From NCBI RefSeq assembly GCF_021462415.1, contig NZ_JAKEDS010000001.1, positions 2,018,273 to 2,082,272 of the forward strand: 64,000 nt of DNA. Direction: 5' to 3'. Below the pieces are notes generated by a model. The model was not told the DNA's origin. It searched no databases and saw only the letters and a list, made by a program, of their open reading frames with translations. Origin of the DNA: Rhodohalobacter sp. 614A (GTDB lineage: Bacteria > Bacteroidota > Rhodothermia > Balneolales > Balneolaceae). Made by a program: the position numbers and the translations under genes. The first letter of the stretch is position 1. The number at the start of each line of letters is the position of its first letter. This document shows, in pieces, positions 1-64,000 of the stretch.

Positions 1-548
1 TGGTACGCCAACCGGGTTTGTGTTACCACTCCCTGTGAGGTCGCCCGCAGATTTTCCGACTGAGCCGCTTTATAAACTTCCGAACTGCTGATTCCCACAA
101 AAGCCTGTCCGCTGAAAATAGTCTGGGAAACGGATAAACCTCCCTGCCAGTTATTGTCCGTACCAAAAGCAACGGGCATTAAATCATTTGGATCCGCTTC
201 GGGATCAAAAATTACGGCCGGAATAAAATTCACCGGTACCTCAAGGTTCCGGGTGTAGTTAGCAGAGGCGGAAACGCTTGGCATCACCTCGCTCCATGCG
301 GTTCGTACTTGTTGATCGGCATCCCGAACGGTAAGCAGTGCCCGTTTCATTTGCGTATTGTTTGCAAGTGCTATTTGAATGGCTTGGGTGAGGTCAATCA
401 CGGGGCCATTATTCAAGCTATCCGGCACAGCTGTCGTATTTTGTGCAACAGCTATTTGAGAAGCCATTGCCACAATTATAACCAAGGCAACCGATTTCAA
501 ATAAAGGGTGAAAGAGTTAAGATTTATTTTCAAGTGTTTGATATTCAT
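1..548 (-). CDS. TolC-family outer membrane efflux protein, N-terminal part (cut by window edge)
   Basis: I translated the minus strand from the ATG at 548. About 182 residues are in the window and the frame is open to position 1, so the C-terminal part lies outside. A signal peptide ends near Ala35-Gln36 (hydrophobic run followed by AVA-Q). After it come an IDLTQAIQIALANN helix start, VMPSVSASANYTRN and LSVSQTIFSGQA, the usual pattern of outer-membrane factor proteins, which form the trimeric exit duct of RND or ABC type I export systems. The ATG overlaps the TGA stop of the TetR gene (ATGA), so the two are translationally coupled. Periplasmic adaptor and pump genes would be expected beyond the left edge. 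The family call is secure; the substrate is unknown. Confidence 0.85.
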   Translation of the reverse strand, partial: MNIKHLKINLNSFTLYLKSVALVIIVAMASQIAVAQNTTAVPDSLNNGPVIDLTQAIQIALANNTQMKRALLTVRDADQQVRTAWSEVMPSVSASANYTRNLEVPVNFIPAVIFDPEADPNDLMPVAFGTDNNWQGGLSVSQTIFSGQAFVGISSSEVYKAAQSENLRATSQGVVTQTRLAY

Positions 549-1222
549 TTCTGTTCAGTTTTTCGATCCGTATCAATTTGATTTAACAGTGCGTCTATAA
601 AAAGTTTTAGCATGCTGTGAATGGTGAGATTGTGTTCATCCATTACTTTGTTTATATGGCTTTGAGTGTTACTGAGGTGAAACTGTAAAATGCCCCGCAT
701 AATGAAACCAATTTGGATAGCCAGGATTTTGGGTTCAATCGTAGAGGGTATACTTCCGTCCTGAATGCCGATCTGCAGGGCTCGTGTCAAAACTACGCGG
801 AGTTCACTTTCAACCTCTTCAATGTCTTCAACATCAGTGGGTTCAACCTGACTTGAATGTTGGGCAAGAGCTTTGCTCAGAACCTTTTTTTCTTCCATAA
901 ATGCTAAGAAACTTTCCGCCATTTTCTTCACAAGTACAGCTCCCGGTTCATCCTGCTGAATGATTTTCATGAACTCTTCACTCAGAGTCCGGATGCTTTC
1001 TCTGCGAATAGCCCTGAAAAGTGCGGATTTATCTTTAAAGTAGAAGTAAAGAGTGCCTTTACTAAGCTCTGCCCGTTCCGCAATTTCGTCCATCGTGGTT
1101 TTTTCAAACCCATGCTCTTGAATTGATTCAATGGCGGCGAGCAATATTTGCTCCCTGCGGTTTTCCTGTTTTCTCGATGCCTTATTACTGGTTTTCATTT
1201 TTTTTGAATCTCGATTTTTCAT
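545..1222 (-). CDS. TetR/AcrR family transcriptional repressor
   Basis: This is a 225-residue cytoplasmic regulator. After a basic N-terminal tail, residues about 22-70 form the TetR helix-turn-helix: QILLAAIESIQEHGF, TTMDEIAERAELSKGTLYFYF, then KDKSALF. The rest is the all-helical ligand-binding and dimer domain, which is variable and gives no clue to the ligand. It is the first gene of an operon with the TolC-type gene (4-nt overlap), so it probably represses its own efflux system and responds to an exported or toxic compound. A perfect 18-bp palindrome lies 80-97 nt upstream and is the obvious operator candidate. The ATG at 1222 is used; a second ATG at 1198 would still keep the whole DNA-binding domain. 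Confidence 0.93.
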   Translation of the reverse strand: MKNRDSKKMKTSNKASRKQENRREQILLAAIESIQEHGFEKTTMDEIAERAELSKGTLYFYFKDKSALFRAIRRESIRTLSEEFMKIIQQDEPGAVLVKKMAESFLAFMEEKKVLSKALAQHSSQVEPTDVEDIEEVESELRVVLTRALQIGIQDGSIPSTIEPKILAIQIGFIMRGILQFHLSNTQSHINKVMDEHNLTIHSMLKLFIDALLNQIDTDRKTEQK

Positions 1223-1301
1223 TCATTCTTCTGGTGTAATTTTACTAACTGTACTGTCAGTCAATGAATGAGTCATGTCAAAGATATCATTATTTCAATT
1301 A

Positions 1302-1319
1302 GTTTACTAATTAGTAAAC
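1302..1319. promoter_or_regulatory. Perfect 18-bp palindrome, probable TetR operator
   Basis: GTTTACTAATTAGTAAAC reads identically on both strands. It sits 80 nt upstream of the TetR start codon, and a further half-site (AGTAAACTT) follows at 1322-1330. The length and symmetry suit a TetR dimer, and GTTTACT also resembles promoter-region DNA in many repressor systems. Binding is an inference. Confidence 0.6.
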
Positions 1320-1405
1320 AAAGTAAACTTACGAATATTCTATGCTGATGTTGCAGAAAAGGTGATTTTTTTTCTGACAATCTAATAAAAAAGTGATGGT
1401 AGCGG

Positions 1406-1455
1406 TTTTTTAAAGACTTAAGGCAGATTGGCGGACAGGTATGTCTTTAAAAAAA
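1406..1455. terminator. Inverted repeat, possible bidirectional terminator
   Basis: Arms TTTTTTAAAGAC (1406-1417) and GTCTTTAAAAAAA (1443-1455) enclose a 25-nt loop containing GGCAGATTGGCGGACAGG. It lies just past the stop of the GbsR-type gene and could end its transcript. The stem is A/T-rich and so is weak as a classical terminator. The loop sequence looks like a dispersed intergenic repeat. Confidence 0.4.
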
Positions 1456-1499
1456 TTTTACAGTTTTTTAACTCTCAGTAGAAAAAGAAGAGGTGTATA

Positions 1500-1970
1500 T
1501 CAGAAATTGTGTTCTTTTTTGAATTTTTCAATTAATACTGGGAATTCTCTTGAGAGGAATGTGTGAAATTTAAACATCCGATCAAGCCGGTACGGGTCCG
1601 TTCCTTTTTTTTCCTTTACAAGTTCCAAAGCCTTTCCGGAGATATCCTTCAGGTCGGTAACCAATTGCATCTGTCGTTCCATAAAATCGGTTACCGACCC
1701 TTCTCGAATGCGAAAATAGATTTGCCGTTCTCCTGTAATTCTCACTTTCTCAATCAGGCCCGCTTCAAGTAACATTCGGGTAATATTACTAACGGAAGCC
1801 TTACTGATTCCAAGGTTATCCATCAGGTCAGGAAACGACTGATGAGGAGGGTCGCAAATCAAGAGCCAGCCAAGTATTTGCCCATAAATTCGGGGATGCC
1901 CAATCTGCTCCATTTTAAGACTGAATTCATCCACAAAATCTATTTTGCTCGCATAACATTCTTCGCTCAT
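1500..1970 (-). CDS. GbsR/MarR family transcriptional regulator
   Basis: This 156-residue protein has a winged helix-turn-helix. Residues 22-45 (GHPRIYGQILGWLLICDPP) match the opening helix of GbsR-type regulators; the recognition region is SFPDLMDNLGISKASVSNITRMLLEAGLIEKV, followed by a wing (ITGERQIYFRI) and a C-terminal dimerisation helix pair. Members control osmolyte import, efflux or stress genes and often repress by binding short inverted repeats. It stands alone on its strand, with the TetR-TolC unit downstream and the ATP-grasp cassette upstream. A regulatory link to the efflux genes is possible but not shown. The ATG at 1970 is the only good start. Confidence 0.85.
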   Translation of the reverse strand: MSEECYASKIDFVDEFSLKMEQIGHPRIYGQILGWLLICDPPHQSFPDLMDNLGISKASVSNITRMLLEAGLIEKVRITGERQIYFRIREGSVTDFMERQMQLVTDLKDISGKALELVKEKKGTDPYRLDRMFKFHTFLSREFPVLIEKFKKEHNF

Positions 1971-2076
1971 AAATATTGATTCCTGATTGAGTATGAAAAT
2001 TAATTGACGTTATTAAAATAGTGAACAAATTTAAATGTTTGAATTTTGGGAGGATCTTCGGGAAAGAATTTTCTGA

Positions 2077-2952
2077 TCAAACATCAAAATAACTGTAAAG
2101 TCCTTCAGCCCGGTACTTGCGCCGTTGCATCATCTCCCGGTTATCAACCAGGTTGGGTGAAGATCCTACGGTTTTGTTGGCATCAAGCAGAATGGCTTCA
2201 CCGTCAACCACAACATAATCGAATTTACCGTAATCAAAATGCAATTTTTTGCGCATCTCAATGATTTTCGGATGCGGTTCTATCGGGTGTTCCACAACTT
2301 CTGCCGTTCCACCGGTTACAATTTGAAATTTGCCCTTTAATCTTGAGCAAGTGATCCGGTCGCCAAGGAAACTCATATATCTCAGACAGTAATATTCGTT
2401 TTCACGTTCAGGAATGAATTTTTGAACGATTAAACCGGGATGATAAAAATAATGGCGCGGCACTTTGCTGATATGTTCGTAGATAGGGTAATCATACTGG
2501 GATTTTATTCGCGGAGAAAACAGGTGCAAATCGCTGTGGTCAATATCAAAAACGGAAAGAAGTTTATTTTGAATTTTTTTGAGGTAACCACCGCGCCATC
2601 TCTCCGGAACACCTGCTGCATTTCTATCCGTTTTTACGATGACCTGGCCATCCCAGGAATCATTGGGACGAAGAAGATTCTGGCTGAACGTAGATTTTTT
2701 TATGTTGCTGATTTTCCCGTTCACAGCCACAGGATATTGGCTGGCAAAGTCGAGATAAGACTCCGGAACTTCCGTCAAATCGATATGAACGATGATTAAA
2801 TCGGCAGGCACAAACCGGTTTATTCCAAACAGGTAGAAAACATCGTGTCCGTCTTCCCTCCAGAGTTGTACGAACTGGTTGATAAGATAGCGCTGCACTG
2901 TATTTATATTATCAGTTTGATACATCAAGATTGCAATGTGCCGCTTTTTCAT
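2077..2952 (-). CDS. ATP-grasp ligase (RimK-like), peptide or amino-acid modifying candidate
   Basis: This 291-residue cytoplasmic protein has an ATP-grasp fold. An N-terminal pre-grasp segment (MKKRHIAILMYQTDN) is followed by a nucleotide-binding lysine region (GQVIVKTDRNAAGVPERW), the central VQKFIPERENEYYCLRYMS strand, and the metal-binding end FDYVVVDGEAILLDANKTVG with the Asp and Asn that coordinate magnesium. The active site therefore looks intact. Such enzymes join a carboxylate to an amine or alcohol via an acyl-phosphate. The start is placed at ATG 2952, five nucleotides after the methyltransferase stop (2957); a longer reading to 3264 would only re-read methyltransferase DNA in another frame. 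It is the third gene of the peptide-methyltransferase-ATP-grasp cassette. The substrate is unknown. Confidence 0.8.
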   Translation of the reverse strand: MKKRHIAILMYQTDNINTVQRYLINQFVQLWREDGHDVFYLFGINRFVPADLIIVHIDLTEVPESYLDFASQYPVAVNGKISNIKKSTFSQNLLRPNDSWDGQVIVKTDRNAAGVPERWRGGYLKKIQNKLLSVFDIDHSDLHLFSPRIKSQYDYPIYEHISKVPRHYFYHPGLIVQKFIPERENEYYCLRYMSFLGDRITCSRLKGKFQIVTGGTAEVVEHPIEPHPKIIEMRKKLHFDYGKFDYVVVDGEAILLDANKTVGSSPNLVDNREMMQRRKYRAEGLYSYFDV

Positions 2953-2956
2953 CCGA

Positions 2957-3778
2957 TTACACTTTGCATGTGAGGGTAGGACAGCGTTCTCCCAATTCGT
3001 ATGCTGGTTCTGTACAGCGTAGTATTTCAAAACCGCTTTCATCCAAAATGGCCAGAATTTCCTGCAGTGTTGGAAAACTGTAAATATCATTCTGTCCGCG
3101 ATAGGCTTCAATCGTATTAATTTGCTCAACCGGCCATCCACATTTATCTGAAAGCGTTTTACTGCCGGGGCCATTGTGTTCCCATTCCTCCCAAACATCG
3201 CCTGTTCGAACACCTGCTCTAGAATCCGGTTGCATGGCCATAAGAAGCCGAAGTTTAAAAACATGAAAGTTGCCGATATTTCCGTTCAGGGCCGCCTCAT
3301 AAATTTCAGAAGCTTTTTCCTCTTTTTCCGGCCGGGCAAATATTCGGAAAACAAAAATGCCGTCCGTCGTGAGGACTCTTTTTAGCTGTTTCAGTACATC
3401 ATAATATTCATGAGGAAACCGCAACACGCCAAATGGACCATCACTCACAGCCAGATCGCGGGAGTGCTTTTCAAGGGGAAGATCCAGCCAGTTTCCACAC
3501 AAAACACCTTCGCCGGGATTTGGATAACCCGGCCAAACGCTGTCAATCATGTGCTGTGATTTGTCCACGGCTAACAAATCGGTTTCATCAGGCCATTTCA
3601 GGCGGGCCATTTCTGGTGTAACACCCATCACAAGAGCCCTGAGTCTTTTCTTTTTTGAGGCCACTTCATGAATGCCCCGTTCCATTAATTGATGATCTTC
3701 CAGGCATGGCCGCAATGGCGGCCCAACCCGATCCCATTGGGATGATTGGTTGGTCCAAACACCGGTTGATGAATTCAT
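2957..3778 (-). CDS. Class I SAM-dependent methyltransferase
   Basis: This 273-residue cytoplasmic enzyme carries SAM-binding motif I as LRALVMGVTPEMARLKW, the acidic residue after strand 2 in LLAVDKSQHMIDSVWPG, a motif around GNWLDLPLEKHSRDLAVSDG, and the helix LKQLKRVLTTDGIFVFRIF. The C-terminal 120 residues (from about 155) are substrate-specific and end in a Cys-containing tail (ERCPTLTCKV). It sits between the 66-residue membrane-anchored peptide gene and the ATP-grasp gene on the same strand, with 79 nt and 4 nt spacing. Joint action on a common substrate is plausible, but substrate and methylated atom cannot be read from sequence. Confidence 0.82.
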   Translation of the reverse strand: MNSSTGVWTNQSSQWDRVGPPLRPCLEDHQLMERGIHEVASKKKRLRALVMGVTPEMARLKWPDETDLLAVDKSQHMIDSVWPGYPNPGEGVLCGNWLDLPLEKHSRDLAVSDGPFGVLRFPHEYYDVLKQLKRVLTTDGIFVFRIFARPEKEEKASEIYEAALNGNIGNFHVFKLRLLMAMQPDSRAGVRTGDVWEEWEHNGPGSKTLSDKCGWPVEQINTIEAYRGQNDIYSFPTLQEILAILDESGFEILRCTEPAYELGERCPTLTCKV

Positions 3779-3833
3779 ACAAAATGTTTTGATATTAGGC
3801 TTAACAGAATGTATATGAAATGTTTTTTAAAGC

Positions 3834-3861
3834 AAATTTCTTAATATTTAAAATTTCTTAA
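3834..3861. repeat. Two direct copies of an 11-mer between peptide and methyltransferase genes
   Basis: AAATTTCTTAA occurs at 3834-3844 and again at 3851-3861, a 17-nt period. The second copy overlaps the stop codon of the small peptide gene. It is A/T-rich and may be chance or a protein-binding site. Confidence 0.3.
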
Positions 3862-4058
3862 AGTTTAACTTCCGGGATTTTTGAATCCTCTCCATTCTTG
3901 TTTTGTGGTTCAAAGAGCTCAATTTTGATTTCTGTACCATCGTCCTTTTTGTAAACAGGTACAATGGGTATGCCGCCGGTGATGCCGATGCCCAGTGTAG
4001 CGAGGGTAATCAGAAACACCAGCCGCAACACACGGAGTGTTTTACTGAATTTCTTCAT
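3858..4058 (-). CDS. Small membrane-anchored peptide, first gene of the ATP-grasp cassette
   Basis: This 66-residue protein has a basic start (MKKFSKTLRVLRLV), one hydrophobic segment at residues 13-33 ending in ITGG, then a 32-residue hydrophilic tail rich in Lys, Asp and Glu (VPVYKKDDGTEIKIELFEP). It reads as a signal anchor or secreted short peptide. I recognise no family. It precedes the methyltransferase and ATP-grasp genes on the same strand and could be their substrate, because ATP-grasp enzymes that crosslink ribosomal peptides use Lys, Asp and Glu side chains like those in the tail. The Gly-Gly follows a hydrophobic helix rather than an acidic leader, so it is not a typical double-glycine leader. 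A plain housekeeping membrane peptide is the alternative. Confidence 0.65.
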   Translation of the reverse strand: MKKFSKTLRVLRLVFLITLATLGIGITGGIPIVPVYKKDDGTEIKIELFEPQNKNGEDSKIPEVKL

Positions 4059-4081
4059 ATTTATACAGGAATTTTGTGAGA

Positions 4082-4100
4082 TTGCCGAAAGGCAAAAATA
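4082..4100 (-). promoter_or_regulatory. Possible Bacteroidota -7 element and leader hairpin of the peptide cassette
   Basis: On the minus strand TATTTTTG (4100-4093) fits the Bacteroidota -7 consensus TAnnTTTG, 35-42 nt upstream of the peptide ATG. It overlaps a small hairpin TTGCC-tttc-GGCAA (4095-4082). I see no convincing TTG -33 element at the expected distance, so this is weak. Confidence 0.3.
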
Positions 4101-4140
4101 GTTTTAGAAGGTCAGAGTCTGGGTTAGTGGAGTTGCGTGG

Positions 4141-4533
4141 CTAACCTATGTGGAAAGAAGAGGGATCTTCATCAGAATTCTGATGAAATATTTTTCTGAA
4201 CCTTTGAAAAGAAGAGATATGGTGGGAGTAAAACTTTTCCGATAAATCATGAAAAGCTATGGTGAAATGTATTTTATGATGGAGAATGATATTCCCTTCA
4301 TAATCTCTTGATCTTTTAACAGTTTTAAATGGATGTGAAACCGTAAGTGCCTTGTAGAAGGATACCGGCTGATCATCCTTTGAAGAAACAACCTCTTCAA
4401 TTTGGCTTGGCAGCGTTTGTCGGGCATTGGCCGGAACAGGGCTTAAAGAAAAAGCAAAACAACTTACCGCTACGAAAAGAGGCATCATCCATTTCAGAGA
4501 ATTTCTTTCCGGATATATGAATTGCATTATCAT
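4141..4533 (-). CDS. Secreted hypothetical protein
   Basis: This is a 130-residue protein of unknown family. The ATG at 4533 gives a signal peptide (basic start, hydrophobic MMPLFVAVSCFAFSLS, cleavage near ANA-RQ). The mature part (about 95 residues) is rich in His, Phe and Lys (HHKIHFTIAFHDLSEKFYSHH) and has no domain I know. An in-frame reading to 4641 exists but would cross the transcription terminator at 4567-4611 and the previous gene's end, so I reject it. An AGGAGG at 4566-4561 is too far from the ATG (27 nt) to serve it. It follows the sigma-factor unit on the same strand but is separated by the terminator. Confidence 0.6.
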   Translation of the reverse strand: MIMQFIYPERNSLKWMMPLFVAVSCFAFSLSPVPANARQTLPSQIEEVVSSKDDQPVSFYKALTVSHPFKTVKRSRDYEGNIILHHKIHFTIAFHDLSEKFYSHHISSFQRFRKIFHQNSDEDPSSFHIG

Positions 4534-4566
4534 AATGCAAGATAATCGAATCTTTGAATTCCTCCT

Positions 4567-4611
4567 AAAAAGCAGATCCACGACGCCGCAACAATTCCGT
4601 GGATCTTTTTT
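4567..4611. terminator. Bidirectional rho-independent terminator
   Basis: A 9-bp perfect stem AGATCCACG (4574-4582) / CGTGGATCT (4598-4606) is flanked by five T on the minus strand (4571-4567) and six T on the plus strand (4606-4611). It lies five nucleotides past the stop of the membrane protein at 4616 and ends the hydrolase-sigma-membrane protein transcript. Confidence 0.8.
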
Positions 4612-4615
4612 ACGA

Positions 4616-5278
4616 TCAGGATTCTTTTTCGAACTCATCAATCTCGTTTAAGAACTCAAGTGCATCATTCACCTGGCTGCCGCTTCCCTGAATCAGCCAG
4701 TTCAACCAATCTTTGTCAGCGGTTTTTGGGTTCAATTTCATATGGATCCATCCGGCAACAAAGATCAAACCAATACTGAGTATGCCATTCCAGAGCAGGA
4801 ATTCCGGTTCAGCTTCTGTCAGTAAATCGATTCCCCAAAAAACCTGAAATCCTACGATAATGAATGCCATATTAAACGGGAGTAACCATCCGGCCATTCG
4901 CAGGTTTTTAATGATTGAAATTTTGATATTCATTAAGCTCTTTTGAAGCTGGAGAACCGGCATGGAATAATCCACGCTAAGAATAAGCTGAAGTTTATGA
5001 ACAGCCCTGGCGCTGGCGATAAATGACCACAATGCCAAAATTGCCCCGGAAACTACGTAATGCCATTTATCCCAATGCGTTGCAGAAAAGTACATAAACC
5101 ATGATCCTGCCAGGGTGTAGAAAAAGATGGCAATTGATTCCTGCCAAATTAATCCGCTCATTTTTGATTTGGCCTTGTCGAGGCTCACTTTTCTTAACAG
5201 TTGGAGATTCAACCGCCGGTTTTGATCCAGTTTCTGTTCAAACCGGTGCCACGTTTGCTGTAAATTTGTAAGTTCCAT
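4616..5278 (-). CDS. Integral membrane protein paired with ECF sigma factor (possible anti-sigma)
   Basis: This 220-residue protein has an N-terminal cytoplasmic helix region (LQQTWHRFEQKLDQNRRLNLQLL) and about four membrane segments, at roughly residues 45-65, 73-92, 125-148 and 160-178, followed by a charged C-terminal tail. There is no zinc-binding anti-sigma motif. The gene begins two nucleotides after the sigma-factor stop, and such tightly linked membrane proteins often act as anti-sigma factors, with the cytoplasmic N-terminus holding sigma. That role is inferred from position. It resembles Bacteroidota proteins that carry no name beyond hypothetical. Confidence 0.7.
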   Translation of the reverse strand: MELTNLQQTWHRFEQKLDQNRRLNLQLLRKVSLDKAKSKMSGLIWQESIAIFFYTLAGSWFMYFSATHWDKWHYVVSGAILALWSFIASARAVHKLQLILSVDYSMPVLQLQKSLMNIKISIIKNLRMAGWLLPFNMAFIIVGFQVFWGIDLLTEAEPEFLLWNGILSIGLIFVAGWIHMKLNPKTADKDWLNWLIQGSGSQVNDALEFLNEIDEFEKES

Positions 5279-5280
5279 TG

Positions 5281-5712
5281 CTATATAGTTTTAAAGTGTT
5301 CTTTTAATCTATGTTTAATCCGGTGGATTTTTGTTCCCACGTTGCTCACCGAAATATCGAGTACCTCGGCAATATCTTCGTGGCTGTTTCCATCCAGGTA
5401 CAAAATCATGATCGCCCGGTTCAGTTCATCCAGGTTTTGAATGAACTGACGAAATTGGAGCACTTCTTTGTCCATCGGCTCATTTTCTTCTTCTTTGATT
5501 TCCATGATCTTTTCCGGCATCTGCCCGATGTATTTCTTTCGGGTTTTAGATTTCCTGAAAAAAGAGATGGATACGTTCAATGCCACACGATACATCCAGG
5601 TTGTTATTTTTGAATGATGATTAAACCGGTCGTATCCATCCAACAGGTGGTAGATAATTTCCTGGACCAGATCTTCCTGTTCATTCGGATCATCGCAGTA
5701 ACTGTTAACCAC
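5281..5712 (-). CDS. ECF-type RNA polymerase sigma factor (sigma-70 regions 2 and 4), 5' end uncertain
   Basis: The 143 residues from a GTG at 5712 contain region 2 (DPNEQEDLVQEIIYHLLDGYDRF, then TTWMYRVALNVSISFFRK) and region 4 (LDELNRAIMILYLDGNSHEDIAEVLDISVSNVGTKIHRIKHRLK). The frame is open upstream to 5751 and its upstream codons give QNKGIIYKV, the normal beginning of region 2 in this family, but no ATG is in that frame. An ATG at 5747 overlapping the upstream hydrolase stop (TGATG) reads MTESK in a neighbouring frame; one extra A in the AAAA run would join them. So the gene is either started at GTG, losing part of region 2, or carries a single-base frameshift or sequencing error. It probably directs transcription of an envelope-stress regulon. 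Confidence 0.85.
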   Translation of the reverse strand: MVNSYCDDPNEQEDLVQEIIYHLLDGYDRFNHHSKITTWMYRVALNVSISFFRKSKTRKKYIGQMPEKIMEIKEEENEPMDKEVLQFRQFIQNLDELNRAIMILYLDGNSHEDIAEVLDISVSNVGTKIHRIKHRLKEHFKTI

Positions 5713-5746
5713 CTTGTAGATAATTCCTTTGTTTTGCTTTCCGTCA

Positions 5747-6805
5747 TCAGTTCAGATTATTTGATTCGGTCCACTTTTTGATTTCGCTCATCGCTTCTTC
5801 ACTATGCCGTATTCCGTTATGTGAGGCGCCTTCAACAATCAAAAGTTGCCCGTTGGAATACTCGTCAATGGCAGGTTCAAATTTTGATGCGTCCATCACT
5901 TCATCCTCCGTGCCTACGATTATCAGAAGAGGTTTGTTTATCGCCTGCAGGCCATCCTTGTAATCGGCCGGCGCATTGCTCACATTGCTCCTGTGGCTGT
6001 AACGAGTAACCGGGCTGTTTTCAGGAAGGTTGAAAAAGAGAACATCCAGAGAATCATACTCATGAATTCCCAGGGAATTAAGCATCGTCAAACCTATCAT
6101 TCGTTGAATATGAAGCATCATAAACGGTTCTTCAGAGTCAACAGGTTCCGTTCGCATCGTCGGATTGATGTGCCCCAAAGTAGGAGCCGTTAAGAGATAT
6201 CCATCCACTTCCGGGAAATCATCTCTCATGGCGTATCGAAGAGAAATTCCACCGCCCATGGAATGTCCGGCAATGATGATTTTATGATCCGGTTTTCCCT
6301 GTTTAATCTGAGCAACGATATCTGCAAGATCATCTTCATACTGACCGATGTAATCCACATCGCCGGGACGTCCGCCCGATTGTCCGTGACCGCGGATATC
6401 CAGCGCATAGACTTCTGCTCCAGTGGCATCCCTCAAAAGGCCGGACATTTTGTTAAACAGAAAACTATTTCCCAAAACACCGTGAGACAAAAGTATGGTT
6501 GTATTCGATTCGGCAGGGAAATGCCGCGCAAATAATTTCTGGCCATCCCGCGCTTCAAAAAATGTTTCGCTGAATGAATAGGGCTGCTCAAATCCCAAAT
6601 CGGCAAAAGCTTTGGGATCCATGGTAGCCGGAGGCGGATTCTGAAATTCAGGTTCTGGTGAATGGATCAATGCCAGGGCTTCCTGCACGATAGACACACT
6701 ATCCTTTGGAGCCTCGGATTGAGCAAAGGCATGTTGTGATACGGAAAGAAAAACTACCAATACAAACAGGTTCCAGAAGAAGGTTTTTTTGATTGATATT
6801 CTCAT
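5747..6805 (-). CDS. Exported alpha/beta hydrolase (lysophospholipase/monoacylglycerol lipase-like)
   Basis: This 352-residue protein has a Sec signal peptide (hydrophobic WNLFVLVVFLSVSQHAFAQ, cleavage after AFA). Motifs of the serine hydrolase fold are in order: ILLSHGVLGNS (oxyanion region), YALDIRGHGQSGG, nucleophile elbow IIAGHSMGGGISLRYA with the catalytic Ser, acid in VGTEDEVMDASKF, and His in VEGASHNGIRHS. The triad is complete, so an active esterase or lipase in the periplasm is expected. It is the first gene of a transcript that continues into the sigma factor, whose apparent ATG overlaps its TGA. Pairing an exported hydrolase with a sigma factor suggests a membrane-lipid or envelope response. 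Confidence 0.9.
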   Translation of the reverse strand: MRISIKKTFFWNLFVLVVFLSVSQHAFAQSEAPKDSVSIVQEALALIHSPEPEFQNPPPATMDPKAFADLGFEQPYSFSETFFEARDGQKLFARHFPAESNTTILLSHGVLGNSFLFNKMSGLLRDATGAEVYALDIRGHGQSGGRPGDVDYIGQYEDDLADIVAQIKQGKPDHKIIIAGHSMGGGISLRYAMRDDFPEVDGYLLTAPTLGHINPTMRTEPVDSEEPFMMLHIQRMIGLTMLNSLGIHEYDSLDVLFFNLPENSPVTRYSHRSNVSNAPADYKDGLQAINKPLLIIVGTEDEVMDASKFEPAIDEYSNGQLLIVEGASHNGIRHSEEAMSEIKKWTESNNLN

Positions 6806-6929
6806 AATCTATGATTTTTAAAGGTTCATTTACTCTATGAGTCGCACGACCTTCAAAAAATCACAGAATTATTTTCAAGGGATAGTGAATGGCATTTTGA
6901 TGCTAAACCAGTTGGAGTGGATGTGGAGT

Positions 6930-8183
6930 TTAATTGCTGGAAATATTCTTTCGGTCGCATTCCTCCATTATTGACCGCAGGAATTGTTTATCCGCTTTGG
7001 AAAAGGCTGTATCGCATGCAACCTGGTAGTATGATTTTGCCTTTTCGTACATCCCGAGTTCTGCATGCATCTCCGCTTTGGCTGCGTAAAGCATAAATTC
7101 TTTACCCATTATAGAATACAAGTCAATCATTTCGAGAGCTTTTAACCCGGCTTCAGGTCCAGCAACTTTGCTACGTGCTATGGCATAATTCAGCCGGATG
7201 ATTCCCGATTTTTCCATTCGCAGTAATTTTTTATAGAGTGATACAATTGTTTTCCAATCGGTTTGGAAATAATCGGGTGCCGAACAGTGGATGGATGCAA
7301 TGGTACTCTCAAGATGATACTTGCTGAGAGATTCGCTTTTCCTGGATAATCGTAAATGGTGAGTAGCTGCATTCAGGAAATCTTTATTCCATAACGAGCG
7401 ATCCTGAATTTTGAAATCGACAATCTCTCCTTCATTTCCGGTTCTCGCCGGGAACCGAGCCATAGAAAAATACATGAGTGAAAGAAGTGCGTGTGTTTTT
7501 CCGTGATTTACATCTGGAATTTCCAACAGCAATGTCGCAAGTCGTGCCGCTTCAAAACAGAGATCTTCACTGATTACATTTTCTTCATAGCTCCGCTTAT
7601 ATCCTTCCGAAAACATCAGGTAAACAACCGCGTAAACCGTATCCATCTTCTTTTCAGAGCTGCGGATGTTAGCCGTTGAAATGGTGTCGTACTTCGCCTG
7701 AATCTCTTTTTTGGCCCGGTAGACAGCTTTCTTTACAGCATCGGGAGTCATTAAAAGAGCACTGCCGATTTCTGCATTACTGAAACCACAAAGCGTTTTC
7801 AGTATGAACAAAATTTGTGTCTTTTCAGGGAGTTCAGGATAGCAACATGCAAACAACATTCGTAACTGGCTGTCTCTAATCTCATGTTCGAGAAAAAACG
7901 GATCAATTTGATGTGATTGCTCTAAACCATCGCCATCAAATTCAGTCAACCTGTTTGATCTTTTGATGGTATTGAGAGCTTTATTTTTTGCGACTTGCAT
8001 CAGCCACGCTGAGGGATTCTCAGGCTGACCCTTAAGCGGCCATGTTTTTAATGCAGTGAGAAAGGTTTCCTGGACAATATCTTCGATGAGATTTGAATTC
8101 CGGAATCCAAAAATTCGGGTTAAAATGGCCGTCATCTTTCCCGATTCCGTTCGGAAAAGATGATCAACCAGCGAGTTTGTCAT
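6930..8183 (-). CDS. ECF42-type RNA polymerase sigma factor with C-terminal TPR-like extension
   Basis: This is a 417-residue cytoplasmic sigma factor. Region 2 includes RIFGFRNSNLIEDIVQETFLTALKTWP and PSAWLMQVAKNKALNTIKR; region 4 includes LPEKTQILFILKTLCGFSNAEIGSALLMTPDAVKKAVYRAKKEI. The remaining 230 residues are helical and TPR-like (ending MIDLYSIMGKEFMLYAAKAEMHAELGMYEKAKSYYQVA). This layout and the adjacent DGPF/YCII gene are the hallmarks of the ECF42 group, which has no classical anti-sigma and relies on the C-terminal extension. Of two starts, TTG at 8204 and ATG at 8183 (MTNSLVDH), I chose the ATG, 24 nt after the YCII stop. Confidence 0.9.
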   Translation of the reverse strand: MTNSLVDHLFRTESGKMTAILTRIFGFRNSNLIEDIVQETFLTALKTWPLKGQPENPSAWLMQVAKNKALNTIKRSNRLTEFDGDGLEQSHQIDPFFLEHEIRDSQLRMLFACCYPELPEKTQILFILKTLCGFSNAEIGSALLMTPDAVKKAVYRAKKEIQAKYDTISTANIRSSEKKMDTVYAVVYLMFSEGYKRSYEENVISEDLCFEAARLATLLLEIPDVNHGKTHALLSLMYFSMARFPARTGNEGEIVDFKIQDRSLWNKDFLNAATHHLRLSRKSESLSKYHLESTIASIHCSAPDYFQTDWKTIVSLYKKLLRMEKSGIIRLNYAIARSKVAGPEAGLKALEMIDLYSIMGKEFMLYAAKAEMHAELGMYEKAKSYYQVACDTAFSKADKQFLRSIMEECDRKNISSN

Positions 8184-8207
8184 ATGTGGTTTGGACGAGT
8201 TCAATAA

Positions 8208-8549
8208 TCACATATCCGTTTCCATAATCTCGCGAACTTCAATACTGCCTCCGAGTTGAAGAACGGGGCATCCTTTGGCAAGTTCTGTTGCTTCTTCCAG
8301 ACTACTTGCTTTGATGAGATAGTAGCCTGTCACCAATTCTTTCGATTCAATATAAGGGCCATCCGTAACCACAGCGTCTTTGCCTTTTACAGTTTTTGCG
8401 GGTTGTTCCAGCGGTTCGCCGGAATCATAATGTTCACCAAGTTCCTCAATCCACTTCATGTGAACATCAAATTCCTTTTGCATGTCCTCGGGAGAAAAAT
8501 CAGTGTAAGTATTTTCATTTTCGAAAAGAATAAACATAAATCGTTTCAT
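8208..8549 (-). CDS. YCII-related DGPF-domain protein
   Basis: This 113-residue protein has an MKRFMFILFENE opening strand, then VVTDGPYIESKELVTGYYLIKASSLEEATELAKGCPVLQLGGSIEVRE, containing the DGP motif that names the DGPF family (YCII superfamily, ferredoxin-like alpha+beta fold). These proteins are the usual partners and targets of ECF42 sigma factors; their reaction is not established. It lies between the DUF2784 gene (50 nt away) and the sigma gene (24 nt), forming one operon that is probably self-activated by the sigma factor. Confidence 0.92.
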   Translation of the reverse strand: MKRFMFILFENENTYTDFSPEDMQKEFDVHMKWIEELGEHYDSGEPLEQPAKTVKGKDAVVTDGPYIESKELVTGYYLIKASSLEEATELAKGCPVLQLGGSIEVREIMETDM

Positions 8550-8599
8550 AGCAATCCAGTGTTTTTGAGTTAGAGTTCACAGGTATGACAATTCAGAAA

Positions 8600-8986
8600 T
8601 TAAAAAGGGGACAGATTATTTTTCTTTTTCCAATCACGCCAATTCAACCAGCAGGATAGAAGTAGAGCAGCAATTCCACAACAAGCGGTTATGATGTCGA
8701 TTGTATACGGATCCCAATCCATACCTGTCAGGTAATCCGCATAATATTTGATGTATGAAGCGGGCAGGTTCTGTTCACCGAGTTGGCGTTTTACATCCCA
8801 GTGCCAATCCGTACAAGGGCAGTATCCCAGACCATAGAAAAGACCAAGGCCAATCCACGAAAGAATCGTTAGGCTGATTGTATAAAGATGCAGCCGGCGT
8901 GTTCTCTTCCATGCCCAACCGGTTAGGTTGAAAAGCGTCAAACCACCATGAAAAATCACAAAGAAATAATTCAGAAATACGTACAT
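8600..8986 (-). CDS. DUF2784-type integral membrane protein
   Basis: This 128-residue protein has three or four membrane helices (residues about 3-20, 32-52 and 97-115). The start FLNYFFVIFHGGLTLFNLTGW and the central GLGYCPCTDWHWDVKRQLGE resemble DUF2784, a family of small inner-membrane proteins with a conserved Cys-Pro motif and no known reaction. It is the first gene of the ECF42 operon. The Cys pair (CPC) may bind a metal or form a disulfide; that is a guess. Confidence 0.8.
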   Translation of the reverse strand: MYVFLNYFFVIFHGGLTLFNLTGWAWKRTRRLHLYTISLTILSWIGLGLFYGLGYCPCTDWHWDVKRQLGEQNLPASYIKYYADYLTGMDWDPYTIDIITACCGIAALLLSCWLNWRDWKKKNNLSPF

Positions 8987-9363
8987 CTCAAATTTTTAAA
9001 CTGTTATTGTTTGAAGGATTATAATGCATGATGATGCGGTTTTTCTAATGAAGAAATTGATCTGTAAATCTTACACAAAACTATGGCATATATGGTAAAG
9101 TGATAAAATCAAACTGAAAATTAAAGCATAGGTTCTATTTGGTTTGGGAATATCAAAAGAGGGAAGAAACGCATTTTCTATTGGCGCACATATAGTTACT
9201 GAAGTCGGGATAAATTCGGGTTTTTTCTGATTTTAGAATGCTGTTCAAAGAGTTTCTATAAATCAAAAAAATTTCTTAGAGTTGGGGAATTCCAGCTACA
9301 AATATGTTTCCGCGGTAATTTTAAAAAGAGATCCATCAAAGAAGGTTTGGCAAACTTTTGGGT
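8987..9363. promoter_or_regulatory. 377-nt divergent intergenic region with possible kinase promoter
   Basis: This region separates the DUF2784 operon (minus) from the histidine kinase (plus). TTG at 9282-9284 and TATGTTTC at 9303-9310, 18 nt apart, resemble the Bacteroidota -33/-7 promoter pair (TTG, TAnnTTTG), with one mismatch in the -7 box. No ORF, tRNA or strong hairpin is visible. Confidence 0.35.
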
Positions 9364-11235
9364 ATGAAGAATTTTGAAAATTACAGGCTTATAATTTCGG
9401 TGGGTATCGGGTTGTTTTTAAGCATCCTTGCGATGGTTATTTGGCGTGTAAATCAAACAAAACTTGAATCCTCTCTGGCCGGCAAAGTAACGGATACCGG
9501 AAGGCTTATATCGCAGCAATTCGATGTTACTTTAAAAGAAAATGTTAGCCGGTTGGAAAATCTAAAAAGGCGTCTTGAAATGACCGACGGTGCCTATTTT
9601 GAATATTGGAACCGCGATGCCGCACAAATTGTGGAAACGGAAGAGACGTTCAAATTTGTGGAGTGGATTGACAGTACGATGACCATACAGAGAGTGGAGC
9701 CGTACGAGGGAAATGAAGAAGCGGTAGGGCTGGATATCTCCCGGCTGGATTACAGGAGGTCAGACTGGTTACAGGCACGAAACGATTCCATATTTAATAT
9801 GACGCACTGGCTTGAATTGGTTCAGGGCGATAAGGCTTTTCTTGTGGATGAGCCGGTATACATTAATGGCACTTTCTATGGTACCATTACAGCCGGGATG
9901 GACTTTACCAAGCGGTTTAATGATATCATGCGGGGACTGGATGAATACCATGTCAGGATAACCGATGAAAGGGAAGTTATTTTTTATACGTTTGGGAGTT
10001 CGAAGGGAACCGATGTGTTCACTGAAATGGCCGTAAATAGTACAATTGAAGTTGGCGATGCAAATAACGGTGTTTGGTCGGTTACAATGATTCCGAACCA
10101 CCTTTTTGCCGATATAAATTCTATCTCGGACAATACGCTTGTATTGGCTCTTGTGGTCATCCTCAGTGTATTGGTAGCTATTAGTTTCTTTTTAACTCAG
10201 AAATCTTCTTCGGCTCAGCGGACTTCAAAAATAGCAAATGATCAGTTCAGAGCTTTTATAAATGCAGCGCCGATAGGCATTTATGTAATCGATTCAGAAG
10301 GTATTGTTCTGGATTTTTGGAATTCGGCTGCTGAGAAAATGCTGGGATGGAAACAGGAGGAGGTTCAGGGAAAATTACTGCCGCACATTACCCATGAATA
10401 TAAAGAGGACTTCAAGAGAATTATGCGTGACGTCAGGAAAAATGACGGGGTTCTTAACTACGAGGTAAGAAGAAGGAGAAAAGATGGTATTGAGAGAGTG
10501 TTTCGTATGCATGTGAGCAATGTAATTGGAGAAGAAGAGCGTATGATGATACTCCTTGAGGATATTACAAAGGAAAAAGAATATGAACAGCAATTGGAAA
10601 ATTCTCTTGAAGAGAAAAATATTCTTCTCTCAGAAGTCCACCACCGGGTAAAAAACAACCTGGCAATTATTGTTGGGCTGATTGAGTTGCAAAATTCCGA
10701 AGTCGTCAGTGAAGAAACGAAATTGAACCTTTATGAGACAAAAAACCGAATCTACTCAATTTCGGCTGTTCATGAGTTACTCTATCAAACCGATAATTTC
10801 TCTGAAATAAGTTTTGTTGAATATATAAATGAATTGGTAAGTCGTCTAAAGCGAACCTACGACGATGGCAAAAATCCCGTAACCATTAAAATGAATATTA
10901 CCGGATTAAGTGTAAATATTAACCAGGCCATTCCTCTTGGTTTGCTTCTTAATGAATTGATCACCAACTCTTACAAGCATGCATTTAGCGGCGTTAGTAA
11001 CCCTGAAATTTCACTTGATTTGAAAGAGCAGGAAGGCTTTATAGAAATTCAATACGTGGATAACGGAAAAGGTTTTAAAGTAGATTTTTTTGAAAAAGCC
11101 TCCTCACTTGGGGTCACGATTGTTAAAACGTCGTTAGGCCAACTCGGAGCCGAATACGAAATTTTCAGCAATCCGGGATTTGGAATTCGATTTCGTTTTC
11201 CTGTTAAATCAAAAGGGGCACACTCCAATCTATAG
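9364..11235 (+). CDS. Membrane sensor histidine kinase, HisKA_2 type with PAS domain
   Basis: This 623-residue kinase has a first membrane helix (residues 8-26), a periplasmic sensor of about 230 residues resembling a CHASE/Cache domain, and a second helix near 258-280. A PAS domain (about 295-410, with IGIYVIDSEGIVLDFWNSAAEKMLGW) is followed by a HisKA_2 phosphoacceptor region ILLSEVHHRVKNNLAIIVGLIELQ and an ATPase domain (N box LLLNELITNSYKHAF, G boxes VDNGKGF and LGVTIVKTSLGQLGAE). Upstream codons TTG-GGT precede ATG 9364, which is the better start. No response regulator is adjacent, so its partner is unlinked. It belongs to the same class as the kinase at 18552-20312. Confidence 0.93.
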   Translation: MKNFENYRLIISVGIGLFLSILAMVIWRVNQTKLESSLAGKVTDTGRLISQQFDVTLKENVSRLENLKRRLEMTDGAYFEYWNRDAAQIVETEETFKFVEWIDSTMTIQRVEPYEGNEEAVGLDISRLDYRRSDWLQARNDSIFNMTHWLELVQGDKAFLVDEPVYINGTFYGTITAGMDFTKRFNDIMRGLDEYHVRITDEREVIFYTFGSSKGTDVFTEMAVNSTIEVGDANNGVWSVTMIPNHLFADINSISDNTLVLALVVILSVLVAISFFLTQKSSSAQRTSKIANDQFRAFINAAPIGIYVIDSEGIVLDFWNSAAEKMLGWKQEEVQGKLLPHITHEYKEDFKRIMRDVRKNDGVLNYEVRRRRKDGIERVFRMHVSNVIGEEERMMILLEDITKEKEYEQQLENSLEEKNILLSEVHHRVKNNLAIIVGLIELQNSEVVSEETKLNLYETKNRIYSISAVHELLYQTDNFSEISFVEYINELVSRLKRTYDDGKNPVTIKMNITGLSVNINQAIPLGLLLNELITNSYKHAFSGVSNPEISLDLKEQEGFIEIQYVDNGKGFKVDFFEKASSLGVTIVKTSLGQLGAEYEIFSNPGFGIRFRFPVKSKGAHSNL

Positions 11236-11246
11236 CATCGACGTTT

Positions 11247-11708
11247 TTATAACTGTCTTTTCATAACCAGAACTTTTTTTCCATTGTACTTCGCGCTGTT
11301 AACCGGTGTCCAGCCGAGGCGTTTATACAGCCCCCCGTCAAGTTTTTCGGTTTGTAAATAAAGTGTTTCGACCATGTAATATTTTGCTACTTCAACAGCT
11401 TTCTTCACAAGCTTTTCGGCTATCTTTTTCTTTCGATGTTTGTCCGATACATAAACCCCGCCAAGCCAATGTTCTTTTTCGGGGTAAAGATTCATCTCAT
11501 AGAATTTTAGCTGAACAGCACCCACAATTTCATCATTTTCAACAGCAAGGAGGATGAGTGGAATTTTGTCCCGGTTTAAATATTGATGCAAGAGTTGAAT
11601 GGTTTTCTCTATGGAACTTACATCCTGAAGATATCCCCACTGGTTAAAATACCATTCGGCAATCGTGGGAATGGCATCAGGGCGATCCGCTAAATAAACG
11701 AAATTCAT
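11247..11708 (-). CDS. GNAT family N-acetyltransferase
   Basis: This 153-residue cytoplasmic protein has the acetyl-CoA-binding motif A at YVSDKHRKKKIAEKLVKKAVEVAK, preceded by the strand EIVGAVQLKFYEMNLYP and followed by ETLYLQTEKLDGGLYKRLGWTPV, the usual GNAT B region. GNAT enzymes transfer acetyl from acetyl-CoA to an amine; the substrate here is unknown. It converges with the kinase gene (11 nt between stops) and lies 8 nt after the methyltransferase stop on the same strand. Confidence 0.9.
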   Translation of the reverse strand: MNFVYLADRPDAIPTIAEWYFNQWGYLQDVSSIEKTIQLLHQYLNRDKIPLILLAVENDEIVGAVQLKFYEMNLYPEKEHWLGGVYVSDKHRKKKIAEKLVKKAVEVAKYYMVETLYLQTEKLDGGLYKRLGWTPVNSAKYNGKKVLVMKRQL

Positions 11709-11716
11709 GATTGATT

Positions 11717-12445
11717 CTAATCTGTTTTAACGGCACCGAAAGCCGCGAAACAAGAGTTCTTGTGCAAAATATCTACATGGCTAAATCCGGATTTTCTCAG
11801 CAGATCAAGCTGCCAGGTGACTGGGCGGGGGGTATCCTCTTTTTCGATATAGGAAAAAACTTTGTTCCTGTAATCATCTCCGCCAATCGATTCGAGGTAG
11901 TTGCCATATCTTTCCCACATCATTTCGTGGACAATCTCATGCTCATGACTGATCAGATCAGTAATCCAGATGCTTCCACCGGGGGCAGTCAGGTCATAGA
12001 TTTTCTGGAAGGCTGTTTCCCAGTCGTTGTCGGATCGGAGATGATGAAGTACCGCCGCCGCAATAATAATATCGTATTGTTCTGAAGGAAGGTCTGCTTC
12101 TCTGAAATCTGACTGGAAGGTCCGGATTTTACCTTTGCAAATTTCGGAGATTCGTAACTCAGCACGTTCCAGCATGGGTTTGCTGAGATCTACCAAATCA
12201 CAATTCACATGAGGAAGCAGTTCAAGCAGTTTGAGTGTATTATTGCCGGCTCCGCAACCGATATCTAAAATATTTTTTGCATCAGGATTGGTACTGGCGG
12301 CCGCACGGGTGATGAGTTCCATGGCCAGCGGCGCATCAATCGTTGCCTGCTGGCCCGTTTCAAGGTTTGAGAATCGTTCAACATCATGATCAAAACGCTG
12401 ACGAATATCCTCAATAGTAGATTTGTTTTCAAAAGAAGTCTTCAT
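11717..12445 (-). CDS. Class I SAM-dependent methyltransferase
   Basis: This 242-residue enzyme has motif I ILDIGCGAGNNTLKLLE, motif II acidic residue in CDLVDLSKPMLERAE, motif III area QSDFREADLPSEQYDIIIAAAVLHHL and the post-motif helix FQKIYDLTAPGGSIWITDL. That is the Methyltransf_25/11-like profile of small-molecule methyltransferases. The ATG at 12445 is preferred over an in-frame TTG at 12454. It is followed by the GNAT gene on the same strand. The substrate is not readable. Confidence 0.9.
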   Translation of the reverse strand: MKTSFENKSTIEDIRQRFDHDVERFSNLETGQQATIDAPLAMELITRAAASTNPDAKNILDIGCGAGNNTLKLLELLPHVNCDLVDLSKPMLERAELRISEICKGKIRTFQSDFREADLPSEQYDIIIAAAVLHHLRSDNDWETAFQKIYDLTAPGGSIWITDLISHEHEIVHEMMWERYGNYLESIGGDDYRNKVFSYIEKEDTPRPVTWQLDLLRKSGFSHVDILHKNSCFAAFGAVKTD

Positions 12446-12511
12446 AAGTAGCAAGTTTGTTTATTACAAAGAATACAAATCCTTCGTTTTACCTGCTATA
12501 TAGAATTCAAA

Positions 12512-13528
12512 TTACTTCTGCCGGACAACCACTCCATTAATTAACAATGTAGATCCTTTTTCTGCTTCAATACTATAAACCGGCTGAACACCGTCTGTCA
12601 GTTCACGGGTATTAAATACAGTGTAGGATTCATAAGATTTATTTTTTGGATTCCAGGTCAAAACTTCTTCGCCCTCCCGGATTTTTCCAATCTCTTTTTT
12701 GCCTTCATTTGTCATCATTGGATGATTGGGTGTTGCCTTGAGCGTTTTAAAACTCAGGTTAATGAACAGGCCTTTTTCCGTTTGATTTTTTTCATCCTGA
12801 AGAAGTGTAAGTTCAGAAATGGCATAATTTTCAGGAGTATGTGAAACAAGCTTACTGACTTCAATCATTGAGCTGTTTCCTGAAGCCGGATCAAAAGCTA
12901 TAATTTTGTCGCCTTTTTTAATTTGGTGTAAAGGCAAAGATTCGCCTGAATCAAGTGTTACAAGCTGATCGCCGGGAAAGCAGATGTCTGAGCCGTACGT
13001 AGCATGTTCCGTATCGGTCAATTGGCCGTTATTCATGCCTTTGTACATCTGGAAAGCCAGCTCTCTGGAGATCACGTAAGAGAGTTTCAGAACAAAATTT
13101 TCTTCCGTGTTGTTGATACTATGAATGTCTTCAAAGTAACGTTCCCAAACGTCTCCGCTTGCCGTATAGTTGGGAACCAATGCTTTGAAAAGCTCATCTT
13201 TTTCATTCGTATAAAAAATCATAGTACCAAGTTCCTGAAGGCCGTCCCGGACAATAAATTTATAGATATCCACCCGTTTTCGGAGGCCGTCGTCACCGGT
13301 AATATAAATCGGCTTTCGCATTTCGTAACGATCAAAAATGTACTGGCCATCATCAAATTTGACATACGTTACATTGTCCAGATCTTCGATGGTTTGAGTA
13401 TGAGCCAATTCATATTCTTCCAAGGTAATCGGCCTTGGATTGACATCAGAACCGGCTTGGGCTAAAACCCCGAGAGGCAATAAAACAGATATGAGAGATA
13501 TGAAGAGAGATTTTTTTGGGTAAAACAT
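12512..13528 (-). CDS. Secreted protein with C-terminal Hint (hedgehog/intein) autoprocessing domain
   Basis: This 338-residue protein has a signal peptide (LFISLISVLLPLGVLAQ, cleavage after LA-Q), an N-terminal domain of about 155 residues without recognised family, and a Hint domain from Cys183. The Hint signature is complete at its start (CFPGDQLVTLDSGESLPL), has the conserved TPNH block with His269, and ends VYSIEAEKGSTLLINGVVVRQK. The final His-Asn of true inteins is absent (RQK instead), so protein splicing is unlikely; N-S acyl shift and cleavage or transfer at Cys183 remains possible, as in hedgehog proteins. It begins 7 nt after the aminotransferase stop and closes a three-gene operon of exported proteins. 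Confidence 0.85.
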   Translation of the reverse strand: MFYPKKSLFISLISVLLPLGVLAQAGSDVNPRPITLEEYELAHTQTIEDLDNVTYVKFDDGQYIFDRYEMRKPIYITGDDGLRKRVDIYKFIVRDGLQELGTMIFYTNEKDELFKALVPNYTASGDVWERYFEDIHSINNTEENFVLKLSYVISRELAFQMYKGMNNGQLTDTEHATYGSDICFPGDQLVTLDSGESLPLHQIKKGDKIIAFDPASGNSSMIEVSKLVSHTPENYAISELTLLQDEKNQTEKGLFINLSFKTLKATPNHPMMTNEGKKEIGKIREGEEVLTWNPKNKSYESYTVFNTRELTDGVQPVYSIEAEKGSTLLINGVVVRQK

Positions 13529-13535
13529 AGTTTAA

Positions 13536-14723
13536 TTATGAGATTTGTGTAAAAGCGTCAGCGAAAAATGCCATTTCTTCCATCTTGCCAATACTGACCC
13601 GGCACCAGGTTTTTCCTTCAAAAGCCCATGAACGGATTCCAACTCCGCGCTTTCTCATCTCCATGATAAACCGTTCTCCATCCATATGGATTGGAAACAA
13701 GACAAAATTTGTATCTGAAGGAATCGGTGAATATCCTTCCTGCTTAAGCGTTTGGAGTAAAAAATCCTTGCTTGCGGCCGATTTGGCTTTGGCATCCGAC
13801 ATATACTCTTCATCCATATAGGTAGCTGCAGCGGCGGCCAAAGATGTAGCCGAAATTGAAAATGGGCCGGGTGTGTAAGGTGCCAAAGTCTCAATCATTT
13901 CTTCGCTTGCAACGAGATAACCGACGCGAAGACCGGCAAACCCATATAGTTTCGAAAATGTTCGGGCAATCATCACATTGTAGCCTTCTTTTACCAGGTG
14001 TATCATACTGTTTTTATCCGGTTCATCCAGGTAGTCGATGTATGCTTCATCAATAAAGACGGGAGTTTTTTCTGAAACACGTTTGCAGAAAGATTCAAGC
14101 TCTCCGGCTTCCAAACTTGTACCGGTGGGGTTGTTTGGGTTACAGATGTAAATGAGGCTTGTGTTTTCGTCAACAGCTGCTTCCATTGCTTGCAGATCCA
14201 GTTTGTATTCATCATTCACCGGAATCCATCGAACTTCAGCCCCAAATGATTCCGCCGATTCAGGAAGATCTGCATAGCTGGGTTCACCTGTAACAATATT
14301 CCCCAATTGACTGAAATGCAGAGAAGCAGCTAACAAGAGTGGGGATGATCCGGCGGCGAACATGAGATTTTCCGAAGGAAGTTGTTCATATTCAGCGATC
14401 TTCCCTGAGAGCATGCCAATTTCGCGCATCGCATAGCGATAACTTCCATCAATGGAATCTCTGATAGCTTGCTTGGCTTTTTCGGATGGCCCGAAAGGGT
14501 TTTCATTTGCAAAGAGCCGCGCTTTGATTTCGGGTGGCATCATCTGTCTGCCAAATTCCTCATCAGAGATAAACCTGCGGGGAGAAGTTATCGGTCGCAA
14601 GGGTTTGTTCATTTTTGATCTGCCATTTAAGAGACCAATCGGGAGCGCTGCAAATCCAAGTCCGCCGGCCATGACGGTTCCTGCAGATTTCAGCCATTCT
14701 TTTCTGTTCATTTTATGAGCCAT
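13536..14723 (-). CDS. Exported PLP-dependent aminotransferase (histidinol-phosphate aminotransferase-like, Tat-like signal)
   Basis: This 395-residue fold-type I aminotransferase has an N-terminal twin-arginine-like leader MNRKEWLKSAGTVMAGGLGFAAL, RK rather than RR. Catalytic features are IYICNPNNPTG (substrate/cofactor loop), PVFIDEAYIDYL (Asp contacting the pyridine nitrogen) and ARTFSKLYGFAGLRVGYL with the PLP-binding Lys. The C-terminal Arg is in KTWCRVSIG. The core is that of HisC-like enzymes, but export to the periplasm is unusual because PLP enzymes are mostly cytosolic. The FAD oxidase upstream (21 nt) carries the same type of leader, so the pair probably acts together on an amino acid or amine outside the cytoplasm. 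Confidence 0.85.
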   Translation of the reverse strand: MAHKMNRKEWLKSAGTVMAGGLGFAALPIGLLNGRSKMNKPLRPITSPRRFISDEEFGRQMMPPEIKARLFANENPFGPSEKAKQAIRDSIDGSYRYAMREIGMLSGKIAEYEQLPSENLMFAAGSSPLLLAASLHFSQLGNIVTGEPSYADLPESAESFGAEVRWIPVNDEYKLDLQAMEAAVDENTSLIYICNPNNPTGTSLEAGELESFCKRVSEKTPVFIDEAYIDYLDEPDKNSMIHLVKEGYNVMIARTFSKLYGFAGLRVGYLVASEEMIETLAPYTPGPFSISATSLAAAAATYMDEEYMSDAKAKSAASKDFLLQTLKQEGYSPIPSDTNFVLFPIHMDGERFIMEMRKRGVGIRSWAFEGKTWCRVSIGKMEEMAFFADAFTQIS

Positions 14724-14744
14724 GATGTGTTCCTGTTTAATGGA

Positions 14745-16325
14745 TTAACCACTGGTTTTGGGATATTCAAAATGTTGTTCGTTAACGCGGCTGTGAATTT
14801 TACCTACAACACTGCGGGCCGATTCAAATGCGCCTGCCATCCAGGCGTTAAGGTATGTCATATGTTCTCCCGCAAAATAGACGTTCCGTTCCGGTTCTTG
14901 CAGAACCTTGTAGATGGTTTCGCGGGTCTGGGAATTGTATTCTGCCCAACCGCCCAGGTTGAATTTTGTTTTGTGCCAGCTTACCGAAAAAGAGCTTTCA
15001 AATTCATCGCTGTATTGGGGATGAATCATACGGCCTTTTTCAAGTGCAAATTGTTCGCGTTCGGGGTACGAGAGGCGTCCGATACGATCGGCGCTGTCAC
15101 CAAAATGATAGCTGCCAATCAGAATTCCTTTTTTTGATTGATAATCATTTGAGGGATAAAAAATTTGGGTCAGATCGTTATTGGTTCGGGTGATTCCGCC
15201 ATAAATTCCTTCATCTTCTTCCCAAAAGCGCCGTTTGAATTGAAGGCCTATTTTACCTGTAGTGTTGTAGGAAGAATAATCGATGGCCCGCGTCACATTC
15301 CCGGAAAAATTATGATCCAGGTACGTCAGGACTGATAAGGGAATTGTGCAGATACAGAAATCTGCTTCGATCTGAGATTCGCCTTCAGGTTTGGAATACG
15401 TTACCGTAACTCCATCCTCACTATTCTTGATAGATGAAACTTCTGCCCCAAGATGAATATCAGCATGAACCTGTTCACCCAGTGCCTGAGCAATCCGATC
15501 CATACCGCCAACCGCCTGGAACATTGTCATTTGGAGCTCCAATGTATATTCGGCAACATTGTAAAAATCGGGCTCCATCAACCCGGAAGAAAGATATTCG
15601 CTCAATCTATAAGCTTCAGAAACTTCACCGGGCTCTGTTCCGGGCGATGTTTTATATCCCCGGCGGGCAGATGCTTTGTACAGTTTGTCAACGTCCAATC
15701 CTCCCTCAGCCCGCAGGTATTGAATGAATTTTTCCACGTCTTGGGGTGACATACTTAAATTCAGCGCTTGCTGATCCACAGCTTTGGCAAGGAGTTCTGC
15801 CATATGTCCGCGTACATCATTATGGATTTCGCGGGCACGAATTTTTTGGTTGGAAAGCGGGCCTTCTCCTTCACTGAAAAAGTATGCCGCTTCGTTGATG
15901 TTATTATAGATTTCCAGCGGAACATTCAGTGTTTTGCAATAATGGAGCGTCAAATCATGGTGATGCGGAATACGGCTTGGGCCGGCATTGAAATAGAGGC
16001 CGTCATCAAAAGAAGCTGTGTGCGAACCCAAATCCGTTTCTTCATTGGAACTTCCATTTCGAACGCTCCAACATCTTCCGCCGATTCGGTTACGCGCTTC
16101 CAGGATTGTGCAATGATATCCCAGCTTTTGAAGTTCGTAAGCGGCTGTTAATCCCGTTAGTCCCGCGCCAAGAATGAGAACATGTTTGGCATCATGGGTT
16201 TCGGATAAATCAAACCTGTGGACGGGCGCTGCTTTTAAAAGATCTAAAGCCAGAAGTGAAGTATAGGCACCGCCAAGAAGGGTACCGCTTTTGATAATAA
16301 ACTCTTTTCGGGAAAGACTGCGCAA
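14745..16325 (-). CDS. Exported FAD-dependent amine oxidase (flavin monoamine oxidase family)
   Basis: This 526-residue flavoprotein starts with a Tat-like leader (SRKEFIIKSGTLLGGAYTSLLAL). Next is the Rossmann FAD motif HVLILGAGLTGLTAAYELQKLG, the acidic end TILEARNRIGGRCWSVR, and a C-terminal FAD-binding block NVYFAGEHMTYLNAWMAGAFESA. These define the monoamine/L-amino acid oxidase family, which converts amines to imines and releases peroxide. The start is a TTG at 16325, because an in-frame TAA lies three codons upstream and no ATG precedes the leader. It heads the operon with the aminotransferase and Hint protein. Substrate unknown; an aminotransferase next door suggests an amino acid. 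Confidence 0.88.
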   Translation of the reverse strand: MRSLSRKEFIIKSGTLLGGAYTSLLALDLLKAAPVHRFDLSETHDAKHVLILGAGLTGLTAAYELQKLGYHCTILEARNRIGGRCWSVRNGSSNEETDLGSHTASFDDGLYFNAGPSRIPHHHDLTLHYCKTLNVPLEIYNNINEAAYFFSEGEGPLSNQKIRAREIHNDVRGHMAELLAKAVDQQALNLSMSPQDVEKFIQYLRAEGGLDVDKLYKASARRGYKTSPGTEPGEVSEAYRLSEYLSSGLMEPDFYNVAEYTLELQMTMFQAVGGMDRIAQALGEQVHADIHLGAEVSSIKNSEDGVTVTYSKPEGESQIEADFCICTIPLSVLTYLDHNFSGNVTRAIDYSSYNTTGKIGLQFKRRFWEEDEGIYGGITRTNNDLTQIFYPSNDYQSKKGILIGSYHFGDSADRIGRLSYPEREQFALEKGRMIHPQYSDEFESSFSVSWHKTKFNLGGWAEYNSQTRETIYKVLQEPERNVYFAGEHMTYLNAWMAGAFESARSVVGKIHSRVNEQHFEYPKTSG

Positions 16326-16464
16326 GAGGTATTAAAATTTGATTAATAATAATTAAGCAATTATGGTATTGCATATAATTATTTAATGCAATTTTATTAT
16401 TGATCAAAATAAAATTAAATACAAAAAGAAGGGCGTTATCTTATTTGAAAAATCGAATCAATTT

Positions 16465-17613
16465 TCACGAAATTTTTTTCAATAAAATCTGATCGATTTT
16501 AAAACAATTTGCTGAATCAATCAGGTTGCCGCAGACATCACAATTGGCGTTTTTTTGTTCTTCCCAACCGGGGAAATCCAGAACGGTGATGTGATAATGT
16601 TTTCCGCAATTAGTGCATTCCCTTTCGTATTCATCTTCAGAGGCGGGTATGTCGTTATATTCGCGTACAATTTCAATCAACTCTTCATTGGGTTGAATGG
16701 AGGCATAGTCGAGCGTAACAAGGTTGCAGCCATCAGAAAAGATGGACACCGGTCCGTCCATGGAAACTGTTACAATGATGGCTTGTGGATAGTCGTAGCT
16801 GAAACGCCGTGCAGATGTATGGCGGGTTCCGGCGTACGCTTCAATCATTTTTTTGCTGGCCTCGCTGTATGACAGATGGGTTTGGCCGCCTAAAATTCTG
16901 TTTTCATGGTTGATAATGACGGCACCGTCGTTATATGTAATGTACTGTTTCAGCATCTGTTGGTGACTCGGGGTATTAAAGTCGAGGTTAAAGGTATCTT
17001 TAATGGGAGACGCTGTCTGTTGATATTTTGAATCCAGCCAATACACAATCGTTGCCCCAATTCCCCGAAGTGAAAGTTCGTAATAGGCAAACCTCAGTAT
17101 TTTTGAGAAATTTTCGGTATCGAGATCCGGGAAATGCATCTCGATTTTTTTGAGCGCAGTATTCAGTTCGCCAAGAGTGCGCCATAAACGGTGTTCACAA
17201 ATATGAATCTTTCCCTGATGGTAAATGGACAGGCGTTTATCGGACCGAATCAGAACCGCCTCGTGGTCGGATTTACAAAAGCTTAAAATTTCAGAATCGA
17301 GAAGAGCGTGATCAAACGCAGCCGTATAGATGGTATCTCTGCCCTGGATACTGAGTCCAAAAGTTACTTCTCCGTCGCAAAAGGTAGGTGTATATTCATC
17401 AATAATTTCTGTGGTTTCTTCGGGGAATTCATCCATAAAGAACATTCCCCATTTTGGCATTTGCTCTTCATGTGGTTTGGCAAACATGGCAGAAGCAAGA
17501 TAGTTTTTGAATTCAGGAAATTTTTCAAGGATTTCACCGATATAGATTCGGTTTATCTCCAATTCCTTATCCAAAAGTTCAATCTCCTTCGAATATGCCT
17601 TCTTAAACATCAT
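16465..17613 (-). CDS. Diadenylate cyclase-like protein (DisA_N domain) with C-terminal zinc ribbon
   Basis: This 382-residue protein has an N-terminal region (1-220) of unknown fold, then a DAC domain at about 222-300 with the catalytic DGA (229-231, in YNDGAVIINHENRILGG) and the second motif GTRHTSARRFSYDYPQAI (262-), where the usual Arg-His-Arg reads Arg-His-Thr. Cys333, Cys336, Cys358 and Cys361 form a probable zinc ribbon at the C-terminus. DAC domains join two ATP to make c-di-AMP, a signal for osmotic and potassium balance. The motif change leaves activity uncertain. It is divergent from the outer-membrane protein at 17847 across a region with a long inverted repeat. Confidence 0.75.
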   Translation of the reverse strand: MMFKKAYSKEIELLDKELEINRIYIGEILEKFPEFKNYLASAMFAKPHEEQMPKWGMFFMDEFPEETTEIIDEYTPTFCDGEVTFGLSIQGRDTIYTAAFDHALLDSEILSFCKSDHEAVLIRSDKRLSIYHQGKIHICEHRLWRTLGELNTALKKIEMHFPDLDTENFSKILRFAYYELSLRGIGATIVYWLDSKYQQTASPIKDTFNLDFNTPSHQQMLKQYITYNDGAVIINHENRILGGQTHLSYSEASKKMIEAYAGTRHTSARRFSYDYPQAIIVTVSMDGPVSIFSDGCNLVTLDYASIQPNEELIEIVREYNDIPASEDEYERECTNCGKHYHITVLDFPGWEEQKNANCDVCGNLIDSANCFKIDQILLKKIS

Positions 17614-17730
17614 AGTTGAGGAGTCTAATTACCTTGATTTTTTACCCCGAAAAGCGCTGTTGAAACTCATTTAAAGCCAGTTAAAATTTTAGCGAAAAAA
17701 CTATTTGCAAGCAACTTTCAATCATATGTG

Positions 17731-17778
17731 CACTTTTTTGGCTTTAATGAGCTCATAAAGGCCGAAACAAAAAAAGTG
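17731..17778. promoter_or_regulatory. Long imperfect inverted repeat between divergent genes
   Basis: Outer arms CACTTTTTT (17731-17739) and AAAAAAAGTG (17769-17778) enclose GGCTTTA...TAAAGGCC around a perfect ATGAGCTCAT palindrome. It lies between the start of the cyclase gene (17613, minus) and the OMP gene (17847, plus), so it is more likely an operator or leader structure than a terminator. Confidence 0.45.
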
Positions 17779-17846
17779 GGAACATATCCACATTCACCGT
17801 GCTTTAAGTAGTGTGAAGTTGAAATAATCAAGAAAACAGAAATATC

Positions 17847-18440
17847 ATGAAGAAATCATTATTACTTCTGACGTTTTTAATGGGAGCACTTACAGTAGCA
17901 GCAAGTGCTCAGAGCGCATCAGATCGCGCAGCAATTAAGGATGCATTTGGTATAGGTCCTCGCTTAGGATACTATAAAGCAACAGATGCTGACGAAGGTA
18001 ATTTTTATGGAGGATTGCAGGCACGGCTCAGATTGGGCGCAGTGGTGGGTCTTGAAGGAGCTGTGGATTATCGTGCAGGGCAGGAATATGGTTTTGGTGA
18101 CTATACCGTAAAAACCAGTTCTATTCCTGTAACGGCATCACTGATGCTTTTTGCACCAATCAGCAACAGTTTTTCACCTTATGGATTAGCCGGTATTGGC
18201 GCGTATTACACCAAATACGACTATGAAGGGGCCTTAGCAGAATTTGCAGAGGATGATGACAGCAGTTTTAATATGGGTTATCATCTTGGGTTTGGAGCTG
18301 AATTTCCATTCAACGAAAAAGTTGCCCTGAATGTGGACTACAGGTACATCTTTTTAAACCCTGATGATAATGAGGAATCATTCGAAGACGCAGATCTGAA
18401 TTCAAATGCATTTACTGCCGGACTGATGTTTTATTTCTAA
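17847..18440 (+). CDS. Outer membrane beta-barrel protein (porin/OmpA-like transmembrane domain)
   Basis: This 197-residue protein has a clean signal peptide (KKSLLLLTFLMGALTVAASAQ). The mature part alternates amphipathic strands with acidic turns, including IGPRLGYYKATDADEGNFYGGLQARLRLG, SNSFSPYGLAGIGAYYTKYDY and VALNVDYRYIFLNP, and ends in a terminal aromatic (LMFYF) as outer-membrane barrels do. It fits the 8-stranded OmpA/OmpW-like group. Asp/Glu clusters (EDDDSS, DDNEES) suggest cation-binding loops. A terminator follows directly at 18468-18504. Confidence 0.85.
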   Translation: MKKSLLLLTFLMGALTVAASAQSASDRAAIKDAFGIGPRLGYYKATDADEGNFYGGLQARLRLGAVVGLEGAVDYRAGQEYGFGDYTVKTSSIPVTASLMLFAPISNSFSPYGLAGIGAYYTKYDYEGALAEFAEDDDSSFNMGYHLGFGAEFPFNEKVALNVDYRYIFLNPDDNEESFEDADLNSNAFTAGLMFYF

Positions 18441-18467
18441 CGAGAGAATATCAGAAGTGAGCAAAAG

Positions 18468-18504
18468 AGCCTGTTGCTTCTTAATGGAGTAGCAGGCTTT
18501 TTTT
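18468..18504 (+). terminator. Rho-independent terminator after the OMP gene
   Basis: The stem AGCCTGTTGCT (18468-18478) pairs with AGTAGCAGGCT (18488-18498), allowing two G-U pairs. A run of seven T ends the element (18498-18504). It also sits beyond the end of the convergent kinase gene. Confidence 0.85.
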
Positions 18505-18551
18505 ATGGAAAAAATAAAATGTGGTCTTTTTATAGAGGTTGCCCACGCCGC

Positions 18552-20312
18552 TTACGTGGAATGGCCTGATGGCTTGCTTTCAATTTTTTTAAACTGAAAA
18601 CGGGCAGCGGTTCCTCTATCATTCTTAATTTCGAATGTACCTTCCACCTGTCTGATAAGGGTTCGTACAATGGTGAGGCCAAGCGATGTCCCATCTTCTC
18701 TTAGAAAAACGTCGGGAATTCCTATTCCGTTATCACGCACGGCAAACTCTATATCTCCATTTTTTTGATGGACAGAAATATCAATCAAACCGGTTTCCTG
18801 ATTTTTAAAAGCGTGTTTGTAAGAGTTGGAAATCAACTCATTCAGAATCAAGGCACAGGGAACGGCCTGGGTCACGTTAATTGCAAAAGAATCAGAAGAA
18901 ATTGTCACGTCTATGTTTTTCTCAGGGTCCAGGCTATTTTGGATTAAATTTACAAGGTTTCCGATGTATTCATCCATAGGGATGGAAGACAAATCAGATG
19001 AACTATAGAGCAATTCGTGAATCAGAGTCATTGTCTTAATCCGCCGTTCACTTTCCCCTAACAGGTTTTCAATTTCGGGATTATCGGTGGAGACTCTTTG
19101 CATGTAAAGAAGTCCTGATGTTACTGCCAGGTTATTTTTCACACGGTGATGAACTTCCTGAAGCAGGATGGTTTTTTCTTCGATGGATTTCTCCAGTTCA
19201 TTTTCATACTTGATATAATCCGTGATATCTAATCCTACTGTTTGAGATGCTTCACGCCCAAAATACCGGATGGGGACAGATTCTATCTGTACAAAGCGTT
19301 CAATTTTATCGAGGCCATATACTTTGCGAATTGCCGGTGTGTTAATTCCGTTTCTTTTATTGGGTTTATCTGTTTTTCTTTTTATCTGAGATTCACTTTG
19401 AAGGAAAAAATCATAGGCAGATTTTCCGATGAGTTCTTCGGGTGTGGAGGCTCCCATCATTTGAGCACCCGCAGGATTAATAAACTGAATTTCACCGTCT
19501 ATGTGAATCATAACCAAATTCGGATCCTGTTCAACAAGCCCTTCCCATCGTTTTTGATTTTCCTCAGCTTTTTCGCGTGCCTCCCGTTCTTTATTAATTT
19601 GCTCCTGGAGGCGCTGGGTCATCAGGTTAAAATTCTCCGCCAACCGTTTGTGTTCGTCATTGCCTTGTAGTTCAACCCGTAAGTCAAGATTACCTTTGGC
19701 AATTTGTTGAGTTCCTTCCAGAAGTTCTTTCAGAGAATTTTTGATACGGGTTCTTAGCTGGTACAAAAGATATCCGAGAAGCGTCACCACCGGAATCATA
19801 ATCATCAGGAAGTTGATTTGCTGGCTGACCTGTATTTCCCGTATCGTTTCTCTGCGGTTCGATGCAATATTATGGGAGATAGTCAGCAGCATTTGTATAT
19901 CGGATCGTATTCGCGACTCTGCCCGCTCAAGGAGCCGGTACCGGTCAATGATATCCGGATAGGCCTCGGGATTTTGCCTGATTTTTTCAATCAGCTGAAA
20001 TGCACTTTGGATTGAAGACAAAGAATTGGAAATAACATTGGTTTCGGAGAGATCTTCAATGTTTTTTTCGTAATAGGTCAACCGGTTAAAAAGAATATTC
20101 CAACTGTCCAGATGGCGTTGTTCCCTGTACTCAAGGTAGTTATCAATAACCAGGTTTAGTTCTGATACCGTTTTTGTAAAATCGCTGATCTGGTCAATTT
20201 GCTCAAAATGCTGGTCGACCTGGAATGTGGAATACCACAAGTAAAGATAAAGGCCAATAACGGAACCTACCGATAGAATTGTTACGATATTCAGGCGTGA
20301 TTTAATCGTCAT
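18552..20312 (-). CDS. Membrane sensor histidine kinase (HAMP-PAS-HisKA_2)
   Basis: This 586-residue kinase has a first helix at 8-27, a mostly helical periplasmic domain to about 168 (four-helix-bundle style), and a second helix at 170-187. A HAMP linker follows (about 188-245), then a PAS domain around 255-365 (LVMIHIDGEIQFINPAGAQMMG). The HisKA_2 region is EKTILLQEVHHRVKNNLAVTSGLL; the ATPase domain has LILNELISNSYKHAF, VRDNGIGI and LGLTIVRTLIRQVEG. Its ATG overlaps the TGA of the binding-protein gene (ATGA), so the two proteins are made together and the lipoprotein probably reports ligand to this sensor. No regulator gene is adjacent. Confidence 0.93.
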   Translation of the reverse strand: MTIKSRLNIVTILSVGSVIGLYLYLWYSTFQVDQHFEQIDQISDFTKTVSELNLVIDNYLEYREQRHLDSWNILFNRLTYYEKNIEDLSETNVISNSLSSIQSAFQLIEKIRQNPEAYPDIIDRYRLLERAESRIRSDIQMLLTISHNIASNRRETIREIQVSQQINFLMIMIPVVTLLGYLLYQLRTRIKNSLKELLEGTQQIAKGNLDLRVELQGNDEHKRLAENFNLMTQRLQEQINKEREAREKAEENQKRWEGLVEQDPNLVMIHIDGEIQFINPAGAQMMGASTPEELIGKSAYDFFLQSESQIKRKTDKPNKRNGINTPAIRKVYGLDKIERFVQIESVPIRYFGREASQTVGLDITDYIKYENELEKSIEEKTILLQEVHHRVKNNLAVTSGLLYMQRVSTDNPEIENLLGESERRIKTMTLIHELLYSSSDLSSIPMDEYIGNLVNLIQNSLDPEKNIDVTISSDSFAINVTQAVPCALILNELISNSYKHAFKNQETGLIDISVHQKNGDIEFAVRDNGIGIPDVFLREDGTSLGLTIVRTLIRQVEGTFEIKNDRGTAARFQFKKIESKPSGHST

Positions 20313-21352
20313 CTTACCACTGTGATTCCGCGAGGGTGAACGTCCTGCATGGGTCTGAAATTCACAAATTGTTGCATGTCTTCGATGGTTCTATCAGCAT
20401 AATTATTACGAATCATCCATCGGCCCTGGTCTTCAAGTAAAGTGAGCATTCGTTCACTGAGTGATAGTTCAAAATCAATTTCACTCCAAAGAGATTTGAC
20501 TACTTCTACAGGAGTTCCGGTCCGTTGTGCCAAAAGTTCCTGCGTATAGTCGGGATTCCTTTTGATATAATCCTGCGCTGCCTTAATGGATCGCAGATAT
20601 GAGCGTAATACTTCGGGGTGAGATTCGGCATACGAAGCGTGTGTTGTTGAAAGCCATAAAGTGGAATACGTCAGATCTGTTTTAAGATATGTTGCATTTT
20701 CCCCCAGCTCATTTTGAGCAAATGAAGCATAAGGTTCCCAAAGTACGGCCACATCAATTTCTCCATTTTTAATGGCTTCCACCTGCTCTTTCGGATCCAT
20801 GTTAATCGTCTCAAATTCATCATTAGAGATCTGGTGTTCCAGCAGGAAAGAGTCAAGGAAGTAATCGAGTTGTGTGCCTTCAAGCAAGGCTACCTTTTTG
20901 CCGACCATATCAACAGGTTCGGAGATTCCATGGTCTTTTCTTGCAATGATTTTCTGAATCTTATTGGAGTAGACCATATCAGCAAAAATTTGAAAAGAAG
21001 GGGCAGATTCTCCCGAATAATAACTTGTGTCTAAAAGCGAATAGAGAACTTCTGTTTCTGCTACATGAGCTATTTGAACAGTACCATCAAAAAGATCTTT
21101 CAGCGAAACTTTTCCCGAGGGATTGGATTTTAAAGTAACGTCTAATCCATTTTTTTGGAAAAAACCTCTATCCAAAGCAACATACGTAGCGGCCTCCCCC
21201 TGATAGGTAGAAGTGATGCCAATCTGAAGCGGTGTTAATTCCTGTGTATTGTCAACATTTGGTTGAGCACATCCAGTAAGTATCAACCAAAAGAAGACGG
21301 AAAGGAGCCCTCCCCAAAACTGGCAATGATATTTGCTTCGTACGTCTTTCAT
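20309..21352 (-). CDS. Periplasmic ligand-binding lipoprotein (NMT1/SsuA-like), coupled to histidine kinase
   Basis: This 347-residue protein carries a lipoprotein signal (FFWLILTGC; lipobox LTGC). The mature part is an ABC-type solute-binding fold: LQIGITSTYQGEAATYVALDRGFFQKNGLDVTLK, then the hinge AVLWEPYASFAQNELG and the helix SYLRSIKAAQDYIKRNPDY. This is the NMT1/THI5/SsuA-like group that binds thiamine precursors, sulfonates or nitrate-type ligands. No permease or ATPase gene is nearby. The downstream kinase overlaps by 4 nt, suggesting a sensory rather than a transport role. ATG 21352 is preferred over an upstream TTG (21376). Confidence 0.88.
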   Translation of the reverse strand: MKDVRSKYHCQFWGGLLSVFFWLILTGCAQPNVDNTQELTPLQIGITSTYQGEAATYVALDRGFFQKNGLDVTLKSNPSGKVSLKDLFDGTVQIAHVAETEVLYSLLDTSYYSGESAPSFQIFADMVYSNKIQKIIARKDHGISEPVDMVGKKVALLEGTQLDYFLDSFLLEHQISNDEFETINMDPKEQVEAIKNGEIDVAVLWEPYASFAQNELGENATYLKTDLTYSTLWLSTTHASYAESHPEVLRSYLRSIKAAQDYIKRNPDYTQELLAQRTGTPVEVVKSLWSEIDFELSLSERMLTLLEDQGRWMIRNNYADRTIEDMQQFVNFRPMQDVHPRGITVVR

Positions 21353-21376
21353 TAAAGGGGAGAGAATAATTTTCAA

Positions 21377-21713
21377 AGTACCCTCAGCGATAATTCAATG
21401 CCAATACAATCAATTCTAAAGAATTATTATAATAATTTAATACTGTATGACTTGCAAATAGCTGAAATATTTGATTTTCAAAGAGTTAAGAGACTTTTCT
21501 AAAAAGAAATTTTGCCGTCTGTGTCGGCAAAATAGATGGCTGGTGATCCAAAAAAGAAATTACATCATTTACTAAGAAATGACTGAATTGAGCTTCACTG
21601 AAAAATAGGAGTACCTGAAACTAATTGCCAGTTATCGCGACTCTTTCAATAAATTCTGAAATATTTTTCAATTTGTAATTGACTGTACGTATAGATTGGT
21701 CTGGCGACGCGAT
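21377..21713. terminator. 337-nt intergenic region containing a minus-strand terminator hairpin
   Basis: On the minus strand ATTTTGCCG (21533-21525), loop ACACAGA, CGGCAAAAT (21517-21509) are followed by TTCTTTTT (21508-21501), a rho-independent terminator that would end the acyltransferase transcript. The rest shows no ORF or repeat that I can support. Confidence 0.6.
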
Positions 21714-22859
21714 TCAAATTTTTACCTTTACTCCGAAAAGGGGACGAAGAATGGCAGATCTTCGGATCAAAAATTCGTAAATAAGCCAACTGATACCAAA
21801 GGTTCCGATCACCATTAACGCGAATTTTGGAGCCAATCCCCAATTAAGATCCATCAGGTAAAAACCAATAATAACCGTTATGGTTTGATGCAGAATATAA
21901 AAAGGATAAACGGCCTGGTTGCAGTATTGAACCGCATAACTTTTACGATTTAAATAAACCGCAGCATATCCAAAAAGAGTAAGAATCCACGACCAGAGAT
22001 TGACCACTTTAAAAGCTGCCTCTGTAAAGTGAACAGGTGTGGAATCTTCGAATATCATCCGAATTCCAATCATACAGCCAAATGAAATGATGCCAATCCA
22101 AAGCGTTTTGTATTTGATCTGATCAACCGCGATCCAGAATTCCTGCTTCACACTGATCAACAGAAAACCATAGAGGAAAAGTGTAAGGCTGCTTATGAAA
22201 TTAAACCAATCCCATACCAGGTTATGAGTAATCGGGAAGAACGGTTCCATAAGAGATTCAAAGAGATAAAGAGGAATTATAAAAAGGTAAAGGCTGAAAG
22301 GATTTTTAAGCAGCAACTTTCTCAATCCATTTAAAAAAATGTTTTCGGGATGATTACGAAAGTAAAGAAAAACCGGCGCAAGAATTATTGAGTATACCAG
22401 CAGATAAGGCAGAAACCACAAATGATGCCAGCTAAAATTTCCTTCAGGATAAATTCCTGTATAAGCCGGACCCATTAAATAATCAAAAAAGGAAGCTGTA
22501 AATGAACCGTAAGCAAGGCGTTCTACATAAACCTGGGGCGGTACAATAACCAGCATGCCAAAGAGCAGTGGAATAAGCAGACGAATATGGCGCTCTTTTA
22601 TAAATTGCCAGCCGGATCGGTAGGAGAGGGCAAAGGCTGTTCCCATCCCGGAGATGACGAAAAGTATTGGCAGTCTCCACTGGTTGACAAAGAGCATCGG
22701 CCAGCGAAGCCACTCGTAAATTTCGTTGTTTTTGATATGCCATCCCCAGGGCACAAAAAACATTCCGACGTGGTACAAGATTAAAAGTGCAAAGACAATG
22801 ACGCGAAGCCAGTCAAGATCGTATCGGCGGATTTTTTTAGGTTGATTAGAGGTTTCCAT
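21714..22859 (-). CDS. Acyltransferase family 3 membrane protein (glucan C-like)
   Basis: This 381-residue protein has about ten membrane helices. The start RRYDLDWLRVIVFALLILYHVGMFFVPWGW contains the conserved Asp-Arg and His of the acyltransferase 3 (OafA/MdoC-like) family, and PILFVISGMGTAFAL and HIRLLIPLLFGMLVIVP are also typical. Members move an acyl group, often acetyl or succinyl, to periplasmic glycans. It stands alone, upstream of a terminator hairpin and downstream of the LytTR gene on the same strand. The acceptor is not known. Confidence 0.87.
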   Translation of the reverse strand: METSNQPKKIRRYDLDWLRVIVFALLILYHVGMFFVPWGWHIKNNEIYEWLRWPMLFVNQWRLPILFVISGMGTAFALSYRSGWQFIKERHIRLLIPLLFGMLVIVPPQVYVERLAYGSFTASFFDYLMGPAYTGIYPEGNFSWHHLWFLPYLLVYSIILAPVFLYFRNHPENIFLNGLRKLLLKNPFSLYLFIIPLYLFESLMEPFFPITHNLVWDWFNFISSLTLFLYGFLLISVKQEFWIAVDQIKYKTLWIGIISFGCMIGIRMIFEDSTPVHFTEAAFKVVNLWSWILTLFGYAAVYLNRKSYAVQYCNQAVYPFYILHQTITVIIGFYLMDLNWGLAPKFALMVIGTFGISWLIYEFLIRRSAILRPLFGVKVKI

Positions 22860-22966
22860 GAATCATTTCAGATTTATTATTTCTGTTTGATTCGAATCTA
22901 CGTTGCCGAAATGGACAGGTTTAGGCGTTGTGATGAATGGCAAGCTTTTGTTACGAATAACAAAGA

Positions 22967-23809
22967 CTACCCAAAAACCCGGTCAAATAATTCAATTCGG
23001 CTGCGGGAAACCGGTACCTGGAAATCCAGGTTTTTGATGGAAAGTTGATACCCCTGGGCATTGCCGGACACTTTTTCTACCTGTTGAATATTGACCAAAT
23101 ATGCCCGGTGTGTCTTGATGATAAAAGCATAGGAAGACAATTGATCTTCAGCACTTTTTAGCGTCATCCTTTTAACTTTCTTTTGAGATTTCTCTCCGTT
23201 TTTAAGAAAAAACTCAAGATAGTTTCCGTCTGATTTGATACAAAGCAAATCGGCCGGCGGCAAGTCAAAGTGATCTGAAGTGAGTTGTGCCTCGATTTTA
23301 ATTGTATCAGGATCGGATTCAATTTCCATTTTAGGGACAGAGATCTGATTTGCTCTTTGCTGATTTCTCTTCGTAAGAAACTTCAGGTTGATTACCGAAA
23401 TAATAAAAAGAATGATCGTCCCAACGAGATATGTGTTTTTAATCTCTTCAATAAAATACCGTAGCGATACATTAAACGGATTATCATAAATCATTTCTCG
23501 TATGAAAAATTGCCCGCTTCCGATCAGCAAAAAAAGAATCATAAAAAAGGAGATCTCTTTATAGATTTTCCAGTCCTCTTCATTGATGAATTGAGAGGCA
23601 GCGAAAGAGAAAAGGATGTAAATGGTGGCAGCATTTGCTGAGTGAAGAAGGCTTATAATCCAGTAGCTGAAATAGTGTTCACTTCGAGCAACATTAAATG
23701 GTTCCAGCAAAAACTCGAAAAGAAATGCAAAAATAAGGATCAGGGCAGCGATGGTCAGCAGTTTTTTGCCCTGATGAAAAAATGGATATGGTTGTTTTAG
23801 AAAGAGCAT
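22967..23809 (-). CDS. LytTR family regulator with N-terminal membrane domain
   Basis: This 280-residue protein has four predicted membrane segments in residues 15-145 (TIAALILIFAFLFEFLLEP, SYWIISLLHSANAATIYILFS, FFMILFLLIGSGQFF, TIILFIISVINL). A C-terminal LytTR domain spans about 175-278 (LLCIKSDGNYLEFFLKNGE, MTLKSAEDQLSSYAFIIKTHRAYLVNIQQV, then VPVSRSRIELFDRVF). LytTR domains bind direct repeats in promoters; membrane-fused ones respond to envelope signals without phosphorylation. It is separated by 107 nt from the acyltransferase gene on the same strand, which may be its target. Confidence 0.92.
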   Translation of the reverse strand: MLFLKQPYPFFHQGKKLLTIAALILIFAFLFEFLLEPFNVARSEHYFSYWIISLLHSANAATIYILFSFAASQFINEEDWKIYKEISFFMILFLLIGSGQFFIREMIYDNPFNVSLRYFIEEIKNTYLVGTIILFIISVINLKFLTKRNQQRANQISVPKMEIESDPDTIKIEAQLTSDHFDLPPADLLCIKSDGNYLEFFLKNGEKSQKKVKRMTLKSAEDQLSSYAFIIKTHRAYLVNIQQVEKVSGNAQGYQLSIKNLDFQVPVSRSRIELFDRVFG

Positions 23810-23913
23810 GAGAATTTTGTATCGGGACCCTCAAAAAAGGTTGGTACGTAAACAAATGTTAGAAAAGAGTGCCGTTAACCGCAAGATTCTGAAACGTACA
23901 TTTACGGACAGGA

Positions 23914-24303
23914 TCAAGTTGTAATCTCTACTCGATTTCCATCTGGATCGGAAACCACACTTTCATAATATCCATCACCGGTTCTTCGGGGGCCATCCAG
24001 GATAGGAAAGCCGTCATTTCTCAGGATTTCTGTCAGTTCATTTACTTTTTCTTCTGAATCCACTGAGATCGCCAGGTGAGCATATCCAAAGTATTCTTTT
24101 TCGGGGGATTTTGATGCGGATTCGATATCAGGTCGCTGCATGATTTCCAGCCGGGCTCCGGAGTCAAATGTTAAAAAATAGGATTGAAAGTTCTTCTTTT
24201 GATTGGTGTAAAGCTCATTTGAAGTTGCATCAAAATAGTTCTCGTAAAATTCTTTTAACTGTTCCAGGTTTTTGGTCCAGATAGCGATGTGTTCAATTTT
24301 CAT
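23914..24303 (-). CDS. VOC (glyoxalase/bleomycin resistance) family protein
   Basis: This 129-residue protein starts at ATG 24303 (MKIEHIAIWTKNLEQLKEFYENYFDA). Two beta-alpha-beta-beta-beta units follow, with metal ligands expected at His5, Glu in SGARLEIMQRP, His in EYFGYAHLAISV and the last Glu in GNRVEITT. VOC enzymes are metal-dependent lyases, dioxygenases or binding proteins. The longer in-frame reading to 24363 overlaps the preceding methyltransferase gene and has no family resemblance, so I dropped it. The substrate is unknown. Confidence 0.88.
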   Translation of the reverse strand: MKIEHIAIWTKNLEQLKEFYENYFDATSNELYTNQKKNFQSYFLTFDSGARLEIMQRPDIESASKSPEKEYFGYAHLAISVDSEEKVNELTEILRNDGFPILDGPRRTGDGYYESVVSDPDGNRVEITT

Positions 24304-24323
24304 GGAAAGTAATCTGTTTCGAA

Positions 24324-24905
24324 TTATGAAAGCCGGGTGCAGATGACAACACCGGTAGCCCATTCAAGCTGACAAACGGAAAAGTTTTCTTTTTGATGCA
24401 AAATTTCCAAAAGCTGGGCGGCCTTTTGGTCATGACCTTCCGGCCAGTTGGATTGAGGCAGCATATCATCAATTACATAAAATCCGCCAGGCTTTAAAAG
24501 CTCAAGAGTTTCATCCAGTAAGAAATATTTTCCCGGCCAGGCATCCGCGAAAATCAAATCAAAGGATGCTGCTTTTTGATGTTGTATAACTTTAAATCCA
24601 TCTTCACAAAGAAATGTTACACGGGGATCGGAGTCCAGATATCGGACAGCAATTTTTTGAGGAGCTTCATCATTATCAACAGAAAGCAGGGAAGAATTTG
24701 CACACATTCCAGAAAGAAGCCAGGCCGTGGAAAGTCCGGTTCCTGTACCAAGTTCCAGAAATTTTCCGCCCGGTTTTGAAGAAGCCAGTGTCTTCAGAAG
24801 TGAGCCGGTTTTTCTTTCAGACGGCATGGAGAAGCCGCTTTCATTTGTAGCAATTTCAATCTCCCCAAGTTGTTCAGGAAGCTTGTGAAATATGAAATCA
24901 TTCAT
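24324..24905 (-). CDS. O-methyltransferase-like SAM-dependent methyltransferase
   Basis: This 193-residue enzyme has motif I FLELGTGTGLSTAWLLSGM, the acidic loop SLLSVDNDEAPQKIAVRYL, and FDLIFADAWPGKYFLLDETLELLKPGGFYVIDDMLPQ, close to the catechol O-methyltransferase-like group. It starts at ATG 24905 (MNDFIFHKLPEQLGEIE); an upstream in-frame ATG at 24998 would overlap the end of the OMP gene by 26 nt. The VOC gene follows 20 nt later on the same strand, and the OMP gene precedes, so this is a likely operon of unrelated-looking functions. Confidence 0.86.
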   Translation of the reverse strand: MNDFIFHKLPEQLGEIEIATNESGFSMPSERKTGSLLKTLASSKPGGKFLELGTGTGLSTAWLLSGMCANSSLLSVDNDEAPQKIAVRYLDSDPRVTFLCEDGFKVIQHQKAASFDLIFADAWPGKYFLLDETLELLKPGGFYVIDDMLPQSNWPEGHDQKAAQLLEILHQKENFSVCQLEWATGVVICTRLS

Positions 24906-24972
24906 TTTAAAAAATTCATTTATTAACGCAGATTGATTTCCATACGAGTCATATCCGTCTTCGTGTACAGAA

Positions 24973-25683
24973 CTATTTGATCCTGTACGTAATCCCAAAA
25001 CGGAAAAACCGTGAGTACCGCTCTCTGTTACCTCCGATTAAATCTGCCGAATAGTTGTGTAATCCATAGGAATATCCTGCCGAAATTCCCCAGCTATTAT
25101 AGTATACCGTCAGGGATGGCGTAATTCTGATATCGGTTCCGGGACTATTTCTTTCTGTATCGGTTTCAACTGTAGTGTTATTTCCGAGATTTGCTTCGCC
25201 TTTCTCCCGGGTAACGGTGTTGAATCCAAATTCCGGGCCAATTACCAGATCGGCTTCAACTTTAGTAAAGGTGAACCTTTTTCCCAGATGAGGATAAAGG
25301 GTCATAAATCCATGAGAGAGTACTGTGTGGCCATCCAGAACTTCAGGTGTTACTGAATATTCACCGGACACACCATTGATATGGACTTTGCTTTTTAACA
25401 TTTCATACCCGGCTTGAAGTCCTGCAAGCAATCTGCGATCGGTTACACGCCTGATTTGTGCTGCCATGCCATACGAAAAGGCACTTTCCGTTCCATATGG
25501 ATTATTCGTGTAGTTATCGATCGAGCCGATATCACTGACAATAATGATTGAACTCTTCGTTGCAGATTCGCCTCCAAAAGAGAACAGTCCTGAATTCAGG
25601 TGAACAGAATACTCTGTGTTTTGAGCAGTGACGCACTGGATGATGAACAGCGATAGTAAAATCAAAAAACCAAACTTCTTCAT
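24973..25683 (-). CDS. Outer membrane beta-barrel protein
   Basis: This 236-residue protein has a signal peptide (KKFGFLILLSLFIIQCVTAQ). The mature chain has alternating strands (EYSVHLNSGLFSFGGES, LLAGLQAGYEMLKSKVHING, ADLVIGPEFGFNTVTREKG, SLTVYYNSWGISAGYSYGLHNY) and ends FFRFGITYRIK, consistent with an 8- to 10-stranded outer-membrane barrel. No conserved domain is recognised. It lies 15 nt from the VOC gene and partly shares an operon with the methyltransferase. Confidence 0.78.
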   Translation of the reverse strand: MKKFGFLILLSLFIIQCVTAQNTEYSVHLNSGLFSFGGESATKSSIIIVSDIGSIDNYTNNPYGTESAFSYGMAAQIRRVTDRRLLAGLQAGYEMLKSKVHINGVSGEYSVTPEVLDGHTVLSHGFMTLYPHLGKRFTFTKVEADLVIGPEFGFNTVTREKGEANLGNNTTVETDTERNSPGTDIRITPSLTVYYNSWGISAGYSYGLHNYSADLIGGNRERYSRFFRFGITYRIK

Positions 25684-25698
25684 GGTCCAATTAATTTC

Positions 25699-26052
25699 CT
25701 AATTATCGGACCATACTGCAAGTTCATTTCCACTTGGCTCGGTAAAATGAAACCGGCGGCCACCCGGAAATGAGAAAATTGGTTTGACTATTTGTCCGCC
25801 TGCACTCTGAATTTTTTCCTGAGTGGCTTCCAGATCGTTACTGTAAAAAACAATCAGAGTTGCACCATTTTCTGTTAAGGATTTTTTATCTGATTTGTAG
25901 AATCCGCCATCCAGATGGTCTTCCTTAAAAGCGGTGTATTCATGTCCGTAATCCTGGAAGGACCAGTTGAAAACCGTTTCAAAAAATTTCTTTGTTGCCA
26001 TTATATCGCTTGCGGGAAGCTCCAGATAATTGATAGTGTCAGGTCTATTCAT
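25699..26052 (-). CDS. VOC family protein
   Basis: This 117-residue protein opens TINYLELPASDIMATKKFFETVFNW and ends FSFPGGRRFHFTEPSGNELAVWSDN, the pattern of small single-chain VOC proteins with one metal site per paired module. Candidate ligands are Glu11 and His in RRFHFTEPSGNEL. It is the first of the four genes on the minus strand here (VOC, OMP, methyltransferase, VOC). Confidence 0.9.
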   Translation of the reverse strand: MNRPDTINYLELPASDIMATKKFFETVFNWSFQDYGHEYTAFKEDHLDGGFYKSDKKSLTENGATLIVFYSNDLEATQEKIQSAGGQIVKPIFSFPGGRRFHFTEPSGNELAVWSDN

Positions 26053-26229
26053 AGAGCAAAGATTTTTTAATATTTAAAGATGAACATCCTCTTTAAACAA
26101 TTGTCGTTTAGAATCTTGTGAAAGTCAATAGGATTACATCAAAACAAGATGCAGGAACAGCGAAGAAAGGGAAATGTTTTCGAAAGTCTGTACAATTCCT
26201 GCAATTTGGCTTTTTGCAGGTTTCGTTTT

Positions 26230-27183
26230 TTAAATAACCTCAAGGACAAATTTTCCAACATAATGATCGTTCATCTGCCGATGCGCCTCTGCCGCGGCTT
26301 CAAGGGGAAAGCTTCGCGCGATATGAACATGGAATGTGTCTTTTTCAATTAGGTTATTCAGTTTTTTGTAAACCTCAGGCGATGAGTTCATACTATAAGC
26401 CTGAAGATTTATTCCTTTAATAGCTTTCGGTTCAGGATCAATTCCGTTCGGATAAGCTGCACGCCCGCAATCTTTAATCATTTTCATGGTTTCATTTGCC
26501 GCTTTTCCACCGGTTGTAAACAATGCAGCATCAAAACCATCCGGGGAAAAATCTTTGACAGTTTTTATAAAATGTTTGTCATGCCCGTTCACAACACCAT
26601 CTGCGCCCAGTTTTTGGACAATATCTACACCATCTTTTCCCGAGGCGACCCCGAAAACTCGTGCTCCCATTGTTTTTGCAAGCTGTACGGCAAGGTGACC
26701 AAGTCCTCCGCTTGCTCCAAAAATGATGATTGTTTCATGCGGCTGGAGTTTTAAAATGTCGTCTAATCCGGTCAAAGCCGTGATAGCGGCAATCGGAAGG
26801 GCACCGGCTTCGAGCATACTGAGGTTTTCGGGAATCGGCATGACATGCTTTGCTTTTGCCGTTGCATATTCAGCATACAAATTTGCCGTGGGACTCGGCG
26901 AGCCATTTATGTAAACTTTATCGCCTTCATGAAAATGCATTACATCATTCCCGATTTTTAGAATCGTTCCTGAAGCTTCCCGCCCCAGCGTTTTGGGGAA
27001 ATCGGGATTTTTACCACCATTCGCCTTCGCAAATAAACCTTCCCGTTCTTTGGCGTCCCAGATACCTACACCGGCGGTATGCACACGAATTAACACTTCG
27101 TCCGGTGCTATTTCAGGAATTGGGAATTCCTGTATCTGTATCTCATCAGCGCCACCAAATTGATGAATGGCTACAGCTTTCAT
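26230..27183 (-). CDS. NADPH-dependent quinone oxidoreductase-like alcohol dehydrogenase (MDR family)
   Basis: This 317-residue enzyme has a GroES-like N-terminal domain (MKAVAIHQFGGADEIQIQEFPIPEIAPDEVLIRVHTAGVG) and an NADP-binding Rossmann domain (IIIFGASGGLGHLAVQLAKTMGARVFGVASGKDG). No structural or catalytic zinc cysteines are visible, so it fits the zeta-crystallin/quinone reductase branch. ATG 27183 is preceded by AAAAAGG nine nucleotides upstream, better than ATG 27222 or 27219. The role is probably detoxification of quinones or enones. Confidence 0.88.
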   Translation of the reverse strand: MKAVAIHQFGGADEIQIQEFPIPEIAPDEVLIRVHTAGVGIWDAKEREGLFAKANGGKNPDFPKTLGREASGTILKIGNDVMHFHEGDKVYINGSPSPTANLYAEYATAKAKHVMPIPENLSMLEAGALPIAAITALTGLDDILKLQPHETIIIFGASGGLGHLAVQLAKTMGARVFGVASGKDGVDIVQKLGADGVVNGHDKHFIKTVKDFSPDGFDAALFTTGGKAANETMKMIKDCGRAAYPNGIDPEPKAIKGINLQAYSMNSSPEVYKKLNNLIEKDTFHVHIARSFPLEAAAEAHRQMNDHYVGKFVLEVI

Positions 27184-27355
27184 TTTATCGCCTTTTTGGG
27201 GTTTTGAAATCTCAGTCATCACTCTTCTTTGTTATCAAAAAAATCGTTTATTGATTCAATTGTTTAAACCTGATAGCGGTTGGAGACATTCCAAAAGTTA
27301 AACGGAGATATAAAAAAACCTGATTTAAATAATCATGGTTTAAAAAAGCAAATAA

Positions 27356-28279
27356 TCATTCCGTAGGGAGTTGCCAAATATCTACCCGGTTAAGGGCAAT
27401 ATAAGGTACAGCCACTTGCATTCTTTGCGTATCCAGACCAATATCTGCCGGTCGTCCCGGAGTATGGATTGTTATATAATTTTCTCCTTCATAAAACACA
27501 TGCAGGCTTGAATCTGCCTGGCTTGCTGCAATCATACGTCCGTTTACGAATTCAATTCCGTCAAAATTACCGCCGCTTTGGGCATTGGTGTATTCTGCAT
27601 ATCCTTGGTCGCCCACAACAAGAGTGGGGAACATAGTTGCTCCTTCCCAGGGGGCGAGAATCAGGTTGTTATCGGCATCAATCGTTATTCCATTGGGAGG
27701 AGCGGGGAGATCTTCAACCAGAACAGTGGGAGTTCCGTCTTCTACTCTATAAACAGCAGATTTCCCAGTATCGGTGATATAGAGATAACCGTCAGCCCCC
27801 AAAACCACATCATTTAGAAAGCCGGGTTCGAGATTTGTGAAATCTATAAATTCCAATAACTCTCCGGATTCTGTATCAAACCCGTGAACGCCATGCGCAT
27901 CAGCTGCCCAAAGTGTATCCCCGGAAATGTACATACCACGAGGACCATGCAGGGGGTGCATTTCGGATCCGGTCATGAATCGCAGTGAATCGATGGTTCC
28001 GTCTGGAGTAACCCTGGATATAAATCCGTTGGCATCGCCGGCAGCATCTCCATTAAAATTGGAAACAAAATAGACATCATTGTCCGGATCGTATCGAACG
28101 GCTTCCGGCCCGGAAAATCCAGTAATACTCACCAAAACATCGGTTGTATCCTGCACCGAATCCCATGTTAAACGATTTGATTCCATTTCATCTGGTTGTT
28201 CTTGCTGTTGCGTGCATGAAAGTGCTGCAAAACCTATCAAAAGCGCGGCCGGTAGAATTTCTGTGAGTATTCGTTTCAT
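27356..28279 (-). CDS. Lipoprotein with six-bladed beta-propeller (SMP-30/NHL-like)
   Basis: This 307-residue protein has a lipoprotein signal (ALLIGFAALSC, lipobox ALSC, Cys22). The mature part has repeated propeller blades: GFSGPEAVRYDPDNDVYFVSNFNGDAAG, LHGPRGMYISGDTLWAADAHGVHGFD, NDVVLGADGYLYITDTGKSAVYRVED, PNGITIDADNNLILAPWEG. The pattern PNGI with surrounding Asp/Asn is that of the SMP-30/gluconolactonase group that binds divalent metal. It is likely a periplasmic or surface sugar-lactone hydrolase or a binding protein. Confidence 0.85.
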   Translation of the reverse strand: MKRILTEILPAALLIGFAALSCTQQQEQPDEMESNRLTWDSVQDTTDVLVSITGFSGPEAVRYDPDNDVYFVSNFNGDAAGDANGFISRVTPDGTIDSLRFMTGSEMHPLHGPRGMYISGDTLWAADAHGVHGFDTESGELLEFIDFTNLEPGFLNDVVLGADGYLYITDTGKSAVYRVEDGTPTVLVEDLPAPPNGITIDADNNLILAPWEGATMFPTLVVGDQGYAEYTNAQSGGNFDGIEFVNGRMIAASQADSSLHVFYEGENYITIHTPGRPADIGLDTQRMQVAVPYIALNRVDIWQLPTE

Positions 28280-28558
28280 AATTTGAAGTCCTGTTTATGG
28301 ATTAAGGAGTTTTTTGATTCATCTACTGGATCATGAGAATCAAATACACCTGCAAGGCAAAAGCTATTTTACCCTAAGGCTAATCTACTGATATAATTGG
28401 GCTTACTTTAAGAGCTGATAGATAATAGTTAAAGACCTGAAAAACAAAAAGAAGCTAAGGCAGGTAATTTCTCGGATGCAAGTTTTCCTTTCTTTCAAGC
28501 GACTCAGCATAAAGTTATATTTCACTTAAAATTCCAATAGAATTAAAAACTTTTTGAA

Positions 28559-29494
28559 ATGAATATTGTATTTCTTGATACCAAAACCGTGGGCGATGTC
28601 CCAAATCTTGAAGATCTGAAGAAGCTGGGGGATACTACGTTTTACCAGACAACATCTCCGGATCAGACCGGGGAGCGAATCAAAGAGGCGAATATTGTTA
28701 TTACGAATAAGGTAGTTCTGGACAGAGATTTGATAGTAGGAGCCGAAAATCTCAAGTTAATCTGCGTGGCTGCAACCGGCATGAACAACATTGACCGGGA
28801 TGCCGCAAAGAAGGCAGAAATTCCGGTTAAAAATGTAAGCGGATATTCCTCCAACAGCGTGGCCCAAACTACATTTGCCATGATTCTTCATCTGGTTCAG
28901 AAAGTTGCCCGGTTCGATGAATTCGTGAAAAGCGGTAACTACGCCAAACACGATATTTTCACCAACCAGGAAATTACCTACTCCGAGCTTAACGGAAAGC
29001 GGTTTGGGATTATCGGGCTTGGAAATATCGGGAGTAAAGTTGCATCCATAGCAGAGGCGTTTGGGGCAGAAGTCGTCTATCATTCAACATCGGGAAGAAA
29101 CTTGGATCAGCCCTATCATCACAAAGAGTTGAATGATCTGTTGAAAACCTCTGATTTTGTTTCCATTCATGCACCACTAAATGAAGATACAGAAGGGTTG
29201 ATAAGTTATCCTCAGTTGGAAACGATGAAAAGTTCTGCTTACCTCATCAATACAGGGCGGGGTGGAATTGTGAATGAAGCCGATCTGGCAAAAGCTCTGG
29301 ATGAAGATCTAATTACCGGCGCAGCACTGGATGTTTTTGAGCAGGAACCCATGAATGCCGAAAACCCGCTGTTAACGGTAAAGAATAAGCATAAGTTGGT
29401 GATGACACCCCACATTGCGTGGTCGAGTATTGAGGCGCGAACTGAATTGATTGCTGGAGTGATGGAAAATATTAAGAAGTTTTTGGGTGAATAG
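28559..29494 (+). CDS. D-2-hydroxyacid dehydrogenase (NAD-dependent)
   Basis: This 311-residue enzyme shows the typical two-domain layout. The NAD-binding motif is GKRFGIIGLGNIGSKVASIA (Gly-rich loop), the catalytic Arg is in YLINTGRGGIVNEADL, followed by ALDVFEQEPM with the catalytic Glu, and His in VMTPHIAWSS. Members reduce 2-ketoacids such as hydroxypyruvate or glyoxylate, or make D-lactate. The ATG at 28559 is 279 nt from the divergent propeller gene. Substrate choice cannot be read; the hydroxypyruvate/glyoxylate reductase subgroup is likely. Confidence 0.93.
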   Translation: MNIVFLDTKTVGDVPNLEDLKKLGDTTFYQTTSPDQTGERIKEANIVITNKVVLDRDLIVGAENLKLICVAATGMNNIDRDAAKKAEIPVKNVSGYSSNSVAQTTFAMILHLVQKVARFDEFVKSGNYAKHDIFTNQEITYSELNGKRFGIIGLGNIGSKVASIAEAFGAEVVYHSTSGRNLDQPYHHKELNDLLKTSDFVSIHAPLNEDTEGLISYPQLETMKSSAYLINTGRGGIVNEADLAKALDEDLITGAALDVFEQEPMNAENPLLTVKNKHKLVMTPHIAWSSIEARTELIAGVMENIKKFLGE

Positions 29495-29512
29495 ATTTTC
29501 TGTGGAGAGGGG

Positions 29513-29974
29513 CTAAATCCATCTGCGAACGGATTTCTTGTACTCTACGAATTCAGTACCGAAATTTTTGATCATCGCTGTTTCTTCCGGAATAATCTGA
29601 AACCGGTTCATGTAGATGATGAAACCAATCAGACAGAAAATATTCAGGAGATTGCCGAGATAAATACACCAGCCAACCAGACCCAAAAGCAATCCGAGAT
29701 ACATTGGATTGCGGCTGATTTGATATACTCCTGATGTTACAATTTTAGAGGCGTTTCCAGGTTTTTGGGGATGAACAGTGGTTTTGGCTTTCCGGAATTG
29801 TGCCAGGCTGATCAAGCCAATAATCACAGCGATGGTAAAGACCCCAAATCCCAACCATTTCTGTCCCGGAAAATCGTAGTTAAAATCCGGAATATAATTT
29901 GATATGATCCAGATGAAGCCAGCAAAAGATAAAAACACGAGTACGGGTGGAACCTTTAGTTCAAGGAATTTCAT
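29513..29974 (-). CDS. Isoprenylcysteine carboxyl methyltransferase (ICMT/PEMT-like) family membrane protein
   Basis: This 153-residue protein has four helices. The conserved SAM-contact block is at residues 85-135: GVYQISRNPMYLGLLLGLVGWCIYLG, and the end FQIIPEETAMIKNFGTEFVEYKKSVRRW has the Arg/Glu core of the phospholipid methyltransferase/ICMT family. In bacteria these modify membrane lipids or unknown small substrates. It converges with the dehydrogenase gene (18 nt between stops). Confidence 0.9.
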   Translation of the reverse strand: MKFLELKVPPVLVFLSFAGFIWIISNYIPDFNYDFPGQKWLGFGVFTIAVIIGLISLAQFRKAKTTVHPQKPGNASKIVTSGVYQISRNPMYLGLLLGLVGWCIYLGNLLNIFCLIGFIIYMNRFQIIPEETAMIKNFGTEFVEYKKSVRRWI

Positions 29975-30018
29975 AGGGTAAAGACTATGAAATTTCTGTT
30001 TGAGTTAAAAGGACACCT

Positions 30019-30116
30019 CGACTCCGTCGCTTCACTTTTTCGATGCGCCCGATCACGGGTATTGCCAAAGTAAATAGAATAGAAGCCGTCCGTTCGGGTA
30101 CAGTGAAGCGGAGTCG
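30019..30116. repeat. Inverted intergenic repeat
   Basis: CGACTCCGTCGCTTCACT (30019-30036) and AGTGAAGCGGAGTCG (30102-30116) are inverted copies differing by a three-base indel and enclose 65 nt. It lies downstream of the amidohydrolase stop at 30122 and upstream of the ICMT start at 29974. Such sequence is a common type of mobile-like palindromic repeat in Bacteroidota intergenic regions. Confidence 0.55.
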
Positions 30117-30121
30117 AAAAC

Positions 30122-31123
30122 TCAATCCATCGAACTTACTTCTTCAGGCCAGTCGAAATCGCTCTTCTCCATTCTGAAAAATCGAGCTGCATTATTAAAC
30201 ATGATATCCCTTTTTTGTTCTTCCGAGAGATACTGGGCGTTTTCAATCAAACCCATAGAAGTCTCAAAAAGCCTCGGCCACATCATAAAATCCGTTCCAT
30301 AAATAATTCTTTTACCAAATCCGGCCTGAACCAGTCGCTGAACATAGTGATGAATTTCGGCTTTCGGATAACTCCAGATCATGCCGGCAATGTCTACATA
30401 TACATAAGCGTTGGCTCCCATCAGGGCAATCATTTCGTCAAGCATTGGGTAACCGGCGTGCATCACCCAGATTTTAAGTTTGGAGTGACGAGCAAGCAGA
30501 TCCTCAAGCAAAAATGGATTTCCAAGTGAAGCCCGGTATTTTGGTTGCGTAATATTAGCCATGCCGTTGCCCCCGGTTCCCATATGGATTCCAACCGGTA
30601 TATTCAGTTCCTCGGCTACTGCCAGGTAGGGAGCATAAACAGGATCGCTGGGGGACATCCCCTGGTACTGCGGGGCAAATTCAGCCACAACTTTATAAAA
30701 ACCACTTTCGAGGGCTTCACGGAAATCCTGTACACTTTGTGTGGTATCAATCCCGATAGCGGGGATCACACGGCCGGGAGGAGCGGCTTCATGCCAATTC
30801 CGTAAAACTTCATCATCTCCATAAGCCACAATGGTCATGTTCCAATCGTTAATTCGTTTGATAACTTCGGCCTGCATTTCTTCATCGCTTTTTGCGGGTT
30901 GAAGCGGATCAAGACATTCCAGATTCATAAAACCTGGCGGTTGTTGTGTCGGGTCGGCACCGGGCATATCAGACAAAAACCAGGGACACATAGGGGAAGC
31001 CCAGTTTGGATTTACTTTCATGGTATGAACATGAATATCAATAATAGGTGGACGTTGGGTTTGTGCGATGAGAACTTGCGAAAAGCAACTTACCAACGTG
31101 AATAGGAAAAGAGTTCGTTTCAT
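30122..31123 (-). CDS. Secreted metal-dependent amidohydrolase (amidohydrolase_2 family)
   Basis: This 333-residue protein has a signal peptide (RTLFLFTLVSCFSQVLIAQ). The mature domain is a TIM barrel with the metal motif PPIIDIHVHTMKVNP (HxH), KVVAEFAPQYQG, a second metal His in IPVGIHMGTGGNG, a third in KIWVMHAGYPM and Asp in RIIYGTDFMMWPRL. These match the 2-amino-3-carboxymuconate semialdehyde decarboxylase/PHP-like amidohydrolase_2 set. The function may be a C-C or C-N hydrolase or decarboxylase. Secretion is unusual for the family. Confidence 0.87.
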   Translation of the reverse strand: MKRTLFLFTLVSCFSQVLIAQTQRPPIIDIHVHTMKVNPNWASPMCPWFLSDMPGADPTQQPPGFMNLECLDPLQPAKSDEEMQAEVIKRINDWNMTIVAYGDDEVLRNWHEAAPPGRVIPAIGIDTTQSVQDFREALESGFYKVVAEFAPQYQGMSPSDPVYAPYLAVAEELNIPVGIHMGTGGNGMANITQPKYRASLGNPFLLEDLLARHSKLKIWVMHAGYPMLDEMIALMGANAYVYVDIAGMIWSYPKAEIHHYVQRLVQAGFGKRIIYGTDFMMWPRLFETSMGLIENAQYLSEEQKRDIMFNNAARFFRMEKSDFDWPEEVSSMD

Positions 31124-31253
31124 GTTATGAGTATTTAGATCTGCGGTTTATACCTTCATATTATACAATTTTTCTTATTGTCACACAGTGAAACTTTAAA
31201 GCCCGTCTTGTTCCACATTTTCAGATAAATCATTTCTGAGAACTGAAGTTGAA

Positions 31254-31331
31254 GTAAAGCAAACTAAATATTTAGTAAACTAAGCTTTACATTATACTTG
31301 GGTTATTCTACTTTAAGTAAAGTTTACTTAA
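31254..31331. promoter_or_regulatory. Cluster of palindromes upstream of the membrane protein/XRE pair
   Basis: ACTAAATATTTAGT (31263-31276) is a perfect 14-bp palindrome within GTAAAGC...GCTTTAC (31254-31290), and TTAAGTAAA-G-TTTACTTAA (31313-31331) is a 19-bp perfect interrupted palindrome. Both lie 25-100 nt before the ATG at 31356 and share the AGTAAA/TTTACT half-site with the TetR palindrome at 1302. An autoregulatory operator for the XRE protein is the simplest reading. Confidence 0.5.
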
Positions 31332-31355
31332 CATAAAGACAAATAGTATAGACTT

Positions 31356-31778
31356 ATGGAAAAGCGAAATGTAAATTCAGGTGAATGGGCAAGACAAACC
31401 AAAAAGTCTACAGCCCGTCTTGCAATCTGGACGATTTTATGGGTTTTGACAGTTGCCATACCTGCTTTTGGTCCGGTACTTTTTTGGGGAGAAAATAATC
31501 TGATCAATCTTTCGGTAATATTGCTGAACATAGGTGTAGGCATTGGGATGATCAATGCAAATATCAAACACCTGAATACGCTCGATGAGATGATGAAGAA
31601 GGTTCAGCTCGAAGCAATGGGAATTTCTTTGGGAGTGGCCGTTGTAGGTGGAATTGCATACTCCATGCTGGATGCCACAAATGTAATTCCCTTTGATGCA
31701 GAGATCGGTTTCCTGGTGATGTTAATCGGTATCTCTTATATGATTTCATTAGCCATCAATTTGAGGAGGTATAAATGA
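31356..31778 (+). CDS. Small integral membrane protein paired with an XRE regulator
   Basis: This 140-residue protein has four predicted helices (about 21-42, 50-66, 88-105, 112-132) after a basic cytoplasmic N-terminus (EKRNVNSGEWARQTKKSTAR). I recognise no family. The last codons overlap the start of the XRE gene (ATGA at 31775), so the two are translated together, a layout known for regulators controlled by a membrane partner. Its role is inferred to be sensing or anchoring. Confidence 0.75.
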   Translation: MEKRNVNSGEWARQTKKSTARLAIWTILWVLTVAIPAFGPVLFWGENNLINLSVILLNIGVGIGMINANIKHLNTLDEMMKKVQLEAMGISLGVAVVGGIAYSMLDATNVIPFDAEIGFLVMLIGISYMISLAINLRRYK

Positions 31779-31969
31779 AAAATCGGCTGAAAGTACTACG
31801 AGCAGAAAGAGACTGGACACAGGCCGACCTGGCCCATGCACTTGATGTATCACGGCAGACAGTAAACGCGATAGAAACAGGGAAATACGATCCCAGCTTG
31901 CCTCTGGCTTTTAAAATATCGCGGCTTTTTGAGAAGCCAATTGAAGAGATTTTTGAGGATGAGGAATAA
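31775..31969 (+). CDS. XRE-family DNA-binding protein (single HTH, YozG-like)
   Basis: This 64-residue protein is a bare helix-turn-helix: LKVLRAERDWTQADLAHALDVSRQTVNAIETGKYDPSLPLAFKISRLFEKPIEEIFED. The SRQTVNAIETGKYDPSL segment is the recognition helix. Standalone XRE proteins of this size often repress their own operon. The palindromes at 31254-31331 are likely targets. Confidence 0.93.
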   Translation: MKNRLKVLRAERDWTQADLAHALDVSRQTVNAIETGKYDPSLPLAFKISRLFEKPIEEIFEDEE

Positions 31970-32053
31970 CCGTCTCACCATTTCGCAATAAATATGAATA
32001 AAGCATCAATTTTGGTGTAGGATAGAAAGTTAAATCAATCAAAAAAATTAGTG

Positions 32054-33451
32054 ATGGTAAAGAAAATAATAACATTTATTGTGGGCCTGGTATGTCTTTT
32101 GATATCAAGCCTGGAAGCCCAGGATATTACGGGCGGCTGGAACGGGGTTCTTGAAGTTATGGGAACTCAGGTAACGTTGGTCTTTCACATCCAGGAAACG
32201 GACAGTGGATATACGGCAACATTCGACAGCCCGGATCAGGGGGCAATGGGTATTCCATTTAATGCCGTGGAATATAATGACGACAAACTCATCCTCAGGG
32301 CTGCAAATATCGGAGCTTTTTATGAGGGAGTGCCTGCAGCCGATTCCATTTCAGGAATTTGGAACCAGGGAGGCCAGTCATTTGAACTCAATATGTATCG
32401 GGAAAAGGTGGAGAAGAAAGCCTATCATCGTCCACAGGAACCGGAAAAACCGTATCCCTATGTTGAAGAAGAAGTTACTTTTGAGAACAAAAGAGACTCA
32501 TTGACGTTGGCAGGTACGCTCACACTTCCCCAAACAACCGGTTTATTTCCGGCGGTTATTTTGATTTCAGGCAGCGGACCACAGAACCGAAATGAAGAAG
32601 TATTTGGCCATAAACCTTTTCTTGTTTTAGCAGATTATTTGACCAGACAGGGAATCGCCGTGTTGAGATATGATGATCGTGGAACGGCGGAGTCGACTGG
32701 GAATCACGCAACCGCCACATCACAAGATTTTGCCAGTGATGTGATGAGTGCCATTAATTACCTGAAAAAAAGAGAAGACATTAATCATCACGAAATTGGA
32801 TTGATCGGCCATAGCGAAGGTGGTTTAATTGCACCGATAGTAGTAAATCGAACGGATGATGTGGCATTTATGATTTTGCTTGCGGGAACCGGTGTGCTGG
32901 GAAAGGAAATTTCACGGATGCAAGGACGCACGCTTCTGGATGTTAAGGTCTCAGACCGGGATGCTTACAATCGGTTTATTGATAAAACCATAGAGATTGC
33001 ATCATCCGATAAATCTACGGATGCAAAAAAAGTAGAGCTGACTCAGCTCTACCACAATTCAAAAGAGGTGCTGAACGAACTGCTTCCGGACGGCATAGAT
33101 TTTGATACTTTTGTCGGGCAACAGGTTGAAGGGGCTTTAAGGCCATGGAGCCAGTTTTTCTACAATCATGATCCGGTTGATGAACTCAGTAAAATAACTA
33201 TCCCCGTTCTTTCTTTGATTGGTTCGAATGATGTACAGGTTCCACCGGATATGAATCATCCGCCAATCCAAAAAGCGCTAGAGAAAGCCGGCAATAAGGA
33301 TGTTACAATCAAAGAATTGCCGGGACTCAACCATATGTTCCAGGAAAGTGAAACGGGTTCGATATTGGAATACGACGAAATTGAGCAGACATTTTCCCCG
33401 GTTGCTATTCAAGAAATTTCTTCCTGGATAAAGGCCCGCGTTCAGAAGTAG
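32054..33451 (+). CDS. Exported alpha/beta hydrolase with N-terminal accessory domain
   Basis: This 465-residue protein has a signal peptide (KKIITFIVGLVCLLISSLEAQ). Residues about 24-135 form a beta-rich domain (ITGGWNGVLEVMGTQVTLVFHIQET) found ahead of many bacterial hydrolases. The hydrolase core shows PAVILISGSGPQNRNEEVFGHKPF, IAVLRYDDRGTAES, nucleophile elbow IGLIGHSEGGLIAPIVV, Asp in SLIGSNDVQVPP and His in LPGLNHMFQESE. The triad is intact. GTG 32051 and ATG 32054 are both possible; I used ATG. Its substrate is an ester or peptide in the periplasm. Confidence 0.9.
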   Translation: MVKKIITFIVGLVCLLISSLEAQDITGGWNGVLEVMGTQVTLVFHIQETDSGYTATFDSPDQGAMGIPFNAVEYNDDKLILRAANIGAFYEGVPAADSISGIWNQGGQSFELNMYREKVEKKAYHRPQEPEKPYPYVEEEVTFENKRDSLTLAGTLTLPQTTGLFPAVILISGSGPQNRNEEVFGHKPFLVLADYLTRQGIAVLRYDDRGTAESTGNHATATSQDFASDVMSAINYLKKREDINHHEIGLIGHSEGGLIAPIVVNRTDDVAFMILLAGTGVLGKEISRMQGRTLLDVKVSDRDAYNRFIDKTIEIASSDKSTDAKKVELTQLYHNSKEVLNELLPDGIDFDTFVGQQVEGALRPWSQFFYNHDPVDELSKITIPVLSLIGSNDVQVPPDMNHPPIQKALEKAGNKDVTIKELPGLNHMFQESETGSILEYDEIEQTFSPVAIQEISSWIKARVQK

Positions 33452-33490
33452 GACGGCTTTCTTTTACCTGTTTTCGGAAAAAGTGCAGAT

Positions 33491-33922
33491 TCATGAAGAA
33501 TGATTGATTTGAAAGATTTTCTGAGATTTTATCTCCTCAAAGCCCTGTTCTTTATAAAATTGATGAGCTTCTTTACGAACGGCATTTGCCCGAATTCTGA
33601 TTTTCTCGCAACCAGATTGCTGTATCCACAGCTTTGCGTTGTTGAGTAATCTGGTTCCAATTCCCTTACCACGAAACTCTTTTTTAACAACCAAACTGAC
33701 AATTTCTCCGATCTCACCTTCAGCTAATCTCAAATCGACAAAGGCATGTACACACCCTGTTACTTCGCCGCTTTCATCAACAGCCACAATTACCCGGCCG
33801 TTACGTTGTTTGATGTTATCCAATCGGTTTTTTATAGATTCAGTATCAGTCGGATAGCCTAATTCCTTCATCAGTTCAGCGATATCGGGCACATCTTTTT
33901 TTGAGGCAAATCTTAGTTCCAT
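33491..33922 (-). CDS. GNAT family N-acetyltransferase
   Basis: This 143-residue enzyme reads MELRFASKKDVPDIAELMKELGYPTD at its start and has motif A LVVKKEFRGKGIGTRLLNNAKLWIQQSG, with RGKGIG as the acetyl-CoA pyrophosphate loop, then IRANAVRKEAHQFYKEQGFEE. This is a standard GNAT. The acceptor amine is unknown. It converges with the hydrolase (39 nt). Confidence 0.92.
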   Translation of the reverse strand: MELRFASKKDVPDIAELMKELGYPTDTESIKNRLDNIKQRNGRVIVAVDESGEVTGCVHAFVDLRLAEGEIGEIVSLVVKKEFRGKGIGTRLLNNAKLWIQQSGCEKIRIRANAVRKEAHQFYKEQGFEEIKSQKIFQINHSS

Positions 33923-34042
33923 AGAATGATGAGTTTATTGTAAGATCATGTAAGAATTCTGGTACGGGAGATTGTTATATAGATTTAAAAATCAGAGAAA
34001 ATAAATTCATCTTAAAGCTGAGAATCTCAAACCATCACTCAT

Positions 34043-34909
34043 TTATTGAAATACAGTTTCAATTCCTTTTTGGATGGATATTCCTACTACCGACTCGTGC
34101 GTTTCATCTTCGAAAATTTCAAACCCTACATTCAGATCCGAGTAATTCCTGCTTTTCAGCTTCTCAAACATTTTGTTGGTATTGTTAATCATTCCCTGGG
34201 GGCCGTCTGCAAATTCCCTGGAACCCACGGAAAGAAATACTTTCTTTGCCAGATTTGAATTCATGTTAAAATAGTTTTCTTCAGACTCAAAAATAACGGC
34301 ATCGTCCCACCAGATGGATGGACTGGCAATGACATACCTGTTGAAAGAATCACTATGATTGAACAAAACGTACAAACCGAAAAGGCCGCCGAAAGAGTGT
34401 CCCACCAACGTCTGATTGTATTTATTCACGTTGTAGGTTTCATTGATGAATGGTTTCACTTTATTGTCGATAAAATAAAGAAAATCTTCGGCATGGCCAC
34501 CAGACCCCTGCGGCCAATCATCATCCTGGGTCGGAGTAAGGTCACGGGTATAAGCTGCAAATGAATCAGTCGGATTTCCGTCTTTATCAGCAAAATCAAT
34601 CCCGATGATGATTTCTCTCGACATTTCAGAAACATGCCGTAACATCGCAGCCATCACTGCATTCGGCCGGCTATTCAGAACATAGATCACCGGATATTTT
34701 GGAAACTGAAACTCACTTACTTTGGGTTGATATCCATTAGGTAAGAAAACATCAATCAAATAATACTGCTGGAGTTTTTCAGAATACAACAAATGAGTTT
34801 CAGTGTCTTGCAATGTGACCGGTGCCTGCCCCTTTACTTCGGCAAAGCTGCACCAAAACATGATTGCGAGCAAACCCGGTAAGATCTTTTGAAGCTTTTT
34901 GATTTTCAA
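34043..34909 (-). CDS. Secreted esterase of the enterochelin esterase/esterase D fold
   Basis: This 288-residue enzyme has a signal peptide (LQKILPGLLAIMFWCSFAEVKGQ). Catalytic elements are the nucleophile elbow QTLVGHSFGGLFGLYVL, the strand YPVIYVLNSRPN and His in FEDETHESVVG. The fold is that of Fes/YbbA-like hydrolases, which cleave trilactone siderophores, S-formylglutathione or other esters. No siderophore genes are nearby, though a TonB receptor is 7 kb away. The frame opens at TTG 34927, but a second TTG at 34909, 11 nt after GGGAG, gives a normal signal start, which I prefer. It is 21 nt after the LolA-like gene. Confidence 0.8.
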   Translation of the reverse strand: MKIKKLQKILPGLLAIMFWCSFAEVKGQAPVTLQDTETHLLYSEKLQQYYLIDVFLPNGYQPKVSEFQFPKYPVIYVLNSRPNAVMAAMLRHVSEMSREIIIGIDFADKDGNPTDSFAAYTRDLTPTQDDDWPQGSGGHAEDFLYFIDNKVKPFINETYNVNKYNQTLVGHSFGGLFGLYVLFNHSDSFNRYVIASPSIWWDDAVIFESEENYFNMNSNLAKKVFLSVGSREFADGPQGMINNTNKMFEKLKSRNYSDLNVGFEIFEDETHESVVGISIQKGIETVFQ

Positions 34910-34930
34910 AATAAACCCGTCTCCCAAATG

Positions 34931-35716
34931 TTACTGGTCAATCTGGCTTTGAATTTCTGCCGGCAGTTCAAATGCGTTATCCGGAAGGGCGTCATAAGAG
35001 ATAGAATCTGTTTCTATAATTGTTTCGACGCCACCTTGTGAACTAATAATTTTCCGTGCTGTTTTTACACCTTCGAATTCAACATAGTTACTGAGGCGAA
35101 CTTGTGTAGGAACCTTACCCGTCATACCGAATTGCATTTTGTCTATACCACTCAGTAAACCTGTGTCTTTGGAAAAATAGATGAAGCTCTCCTCTCCGTT
35201 GGTATTTACCATCAGAACTTTAAAATGCTCGCCATCTTCAAATGTCACCGTTTCGATTGTTCTCTGTTGAATGGCATCTCTTCCTAAATGTAAATTATCA
35301 GCGTAATAATCGGCGGTTTCGATCATTCCCTGTAAAGCTTCTCCTTCAAGGATTCTATTGCCGGACATCGGATCCATACTCCAGGCTATTGTACCGTTGT
35401 AACCCGAACGGCTGGTCCCGAATTGTCCTAATCCAATCGTGGTCGAAACTTTATCCGGCGCCTCGGCAACGATGTGTAAATCTCCATCTATATTATAGGC
35501 GCTGATCGTCAATTTTCCATCGATAGTCCGTTCGGTATGAGCGCGGAGAGCTTCTTCGCCGCCCATTGCCTCAATGTGTTTCGCAATCAAAGTGCTCGGG
35601 AGCGGCAAGTTATCGGCTGCCGATTCTTCCACAGATTGGCTATACGCATTAACTACAGATCCAAATGTTGCAGCTAAAAATAAAATTACGGCGAGGTATT
35701 TATTTATTGTTTTCAT
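34931..35716 (-). CDS. Secreted LolA-like/outer membrane lipoprotein-sorting domain protein
   Basis: This 261-residue protein has a signal peptide (KYLAVILFLAATFGSVVNAYSQ). The rest is a beta-rich sheet with ALQGMIETADYYADNLHLG, HFKVLMVNTNGEESFIYFSKDTGLLSGID and QVRLSNYVEFEGVKTARKIISSQGG, the LolA/LolB-like lipid-binding fold that is often seen ahead of secreted hydrolases. It may carry lipid or lipoprotein in the periplasm, or just be a stand-alone sensor. It begins an operon with the esterase at 34043. Confidence 0.75.
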   Translation of the reverse strand: MKTINKYLAVILFLAATFGSVVNAYSQSVEESAADNLPLPSTLIAKHIEAMGGEEALRAHTERTIDGKLTISAYNIDGDLHIVAEAPDKVSTTIGLGQFGTSRSGYNGTIAWSMDPMSGNRILEGEALQGMIETADYYADNLHLGRDAIQQRTIETVTFEDGEHFKVLMVNTNGEESFIYFSKDTGLLSGIDKMQFGMTGKVPTQVRLSNYVEFEGVKTARKIISSQGGVETIIETDSISYDALPDNAFELPAEIQSQIDQ

Positions 35717-35831
35717 GATATGGTATCTCCTTATTTAAGTGATTAAAAAATGGATTGTAGGTTAAGAATTCGTTGAGGAGTGTTTCCCTTCTAGGGAGCA
35801 TTTATAGCATTCTCCTTATCCTGAACTCCCG

Positions 35832-36509
35832 TTAAATAAAATCTTTCTTGCGAAATTGAATCATGACTGTCAGTACAGGAATGATGATGGCGATGAGCAC
35901 CTGCGCAATCATGATGCTGTAAACAGTAATATTCCAAACAGCTTGGTTTCCCCAAACGTAGGTACCGACAGAATCCCAATAAACAACCGCCCAAAGATAA
36001 GCCGGCGTTGCAAAGCTTGACGTTACGGCTGTAACTACGGTATAACCGATCGACTGGGTGATAATGCATACTGAAAGTATCAATGAATAGAGGGGTAAAA
36101 CAGAGAGTAAAACCATACACATCATGGGTAAACTGCCCATGGGAAGTATGCCTTGCGAAAATGTTACATAGATACAAACCGCCGAAAGCAAAGCCCACAT
36201 CACGTAAAATACTCCAATGTTTACCAGGAGTTTGGAGAGAGTATACTGCTTAAAGGTTACGGGCAAACTCATAATAAATATGTGCGTGCCTTTTAGATGA
36301 TCAAACAATACCGTGTGAGTGACCATATGAATGCCCGCCCCAATGATTGCGCTGGCTAACAGGCAGAAGCCGATGTTCGCCGCTACCAGGCCGGGAATCA
36401 AATTGGCTGTCAAAATGCCGGCAACGGCAGGGAGTGACCATAACAGTATTGGTGTCTGATTAATTTTTAAATCTTTTTGAATGAGCTTGTATATCATTGA
36501 GTCCGTCAT
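35832..36509 (-). CDS. ABC transporter permease (ABC-2 like)
   Basis: This 225-residue protein has six predicted helices (about 20-38, 39-60, 85-115, 120-150, 158-180, 190-212). It starts MTDSMIYKLIQKDLKINQTPILLWSLPAVAG, like short bacterial ABC-2 permeases. The ATG at 36509 overlaps the stop of the ATPase gene (ATGA), so ATPase and permease are coupled. With the GntR gene upstream this is a regulator-ATPase-permease operon of the YtrA-type, used for efflux of antibiotics or cell-wall drugs in known cases. Substrate unknown. Confidence 0.87.
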   Translation of the reverse strand: MTDSMIYKLIQKDLKINQTPILLWSLPAVAGILTANLIPGLVAANIGFCLLASAIIGAGIHMVTHTVLFDHLKGTHIFIMSLPVTFKQYTLSKLLVNIGVFYVMWALLSAVCIYVTFSQGILPMGSLPMMCMVLLSVLPLYSLILSVCIITQSIGYTVVTAVTSSFATPAYLWAVVYWDSVGTYVWGNQAVWNITVYSIMIAQVLIAIIIPVLTVMIQFRKKDFI

Positions 36510-37402
36510 ACCGGCACCCCCTTTGCATATTTTACGTTGTTGAGAAAAATCTCTTCCAGTGTCAAACGCTCAATCGTCTCTACGGACATCCCCGTGTTCC
36601 TGAATTCTTCCGGAATTTGGTCGTTGTAATTATTTACGGTTACCGTGCACAGTTTGCCACTCTGTTGAATATCTCTGATGTTCGGTAAATCGGGTAATTG
36701 ATTGCGATTCATATTTATCAGGCGCAATCTTCGCCAGCTGTCCAGAAAATCTTCCTTATTCCGCGAGTCAATAATCTGGCCGTTGTATATAAAGGTGATA
36801 TAATCTGAGATTTGTTCTACATCTAAAGTATTATGAGATGAAAACAGAATAGACCGGGTTTCATCTTCGAGGGCTTTCATCATTTCGTCGAGAACTTCCT
36901 TTCTTGCTGCCGGGTCTAATCCCGTTGTGGGTTCATCGAAAACCAGTAATTTCGGGCGACGAGCCAAGGCCAACAGCAAAGTGGCTTTCACCCGCTGACC
37001 ATGGGATAATCCCTTAACTTTCTGCTTTTTTTTAAGATCAAAGCGGGGCAGCAATGTTTTGGCATATTCATCATCCCATGAGTTGAAAATAGATTTCATG
37101 AAATCCATGTGGAAAGCAATCGTTTCGCTGTCGTATAGACGCATATCTTCAGACACAAAACCGATATTTCGTTTCGCAGCAATTTGTTCATCAGGTATGG
37201 AATACCCCAGTACATTGATCGTCCCGCTATCCGGGGTCACCAGTCCCATAATCATTCGTAATATTGTTGATTTCCCTGCACCATTGGGCCCCACCAATCC
37301 CATAACAGTGCCTTGTTCGAAAGACAGGTCTACATTTTGCAGTTGAAAATGCGGATACTGTTTTGCGATGCCTTTACAGTTTACCGCCAAAGGTATGTTC
37401 AT
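36506..37402 (-). CDS. ABC transporter ATP-binding protein
   Basis: This 298-residue ATPase has a Walker A GLVGPNGAGKSTILRMI, the Q-loop region NIGFVSEDMRLYDSET, signature LSHGQRVKATLLLALARRPKLLVFDEPTTGLDP (LSHGQ variant of LSGGQ), and the D/H loops SSHNTLDVEQISDYIT. It has a C-terminal extension of about 60 residues (DSWRRLRLINMNRNQLPDLPNIRD) that may contact the permease. It is 5 nt from the GntR stop and overlaps the permease by 4 nt. Confidence 0.95.
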   Translation of the reverse strand: MNIPLAVNCKGIAKQYPHFQLQNVDLSFEQGTVMGLVGPNGAGKSTILRMIMGLVTPDSGTINVLGYSIPDEQIAAKRNIGFVSEDMRLYDSETIAFHMDFMKSIFNSWDDEYAKTLLPRFDLKKKQKVKGLSHGQRVKATLLLALARRPKLLVFDEPTTGLDPAARKEVLDEMMKALEDETRSILFSSHNTLDVEQISDYITFIYNGQIIDSRNKEDFLDSWRRLRLINMNRNQLPDLPNIRDIQQSGKLCTVTVNNYNDQIPEEFRNTGMSVETIERLTLEEIFLNNVKYAKGVPV

Positions 37403-37407
37403 GATTT

Positions 37408-37773
37408 TTATATATACTTTTTAATCATTTTCAATAATTCATCCTCAGGTATATCCAGGGATTTCGCCAATTTTCCAGCTTGTTCCAGATGCTGGTTTAA
37501 CTTTTCGCGCTGAAGCTCCTTCAAATTTTGGGAATCATTTACCCAACTTCCTTTTCCTTGTTGGGTTGAAATAACCCCTTCGCGCTCCAATTCCATATAG
37601 GCACGTTTTACGGTAATGATGCTGACCTTGACCTCCGTTGCCAGCTCCCGAATGGAAGGCAAAGGGGTTCTCGGCGACCAATCTCCTACAGCAATGCGTT
37701 GCTTTATTTGCTCCATGATCTGTTGATACATGGGGCGTTTATCGGTTTGAGAGAGTATAAAATTGTAATTCAT
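37408..37773 (-). CDS. GntR-family regulator, YtrA-like
   Basis: This 121-residue protein has the GntR winged HTH (RPMYQQIMEQIKQRIAVGDWSPRTPLPSIRELATEVKVSIITVKRAYMELEREGVISTQQGKGSWV) with a short helical tail (LKELQREKLNQHLEQAGKLAKSLD), as in the YtrA subfamily that controls adjacent ABC exporters. The ATG at 37773 is used, since the longer reading to 37836 is a hydrophobic artefact that crosses the operator. It is the first gene of the operon with the ATPase and permease, which it probably represses. Confidence 0.93.
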   Translation of the reverse strand: MNYNFILSQTDKRPMYQQIMEQIKQRIAVGDWSPRTPLPSIRELATEVKVSIITVKRAYMELEREGVISTQQGKGSWVNDSQNLKELQREKLNQHLEQAGKLAKSLDIPEDELLKMIKKYI

Positions 37774-37779
37774 AATTAA

Positions 37780-37794
37780 GTATACACAGTATAC
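37780..37794. promoter_or_regulatory. GTATAC-aca-GTATAC element, probable GntR operator
   Basis: Two GTATAC palindromes three bases apart (37780-37785 and 37789-37794) lie 6-21 nt upstream of the GntR ATG. The position at the very start of a short-leader operon fits an autoregulatory GntR dimer site. Confidence 0.6.
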
Positions 37795-37921
37795 ACAGTT
37801 GAAATAAATAAAACAATACCCAAACTTCCAGACCAAACGAACAAAGCCGTTTATTGAGAAAGGGATTAAAGCTGATTCAGCTTATGGAATAAAAAAAGGA
37901 TTGATATTACACTCTTTTAAA

Positions 37922-39001
37922 TCACAATTTATCCGTGTCAATATCCACTGTGACCAGGAAATGATCGGATGCATACCGGTGTTTTCTCCAAACCATTTGA
38001 CCGTCGGGCAATTCTTCATGAACCCGAGCATTGCTTATCCAGGATTTCGGGCGGTTTCGGGAATAAAGAATATGGTCGATCCACACATCGCGGTAGTTAT
38101 CAAAAATGGGATCTTTAAAGCTCGTTGTGTGAATGGGAGAGAGGTTGATTTTCCATTGGTCATCATCATCAAGCGCATCAAAAAGAGCGTTGCCAAGGCA
38201 CAGACCGGGTTTCCAGACGGTTCCCATCAGCCGCTCAATTCCGCTTACGTTCAGTTTCTTTTCGCTGGCATCCTGGCCCGGCCCGTCGTTGATATCCCCA
38301 CAAATAATGAGTGGAATATCGCGTGTTGAATTTTCAGTGAGGTAGTAGTCCAGAAACTCAAGCCGAAGCTGAGTGCATTGTGCTACAATTTTCTTTCGGT
38401 TTGCATCTGCCTGCGACCACCATTTCGACCATTCATATGCCTGGAAAATTCCTTTGCTTTTCAGGTGAAGTCCAACCACCCGGAATTTTTTTCCGTCAAT
38501 CAGGTTGATTTCTGCATACAGCGGCAGGCGTTCAAACCGGTGAAGTTCCCGGATGTCGTCATCGTCCGTATCAATGGCAAAATCTGTGGTTGCATTGCTG
38601 AGACGTTCACTCTCGCCGCCCTGTCCCTCGCCGATATGAAACCGATCAAAAGAATTACCGGAAAAATGTCCCTTATCCGTTCGCACGGCAATACCTACAA
38701 TCTGCGATCCCCCTTTCGTAGGTTGAACATCGCAGGCCCAGGTTCCGTTAATATCCGTATCAAAAAATAACTGGAGTTCATTGGCTTTATTTGGCCCCTC
38801 AACAACAACCAAAACATCCACATCCACTTCATTCAGAACACCCGCCAGTGATTCCCGCCGGTCTTTTACCGTAGGTTTATCGCGCTCATTCCTGGGATTG
38901 GGCCCGCGCACTTTCTTGTCATCATCCTTAAAAGCCGGTCCGTCCGTAAATAGGTCGTTCATCCATTCCATATTCCACACACCAAACCGAAGATTCGCCA
39001 T
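37922..39001 (-). CDS. Endonuclease/exonuclease/phosphatase (EEP) superfamily protein
   Basis: This 359-residue protein opens ANLRFGVWNMEWMNDLFTDGPAF with the EEP Asn/Glu motif, then DVDVLVVVEGPNKANELQLFF, a Met/Asp region GKKFRVVGLHLKSKG (Arg and His), PLIICGDINDGPG (the Asp-x-Asn of the family), and RYASDHFLVTVDID (Asp-His pair at the end). All five catalytic motifs are seen, so a metal-dependent phosphodiesterase or nuclease is expected. No signal peptide is present, so it acts in the cytoplasm. It is isolated, next to the 7-bp tandem repeat. Confidence 0.9.
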   Translation of the reverse strand: MANLRFGVWNMEWMNDLFTDGPAFKDDDKKVRGPNPRNERDKPTVKDRRESLAGVLNEVDVDVLVVVEGPNKANELQLFFDTDINGTWACDVQPTKGGSQIVGIAVRTDKGHFSGNSFDRFHIGEGQGGESERLSNATTDFAIDTDDDDIRELHRFERLPLYAEINLIDGKKFRVVGLHLKSKGIFQAYEWSKWWSQADANRKKIVAQCTQLRLEFLDYYLTENSTRDIPLIICGDINDGPGQDASEKKLNVSGIERLMGTVWKPGLCLGNALFDALDDDDQWKINLSPIHTTSFKDPIFDNYRDVWIDHILYSRNRPKSWISNARVHEELPDGQMVWRKHRYASDHFLVTVDIDTDKL

Positions 39002-39151
39002 AATTTTCCCATTTTGATTTAGATTTACAGCAACGGAAGCGAAATACAGGTAACCGTTCTCTCCATCGCTTGTATGGATGATGATATAAAAAGCTGTTGG
39101 TTACAAAAAAATTTGGCCAAGAAGATAGAGAGTACAGAAAAAAGATAGCTT

Positions 39152-39235
39152 TAATCAGTAATCAGTAATCAGTAATCAGTAATCAGTAATCAGTAATCAG
39201 TAATCAGCAATCAGCAATCAGCAATCAGCAATCAT
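39152..39235. repeat. Heptanucleotide tandem repeat (TAATCAG/CAATCAG)
   Basis: Eight perfect copies of TAATCAG (39152-39207) are followed by three of CAATCAG (39208-39228) and one degenerate CAATCAT (39229-39235), which abuts the stop of the matrixin gene at 39236. It lies in the 234-nt gap upstream of the EEP gene start (39001). A 7-bp repeat changes length readily by slippage and could vary promoter spacing. Confidence 0.9.
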
Positions 39236-40171
39236 TCAACTCTGGCACCGGGTTTGAATTTCCCGGATATCGTCATCCGTGAGTTTCAGGGATTCATCAT
39301 TTTGCAATTGCATTCGCTCATGCATAATTGCCGCCGGGTTATCCACATGGCTGAAGCCTAAAGCGTGGCCCACTTCATGTGCTAAAACAAGCCCCAGCTT
39401 ATTGAGGTTATCAAACTGGTAGATATTGATCTTTTTTTGATCAGCAACGTTAATATAAATAGCTTGGTGAAATGTCTTCCATAAACTAAATTGGTTTTTG
39501 TACTGGTAGATCACCTCGTTGATTTCATCCGCATAAGCATTCAGCTCTTCAGAGATTTGAGTCATCTTTTCGTCTTCCGTATTTACTTCCACTTCCAGCG
39601 GATCCAGTTTTCTCTCCAGGAATTCCATCTCTTTTTTGAGTTCTTTGAGCTGTTCATCTTCATTTCGGGAGATAACACCGGTACTTGTCATGCGTGACAA
39701 AAGGGTGTTGTATAAATTCACTTTTTGAGCATATTCAGAAAACAGGTTGTTGTAATTCGTCAGCTTCATCTGAAATTTGCGGGATTCTTGCTGGTAACTC
39801 ATCCGCATTGCCACGTATTTCTTTCTCATTTCGTTGATGCGATCAGACATCTGCTGCTCATCTTCGGTATACTGTTGATTATCGCTGTAGATGAGATTGA
39901 GCGCAACTTCGCCACTGTCGCTGTAAGCAATCAATTCCGTTCCGGCAGCATCCGACCAAAGTTTGCTCACATCTTTCATGATGCGTTTGAGCGTCTCCTC
40001 ACTAACACTAAACCGGGAATCAATTCTCCCGATTCTCCAGGTAATTGGTTCGGAACAACTGTTGGTAATCGTTTCGTTTTTTGAAGGATGATTTTCACCG
40101 GAGACAGACAGTCTGATTCCATCCAAAAAAAAGAAAGCAAAACAGAAAATAATGACCAGGTTATATTTCAT
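39236..40171 (-). CDS. Matrixin-like (M10) zinc metalloprotease with coiled-coil insertion
   Basis: This 311-residue protein has a hydrophobic export signal (LVIIFCFAFFFLDGIRLSVSG). The protease signature is HEVGHALGFSH (HExxHxxGxxH), followed by the Met-turn-like AAIMHERM. Between the N-terminal region and the active site a coiled coil of about 110 residues (roughly 95-205, heptad-like MSDRINEMRKKYVAMRMSYQ and LKELKKEMEFLERKLDPLEV) interrupts the usual matrixin core. This is unusual for the family. ATG 40171 is used; a TTG at 40177 is the alternative. The role may be cleavage of surface proteins. The coil may mediate oligomerisation or hold the enzyme inactive. Confidence 0.85.
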   Translation of the reverse strand: MKYNLVIIFCFAFFFLDGIRLSVSGENHPSKNETITNSCSEPITWRIGRIDSRFSVSEETLKRIMKDVSKLWSDAAGTELIAYSDSGEVALNLIYSDNQQYTEDEQQMSDRINEMRKKYVAMRMSYQQESRKFQMKLTNYNNLFSEYAQKVNLYNTLLSRMTSTGVISRNEDEQLKELKKEMEFLERKLDPLEVEVNTEDEKMTQISEELNAYADEINEVIYQYKNQFSLWKTFHQAIYINVADQKKINIYQFDNLNKLGLVLAHEVGHALGFSHVDNPAAIMHERMQLQNDESLKLTDDDIREIQTRCQS

Positions 40172-40399
40172 CCTCAAGTCTCCTTGAATAATATCTGAGG
40201 GTTCTTTCAGTAAATATAACGAATTGTTGAGGATCGGATTATTTTAAGTTGAGAGTTGCCTTGTTAAAAAACCTTTGATTCGTTTAGCCATTCCCGAACA
40301 CGTATTTTTTCTGTTGATCAAAGCAAGAAAAGGGCGATATCATTCAAGAGAGATATGTAAATTCAAAAGTACGATTAAAGTGACTAACACTTCGGCTGC

Positions 40400-41533
40400 A
40401 TGGGTACTATTTTTACCATCGGAATTTTCTTGTGCTTTTTCCTTCAGTTTCTGCTGTTGAGCAAGAAGAACAAATCCATTCCCGATAAAATCCTTGCCGT
40501 GTGGATGTTTATCTTCGGATTTCATCTGTTCAGTTATTATCTCTACTACATGGGTTACTGGGATCGCTACCCGCACCTGGTGGGCATTCATCTCCCGGTT
40601 CCATTGTTACACGGCCCGATGTTGTACCTCTACGTTTTGTTTTCTCTGCGATCCGATCAACGGTTTACGTGGGAAAATTTCCTCCATTTTTTACCTGCTG
40701 TGGGTTGCTATCTTTATATGATGCCGTACTTTTTTTCGTATTCGGCCGAGCGAAAAGCGCTGCTAAACGCCGGATTAATTGATGATTATTCCACGTTCAT
40801 AATTGTAGCACTCTTTTCATTTTTCATTTCGGGAATTGGTTATTCTGTTGCATCCTATCGTCTTTTAAATCGCTATCGTGACCTGACCGACCAAAATTTT
40901 GCCTACCGAGAATCCATTGATCTAAACTGGTTGAAATTTTTTATTTGGGGAATCGGGTTGATTTTCGTGCTTGCGGCTATCGTTTCAATTCCAACGGAAG
41001 CAATGGGCATCGACTTCGGATTCAACGCCGATCCCATTTTCTATTCAGCAATCATTCTCTTCATATTTTTTCTCGGTTATTCAGGAATCCGCCATCAGTC
41101 TATTTTTTCTGCAGACGTTTCTGAAAACAGCCAAATTGTGGAACCGAAAACCACGGGAGAATATAAACGATCGGGCCTGAAGGAAGAGGATGCACTGGTT
41201 TATCATCAAAGACTGTCGAAGATGATGAAAACTCAAAAACCTTACCTGGAACCAAAACTGACACTCGGAACGCTTGCCGAGGAACTTGATATTTCAGCGA
41301 ATCATCTATCGCAAATCATTAATCAATACGAAGAAAAAAATTTCTACGATTATGTGAATGGTTATCGCGTGGACGAGTTTAAAGAGAGAGTTTTAAAACC
41401 GGAGAATCGTAACTACAATATCTTGTCAGTAGCTTATGATTCCGGGTTTAATTCCAAGTCGTCTTTTAACCAGGTTTTTAAAAAGATCACCGGCCAAACT
41501 CCTTCACAATACCTGGCAAAAGCCAAAGACTGA
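40400..41533 (+). CDS. AraC-type regulator with N-terminal multi-pass membrane domain
   Basis: This 377-residue protein has seven or eight membrane helices in residues 1-245 (for example GTIFTIGIFLCFFLQFLLLS, ILAVWMFIFGFHLFSYYLYYM, FFISGIGYSVASYRLL) and a C-terminal AraC domain at about 275-377 (LGTLAEELDISANHLSQIINQYEEKNFYDYVNGYR, then ILSVAYDSGFNSKSSFNQVFKKITGQTPSQYL). It is a membrane-tethered DNA-binding sensor, a design common in Bacteroidota. The TonB receptor and small membrane ORF follow on the same strand and may be its targets. Confidence 0.92.
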   Translation: MGTIFTIGIFLCFFLQFLLLSKKNKSIPDKILAVWMFIFGFHLFSYYLYYMGYWDRYPHLVGIHLPVPLLHGPMLYLYVLFSLRSDQRFTWENFLHFLPAVGCYLYMMPYFFSYSAERKALLNAGLIDDYSTFIIVALFSFFISGIGYSVASYRLLNRYRDLTDQNFAYRESIDLNWLKFFIWGIGLIFVLAAIVSIPTEAMGIDFGFNADPIFYSAIILFIFFLGYSGIRHQSIFSADVSENSQIVEPKTTGEYKRSGLKEEDALVYHQRLSKMMKTQKPYLEPKLTLGTLAEELDISANHLSQIINQYEEKNFYDYVNGYRVDEFKERVLKPENRNYNILSVAYDSGFNSKSSFNQVFKKITGQTPSQYLAKAKD

Positions 41534-41728
41534 TTTTCGGCATTTCTTTTTGAGCGGCCAAAAAAAGACTTCATTTTTAAAAAGTTATATAGTTAGAAAA
41601 TTCAGTCACTTAAAGTCCTTCTGAAAGTTCATTCCTACCCGTTTGGACCAGTTCATTGTTCACACTTACAGGTTCGGACGATTGATAAACAGCCCCTCCG
41701 CATCTTTCTGGAAATCAATCATCCAGAT

Positions 41729-41854
41729 ATGAAAAGATTCAAAAAAGTTACTGGTAAGATTTTTCAAAACGTGGGTTTTGGAATCCTGATCATAATCAGC
41801 ATTGCAATTATGGTTCTGGTACTCTGGATCAATTTTAAACGGTGGTTGGGATAA
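41729..41854 (+). CDS. Small single-pass membrane protein (41 aa)
   Basis: ATG 41729 gives a 41-residue protein MKRFKKVTGKIFQ followed by the helix NVGFGILIIISIAIMVLVLW and a basic end (INFKRWLG). The frame is open upstream to 41594 with protein-like sequence (VHSYPFGPVHCSHLQVRTID) but no usual start codon, so it might be the 3' end of a decayed longer gene. It precedes the TonB receptor by 35 nt. Function unknown. Confidence 0.45.
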   Translation: MKRFKKVTGKIFQNVGFGILIIISIAIMVLVLWINFKRWLG

Positions 41855-41889
41855 ATGGAAACCCCATAGAATTTTTAAACAACATTATC

Positions 41890-44259
41890 ATGAAACGAGC
41901 AATATTTTTAATCCTTACAATATTCATACAGCTGTTTATCTACATACAACCAGAAGCATTATCACAACCTATTACACAAACCATTAAGGGAACGGTTTTT
42001 GATGTAAAGACAAATGATCCGCTTCCGGGTGCCTCTGTAATGATTCTTGAATCGATTCCGCTGCTTGGCACAATTGCCGATACTGATGGAAATTTTTCCA
42101 TCCAAAATGCAAGATTGGGAAGACAGTCGATTCAGTTTAGTTATATCGGGTACGAGCCCGTGATTATCCCGGAAGTGCTTGTGACTTCAGGCAAAGAAGT
42201 CGTTTTAAATATCGGGCTGGAACCCTCGCTCACAGAACTGGAAGGAATTGTGGTGACGCCTAAAGTCCGAAAAGATCAACCCTTAAATTCTCATGCAAGT
42301 GTTAGCGCGCGGTCATTTTCTGTGGAGGAAACGCGGCGGTATGCAGGTGGTATTGATGATCCTGCACGGCTGGTATCCGCTTTTGCCGGTGTAAGTGTGG
42401 GGAATGTTCAGGAAAATGCAATTATCGTTCGGGGAAATTCGCCCAAAGGTGTATCGTGGCGGTTAGAAGGTGTTGAAATCCCGGCTCCTCATCATTTTGT
42501 AAGTGGAAACGTCGCAGGAGGGGGAATGGTAACCTTGTTCAGCAGCCAAATGCTGGCGAACTCTGATTTTCATACAAGTGCGTTCCCGGCTGAATATGGA
42601 AATGCTTTGGCCGGTGTTTTCGATATGAATCTTCGAAACGGCAATTTTGATAAACGGGAATACACCATCCAGGCAGGAACGATGGGATTGGACTTTTCAT
42701 CTGAAGGTCCGCTTTCTGCAGGTTCGAATGCATCTTATGTGTTTAACTATCGTTATTCGACGCTCGGGCTGCTTGCAGATCTTAAAGCAATCCCGGATGA
42801 ACAGGTGATCAAATACCAGGATCTTTCCTATAAATTTAATATGCCAACCAAACGGGCCGGTACTTTTTCTTTATGGGGGATTGGCGGACTGGACCTGAGT
42901 ACGCAGGAGTTTGAAACGGATTCAACTCAATGGGAAATTGACTGGGACAGAGTGGGGTATGACTGGAATATTGCGATGGGTGCCGCCGGATTGAGCCACA
43001 GGATTTATACCGGCGACCGTGCGTTTGTTCACACCACATTTGCCGTTACCGGATTGAAAAACAAGATGGAAGCGGATCGCCAGGACAATCAACTGGTTCT
43101 GCGCCCGTATCTTATGGCTTACGATTATTCCGGAAAAATAAGCCTGGGGACAGCTTTCAATTATACGTTTGGTTCCCGGCATTCAAATCAGACCGGGGTC
43201 ACCTACAAACGACTTATTTACGATCTGGATATCAACAGTACTACGATTGAAAACAGGCCGGAAACGTACCAGAATATTTCGAATCAACAGGGAGCAAGCG
43301 ATGTATTGGAAGTCTATACTCAATCAACTGTGGATCTTTCCCAAACCGTAACGCTTAATGCAGGCGTCAATACCGGCTATTTTGGATTGAACGAGAAATA
43401 TTCAGTAGATCCGAGAGTTGGATTGAAATGGGACTTCAGCGAAAATCAGGCACTGAGCCTGGGGTATGGAAAGCATAGTCAGATGGAAGATCTCAAGATC
43501 TATTTCGTCACAAAGCAGATCGATGGAAAAACAGAACATCCCAATAAAGACCTGGAATTATCAAAGGCACATCACTTTGTACTGGCGTACGACTGGCAGG
43601 TCAATCAAAACCTCCGTCTCAAGATTGAACCTTACATTCAACTGCTGTACGATATCCCCGGCATTGCCGACAGTTCTTTCTCGATGATTAATTATAAGCA
43701 GGATTGGGCGTTTGACGATGCTCTTGAGAACAATTCCATCGGAAGAAATATTGGGATTGATGTGACCTTTGAACGCTTTCTGAACAACAATTACTATTTC
43801 CTGGTGACCGGTTCATTGATAAGCTCCCGATATAAAGCAGATGATGGAATCTGGCGGGATACACGTTACAACAAAACGTTTGTAGGAAATGTATTGGCCG
43901 GTAAAGAGTTCTTCTTTGGAGAAAATGGCAGGGTTCTCGGTATCAACGGGAGAGTAAATTTTGTAGGCGGAGAACGGGTCAGCCCGATTATGGAAGCAGA
44001 ATCAAGGGAGGAGGAACGCGTGATTTTTGATGAAGACCGGGCATTCAGGAATCAGTTGTCATCCATGCTTTATGCAGATCTGTCCGTAACCTATCGTATC
44101 AACAGGGCTGGACATTCAAGTGTGTGGGCGCTGCAGGTAAAAAATATTCTTGGCCGGGAAATGCCCGAAGGATATAACTACAACTATAAAACAGAAAAAG
44201 TGCAACTGGATAAAAGTGTGATCGTTATACCAAGTTTGAGTTATAAGATTGAATTTTAG
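41890..44259 (+). CDS. TonB-dependent receptor with carboxypeptidase-like N-terminal domain
   Basis: This 789-residue outer-membrane protein starts with a signal peptide (KRAIFLILTIFIQLFIYIQPEALSQ). A carboxypeptidase-regulatory-like domain follows (about 30-115: IKGTVFDVKTNDPLPGASVMIL, IADTDGNFSIQNARLG). The plug domain contains ARLVSAFAGVSVGNVQENAIIVRGNSPKGVSWRLEGVEIP, and about 550 residues of barrel end YKIEF with terminal Phe. ATG 41890 matches the signal peptide; a reading to 41842 adds a hydrophilic stretch. SusC-type partners are absent, so it resembles iron/cofactor or surface-signalling receptors. The AraC gene upstream may regulate it. Confidence 0.93.
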   Translation: MKRAIFLILTIFIQLFIYIQPEALSQPITQTIKGTVFDVKTNDPLPGASVMILESIPLLGTIADTDGNFSIQNARLGRQSIQFSYIGYEPVIIPEVLVTSGKEVVLNIGLEPSLTELEGIVVTPKVRKDQPLNSHASVSARSFSVEETRRYAGGIDDPARLVSAFAGVSVGNVQENAIIVRGNSPKGVSWRLEGVEIPAPHHFVSGNVAGGGMVTLFSSQMLANSDFHTSAFPAEYGNALAGVFDMNLRNGNFDKREYTIQAGTMGLDFSSEGPLSAGSNASYVFNYRYSTLGLLADLKAIPDEQVIKYQDLSYKFNMPTKRAGTFSLWGIGGLDLSTQEFETDSTQWEIDWDRVGYDWNIAMGAAGLSHRIYTGDRAFVHTTFAVTGLKNKMEADRQDNQLVLRPYLMAYDYSGKISLGTAFNYTFGSRHSNQTGVTYKRLIYDLDINSTTIENRPETYQNISNQQGASDVLEVYTQSTVDLSQTVTLNAGVNTGYFGLNEKYSVDPRVGLKWDFSENQALSLGYGKHSQMEDLKIYFVTKQIDGKTEHPNKDLELSKAHHFVLAYDWQVNQNLRLKIEPYIQLLYDIPGIADSSFSMINYKQDWAFDDALENNSIGRNIGIDVTFERFLNNNYYFLVTGSLISSRYKADDGIWRDTRYNKTFVGNVLAGKEFFFGENGRVLGINGRVNFVGGERVSPIMEAESREEERVIFDEDRAFRNQLSSMLYADLSVTYRINRAGHSSVWALQVKNILGREMPEGYNYNYKTEKVQLDKSVIVIPSLSYKIEF

Positions 44260-44261
44260 AA

Positions 44262-44387
44262 ATGACGTACACCATGGAAAATGAATCGACTTTTACAAAT
44301 ATCAGGGTACTTTTTCGAAATCTGGATTTCGCTATCGAGCAGTATGTAAGTTATTTAATTGAGGAGTTGGATAAAGGACAAGCCTGA
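44262..44387 (+). CDS. Small hypothetical protein (41 aa)
   Basis: ATG 44262 (or in-frame ATG 44274) gives a 41-residue acidic helix-rich peptide (NIRVLFRNLDFAIEQYVSYLIEELDKG). It starts 2 nt after the TonB-receptor stop. No family is recognised. It could be a decayed gene end or a chance ORF. Confidence 0.3.
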   Translation: MTYTMENESTFTNIRVLFRNLDFAIEQYVSYLIEELDKGQA

Positions 44388-44394
44388 CGGGTCT

Positions 44395-44457
44395 GAATGA
44401 CGATTGGAATTCCATAATCGTCATTCACCTTGCCCCTATCCTGATGTATAAATCAGG
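44395..44457. terminator. Two successive hairpins after the TonB receptor
   Basis: GAATGACGATT (44395-44405) and AATCGTCATTC (44416-44426) form an 11-bp perfect stem. CCTGAT (44440-44445) and ATCAGG (44452-44457) form a second stem. No T run follows either, so they may stabilise mRNA ends or act as weak terminators between convergent genes. Confidence 0.45.
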
Positions 44458-44488
44458 CTAAGGCTTCGGGTATCTATTCCCGGAAAAA

Positions 44489-44653
44489 CTACCTGATTTT
44501 CAACCTGCTGACGAGAATAAATCCCACGCCGGATAGAATCGAAGCGATATCATACGTCAGCACTCTGGAATCGTCGATGATATTTCCGATGCCGTTGATC
44601 AACAAAAGAATGCCAATAACAAGCAGTGATATTTTGATTGATTTGCTCATCAT
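44489..44653 (-). CDS. Small two-helix membrane protein (54 aa)
   Basis: ATG 44653 (or 44650) gives a 54-residue protein with a helix SIKISLLVIGILLLINGIGNI, a short polar turn (IDDSRVLTYD) and a second helix IASILSGVGFILVS, ending RLKIR. The layout is a hairpin membrane protein. No family name is offered. It lies alone on the minus strand between the TonB receptor and the sulfotransferase. Confidence 0.6.
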   Translation of the reverse strand: MMSKSIKISLLVIGILLLINGIGNIIDDSRVLTYDIASILSGVGFILVSRLKIR

Positions 44654-44818
44654 TCATTTCTGTTAGTAATCGGTTTTCTCTTTTCATTTTAAAACTGAAT
44701 TATGAAAAAATGAGGTATTTAAAGTGTGGGTATGAAAACAAATTCAACATCACGAACCCCGCTCATTTTTTGAATGCGAAATCTAAGACCAAAGAATAAT
44801 TGTACAGTAATTGATTTT

Positions 44819-46051
44819 CTAATGAGATAAATCAAAATGGTCACTATAAAATTGTAACCTTTCCCTGATCATCCCTTCTGATAAACCAAAATCTTCCGCT
44901 GAATATGTATGTTTTCCATGCTTTTCCTTTGCATTATTTTGGACATACTCATTCACTTTTGCCTCAATACATTGATCCCATGCCAAGCCAAAGTGTCTGT
45001 AAATATCCCGGGTAGTTTTGACCGGTTCTTTCACAAATGATTTGAAAAATACATCATATACCCGTCTGGGATTTTTCTCCCGAAAAGCGATGTTTCCTTT
45101 GAGCATCACTTCGTACAGATCGAGGATGGAATGGGCCATTCGTTTGATATCTACCTGTTTTGATACGGCCAGGTGATACGTATACAAAAGACTGCAAACA
45201 CTGCTGACGCATGTTACAGGATCACGGTGAGTCTGAACAATCATAGCATCCGGCAGCGTCTGAACAATCGAATGCAGATGGCCGGTATGAACCGGTGCCT
45301 TCAGTGTAAACCGTTTTGCCGGATCTTTTGATTGAAAAACCTGGAGCAGCCAACTGTATTCCGTATATTTTTGGAGCGTATTTTCCTGGCGGGTGTACCA
45401 GTCGATGTAGCTGTACACCGGCAGAAGCGTTCTGAAAATCAGGCTGTTGAATGTCAGGCCGAACGCAAACATGCACTCCTCGGGCGTCTCGGGACGCGAA
45501 TAGTGAATGGCATCAATTCCCGGTACCATCGGCAGGATAAAACGGTTCGATCGTTTCATCTTTTCTAACCGCGGATCAGGTCGATCTCTTTCTTCGTTGG
45601 GTTCCGGAAAAGGACGCATCAGCAGCCACTGGGGCAATGCACGATGGTTGGGATCCACAGAAAGTAAACGGTGAAGAAAGGTTGTACCGGACCGTGCCAT
45701 TCCGACGATAATGATCGGTGGCCGCAGCGGTTGCTCAAAAATTTCGGGGGATGTTTTTCGCGTTTCTGTCAGATACAAACGCTGAACGAGATAATTGGTC
45801 ACAATCTCATCCGTCATATACCGGCCGAGCGGGTGCAAATTGGCATCGTTTTCGGCTGATTCCAAAAGCTTCAGCAATCCTTCTCTGTAATACGGATCGC
45901 CAAAATCTGAAAGCCCGGTTCGCTTTTTGGCCATTTCGGCCAGGGTTTCCTCATCAAGCCGCAGGGAAGAAATTCCGGCCGCTTGCAATAGTTTTCCAAC
46001 GCTATTTGCCGCCCGATAGGAAAAAGGCAATTGTATATTTCTCTTCTTCAT
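44819..46051 (-). CDS. Sulfotransferase family protein
   Basis: This 410-residue cytoplasmic enzyme has the 5' phosphosulfate loop PPIIIVGMARSGTTFLHRLLSVDPNHRALPQW, where GxxRSGTT binds PAPS, a middle region (RSNRFILPMVPGIDAIHYSRPETPEECMFAFG), and the 3' phosphate-binding segment MIVQTHRDPVTCVSSVCSLL (THRDP). It transfers sulfuryl from PAPS to a lipid, sugar or peptide. The protein resembles the actinobacterial/proteobacterial sulfotransferase_3 group, which is longer than the classic cytosolic ones. It has no sulfation neighbours in the window. Confidence 0.9.
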   Translation of the reverse strand: MKKRNIQLPFSYRAANSVGKLLQAAGISSLRLDEETLAEMAKKRTGLSDFGDPYYREGLLKLLESAENDANLHPLGRYMTDEIVTNYLVQRLYLTETRKTSPEIFEQPLRPPIIIVGMARSGTTFLHRLLSVDPNHRALPQWLLMRPFPEPNEERDRPDPRLEKMKRSNRFILPMVPGIDAIHYSRPETPEECMFAFGLTFNSLIFRTLLPVYSYIDWYTRQENTLQKYTEYSWLLQVFQSKDPAKRFTLKAPVHTGHLHSIVQTLPDAMIVQTHRDPVTCVSSVCSLLYTYHLAVSKQVDIKRMAHSILDLYEVMLKGNIAFREKNPRRVYDVFFKSFVKEPVKTTRDIYRHFGLAWDQCIEAKVNEYVQNNAKEKHGKHTYSAEDFGLSEGMIRERLQFYSDHFDLSH

Positions 46052-46206
46052 TTTCCTGGTTCACTCTTGAATTAATAAACCAACATCGTTTATTACAGAA
46101 TAAACTTTTTAAACTAAAATAGGTATCAGTGATTTTGAAAAATCAGCAAACGCCGGATAAAAAGAAGAGCCTCAGAACTTAGAGAAGTGTATTTACTTTG
46201 GCTTTA

Positions 46207-46635
46207 TCAGGGTTGAGAAACAACACAGGTTCCGTTTTCCATACTTTCCTGTAGCGGGTTCTCAACTTCTTTGCCATTGATTGTATACGTGGTGGTCTGC
46301 TCTCCGCTTTCGTCCAAAGATTGCGAGGTTTGGGTTCCAAATGAGTCCGCTCCGGACAGATCCCGATAATAGCTTGCAACAGATTTTCTGGCTGCTTCGG
46401 AGAAAGTACACGTCATTAAAAACCCGTTCGGCATACTCTCCGTAAGTGTACACTCCGCATCACTGGTTTTTGTGATGTTCCTTTCGAGAGTATCTCCGGT
46501 AAAAGGATGCTCAAATTCCTGGGTAAAGGCGGAACACGTTTCAAGATTATCCGCAAGCTCTATGAGCTTTTCCTGTTGATTTTGTGCGAACAAGGTGGCG
46601 GGTAGAAATAGTAGGAAAAGGAAGGTTATTTTCAT
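46207..46635 (-). CDS. Secreted hypothetical protein
   Basis: This 142-residue protein has a clear signal peptide (KITFLFLLFLPATLFAQ). The mature chain has four Cys (ETCSAFTQ, DAECTLTES, LMTCTFS, GTCVVSQP), probably two disulfides, and no recognised domain. It is a small periplasmic or surface protein of unknown role. Confidence 0.7.
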   Translation of the reverse strand: MKITFLFLLFLPATLFAQNQQEKLIELADNLETCSAFTQEFEHPFTGDTLERNITKTSDAECTLTESMPNGFLMTCTFSEAARKSVASYYRDLSGADSFGTQTSQSLDESGEQTTTYTINGKEVENPLQESMENGTCVVSQP

Positions 46636-46793
46636 TTTAGATTTTTCTTATGGGGTTTTATCACAAATAATGGCTTGGTGTATAATGAGCGCAAGTATTG
46701 GCATTTCTCAGAAGTAATAAAATTAATTTCTTATAAATGAATTTTGATCATACCCTGTCTGTGGCCGATGTAAAACACCTCATTATTTTTACG

Positions 46794-47084
46794 TTATTTT
46801 CTTGCTTCCCAATAGCCCGGTTTTCGTTTTATATGCTTGACAGCAGTAATCGTGATTATATTTTCAGAAATGTCATAAATAATTTCATAGGGAAATCAAT
46901 CAAGTAAAATTCTTCGATCTTGTTCAGTTAATAAAGATCCAGATTGAGGATGCGCCAATGCCTGAGCGATAGCTTCTTCTATTTCATCAAGAAATTCAGC
47001 ACCAAGACCGATAGATTTTTCTTCGTAATATTGAATGGAACTCGTTAACTCTTTTGCTGCTTCAGGATGATATTGAAACTTCAT
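46794..47084 (-). pseudogene. ParE/RelE-family toxin with in-frame stop codon
   Basis: The minus-strand frame reads MKFQYHPEAAKELTSSIQYY, EFLDEIEEAIAQALAHPQSG, EQDRRILLD, then TGA (46898-46896), and continues in frame FPYEIIYDISENIITITAVKHIKRKPGYWEARK to TAA at 46794. Normal ParE toxins read LLDRFPY here, so CGA to TGA is the likely change. The stop removes the final beta strands, including the KRKPGYW active-site end. The toxin would therefore be inactive unless the stop is read through. It overlaps the antitoxin gene by 4 nt. Confidence 0.85.
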
Positions 47085-47314
47085 TTTTTAAGAAGTTCTC
47101 GAGCAGCTTTATGTACCTCTTGTCCAGAAATTGGAGTTACTTTACCCGATTTGATTTCAGCTTTTCTCAGTTTGATTTCATCAAGCCAGGCTTCCTCAAC
47201 ATCTTCATCAATTTGTTGATCAAGGCTGTTAATAAGCTTTTTTGCTAATTCAGCGCGATGTTTTTCGTCTAATTCGAGAGCTGAATGCTGGATTTTTTTA
47301 TAATCTGTAATCAT
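47081..47314 (-). CDS. Antitoxin of the addiction-module (unstable antitoxin) family
   Basis: This 77-residue protein (IQHSALELDEKHRAELAKKLINSLD, then DVEEAWLDEIKLRKAEIKSGKVTPISGQEVHKAARELL) has the TIGR02574-type putative addiction-module profile: an acidic helical N-terminus and a C-terminal part that wraps the ParE toxin. Its stop overlaps the toxin start (ATGA), the classic arrangement. With the toxin broken, the antitoxin is probably still expressed and can repress the operon or protect against a related toxin. Confidence 0.9.
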   Translation of the reverse strand: MITDYKKIQHSALELDEKHRAELAKKLINSLDQQIDEDVEEAWLDEIKLRKAEIKSGKVTPISGQEVHKAARELLKK

Positions 47315-47471
47315 AGCTTTGGGGTTATTTCTTTCTCCAATCTATCGAAAAACGGACAATTCTGACAATTATTTATTCAGTGGAAGAGTGGTAATAACAT
47401 ATGATTAATCTCCTGAATATGGTTGTATAATATTTTAAACCTCTCATCAGAGCAAAAATTCCACGTCTTTA

Positions 47472-48173
47472 TTAATTTCGGCCGGGAAACCGGTTGAGTG
47501 CCTGAAGGGGAGAGGAGATTTGTAAACCGCTGAGTTCCTGGCTGCCGGCAGAATGTACAAACCAGCTTATGATACTTGCGGCAATGAGCTCACCTCCGTC
47601 TTCAAGTATACCCAATGGCATGTTTGTCCAGGGAAAATGGCCGGCTAATAGGTTATGTAATATGTCAACTCCAACTCCAAATGCAGCGAGTAAAATCACT
47701 CCCAAAAGGATATAAAAACCGATGGTTTGTGCAAGCAAATCACTATGGCGGTAGGCCAGCCATCCGGAAACCAGGAAAAAAGTGCCGACAGTTACAGAAA
47801 CGATTAATTCTCCGAAGTCCTGTCCGCGAAGGTCGAATGCCTGCTGCAAGTTGAAAAACTCAGAAATAGAATGTCCAACCGACTCGTGTAGTGTGAGGGA
47901 GTCATCAAGCAGAAAATAAAAGAAAAGTAATGAACCGACAAAATAAAGTACTTTCCGTTTCTCAAATCCGAACCAGCTTAACATGATTGCGATCCACAGA
48001 AACTTGGCATATTGGTATAATTCGGCGTATCCCCGTTCGGCAGCAAGTGCAAATCTGGGGTCACCCGCAAATCCCATAGAAATCCGGATTCCAAAGCCAA
48101 TCAGGATGAGATCAATTGCAATGAGAAGTATCAAAAGCAAAAGTGACCAGGAACGTGAAGGAGAGCTGTACAT
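47472..48173 (-). CDS. Polytopic membrane protein with conserved-looking Asp/His clusters
   Basis: This 233-residue protein has six hydrophobic segments (about 10-32, 55-72, 76-92, 120-142, 150-168, 190-207). Charged residues sit inside the membrane region: FLLDDSLTLHESVGH (Asp90, Asp91, His96, Glu97, His101), GVGVDILHNLLAG (Asp170, His173) and ILEDGGELI (Glu191, Asp192, Glu195). This pattern suggests a metal-dependent membrane hydrolase of the CREST/ceramidase type, but the exact motif order does not match what I know, so it is unassigned. It lies alone on the minus strand. Confidence 0.65.
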   Translation of the reverse strand: MYSSPSRSWSLLLLILLIAIDLILIGFGIRISMGFAGDPRFALAAERGYAELYQYAKFLWIAIMLSWFGFEKRKVLYFVGSLLFFYFLLDDSLTLHESVGHSISEFFNLQQAFDLRGQDFGELIVSVTVGTFFLVSGWLAYRHSDLLAQTIGFYILLGVILLAAFGVGVDILHNLLAGHFPWTNMPLGILEDGGELIAASIISWFVHSAGSQELSGLQISSPLQALNRFPGRN

Positions 48174-48355
48174 AAATTGAAACCTCTAAACGAAGATTTT
48201 TTTTGTACCTGTTCCAAATAGCATCAATATCCCCCGGTCCAATAACTTGTGATTAACCTTACGTAGTAAAAATTTACAGGCGTGTATGATACTCAAATAG
48301 CCGGATTTGCGACGGTTTTTTTGGCTTAATTCGTAATAATTAGAAAAGAATAATA

Positions 48356-48376
48356 TATCGGCGAAGCTTTGCGATA
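48356..48376. promoter_or_regulatory. Near-palindrome upstream of the O-methyltransferase gene
   Basis: TATCGGCGAAGCTTTGCGATA has TATCG/CGATA arms (48356-48360, 48372-48376) around a GC-AAGCTT-GC core. It is about 90 nt before the ATG at 48467 and may be an operator. Confidence 0.35.
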
Positions 48377-48466
48377 AATGATCGAAAACTCACCTACAAT
48401 TTTCCTACAAATTTATATGGTATGTTGTCGCAGAAAAACTGGTATAGAAACGAACGGAGAGGATGT

Positions 48467-49123
48467 ATGAAAACAGTAAATTTTTTCACTCTGACAGGTT
48501 TAATGATTGTGCTGGCACTCAGTCTGATCGGCAATTCCCTTTCGGCACAAGAACTAAACAGCAATCCTGAACTGGACGAACAGGTCCGGAATTTCCTGGA
48601 TGAGAATAAGCGTTCATGGCATGATCTGAATATTCCTTATGTAGACGGACAGATTCTTCATGATATCATCGTGGAAAACGGCTACACGAATGCACTTGAA
48701 ATCGGCACTTCCACCGGGCATTCGGCAATCTGGATTGCCTGGGCACTCAGCAAAACCGGCGGCAAGCTGATCACCATAGAAATTGACGAAGACCGCTACA
48801 ACGAAGCACTGCAAAACTTTGAGGAGGCAGGACTTTCCGAATATATTGATGCACGGCTGGCCAATGCCCACGAGCTGGTCCCGGAACTGGAAGGTCCGTT
48901 CGATTTTGTCTTCTCGGATGCCGACAAAGAGTGGTACACCAATTATTTCAAAGCGGTGGATCCCAAACTGGTGGTGGGCGGCTGTTTTACGGCTCACAAT
49001 ATCGGCAGAAGTCGCGGCGGAACCGCTGAATTTTACGACCACATTTCAAGCCTGTCAAATTATGAAACCACGCTAAACAGTTCCGGAAATGGAGTTTCGA
49101 TTAGTTATAAGAGGGAAGAGTAA
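48467..49123 (+). CDS. Exported O-methyltransferase
   Basis: This 218-residue protein has a signal peptide (KTVNFFTLTGLMIVLALSLIGNSLSAQ). The mature part is a class I SAM methyltransferase of the caffeoyl-CoA/O-methyltransferase type: ALEIGTSTGHSAIWIAWALSKTGGKLITIEIDEDRYNEA, DFVFSDADKEWYTNYFKAVDPKLVVGGCFTAHN. ATG 48467 is chosen because GGAGAGG lies 4 nt before it. Methylation outside the cytoplasm would need SAM there, which is unusual, so the function may differ (binding, or a retained signal anchor). Confidence 0.87.
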   Translation: MKTVNFFTLTGLMIVLALSLIGNSLSAQELNSNPELDEQVRNFLDENKRSWHDLNIPYVDGQILHDIIVENGYTNALEIGTSTGHSAIWIAWALSKTGGKLITIEIDEDRYNEALQNFEEAGLSEYIDARLANAHELVPELEGPFDFVFSDADKEWYTNYFKAVDPKLVVGGCFTAHNIGRSRGGTAEFYDHISSLSNYETTLNSSGNGVSISYKREE

Positions 49124-49257
49124 TCTTTTTGATTGAGTGATTTTCGATCTGCATGACCAAAATCGCTAAATCGAATATGAGAAATCTTCTGAATCGTTAA
49201 ATCAAAGATGAATTAAAAAACGTTGTTTGAAGGCATTGACCTCCCAATCTACTCCTC

Positions 49258-49641
49258 CTATGCACGATTCGGCTTTACCTTCGAAAAGGCAATCACAGAT
49301 CCGCAAATCATGGCTGCTACACCAGCCGCCCCGATTCCGGGAATGATGATAAAAGCCAATTCGGGAACGGATACAATCAGGTGGGCAGGAGAGACATTCT
49401 TTGCAAAAAGTGCATCCAGCGAATGATAGAGGCTTTGTAGATTCCAGCCATTTGTAGTCATAAAACATACAATAGCCAGTACAAACGTGGCTACACAAAA
49501 TGCCATATAGCTCATTCCAATTGTATTTATAACTTTTTTCCTGTCAGAAAATCCGCCATAAAACAGTTTTGCAGCCACCGGTATCAAAAGTATGATGACG
49601 GCCGTAGTAATTCCGATTAAGGTTGTAACTCCGGTACTCAT
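49258..49641 (-). CDS. Small membrane protein downstream of glutaminase
   Basis: This 127-residue protein has four predicted helices (residues about 7-24, 40-62, 85-100 and 101-118), with Asp/Arg only at turns (GGFSDRKKVI). No family is recognised. It begins 30 nt after the glutaminase stop and is the third gene of the repeat protein-glutaminase operon. Possible roles are ammonia or amino acid transport, or sensing. Confidence 0.65.
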   Translation of the reverse strand: MSTGVTTLIGITTAVIILLIPVAAKLFYGGFSDRKKVINTIGMSYMAFCVATFVLAIVCFMTTNGWNLQSLYHSLDALFAKNVSPAHLIVSVPELAFIIIPGIGAAGVAAMICGSVIAFSKVKPNRA

Positions 49642-49671
49642 TTTCTCTTTTATTTTAGTTCGTTTTCGGTT

Positions 49672-51249
49672 TTACCGGTGTTTTGTGATTCCCGTTTTTT
49701 TGGTTTTGAGGGCATTTTCCAGCATCTCCTGAATCTCTTTATGTTTAAATTTTTTGGCATCATCCAGCGGAGTATTTCCCCAGCGGTCTTTGGGTGAGAG
49801 AAATACATTCTGGTCAATCAAATGCCGGACAACCTCTGTTTGTCCTTCACAAGCGGCCAAATGAAGAGGCGTTCGTCCGTCATAATCCGCCGTATTTGGG
49901 CTGACACCTTCTGCCTCTAACCGAAAGATTTCATCCAAATCACCATGGCTTGCGGCACGAATCAATTCCATCACTTTGGATGCCATGATTTCACTCTGCT
50001 TTCTCCGGGGATTGATTTTTGATGAATGTCCGACGAGCGAGTCGTATTGATGAAAACTGAATCGCTCCACAAGCCGCTCGCAAAATTCTACACCACGAAC
50101 CGTATTGCCAAGATGATCCAGCCTTGGCGACCAAATGCTGATGCCCATCAGGTTTGGAATCACCAGCATTAATGCGCCAGAAACGCCACTTTTTGCCGGC
50201 AGACCAATCTTGAAGGCAAACTCCCCTGAAAAATCGTACATCCCACAACTCAGCATCAGCGAAAGACAATTTTGTACGGTGGACGGTTTGAAGATCACAT
50301 TGCCCGTAAGTGGATTGGTACCTGCATTGGCCAAAGTTGCAGCTGCAACGGCAAGATCATACGTACAGGATTCTATCGAGCAGCACTGGAAATAGAATTC
50401 CAGGGTTTCGGTCAGGTTGGTGTGCTCAGGAAATGCGTGTTTCTCTCTCATGAAATAAGCCAGTGCAAAATTCCGGTCAGCGGTCTGGCGCTCAGACAGA
50501 TAAACAGCATTGTTAAAACTCACAGCTTTATCCCCGCAAAGTGCTTCCCATGTTTTATGAACCTTATCAAATCGATCCGCGATGTTGTTTTGGCGATCAA
50601 TCAGAGAGCAGCTCATCATGGCTCCGGCGTTAATCATGGGATTATGAGGAAGCCCTTTGCCGTTTAGAGTGAGTTCGTTAAATGAATGTCCGCTGGGTTC
50701 CCGCCCCACATGGCTGTGCACTTTCTTTTCCCCAAGTTCTTCCAGTGCAAGACAATAGTTGATCGGCTTGCAGGATGATTGCAGGCAAAAGTTGGTTCTG
50801 GAATCTCCCATCGAGAAGCGTTGTCCGTCCACCGTACAAATGGAAAGGGCAAAGTGATCCGGGTTTACACGGGCAAGCTGTGGAATATAATCAGCCACAT
50901 TTCCTCTGTGGTTTTTCTTTGTATCCTGAAATATTTCCTCAACCTGTTTACAGAATGCTTCAAAATCCGGGATAACCAGGTTTTCTGTGAGTGACTTCTT
51001 AATCAATGCATTCTGTTTCAGAATTTCATTGAATTCGGCTTGGGTAATGGTCGGACTTTTTCTCTCTTTCAGTTCTTCAATCCGGAAATTTCGAAGCAAT
51101 TCCTGGATACGGGGATCATCAGGCAGAATTCCGGTACGCGCCAGTCTATTCAAGAATTTATCCTGATCAACCGATTTTTTCTTTCCTGATTCGAGGATTC
51201 TGAACAGAGAATCTGCAGTATTATTATCGATTTGTGAGGTGGTAATCAT
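49672..51249 (-). CDS. glsA: Glutaminase with C-terminal ankyrin repeats
   Basis: This 525-residue enzyme has a serine beta-lactamase-like glutaminase core in residues about 75-415: FCLQSSCKPINYCLALEELG holds the catalytic Ser-x-x-Lys, GLPHNPMINAGAMMSCSLI and FALAYFMREKHAFP continue it, and CGMYDFSGEFAFKIGLPAKSGVSGALMLVIPN ends it. Two or three ankyrin repeats follow (VMELIRAASHGDLDEIFRLEAEG, DGRTPLHLAACEGQTEVVRHLI, WGNTPLDDAKKFKHKEIQEML). The N-terminal 75 residues (DSLFRILESGKKKSVDQDKFLNRL) resemble an EF-hand-like element. It hydrolyses glutamine to glutamate and ammonia; the ankyrin part is for protein contact. The preceding repeat-protein gene ends 15 nt before its start. Confidence 0.93.
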   Translation of the reverse strand: MITTSQIDNNTADSLFRILESGKKKSVDQDKFLNRLARTGILPDDPRIQELLRNFRIEELKERKSPTITQAEFNEILKQNALIKKSLTENLVIPDFEAFCKQVEEIFQDTKKNHRGNVADYIPQLARVNPDHFALSICTVDGQRFSMGDSRTNFCLQSSCKPINYCLALEELGEKKVHSHVGREPSGHSFNELTLNGKGLPHNPMINAGAMMSCSLIDRQNNIADRFDKVHKTWEALCGDKAVSFNNAVYLSERQTADRNFALAYFMREKHAFPEHTNLTETLEFYFQCCSIESCTYDLAVAAATLANAGTNPLTGNVIFKPSTVQNCLSLMLSCGMYDFSGEFAFKIGLPAKSGVSGALMLVIPNLMGISIWSPRLDHLGNTVRGVEFCERLVERFSFHQYDSLVGHSSKINPRRKQSEIMASKVMELIRAASHGDLDEIFRLEAEGVSPNTADYDGRTPLHLAACEGQTEVVRHLIDQNVFLSPKDRWGNTPLDDAKKFKHKEIQEMLENALKTKKTGITKHR

Positions 51250-51264
51250 GGAATGGTAGGTTTG

Positions 51265-51666
51265 TTAACGTCGAACGTTATCTGTGGTTTTTGATAGCAG
51301 GTTGATTCGGCGAATAAAATTCTTTCCGAGAATACCTTTTGGCCCGGCATATTGACCGGCGGTAACCGTATTTGAAGAATCAACTTCTGCCCGGCGCAGG
51401 AAATGTTTGCCAAGCGGTCCTTTTGTATGCGAAAGCTGATCGGCTGATCTTGTGGTTGTTTCAGGCTGAAGATCAACCCGTTGAATGAAATTCTTGCCGA
51501 GTGGCCCTTTAGGCCGTGTAGTTTGATCGACTGTTACTAATGATTCAGAGTAAGCATCAATCCAGCGAAGAGTATTTTTGCCGAGAGGTCCCCGGTGATG
51601 TTGCTGGGCGATACTCATACTTGTGAGAGTTACTAAAAGTGTAACGGTTATACATACATGTTTCAT
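51265..51666 (-). CDS. Secreted protein of four tandem 28-29-residue repeats
   Basis: This 133-residue protein has a signal peptide (VCITVTLLVTLTSMSIAQ) and four repeats starting RGPLGKNTLRW (25), KGPLGKNFIQR (53), KGPLGKHFLRR (82) and KGILGKNFIRR (110). The period is 28, 29 and 28 residues. Each unit is a Gly-Pro-Leu-Gly-Lys block, a hydrophobic pair and a basic end, followed by a Ser/Thr-rich spacer. There are no Cys. I recognise no family. Repeats bordered by Arg-Arg or Lys-Arg resemble multi-copy peptide precursors. It lies 15 nt upstream of glsA on the same strand. Processing and function are speculative. Confidence 0.75.
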   Translation of the reverse strand: MKHVCITVTLLVTLTSMSIAQQHHRGPLGKNTLRWIDAYSESLVTVDQTTRPKGPLGKNFIQRVDLQPETTTRSADQLSHTKGPLGKHFLRRAEVDSSNTVTAGQYAGPKGILGKNFIRRINLLSKTTDNVRR

Positions 51667-51849
51667 AATGATCTATTTTTGCTTTACAGAAATGATATTC
51701 TCTTTTGATATCACTCCTTGATTTTTTTGACGATGTAAAAATAGACAGGAGAAGTGTGGAAGCGTTATCAAAAAAGCGGAAAATGCATGTACATTTCCGC
51801 CAAACTCACGTTACAAATCCGACAGACTATAACAAATCCGACAAAAAAC

Positions 51850-53520
51850 TTATGCCTGAGTTTGCAGGAGGGCAGAAGGGCTTAAGCCAAACTCTTTTTT
51901 AAAACATTTGGAAAAGTAAGAAGGACTGGAGAAACCGGTTTGGTACGCAATTTCAGCAATGTTCTGGTCGCTCCCCAATAACAGTTCTTTAGCGCGATGC
52001 AGGCGAACGGAAGAGATCAGTTGAATTGGTGATTTGTTCGTTACGGCTTTTAGCTTCCGTTGCAGCTGGCGTTCACTGATGCCGATCTCTTTGCAAAGTG
52101 TTTCCACTCCGAAAGATTCATCATCTAAATGAGAATCGATGCTTTGAAGTACATTTTCGAGCAGCGAACCATTTTGTGGGAATTGTTTTGGATAAGGACT
52201 GGCCTGATGATTGCCGCCATCCATTTGGTCGATAACACTGAACAGCGAGAATGTTTCACCCGATTGTGTGTCGAAAAAAGTTTTGAACGGGTTGAATGAT
52301 AGTCCGGCGCCCGACAGAAGATTTTTGACCGTTTGGGTCAGTAATATTTGGTTTCGCTGAGCTTGCTGAAGAATTGAATCAAAAAACTTTTTGGTTTCGT
52401 CGCGGATAAAGTGAGCTTCATCCACAGCGGCTTCTTTAATATGAATGGCTGTAGAAAGCCCCGCATTTTTGTCTCGAAAAGCGTCCATCAAATCTATACT
52501 GCAATGAACGGCTTTGCTGGGGCCTTCAAAAGTGGCAATAAAGGTATGGTTATTCCACTGGACAATATTTCCGCGGTATTGTTCAACGTATTGTTGAATC
52601 AGTGCCTGATAATCAACACTCTTGTTTTCGGGAGAGGTGATTCGGGTTGCAACAATAGTGAAAAGTTGTTCCTGGTAACTTCGTGGCGGCTTAATATTCA
52701 GGATGAACGATTTCATCTCTTCCAGGATCTCATTTGTATTTCCCGCCCAAAACAAGTGATCCTTGCCGGGAAATTCTACAAATTTCGCTCCCTTGATACG
52801 CTCCGCAATAAACCGTCCCTCCTCAATTTTAACATCGATATCATTGGTGCGCTGCATGATTAACGTGGGTACTTTTATGGAGCCCAAAATATCAATGATA
52901 TCAATCTGAGTATTCATTTTCGTGAGCACCATTGCCGCACTGGGACTGGCTCCGGATCGGAAATAATTCGCCAGCCAATCCATGAAAGTCTTGTCATGTG
53001 CTTTGGACGGTGCCAGGGTTTCCAGATTCATTTCACCGCTTCCCCAGCTGTTTTCAATCATATCGTACACAACCTGGCGCTCTTTATCAGTTGGCGCCCA
53101 GGGATATTCCGCGGCATATCGCCGTTTGGCAAATATCCCAAAAGTGATCAATGAAATAACACGGTTTGGGTAAGTGGCAGCGAAAAGGGCAGAAACTGAA
53201 CCTCCTTCCGAATGGCCAAACAAAACGGCTTTTTCAGATCCGACGGCATCCATCACAGCGCGGATGTCATCCATTCTCTCTTCCAGTGTGGAAAGCTCTA
53301 CAACCCGGTCCGAAAGTCCGGTTCCGCGTTTATCAAACAGAATCACACGGGCTATCTTGCCCAGTTCCTCCAAAAAATGTACAAGTTCGGGGCACGTCCA
53401 CATCCAGTCGATATTGGAAACCCAACCCGGAATATAAACCAGGTCAATGGAACCTGAGCCAAAAACCTGGTAGGCAATATTAATACGTCCGCTTTTTGTG
53501 TATTGAGTAGTGGGTTTCAT
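51850..53520 (-). CDS. Three-domain fusion: alpha/beta hydrolase, cyclase-like domain, AraC HTH
   Basis: This 556-residue protein has an alpha/beta hydrolase at 1-275 (nucleophile elbow FGHSEGGSVSALFA with Ser104, Asp near 227 in QRTNDIDVK, His255 in GKDHLFWAG). A class III adenylate-cyclase-like domain spans about 283-412 (YQEQLFTIVATRITSPEN, then NHTFIATFEGPSKAVHCSIDLMDAFR and QILLTQTVKNLLSGAGLSF), but the metal-binding Asp of the cyclase start is missing. An AraC HTH ends it at 455-553 (GVETLCKEIGISERQLQRKLKAVTNKSPIQLISSVRL, IAEIAYQTGFSSPSYFSKCFKKEFGLSPSALL). A soluble ligand- or ester-sensing regulator is likely. It precedes the repeat-protein operon (183 nt). Confidence 0.85.
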   Translation of the reverse strand: MKPTTQYTKSGRINIAYQVFGSGSIDLVYIPGWVSNIDWMWTCPELVHFLEELGKIARVILFDKRGTGLSDRVVELSTLEERMDDIRAVMDAVGSEKAVLFGHSEGGSVSALFAATYPNRVISLITFGIFAKRRYAAEYPWAPTDKERQVVYDMIENSWGSGEMNLETLAPSKAHDKTFMDWLANYFRSGASPSAAMVLTKMNTQIDIIDILGSIKVPTLIMQRTNDIDVKIEEGRFIAERIKGAKFVEFPGKDHLFWAGNTNEILEEMKSFILNIKPPRSYQEQLFTIVATRITSPENKSVDYQALIQQYVEQYRGNIVQWNNHTFIATFEGPSKAVHCSIDLMDAFRDKNAGLSTAIHIKEAAVDEAHFIRDETKKFFDSILQQAQRNQILLTQTVKNLLSGAGLSFNPFKTFFDTQSGETFSLFSVIDQMDGGNHQASPYPKQFPQNGSLLENVLQSIDSHLDDESFGVETLCKEIGISERQLQRKLKAVTNKSPIQLISSVRLHRAKELLLGSDQNIAEIAYQTGFSSPSYFSKCFKKEFGLSPSALLQTQA

Positions 53521-53814
53521 AAATCTCTTATGATTGGCACGTCCTTCAACATGCTTGAAAAACCGTCATATCAGAAGCTTTATTGATGTTACCTGAGACA
53601 GTAATAGGGTTTTGGGATTGGATCAAACTCCCTTGTGTAAACTCTTTAAAAATTTCGGGAAACATACTCCATTTCGAAAACATCTGCAATCTATCTCATC
53701 CACATGAGGGCCGATTTCTTTGAAGAAAGACTAAATCTAAGTTTTCAAACGCTTTTCAGATCAAGACGTCTAATCATCAAGAGCATAAACTCAGAAAACC
53801 AAAACAAGAGAAAA

Positions 53815-54348
53815 ATGACTAATAAAAATACGAATGGGAAAAAGAAAAGCATCAACTATTATATGCGGGTCCTTCACCGGGATATTGGCTTTTTCATCGT
53901 CGGACTGATTGTTATCTACTCCATCAGCGGAATTGTGCTTACCTACCGCGATACGGACTTCCTGAAATCAGAAAGGCAGGTTGAACGGCAACTGGAACCA
54001 AACATGGAAGCCGACCAATTGGGACAAGTGTTGAGAATGCGGGGATTTCGTGTTGAAAGTGAGAATCTGGAGATTATTAACTTCGAAAGCGGAACTTATA
54101 ACAAGGAGACCGGCCTTGCCACTTATACAGTGAATGAACTTCCAGCCATCCTGGAACGTTTTGACCGGCTTCACAAAACAGCAAGCAGCAGTGCCGCCAG
54201 TCCGTTTACAGCGATATTGGGATTCCTTCTGCTTTTTATGGCCGTTTCTTCTTTGTGGATGTTCAAAACCACGTCTCCACATTTTAAACGTGGAATAGTT
54301 TTGACGGTGGCAGGCGTTCTGGCTTCGATTGCTTTACTGGTATTTTGA
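53815..54348 (+). CDS. PepSY-associated transmembrane protein
   Basis: This 177-residue protein has three helices (residues about 26-47, 123-140, 150-172). It starts YYMRVLHRDIGFFIVGLIVIYSISGIVLTYRD, with the conserved His-Arg-Asp-x-Gly near the first helix as in PiuB/PepSY-TM proteins, and has the RFDRLHKTASSSAASPFTAILGFLLLF segment (His after the loop) typical of the last conserved helix. It is a short form of the family linked to siderophore iron reduction in the periplasm. ATG 53815 is preferred over 53704 since the extra 37 residues are not hydrophobic or conserved-looking. Confidence 0.83.
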   Translation: MTNKNTNGKKKSINYYMRVLHRDIGFFIVGLIVIYSISGIVLTYRDTDFLKSERQVERQLEPNMEADQLGQVLRMRGFRVESENLEIINFESGTYNKETGLATYTVNELPAILERFDRLHKTASSSAASPFTAILGFLLLFMAVSSLWMFKTTSPHFKRGIVLTVAGVLASIALLVF

Positions 54349-54370
54349 CTTTTTTTAAAGAAAAATCCGG

Positions 54371-54742
54371 CTATAAAAAAGCGTACATCAGGAAGGCACC
54401 AAAAGCAATGGCGAGCAGTCCGCCAATATAACGGTACGGTTTCAGGAAGTTTACAGCCCATTCGACCAAATGCTGAAAATTATTATGCCCGATAAGTATC
54501 AGAGCCACGGCGGCGATGATAGCAAACCATCCAATGGCTTCCATAATGAGTGGATAATCAGAAATCTCAGCAAAATAGATCAGAAGAATTCCGATAATCA
54601 TCCGAATTGCGATTGCAAAATAATGGAGTTGAACATTGTTTGATTCGCTCTTCAGAAAATCAAAAATGAAATCGGGTTTGATGAGCAATGCGATTCCGGC
54701 TGCAATAACCAGTCCACCAAAAAAGACAATGATTAGCTCCAT
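54371..54742 (-). CDS. Small integral membrane protein
   Basis: This 123-residue protein has four predicted helices (about 3-22, 42-60, 66-84, 100-122) and a charged loop (FDFLKSESNNVQLHYF). I recognise only general similarity to small inner-membrane proteins. It converges with the PepSY gene (22 nt) and is separate from the acetyltransferase gene upstream. Confidence 0.7.
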   Translation of the reverse strand: MELIIVFFGGLVIAAGIALLIKPDFIFDFLKSESNNVQLHYFAIAIRMIIGILLIYFAEISDYPLIMEAIGWFAIIAAVALILIGHNNFQHLVEWAVNFLKPYRYIGGLLAIAFGAFLMYAFL

Positions 54743-54852
54743 AAGTATAGCTTTTAGATTTGAAAAACTACTACTCTGTTTTGGAATCTACTGATGTTCA
54801 GAGTTATGTCAAAGTGTTGCTAAATTGTAGTGGAACTTCGGGATGGCGTTCA

Positions 54853-54957
54853 CCAAGCAGAGTTTAGGAACAAGCTTCTCATCTGCAAAAGTATGAACAT
54901 CTGAATGCAGATTTCAGAAGAGCTCTACTTCTGCCTTCGGATATTCGCTAATCTTCA
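54853..54957. repeat. Degenerate intergenic repeat, copy 1 (with 61319-61430)
   Basis: CCAAGCAGAGTTTAGGAACAAG begins a block that includes AAAAGTATGAACA (54887-54899), the same 13-mer as at 61348-61360, followed by ATTTCAGAAGAG and CTTCTGCCTTC. It fills much of the gap after aceF. The element is a diverged palindromic repeat type without coding potential. Confidence 0.55.
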
Positions 54958-54971
54958 TTCCTTACTATGTT

Positions 54972-56423
54972 TTACTCACCCAAGAGCGCCTTGTACGGAT
55001 CTTCCAACGCATTGCAAACATATCTCAGGAAACGCGCGCCCTCGGCACCGTCTATTAGCCTGTGATCGTAGGAAAGGCTAAGCGGGAGTGTCAGTACAGG
55101 TTCAAATGATCCATCTTTGTAAACCGGTTTTGCGGTCATTTCCGAAACGCCTAAAATGGCTACCTGCGGATGATAAATCACAGGTGTGAATTGTGTTCCG
55201 CCAATACCGCCAAGATTGGAAATGATAAAATTTCCACCTTCCATCTCTTCACCTGAAAGTTTGCCTTCACGGGCTTTTTCGGCCAGTTCTGAGATTTCAA
55301 CAGAGATATCAATGATCGATTTTCGATCCACATCTTTCACAATCGGAACCAGTAATCCTTTTTCCGTATCCACGGCAATACCGATGTGCGTGTATTTTTT
55401 GAGGATGACTTCCTCACTTTCCATATCGATGCTGGCGTTGAACTTCGGAAACTGGTGCAGAGCAGTCGCAATCATTTTGGTGAGGACAGCTGTGATTGTC
55501 AGCTTGCCGCCCTTTCCCTCGGCTTCTTCCTGGTGCTCTTCCACATATTTTTGAATATTGGAGACATCAGCTTCATCAAACTGTGTGACATGTGGAATAG
55601 CTTGCCATGATTTTTGGGTCTGTTTAGCCGTGGCTTTACGGATGGCGGACAAGGGTTTTCGCTCCACTTGTCCCCACTGACTAAAATCGGGCAACTCACG
55701 ATCTGACTTTTTCTTTTCGCTGCTTCCTCCGCCGGATCGCTTCACATCTTCTGTTGTGATGAGGCCGTTTGGTCCGGTTCCCTTTACATTTTTCAGGTCA
55801 ATTCCCTGTTCACGGGCAAACCGTTTTGCGCCCGGAGCGGCCAGAATTTCATCACTATCAGAATCTTTTTTGGCTGATTTTTCACCTGATTTTTCTGATT
55901 CCTCAGGCTCTTCATCATCATCTTCTTCTTTACTCTCTTTTTTATCCTCTGATTCGTCTTCACCCTCATCCTCAGAAGATTCTTTCTCCTCGGATTCTTC
56001 TGGTTCTCCCTCTGCTTCATCAGACGATGCTTTTTTCTCTTTATTCTCATCATCTTCCGAATCGTCTTCGTCTACATCTTCATCCTTTTCATCTTCGTCC
56101 TGATCTGCTTTGTCTTCATCTGTCTCATTTTCTTTAGATTCGTTCTCTTCTTCGTCACCGGATTCATCCTCCTCTTCATCACTTTCATCGTCTTCAAGAA
56201 GTAAAATTACATCCCCGGTTTTGATGGAATCTCCCTCGCTGACTTTTACCTCTTTCACGGTTCCGGCTTCAGGTGAGGGAACTTCCACCGTTGCTTTATC
56301 ACTTTCTACGGCAATGATGGAATCGTCCTTTTCGATGGTATCGCCTTCTTTTACAAGTACTTCGGCCACAGAGCCTTCGTCGGCATCTTCGGAGAGTTTT
56401 GGTAGTGTAATTTCTTTCGCCAT
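54972..56423 (-). CDS. aceF: Pyruvate dehydrogenase E2, dihydrolipoamide acetyltransferase
   Basis: This 483-residue protein has one lipoyl domain (2-77; Lys43 in ESDKATVEVPS), a very acidic low-complexity linker (about 78-192), an E3/E1-binding domain (about 193-230: LAAPGAKRFAREQGIDLKNVKGTGPNGLITTEDV) and the catalytic core (about 250-483) with YDHRLIDGAEGARFLRYV, the His and Asp of acetyl transfer. It carries acetyl to CoA in the pyruvate dehydrogenase complex. It begins 12 nt after aceE, with which it forms an operon. E3 (lipoamide dehydrogenase) is not in the window. Linkers in other bacteria are usually Ala/Pro-rich; this one is Glu/Asp-rich. Confidence 0.95.
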   Translation of the reverse strand: MAKEITLPKLSEDADEGSVAEVLVKEGDTIEKDDSIIAVESDKATVEVPSPEAGTVKEVKVSEGDSIKTGDVILLLEDDESDEEEDESGDEEENESKENETDEDKADQDEDEKDEDVDEDDSEDDENKEKKASSDEAEGEPEESEEKESSEDEGEDESEDKKESKEEDDDEEPEESEKSGEKSAKKDSDSDEILAAPGAKRFAREQGIDLKNVKGTGPNGLITTEDVKRSGGGSSEKKKSDRELPDFSQWGQVERKPLSAIRKATAKQTQKSWQAIPHVTQFDEADVSNIQKYVEEHQEEAEGKGGKLTITAVLTKMIATALHQFPKFNASIDMESEEVILKKYTHIGIAVDTEKGLLVPIVKDVDRKSIIDISVEISELAEKAREGKLSGEEMEGGNFIISNLGGIGGTQFTPVIYHPQVAILGVSEMTAKPVYKDGSFEPVLTLPLSLSYDHRLIDGAEGARFLRYVCNALEDPYKALLGE

Positions 56424-56435
56424 CTTGATAAAAAG

Positions 56436-59108
56436 TTAGGATGTTCGGGGATTCATTTTATCGGGATCGATATGTAGATTTGTAGCAGCTTCATCCAATA
56501 ATTGTTTCTCAAATTCACCTCGTTCGGTCATTTCGAAGAGCGTCGCAAATACGATGTGTTTGGCATCCACTTCAAAGAAATCGCGGAGAGCGGCAACGGA
56601 ATCACTTCGACCAAATCCGTCCGTTCCAAGTACAGTGACCGGCTCCGGAAACCATTTGGAAATGCTTAACGGCAAAGCTTTCACATAATCGGTAGCGATC
56701 ACAAAAACACCTTCGGTATTATCTAATGCAATCTCAATATTTGAACGCTGTCGATTCAGGTTTCGATTGATCCTGTTTTTGCGGTCCGTATCTATTGCAT
56801 TGTCATACAATGCTTTATAACTGGTAACGCTCCAGATATCCGTGGAAACGTCGTAGTCATTTTCTAAAATTTCAGCCGCTTCAAGGACTTCTTTCATGAT
56901 CGCGCCGCTTCCAAAAAGATGAGCTTTTTTACCACTCTCTTCCATCTCCGATTCCTTAAACCGATACATCCCGTTGATGATATACTCATCGATATTTTCA
57001 GGCTCATCCGGTTTGGGAGGCATTGGATAAGTTTGATTGGTCACGGTGATGTAGTAGGACAAATCTTTCTTATTTACATACATCTCTTCAATTCCATTCC
57101 GAACAATCACTGCGAGTTCATATGCAAAGGCCGGATCGTAGGCTCGTATTTTCGGGAAAGCCAAGGCGTACAGATGACTTTGTCCGTCCTGGTGCTGCAA
57201 ACCTTCGCCCGACAGAGATGTTCGTCCTGCAATTCCGCCGATGTAAAATCCCTTCGCTCCGGCATCACTGGCGGCCCAGACAAAATCGCCGATGCGCTGG
57301 AAGCCAAACATCGAGTAGAAAAAGAAGAACGGAATCATATCGATTCCCAGATGGCTGTACGCCGTTCCGGCCGCAATAAACGACCCCATACAACCGGCTT
57401 CGGTGATTCCCTCTTCCAGAATGGCGCCCTGTTTATCCTCGTGGTAATACATTAGGCTGTCTTTATCAACGGGATCGTATTTCTGACCATCAGCCGCATA
57501 AATTCCAACCTGTCTGAATAAAGATTCCATCCCAAACGTTCGTGATTCATCCGGAATGATCGGGACGATATGATCACCTATATTTTTGTCTTTCAATAAC
57601 TTGGACAGAATTTGAATCATCACGGTAGTCGTGCCGGCTTCGTCATCACCGGAACCTTCGAAGTAGCTTTCAAAAATTTTCGAATCCGGTTCGAAGAGCG
57701 GCTGCGTTCTGTCTTTTCGTTGAGGTAAAAATCCTCCCAGCTTTTCCCGTTGATTCAACAAATACTGAATTTCATCACTATCTTCGGCGGGTTTTAAAAA
57801 AGGCACTTTCTCAATCTGGGCATCGGTAACAGGCACATCAAAAAAATCGCGGAAATGTTTCAGTGCATCGCTGTTTAATTTTTTGGTTTTGTGAGCCACG
57901 TTGCTGGCTTCTCCTGCGGCGCCCTGTCCATATCCCTTTACAGTTTGGGCGAGAATTACGGTTGGACCTTCCTCAAATTCAAGAGCCTGTTTATAGGCAT
58001 TGAAAATTTTAATGGGATCATGACCACCCCGACGCATCAGTTTCAGTTCTTCGTCAGAGTAGGACTCAACCAGTTTTTTCAATTCTTCGTCCTGACCGAA
58101 AAGATTTTCGCGGATAAATTCGCCATCTGAAAACGCATATTTTTGGAGCTGACCATCGGGGAGATCGGTGAGAATTTTGGTCAGTTTTCCTTCTTGATCC
58201 TCTTCAAAAATCGGATCCCAATCACTACCCCAAATCACTTTGATGACATTCCATCCGGCGCCTTTAAATTTTCCTTCCAGTTCCTGGATCACTTTATGAT
58301 TTCCACGAACCGGGCCGTCCAACCGCTGGAGGTTGCAATCAATGACAAAAGTAAGATTATCCAGGTTTTCATTGGCGGCCACGGCTAAATTTCCGGTGGC
58401 TTCGGGTTCATCCATCTCACCATCGCCAAAAAATCCCCACACATGCGGAAGTTCTTTTTTTGCTAATCCACGGTTTTCGAGATACTTATTAAACCGGGCC
58501 TGGTAGACCGCCATCAACGGACCGAGGCCCATCGACACGGTTGGATTATTCCAGAAATGTCTCATTAAATGAGGATGCGGATAGGAAGTAAGACCACCTT
58601 CTTCATCAAGTTCACGGCGAAAATTATCCAGTTGTTTTTCGGTGAGACGGCCTTCAAGAAAGGCTCTTGAGTAAATGCCCGGAGAAGCATGTCCCTGGAA
58701 ATAAACGATATCGGGAAGTCCTTTATCGGAAACTTTAAAAAAGTGATTAAACCCAACTTCAAACAGATCGGCAATGGAGCCATATGTGGAAATGTGGCCG
58801 CCGATGCCTTTCAGTTTTGTATTGGTCCGGACCACCATCGCCATCGCATTCCAGCGGATGAGGGCCATGAGCTTTTTCTCCATTTCAAGATCGCCGGGAT
58901 AGCCACTTTCGAAATCCGGAGAAATGGTATTTACATAGGGTGTTTTTAGAGACTTGGAAAGGTCAATTCCATACTGCTGAGCCTCTCTCTGCATCAGCGA
59001 AAAAAGCTCTTGGGCACGTTTTTCCGATCGGTTATTGAGAATCCACCGTAAAGAATTGAGCCACTCCTGATTCTCAATTTGTGGGTCGTCAGCATCATCC
59101 TTACTCAT
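56436..59108 (-). CDS. aceE: Pyruvate dehydrogenase E1, homodimeric type
   Basis: This 890-residue thiamine-diphosphate enzyme matches AceE: the TPP motif VWGFFGDGEMDEPEATGNL (GDG...N), PTVILAQTVKGYGQGAAGEASN, IQNEW-type start DPQIENQEWLNSLRWIL, GITEAGCMGSFIAAGTAYSH and FVIATDYVKALPLSISKWFPEPVTVLGTDGFGRSDS. It decarboxylates pyruvate and transfers the acetyl group to lipoyl-AceF. The length matches the E. coli enzyme (887). The homodimeric form in this type of bacterium is known but less common than the alpha-beta form. It is first in the operon with aceF. The 343-nt upstream region has an inverted repeat. Confidence 0.97.
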   Translation of the reverse strand: MSKDDADDPQIENQEWLNSLRWILNNRSEKRAQELFSLMQREAQQYGIDLSKSLKTPYVNTISPDFESGYPGDLEMEKKLMALIRWNAMAMVVRTNTKLKGIGGHISTYGSIADLFEVGFNHFFKVSDKGLPDIVYFQGHASPGIYSRAFLEGRLTEKQLDNFRRELDEEGGLTSYPHPHLMRHFWNNPTVSMGLGPLMAVYQARFNKYLENRGLAKKELPHVWGFFGDGEMDEPEATGNLAVAANENLDNLTFVIDCNLQRLDGPVRGNHKVIQELEGKFKGAGWNVIKVIWGSDWDPIFEEDQEGKLTKILTDLPDGQLQKYAFSDGEFIRENLFGQDEELKKLVESYSDEELKLMRRGGHDPIKIFNAYKQALEFEEGPTVILAQTVKGYGQGAAGEASNVAHKTKKLNSDALKHFRDFFDVPVTDAQIEKVPFLKPAEDSDEIQYLLNQREKLGGFLPQRKDRTQPLFEPDSKIFESYFEGSGDDEAGTTTVMIQILSKLLKDKNIGDHIVPIIPDESRTFGMESLFRQVGIYAADGQKYDPVDKDSLMYYHEDKQGAILEEGITEAGCMGSFIAAGTAYSHLGIDMIPFFFFYSMFGFQRIGDFVWAASDAGAKGFYIGGIAGRTSLSGEGLQHQDGQSHLYALAFPKIRAYDPAFAYELAVIVRNGIEEMYVNKKDLSYYITVTNQTYPMPPKPDEPENIDEYIINGMYRFKESEMEESGKKAHLFGSGAIMKEVLEAAEILENDYDVSTDIWSVTSYKALYDNAIDTDRKNRINRNLNRQRSNIEIALDNTEGVFVIATDYVKALPLSISKWFPEPVTVLGTDGFGRSDSVAALRDFFEVDAKHIVFATLFEMTERGEFEKQLLDEAATNLHIDPDKMNPRTS

Positions 59109-59451
59109 AAATCTTCACTTCGTTTGGTAATCAATCAACCATTCATCAAGTGAAACAGAGATTGGGAAAGATAGTTCCCTTATGGGGGAAGAGCGAATAG
59201 AAGATTTCAGAGTGCAGATTTCAGAAGTAGTTTTTTACTACAATCTGCACCCTGATTGGATGTGTTTTATGATTTAGCTACAGATTTTGCTGCGATACGT
59301 TTACATTTATTTTCTAGTGCACGTGGCAATCTGGGAACCGTAATGACGATATAAAGCTTGCTGTATTGTAACCGTTTTTAATAAACCCAGTATGTATTAA
59401 GAATCTGGATAATCGTTTGCTATGGTGTGTTTTAAAGTTCTATAGCTTTTA
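59109..59451. promoter_or_regulatory. 343-nt region upstream of aceE with inverted repeat
   Basis: GTGCAGAT (59212-59219) and ATCTGCAC (59243-59250), with inner AGTAG/CTAC arms, form a hairpin-capable repeat 104-142 nt upstream of the aceE start. Similar GCAGATTTCAGAA sequence occurs at 54907. Nothing else coding is visible; the region belongs to the degenerate repeat class described for 54853 and 61319. Confidence 0.45.
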
Positions 59452-60309
59452 TTATGAGTCGTATTTTTTTTCTTCTATTGCTCGTCTTATCCAATCTTCG
59501 AGTTCCTTTTTACCTCGAAACTCAAAGCGATATTCATCTTTTCTTATCCATTTAATTGCGTCTCTGGTCAATCGGTTGGTGGTCACTATAACTGCTTTGG
59601 ACGCCTTACTTTCCTCCCGAGCAGCGTACAACTCACGAACTTCGTTAAGTCTGACTAAATTTTTGGGCCCATATTTTTTTGCTTGCCAAATGGATTTAAT
59701 CAACCCTATATTTCGATCTTCTTTAATTCCTATTACGTCAATTCCGCCATCCTTTGTAGCTTGAGTAACATTTACTTTCCACCCATCATTTTCTAGGAGA
59801 TATCCAATCAAATTTTCAAAATCTCTCCAAGTTAATTCAGATAGATGTTTACCTTTTTCAATAAGATCTTTTGCAATAAGAAAATATGAAGGTGAAAGAT
59901 CAACCCATGAGGGCGTTATCAGTTCATTTGAGGGAGCCCAAAGTTCAGAGCTATCAGGTGAACCATAAATGATTTGAACCCAAATTGGCTCGTCTCCCCC
60001 AAGCCATGAGTTATTGTTAGCCCAATCTTCAGTCATTTCTCTGAACGCAGAAATCCATTCGTCTGTAGCTTCTCCAAATTTTGAATGGAATCCCAATAAT
60101 CCTGGATTTGATAATTGTTCGACTAATTCTTGATCATAAAGCTGATTAGAAAGAACAAAATCAGTTACTTCTTCTTCGGAGGGAGGTTCGTTTATATCAT
60201 TCATATCTGGAGGCAGAAACTTTTCATCTATAGAAGACCTTCTAAGACTGATTGAAGGAGCAATCAGTTCTTCAATAATTTCTCTGAGATATGATGCACT
60301 AATTTTCAT
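59452..60309 (-). CDS. Mrr-type restriction endonuclease (PD-(D/E)XK), stand-alone
   Basis: This 285-residue protein has a variable N-terminal part (1-165), then an Mrr catalytic domain in about 170-280: LTWRDFENLIGYLLENDGWKVNVTQATKDGGIDVIGIKEDRNI, where Glu and GGIDV give the PD and IWQAKKYGPKNLVRLNEVREL gives the QAK. The catalytic Asp, Gln and Lys are all present. Mrr enzymes cut methylated or foreign DNA. No methyltransferase or specificity gene is adjacent, which suits a modification-dependent type IV enzyme. The surrounding DNA looks more A/T-rich than its neighbours, so acquisition by transfer is possible. Confidence 0.88.
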   Translation of the reverse strand: MKISASYLREIIEELIAPSISLRRSSIDEKFLPPDMNDINEPPSEEEVTDFVLSNQLYDQELVEQLSNPGLLGFHSKFGEATDEWISAFREMTEDWANNNSWLGGDEPIWVQIIYGSPDSSELWAPSNELITPSWVDLSPSYFLIAKDLIEKGKHLSELTWRDFENLIGYLLENDGWKVNVTQATKDGGIDVIGIKEDRNIGLIKSIWQAKKYGPKNLVRLNEVRELYAAREESKASKAVIVTTNRLTRDAIKWIRKDEYRFEFRGKKELEDWIRRAIEEKKYDS

Positions 60310-60441
60310 TTCTTATAATAAATAACATTGGTATAAGACCAACTGTATTTATGTTACGACTCAAATATTGAGAGTAATATGAATAAAGAAGAATTAATTT
60401 AAAAATAGGAGTATTAGCTTATACTCAGAGAAGTGGAAGGG

Positions 60442-60462
60442 AAGCAGAGCTTCGGAACAAGT
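60442..60462. repeat. Intergenic repeat fragment
   Basis: AAGCAGAGCTTCGGAACAAG resembles the repeat core at 54856 and 61322. It lies 15 nt from the stop of the next gene at 60478. Confidence 0.45.
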
Positions 60463-60477
60463 GAAATTACTCCTGCA

Positions 60478-61104
60478 TTAAAACTGATACCCGATGAAAA
60501 ACCAGAGGTTATTTGTTATTAAATGTCGATTGACTATTGAGTCTCCAAGTTCAGTTTCTTCCAGAGGAGAAAAATAATATCTAAACGGAATAGCCAAATT
60601 GAAATAAAGACCATTTACCTTAAAAAGATTCGTTTCTCTATAACTGGGAGCTAACCCGATAGTCCAGGTAGTATTTTTAACAGACTCATCTGATGTTGTA
60701 TGTTCATAATAATCATCTGCATAACCCGTGGATAATCCAAGATAAAATTTACTGGTTGATTTTATCCCAAATACGTTAAAATCATAGAACACTTCGTAGC
60801 TTTTCATCAGGCCACGAATATTTTCACCCGTTACTGATTTAGCAAAATTACTGGAAAGATGTTTTTCTGAGAGCTTTACATTCTGATACACAAATCGTAT
60901 TAGATTGTCGTTTTGAAAAAGTACTCCCGCTTCGCCACTAAAATTCCGGAAATTATTGAATGCCATTTCACCTAATTCGTAGGCTAAAAAAACTTTAATT
61001 GGTTGACGATCATTTGTGCTTATTCTTTTAGAGTCTTGTTCCTGTGAAAAAGCATTGCCAACAGGAAATAAGACGATTAGGCATAAAACTATTATTGCTT
61101 TCAT
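60478..61104 (-). CDS. Outer membrane beta-barrel protein
   Basis: This 208-residue protein has a signal peptide (AIIVLCLIVLFPVGNAFSQ). The mature part reads as alternating amphipathic strands (IKVFLAYELGEMAFNNFRNF, GEAGVLFQNDNLIRFVYQNVKLS, KFYLGLSTGYADDYY, TTWTIGLAPSYRETNLF) and ends LWFFIGYQF with a C-terminal aromatic residue. No named family. Possibly a small porin or an adhesin-like barrel. Confidence 0.75.
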   Translation of the reverse strand: MKAIIVLCLIVLFPVGNAFSQEQDSKRISTNDRQPIKVFLAYELGEMAFNNFRNFSGEAGVLFQNDNLIRFVYQNVKLSEKHLSSNFAKSVTGENIRGLMKSYEVFYDFNVFGIKSTSKFYLGLSTGYADDYYEHTTSDESVKNTTWTIGLAPSYRETNLFKVNGLYFNLAIPFRYYFSPLEETELGDSIVNRHLITNNLWFFIGYQF

Positions 61105-61432
61105 AGTAGAATTTTTAAAGGTCGTTTTTCAATGACCGCTAACATTGGCATGACATCAATGCCATTCATGCTTCGTACGCAAGGTTTGTTCATGTTATGA
61201 TTCAAATGGTGAGAGTAAGTTGAATAAAGCCGGTTTAATATCAAAGGACGAACCTCACTTACGTTTATATAAATAGAGAAGCGGAAGGGATGGAAGCAGG
61301 AGCTTCAGGTGGGTGTTCCCAGGCAGAGCATGGGAACAAGTACTTGTAAAAGTATGAACAACTGAAGACAGAATTCAGAGATCAGAAGTACACTTCTTCA
61401 TTCAGATGCTCGAAAATCTGCATTTTGACTTC
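61105..61432. repeat. 328-nt intergenic region with REP-like palindrome, copy 2 of the diverged repeat
   Basis: GTTCCCA (61315-61321) and TGGGAAC (61331-61337) enclose GGCAGAGCA, a typical dispersed palindromic repeat. AAAAGTATGAACA (61348-61360) and GAATTCAGAGATCAGAAG follow, parallel to 54853-54957. No ORF is supported in this stretch. Confidence 0.55.
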
Positions 61433-62215
61433 CTACGGCTTCCCGCCTAATGCGTCATATTTTTCCCGAACTTTCTGAACATCTTCCCATGTCGGCCGTT
61501 TCCATTGTGGATTTCGGAGAAGAGCGGCAGGGTGATACGTAACGGTCAACTCAGCACCATGAAACGGGTAAAATTGTCCGCGCAGATTTCGCAGCGATTC
61601 TTCTTTTTTGAGAAGCGTCGTTCCAGAAACTCTGCCGACACAAAGAATCACTTTGGGCTGAATGAGTTCAATCTGACGAAGCAGATAGGGGAGACTCCGA
61701 AGCCGCTCATCGGGATTGGGATTTCGGTTTCCCGGCGGACGATGTTTGAGAATATTGGCGATATATACATCTTTCCGTTCAAAGTTGATGGCTTTCAAAA
61801 TCTTATTCAAAAGCTGACCGGCAGCACCAACAAACGGTTCTCTCTGGCGATCTTCTTCCTGTCCCGGTGCTTCGCCAATAATCATCAAATCCGCATTGGG
61901 ATTTCCCACACCAAAAACGAGGTTGGTATTTTCAAGATCGGTTTTGAGTTCCTCGGCATCTTCGCACAATTCTCTTAATTCCTCAAGGGTAGAACAGGCT
62001 TCCAGCTTTTCTTCAAGGCTCATCGGTTGACTCTCTTTTTCTGCATGATACACTTCGGTTTCTTCCTGAACAGCAGGTTCAGGCAATTCCTGTTCTTTTA
62101 GTTCATCGTGAATATCAGGTTCCGATTCTGATAATGTAAACGGTCCATACACCTCTTCCTCATATTCCAGAAAATGGAGGATATCTTCGTAAAGTTCTTG
62201 TTCTTTATCGCTCAT
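61433..62215 (-). CDS. Family 4 uracil-DNA glycosylase lacking most Fe-S cysteines
   Basis: This 260-residue protein has an acidic N-terminal extension (about 65 residues) and then a family 4 [46 protein letters not shown] with motif GEAPGxx[19 protein letters not shown], and the final catalytic [12 protein letters not shown]. It removes uracil from DNA. In typical members four Cys bind a 4Fe-4S cluster; here the Cys-x-x-Cys is reduced to one Cys (ELCEDAEEL), KCRPP reads KHRPP, and the last Cys is Ser (RSLPYL). The cluster is therefore probably absent. It starts at ATG 62215; neighbours on the strand are unrelated. Confidence 0.9.
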
Positions 62216-62349
62216 GTTGATTGGTTTTAGAAGAAGGTAATTGGTGGGGGAGATGGAATCAAGTTTTGCCCACTCCCTTTTGCCCCATCCCTATTCCGTA
62301 AAAGAACGGAACAAGGAAGGGGAGAAAAGAAGTTTCATTTCTGAAGATA

Positions 62350-62370
62350 GCGCGAGCGTCTCGCTCGTGC
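62350..62370. repeat. GCGAGCG-tct-CGCTCG palindromic repeat
   Basis: CGAGCG (62353-62358), TCT, CGCTCG (62362-62367) form a strong hairpin of the common type with GCGAGCGTCTCGCTCGTGC. It lies between the UDG start and the coiled-coil gene end and may be a terminator or repeat. Confidence 0.6.
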
Positions 62371-62431
62371 CTGGAAAAAGGGCACAAATAAGGATGTTTG
62401 CGCCATCAGGTTACTTCAAAGTCCCTCCTTG

Positions 62432-62447
62432 TCCGTCAGCCGACGGA
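62432..62447. repeat. TCCGTC-agcc-GACGGA palindrome
   Basis: A perfect 6-bp stem with a 4-base loop, embedded in a longer imperfect inverted region (CTCCTTG...AGGAAGG). It is 25 nt past the stop of the coiled-coil gene and may be part of an intergenic repeat or a weak terminator. Confidence 0.45.
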
Positions 62448-62471
62448 TAGGAAGGGGTTGGGGTGGGTTGC

Positions 62472-64000
62472 TTAAGGCAACGATTCTTGTTCTAATCTTC
62501 TCAATCGTTCAAAATACTGTTCTATCAGCCTCTGATATTTTTCAGAAAAACGTGTAAAATTCGGATCCTGCATTCGGGCACGAATTTCCTGCTGAAGCTC
62601 TTCCAGGGTTATATCAGGCGGAAGAATCCGGTCAAATTCGGATCGGGTGGTTCCTTCGCGTTCATCTTCCTCACCACGTTGCTGCATCGACTCTTCCGCA
62701 CTAAGCATTCGGGATAAAATGTTTTGCTGTCGTTCAATCATGAGCGGATCGGTTACGCCACCACGCATGTCATTAATGGAATCCTCCATATCTTCCATCA
62801 TGCGCTGCAACTCACTCAGCATGCGATCGCCTTGTTGTAAGGCTCCATTTCGTTGCAACTCTTCAAGCTGCTTGCGAATTTCGTTTTGCTGTCTGGCCAT
62901 CTGGTTCAGGCGTTCCGACTGTTCCCGGGACAAGCGATCTCCCTGCGCGTCATTGATCATCTGTTGGAGCTGCTGATTTAGCTGCTGCTGATTACCGGAC
63001 ATATTTTGCAACTGCTGAATCATTTGCTGCATGGTCATCCCTTTGCCCATTCCGCCACCACCTTGCTGATTCATTAGTTGATCGAGCAACGAGGCAACCA
63101 TTGAGGTCAGGTCATTAATCCCCCCCAAAGCTTCTCGTGATGCAACGGTAGATCCACGCTGACTTCTATCCACCATTTGATCCATGGTTTGATTGAGCCT
63201 TCGTTCCACATCCTCTTTCTTTCGGTTGATTTGATTGGGAATCCCGGGCAATTCCGCCGAAACTTCAAAAAGGGTATCGGCAACGGCAGAAAACTGATCA
63301 TTTACATTCTGTTGAACTCTTGCCAAATCCACATAACCCTGACTACGGCTTCGGGTGTCTGCCACACTTTGAGCCAGATATTCTTCCATTTCTGAAAGTT
63401 CAAGTAATGTGTAAAGCGAGCGTTGTAAGGCCAAGATGTTTACCTGGATTTGCTGCCCGCTCATTTGTTGCATGGCTGAGCGGAATTTTTCAGCCTCTTT
63501 CTTCAGATTTTCGCTGATTTGCTGCTGCTGTTGCTGCATCTGTTCGCTTGGAGAGTTTTCTCCCTGCTCGCTTTCACTTTCTCCCTGTTCCTGAAGCTGG
63601 TTCATCTCCTGGCGTGTGGAGTCAAGTTGTTGTTGAGAACTCTCCTTAAGCTCCCTGAGTCGCTCTTCTGAATTTTTTGGAGGATTGGTATCGAGTTGTT
63701 CCAGTTGTTCCTCAATAGATTGCAGGTCTTCCCGTACAGTTTCCATTTCATTGGAGAGTTGTTCCAGAGAACTTCCCTCTTCCGGCTTCATCCGTTCAGC
63801 CATATCCTCATACTGTTGCGCCAGCTTGTCCAGATCGCTATTCATCTTTAGCCGCTTGAACAACTCAACGGTTCGTTGAAGCCGTTCACGATATAGATTT
63901 TCGTTGAATGATACATTCTCCATTGCCTGTTCAACTTCCTGTGGAGAAAGGTTTTCGAGTGCTCTTTGGAGTTCTTCCATAGCTTCGCGGAGAGAGGGAT
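62472..64000 (-). CDS. Gln-rich coiled-coil protein, DUF4175-like (cut by window edge)
   Basis: The readable part is 509 residues; the frame stays open to 64000 (PLREAMEELQRALENLSPQEVEQAMENVSF), so the N-terminus lies outside. The chain is coiled coil with Gln-rich stretches (SEQMQQQQQQISENLKKEA, GMTMQQMIQQLQNMSGNQQ) and a Gly loop (MNQQGGGGMGKG). This is the style of DUF4175-type proteins, large envelope-associated proteins with an N-terminal membrane domain found in Bacteroidota and Alphaproteobacteria. The function is not established. I did not use the ATG at 63980 as the start. Confidence 0.8.
   Translation of the reverse strand, partial: PSLREAMEELQRALENLSPQEVEQAMENVSFNENLYRERLQRTVELFKRLKMNSDLDKLAQQYEDMAERMKPEEGSSLEQLSNEMETVREDLQSIEEQLEQLDTNPPKNSEERLRELKESSQQQLDSTRQEMNQLQEQGESESEQGENSPSEQMQQQQQQISENLKKEAEKFRSAMQQMSGQQIQVNILALQRSLYTLLELSEMEEYLAQSVADTRSRSQGYVDLARVQQNVNDQFSAVADTLFEVSAELPGIPNQINRKKEDVERRLNQTMDQMVDRSQRGSTVASREALGGINDLTSMVASLLDQLMNQQGGGGMGKGMTMQQMIQQLQNMSGNQQQLNQQLQQMINDAQGDRLSREQSERLNQMARQQNEIRKQLEELQRNGALQQGDRMLSELQRMMEDMEDSINDMRGGVTDPLMIERQQNILSRMLSAEESMQQRGEEDEREGTTRSEFDRILPPDITLEELQQEIRARMQDPNFTRFSEKYQRLIEQYFERLRRLEQESLP

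Follow-up and report, generated by a model that had tools for sequence, protein, structure and literature searches.

A regulated, probably exported repeat protein beside an animal-type glutaminase in a reduced glutamine/ammonia operon of Rhodohalobacter

The window analysed here, a 64-kb stretch of DNA from Rhodohalobacter sp. 614A, carries an operon that, as judged from its sequence, is a Bacteroidota glutamine/ammonia cluster in reduced form. The full cluster consists of an AraC-type regulator, a repeat protein (REP), glutamine synthetase, a glutaminase (GlsA), and an ammonium transporter (Amt). In our preferred reading, to which we assign a probability of about 60%, the operon was acquired and has since eroded, REP and GlsA are switched together, and REP acts as an exported multivalent binder. 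REP appears to represent a family, not previously described, whose members consist of repeated ten-residue motifs, and to be the regulated exported output of several regulons, coupled in the window to glutamine hydrolysis.

The three minus-strand open reading frames (Table 1) lie where the first-pass annotation had placed them, with 15 nt between REP and glsA and 30 nt between glsA and the Amt remnant. Their assignment to one operon is supported by position. A separating promoter would have spoken against that assignment; a sigma-70-type scan, which fits this kind of bacterium poorly, returned no promoter-like coding-strand site in either gap. The proposed three-gene boundary, however, has to be moved: The operon starts upstream of these frames, behind the AraC-type regulator gene and a conserved operator/promoter. 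Elsewhere in the window, also on the minus strand, are a toxin–antitoxin pair (46896–47314; an Unstab_antitox antitoxin at 2.8e-13, then a short ParE-like protein of 62 aa that scores 2.0e-4, just below cut-off, and looks truncated) and a dihydrolipoamide acyltransferase (E2; 54972–56423) of unusual composition, with an acidic linker of ~100 residues between its lipoyl and E3-binding domains.

Table 1. Coordinates of the operon, its REP motif units, and its upstream control elements in the window
Feature	Position	Strand	Description
Amt remnant (small membrane ORF)	49258–49641	minus	127 aa; ~120 N-terminal Amt residues, diverged
glsA	49672–51249	minus	525 aa; EF-hand-like N terminus, glutaminase, ankyrin C terminus
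REP gene	51265–51666	minus	133 aa; first operon gene; predicted exported cationic repeat protein
REP motif unit 4, GILGKN	51319–51336	minus	Motif reading
REP motif unit 3, GPLGKH	51403–51420	minus	Motif reading
REP motif unit 2, GPLGKN	51490–51507	minus	Motif reading
REP motif unit 1, GPLGKN	51574–51591	minus	Motif reading
REP signal peptide	51607–51666	minus	20 residues, followed by Q; cleavage site placed by inspection
Probable −7 promoter box	51736–51743	minus	TATTTTTA; 56 nt after CGG of last recognised operator site
Three direct-repeat operator sites	51828–51843, 51809–51824, 51787–51802	minus	Consensus TGTCGGAAWTGT; steps 19 and 22
AraC-family regulator gene	51850–53520	minus	556 aa; N-terminal alpha/beta-hydrolase domain

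The regulator matches Pfam HTH_18 (2.4e-26) and Abhydrolase_1 (5.4e-15), is 71–73% identical to the regulators of five other clusters, and over residues 3–409 resembles the NCBIfam LipJ lipase/adenylate cyclase model (1.3e-70, below cut-off). Direct repeats of TGTCGGAAWTGT are common to the upstream regions of the clusters, and the window's steps match those of the Flagellimonas pelagia locus (L013). When a matrix built from 21 sites in seven other loci, none of them from the window, was run on both window strands, ranks 1, 2, and 4 in the 64 kb fell at 51787–51843, just upstream of REP. The two-site tandem pattern has its sole match in the genome here and its sole match in genome G515 at the REP promoter; a backward control of the pattern matched nothing. 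A TAnnTTT[GA] box stands exactly 35 nt past the last operator in L013, L014, L015, and L066, and 56 nt past the last recognised (third) site in the window, L016, and L018. The box resembles the Bacteroidota promoter −7 consensus, TAnnTTTG, and in the window it is probably an element of this kind.

GlsA has the layout of the animal mitochondrial glutaminases GLS and GLS2: Pfam EF-hand_14 (residues 12–94, 1.2e-12), Glutaminase (116–402, 1.5e-112), and Ank_2 (429–510, 8.4e-12), the EF-hand-like, glutaminase, ankyrin order of GLS-type enzymes. It aligns with the human kidney-type enzyme from residue 13 to residue 511 (E = 2.2e-145), and its QSSCK aligns with human QSCVK, so that the catalytic Ser-x-x-Lys is present. 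Unlike its animal counterparts, the window enzyme is bacterial and shares its operon with REP and the Amt remnant. No signal peptide was seen on inspection, and GlsA is 78–82% identical to the GlsA of seven other clusters. For GAC and GLS2, PMC10912226 reports filament-coupled activity.

The third frame, previously described as a four-helix membrane protein, does encode a small membrane protein; its identity is that of the N-terminal piece of an ammonium transporter. Its ~120 N-terminal residues align with the Amts of the same cluster, reaching 38–46% identity to five full-length proteins, whereas intact Amts are 76–94% alike; the remnant has thus changed much more rapidly than have GlsA and the regulator. 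It matches TIGR00836 at 8.2e-5, below the model cut-off, and an Abhydrolase_9_N match (E = 0.11) was set aside in favour of Amt. In contrast to Amt/Mep/Rh transporters of ~400 residues with a pore, its 127 residues allow no channel as known, and no further Amt-like stretch lies beside it in the window. The frame is nevertheless stop-free over all 127 codons, an outcome that simulated drift at that divergence produces in 5–6% of runs; the remnant could be a stub in decay, or it could have taken on a new role as a small membrane protein.

A GlsA scan of named genomes yielded six loci (L013–L018; 78–82% identity) from Flagellimonas, Flavilitoribacter, Reichenbachiella, Gillisia, Aequorivita, and Christiangramia. 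L013 and L016 hold regulator, REP, glutamine synthetase, GlsA, and Amt; L017 and L018 follow the same order, the former with no REP and the latter with a shortened one. L015 reads synthetase, GlsA, Amt, REP; in L014, REP lies further upstream and no Amt follows GlsA. The locus of G515 (L066) has regulator, REP, and GlsA, no synthetase, and an Amt reduced to a 15-codon stub, so it and the window both lack the synthetase, have a broken Amt, and keep regulator, REP, and GlsA. The co-occurrence that the first-pass annotation proposed to check is therefore borne out, with an intact REP gene in six of the eight clusters that contain a close GlsA (the window, L013–L018, and L066). In F. pelagia, another REP gene, 60% identical to the first, lies downstream of amt (L013, 9660–9998), and the window's own genome encodes a related synthetase (60% identical) elsewhere. 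As a separate observation, a tmRNA-like sequence was noticed by eye downstream of the Amt stub in L066 (5079–5974); mobile DNA commonly inserts at tmRNA genes.

Synthetase, GlsA, and Amt are also found together where the synthetase is of another kind: In L138 (G412; 154–5556), a GlsA of 57% identity adjoins a type III glutamine synthetase and Amt. The enzyme and transporter families are the same as in L013–L018, where the synthetase is GSII-like; the window differs in having no synthetase, and L138 in having no REP and another synthetase type. REP is likewise absent with the more distant GlsA of G032, as of G412, and in four of the five genomes of a further GlsA search. Together with L017 and L018, these cases indicate that the enzyme does not need REP. 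Conversely, of the 33 genomes with REP in a 328-genome family set, 32 gave no match for this GlsA (one of the 32, G697, has a doubtful REP).

The window cluster was probably acquired horizontally. GlsA matched at 1e-10 in 4 of 58 neighbourhood genomes and, within the genus, in 1 of 28, the window's genome only. In the relative G015, the flanking methyltransferase (85%) and PepSY gene (71%) lie ~5 kb apart; the space between them holds other genes and not this cluster. Composition gives no foreign mark, since the cluster, at 44.5% GC, is close to the window (42.1%).

The first product had been annotated as a secreted protein of four GPLGKNF units. Signal peptide and four units are there, spaced 28, 29, and 28 residues apart; the exact GPLGKN occurs in two, and GPLGKH and GILGKN are one-residue departures. 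The family pattern is a signal peptide followed by three to four copies of L-T/K-GPxxKNxKPW at 28–32-residue spacing, and the window REP has the signal peptide and the at least three units at that spacing by which we recognise a member; most relatives have three units. The KPW that commonly, not universally, follows KN is mostly lost: The window units continue TLRW, FIQR, FLRR, and FIRR, and only the first keeps W. At the DNA level the repeats have diverged (best pair 71% over 55 nt), and Tandem Repeats Finder gave no row for them. They are not a chance arrangement, because they are conserved as protein and have relatives in other genera.

Across 99 units of 42 REP proteins, conservation stood at K 99, N 98, G 96, P 91, and W 75, and 77 of 81 spacings were 28–32 residues, the other four being one overlap and three skipped units. 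Net charge ranges from +5 to +23 (K + R minus D + E, signal peptide counted in), and spacers vary more than units. At variable positions, units within a protein are more alike (0.62) than same-index units across proteins (0.50; reached by 0 of 2000 permutations), a result inflated by protein relatedness; within the kinase group described below, the values are 0.68 and 0.64. That comparison used 123 units from 41 of the 42 proteins, including one unit in the wrong register (the first of L087) and excluding the second REP of L013, with only two recognised units. The 42-protein set omits the L094 REP, which met the profile and not the regular expression, and has no contribution from L017 and L018; two weak profile matches lacking the repeat (L033 in G401 and L097 in G697) and two other proteins that met the loose regular expression (L088 13587 and L093 13792) were dropped.

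The REP members tested had no Pfam, NCBIfam, or PDB match of note; a PDB profile search offered only transferrin-binding protein (E = 0.27), which we discounted. An AlphaFold2 model built from six sequences has a mean pLDDT of 54, its sole confident helix being residues 2–22, the signal peptide. One REP searched against plasmids found no match. Against the MNIO-class RiPP precursor (chryseobasin) model, one REP of six scored 15.9 bits, below the cut-off of 50, and inspection of REP neighbours revealed no MNIO-type modifying enzyme. Literature searches with REP motif strings returned nothing but unrelated collagen work, and no publication combining all five cluster terms was found. As a single query against 58 relatives, the window REP matched only itself, being too diverged, so that a profile from the other clusters was needed; the profile identified REP in 8 of 392 phylum genomes (one doubtful) and in 33 of 328 genomes of one family (one doubtful, G697).

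In 27 of these 33 genomes, REP comes after the genes of a HisKA_3 histidine kinase and a response regulator of LuxR type (L094 by profile match). A kinase search of the same 328 genomes found 27, every one of them with REP (hypergeometric ~1e-33, ignoring relatedness). The gap before REP holds an 18-bp palindrome, ATCCGTATWWATACGGAT, that with at most one mismatch occurs once per genome in all 23 kinase genomes searched, against 0.011 expected per genome, and is absent from one control, G515, which has the AraC version. These 23 comprise 20 of the 27 kinase genomes (all but G426, G560, G565, G604, G612, G700, and G730) plus G206, G372, and G415 from the phylum search. All 23 sites lie 75–96 nt before the REP match. 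Degenerate sites occur at some loci of the other seven kinase genomes; among the individual loci inspected, the palindrome carries one mismatch in L075 and L076 and three in L085 and L096, and L077 and L087 have no site within three mismatches. Of the 25 loci with a recognised palindrome, 24 have a promoter-like box 45–46 nt past it; TAnnTTTG proper is found in 16 of the 25, against 1.1 expected from shuffles. Position and conservation suggest that the LuxR-type regulator binds the palindrome, and the kinase/REP linkage with a single palindrome per genome points to REP as a dedicated regulated output.

The kinase system may have a link to nitrogen: In 3 of 27 genomes (L067, L068, and L087), a gene for a GSII-like glutamine synthetase lies no more than 8 kb from the kinase–LuxR–REP triad, and in L087 it adjoins REP. 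Most REP genes, beside the kinase pair, have no ammonia gene within 8 kb. A PDB search with the kinase sensor stretch gave no match; from its motif we presume a resemblance to Cache-type domains. A third REP context, the gene order Amt–BBP2 porin–REP, is present in two genomes that belong to a single genus and provides a second ammonium link, and in a fourth (L088, L092, L093, and L095) REP sits among unrelated genes.

In the mechanism we favour, the AraC-type regulator would sense a small molecule via its hydrolase-like domain and turn on REP and GlsA together. GlsA would convert glutamine to glutamate and ammonia in the cytosol, and REP would be exported, without contact to GlsA. Its three to four evenly spaced GPxxKN units on a basic, probably flexible chain would let it bind multivalently, either in the periplasm or on the cell surface. 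The protein would be made only upon activation of a private regulator, which is of AraC type here and a histidine kinase/LuxR pair elsewhere. Multivalent binding is the most likely role in view of the equal spacing, the charge, and the co-variation of the units.

Other roles for REP account for part of this evidence. The annotation's own proposal, an acid-resistance or signalling module in which the ankyrin repeats bind a partner, taken here to be REP, draws on the adjacency of the genes on one strand, yet we hold it to be highly improbable: The signal peptide puts REP in a different compartment from GlsA, most REP relatives occur in genomes where GlsA was not found, and GlsA also occurs without REP. 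Its ammonia/glutamine theme survives; acid resistance is unsupported, the evidence speaking neither way, and the interpretation as a whole is partly supported. Export and two-component control instead recall CpxP and Spy, small exported periplasmic stress proteins that are likewise targets of two-component systems, CpxP being the feedback protein of the sensor CpxA. REP could by analogy be a periplasmic accessory protein that dampens the kinase controlling it, a minor possibility that suits the palindrome, which stands beside the kinase pair and before no gene other than REP, giving one sensor and one target. It leaves unexplained the REP genes placed under an AraC-type regulator and those that adjoin Amt and a porin and have no regulator. 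The REP members tested match no CpxP or Spy profile, and REP is predicted, with low confidence, to be flexible rather than helical. Yeast alpha-factor, a multi-copy peptide precursor, likewise packs several short, nearly identical units into a single exported chain. Cutting between REP units would release near-identical GPxxKNxKPW peptides as signals for neighbouring cells or for the kinase of the producing cell itself, and the greater likeness of units within proteins, the more variable spacers, and the presence of REP beside the kinase in every kinase genome of the 328-genome set fit such a precursor. We nonetheless regard it as unlikely, because the constant spacing, a departure from alpha-factor, suits a standing repeat equally, the window regulator is no membrane receptor, inspection of the genes next to REP showed no processing enzyme, and the likeness shrinks to a slight difference within the kinase group.

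The state of the operon also admits another account, in which it is decaying cargo: After transfer the synthetase was lost and Amt was broken, and REP and GlsA would be next. The missing synthetase, the truncated and diverged Amt, the same two losses in G515, and the KPW part largely gone from the window units agree with progressive decay. Regulator, operators, REP frame, and a well-conserved GlsA are intact, however, and drift would seldom have left the Amt remnant open; we therefore doubt that the whole operon is on its way out, and keep to the reading of an eroded operon that still switches REP and GlsA together.

The family thus described is conserved and exported, and its private regulators fall into two unrelated kinds; one kind is a two-component system with a single operator-like site in each genome. 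The dedicated sensor systems of the relatives suggest an unrecognised job for REP outside the inner membrane. A bolder proposal, which we think improbable, is that GPxxKN proteins form a new class of multi-copy extracellular peptide signals or surface ligands, that one sensor kinase family exists only to control one of them through a single operator per genome, and that the AraC version ties such a peptide to glutamine/ammonia status. Private regulators and one operator-like site per genome make REP function testable by a single deletion and a single reporter. The combination of a glutamine-making and an animal-type glutamine-splitting enzyme with an ammonium channel in bacteria would offer a simple setting for studying how such a cycle is controlled.
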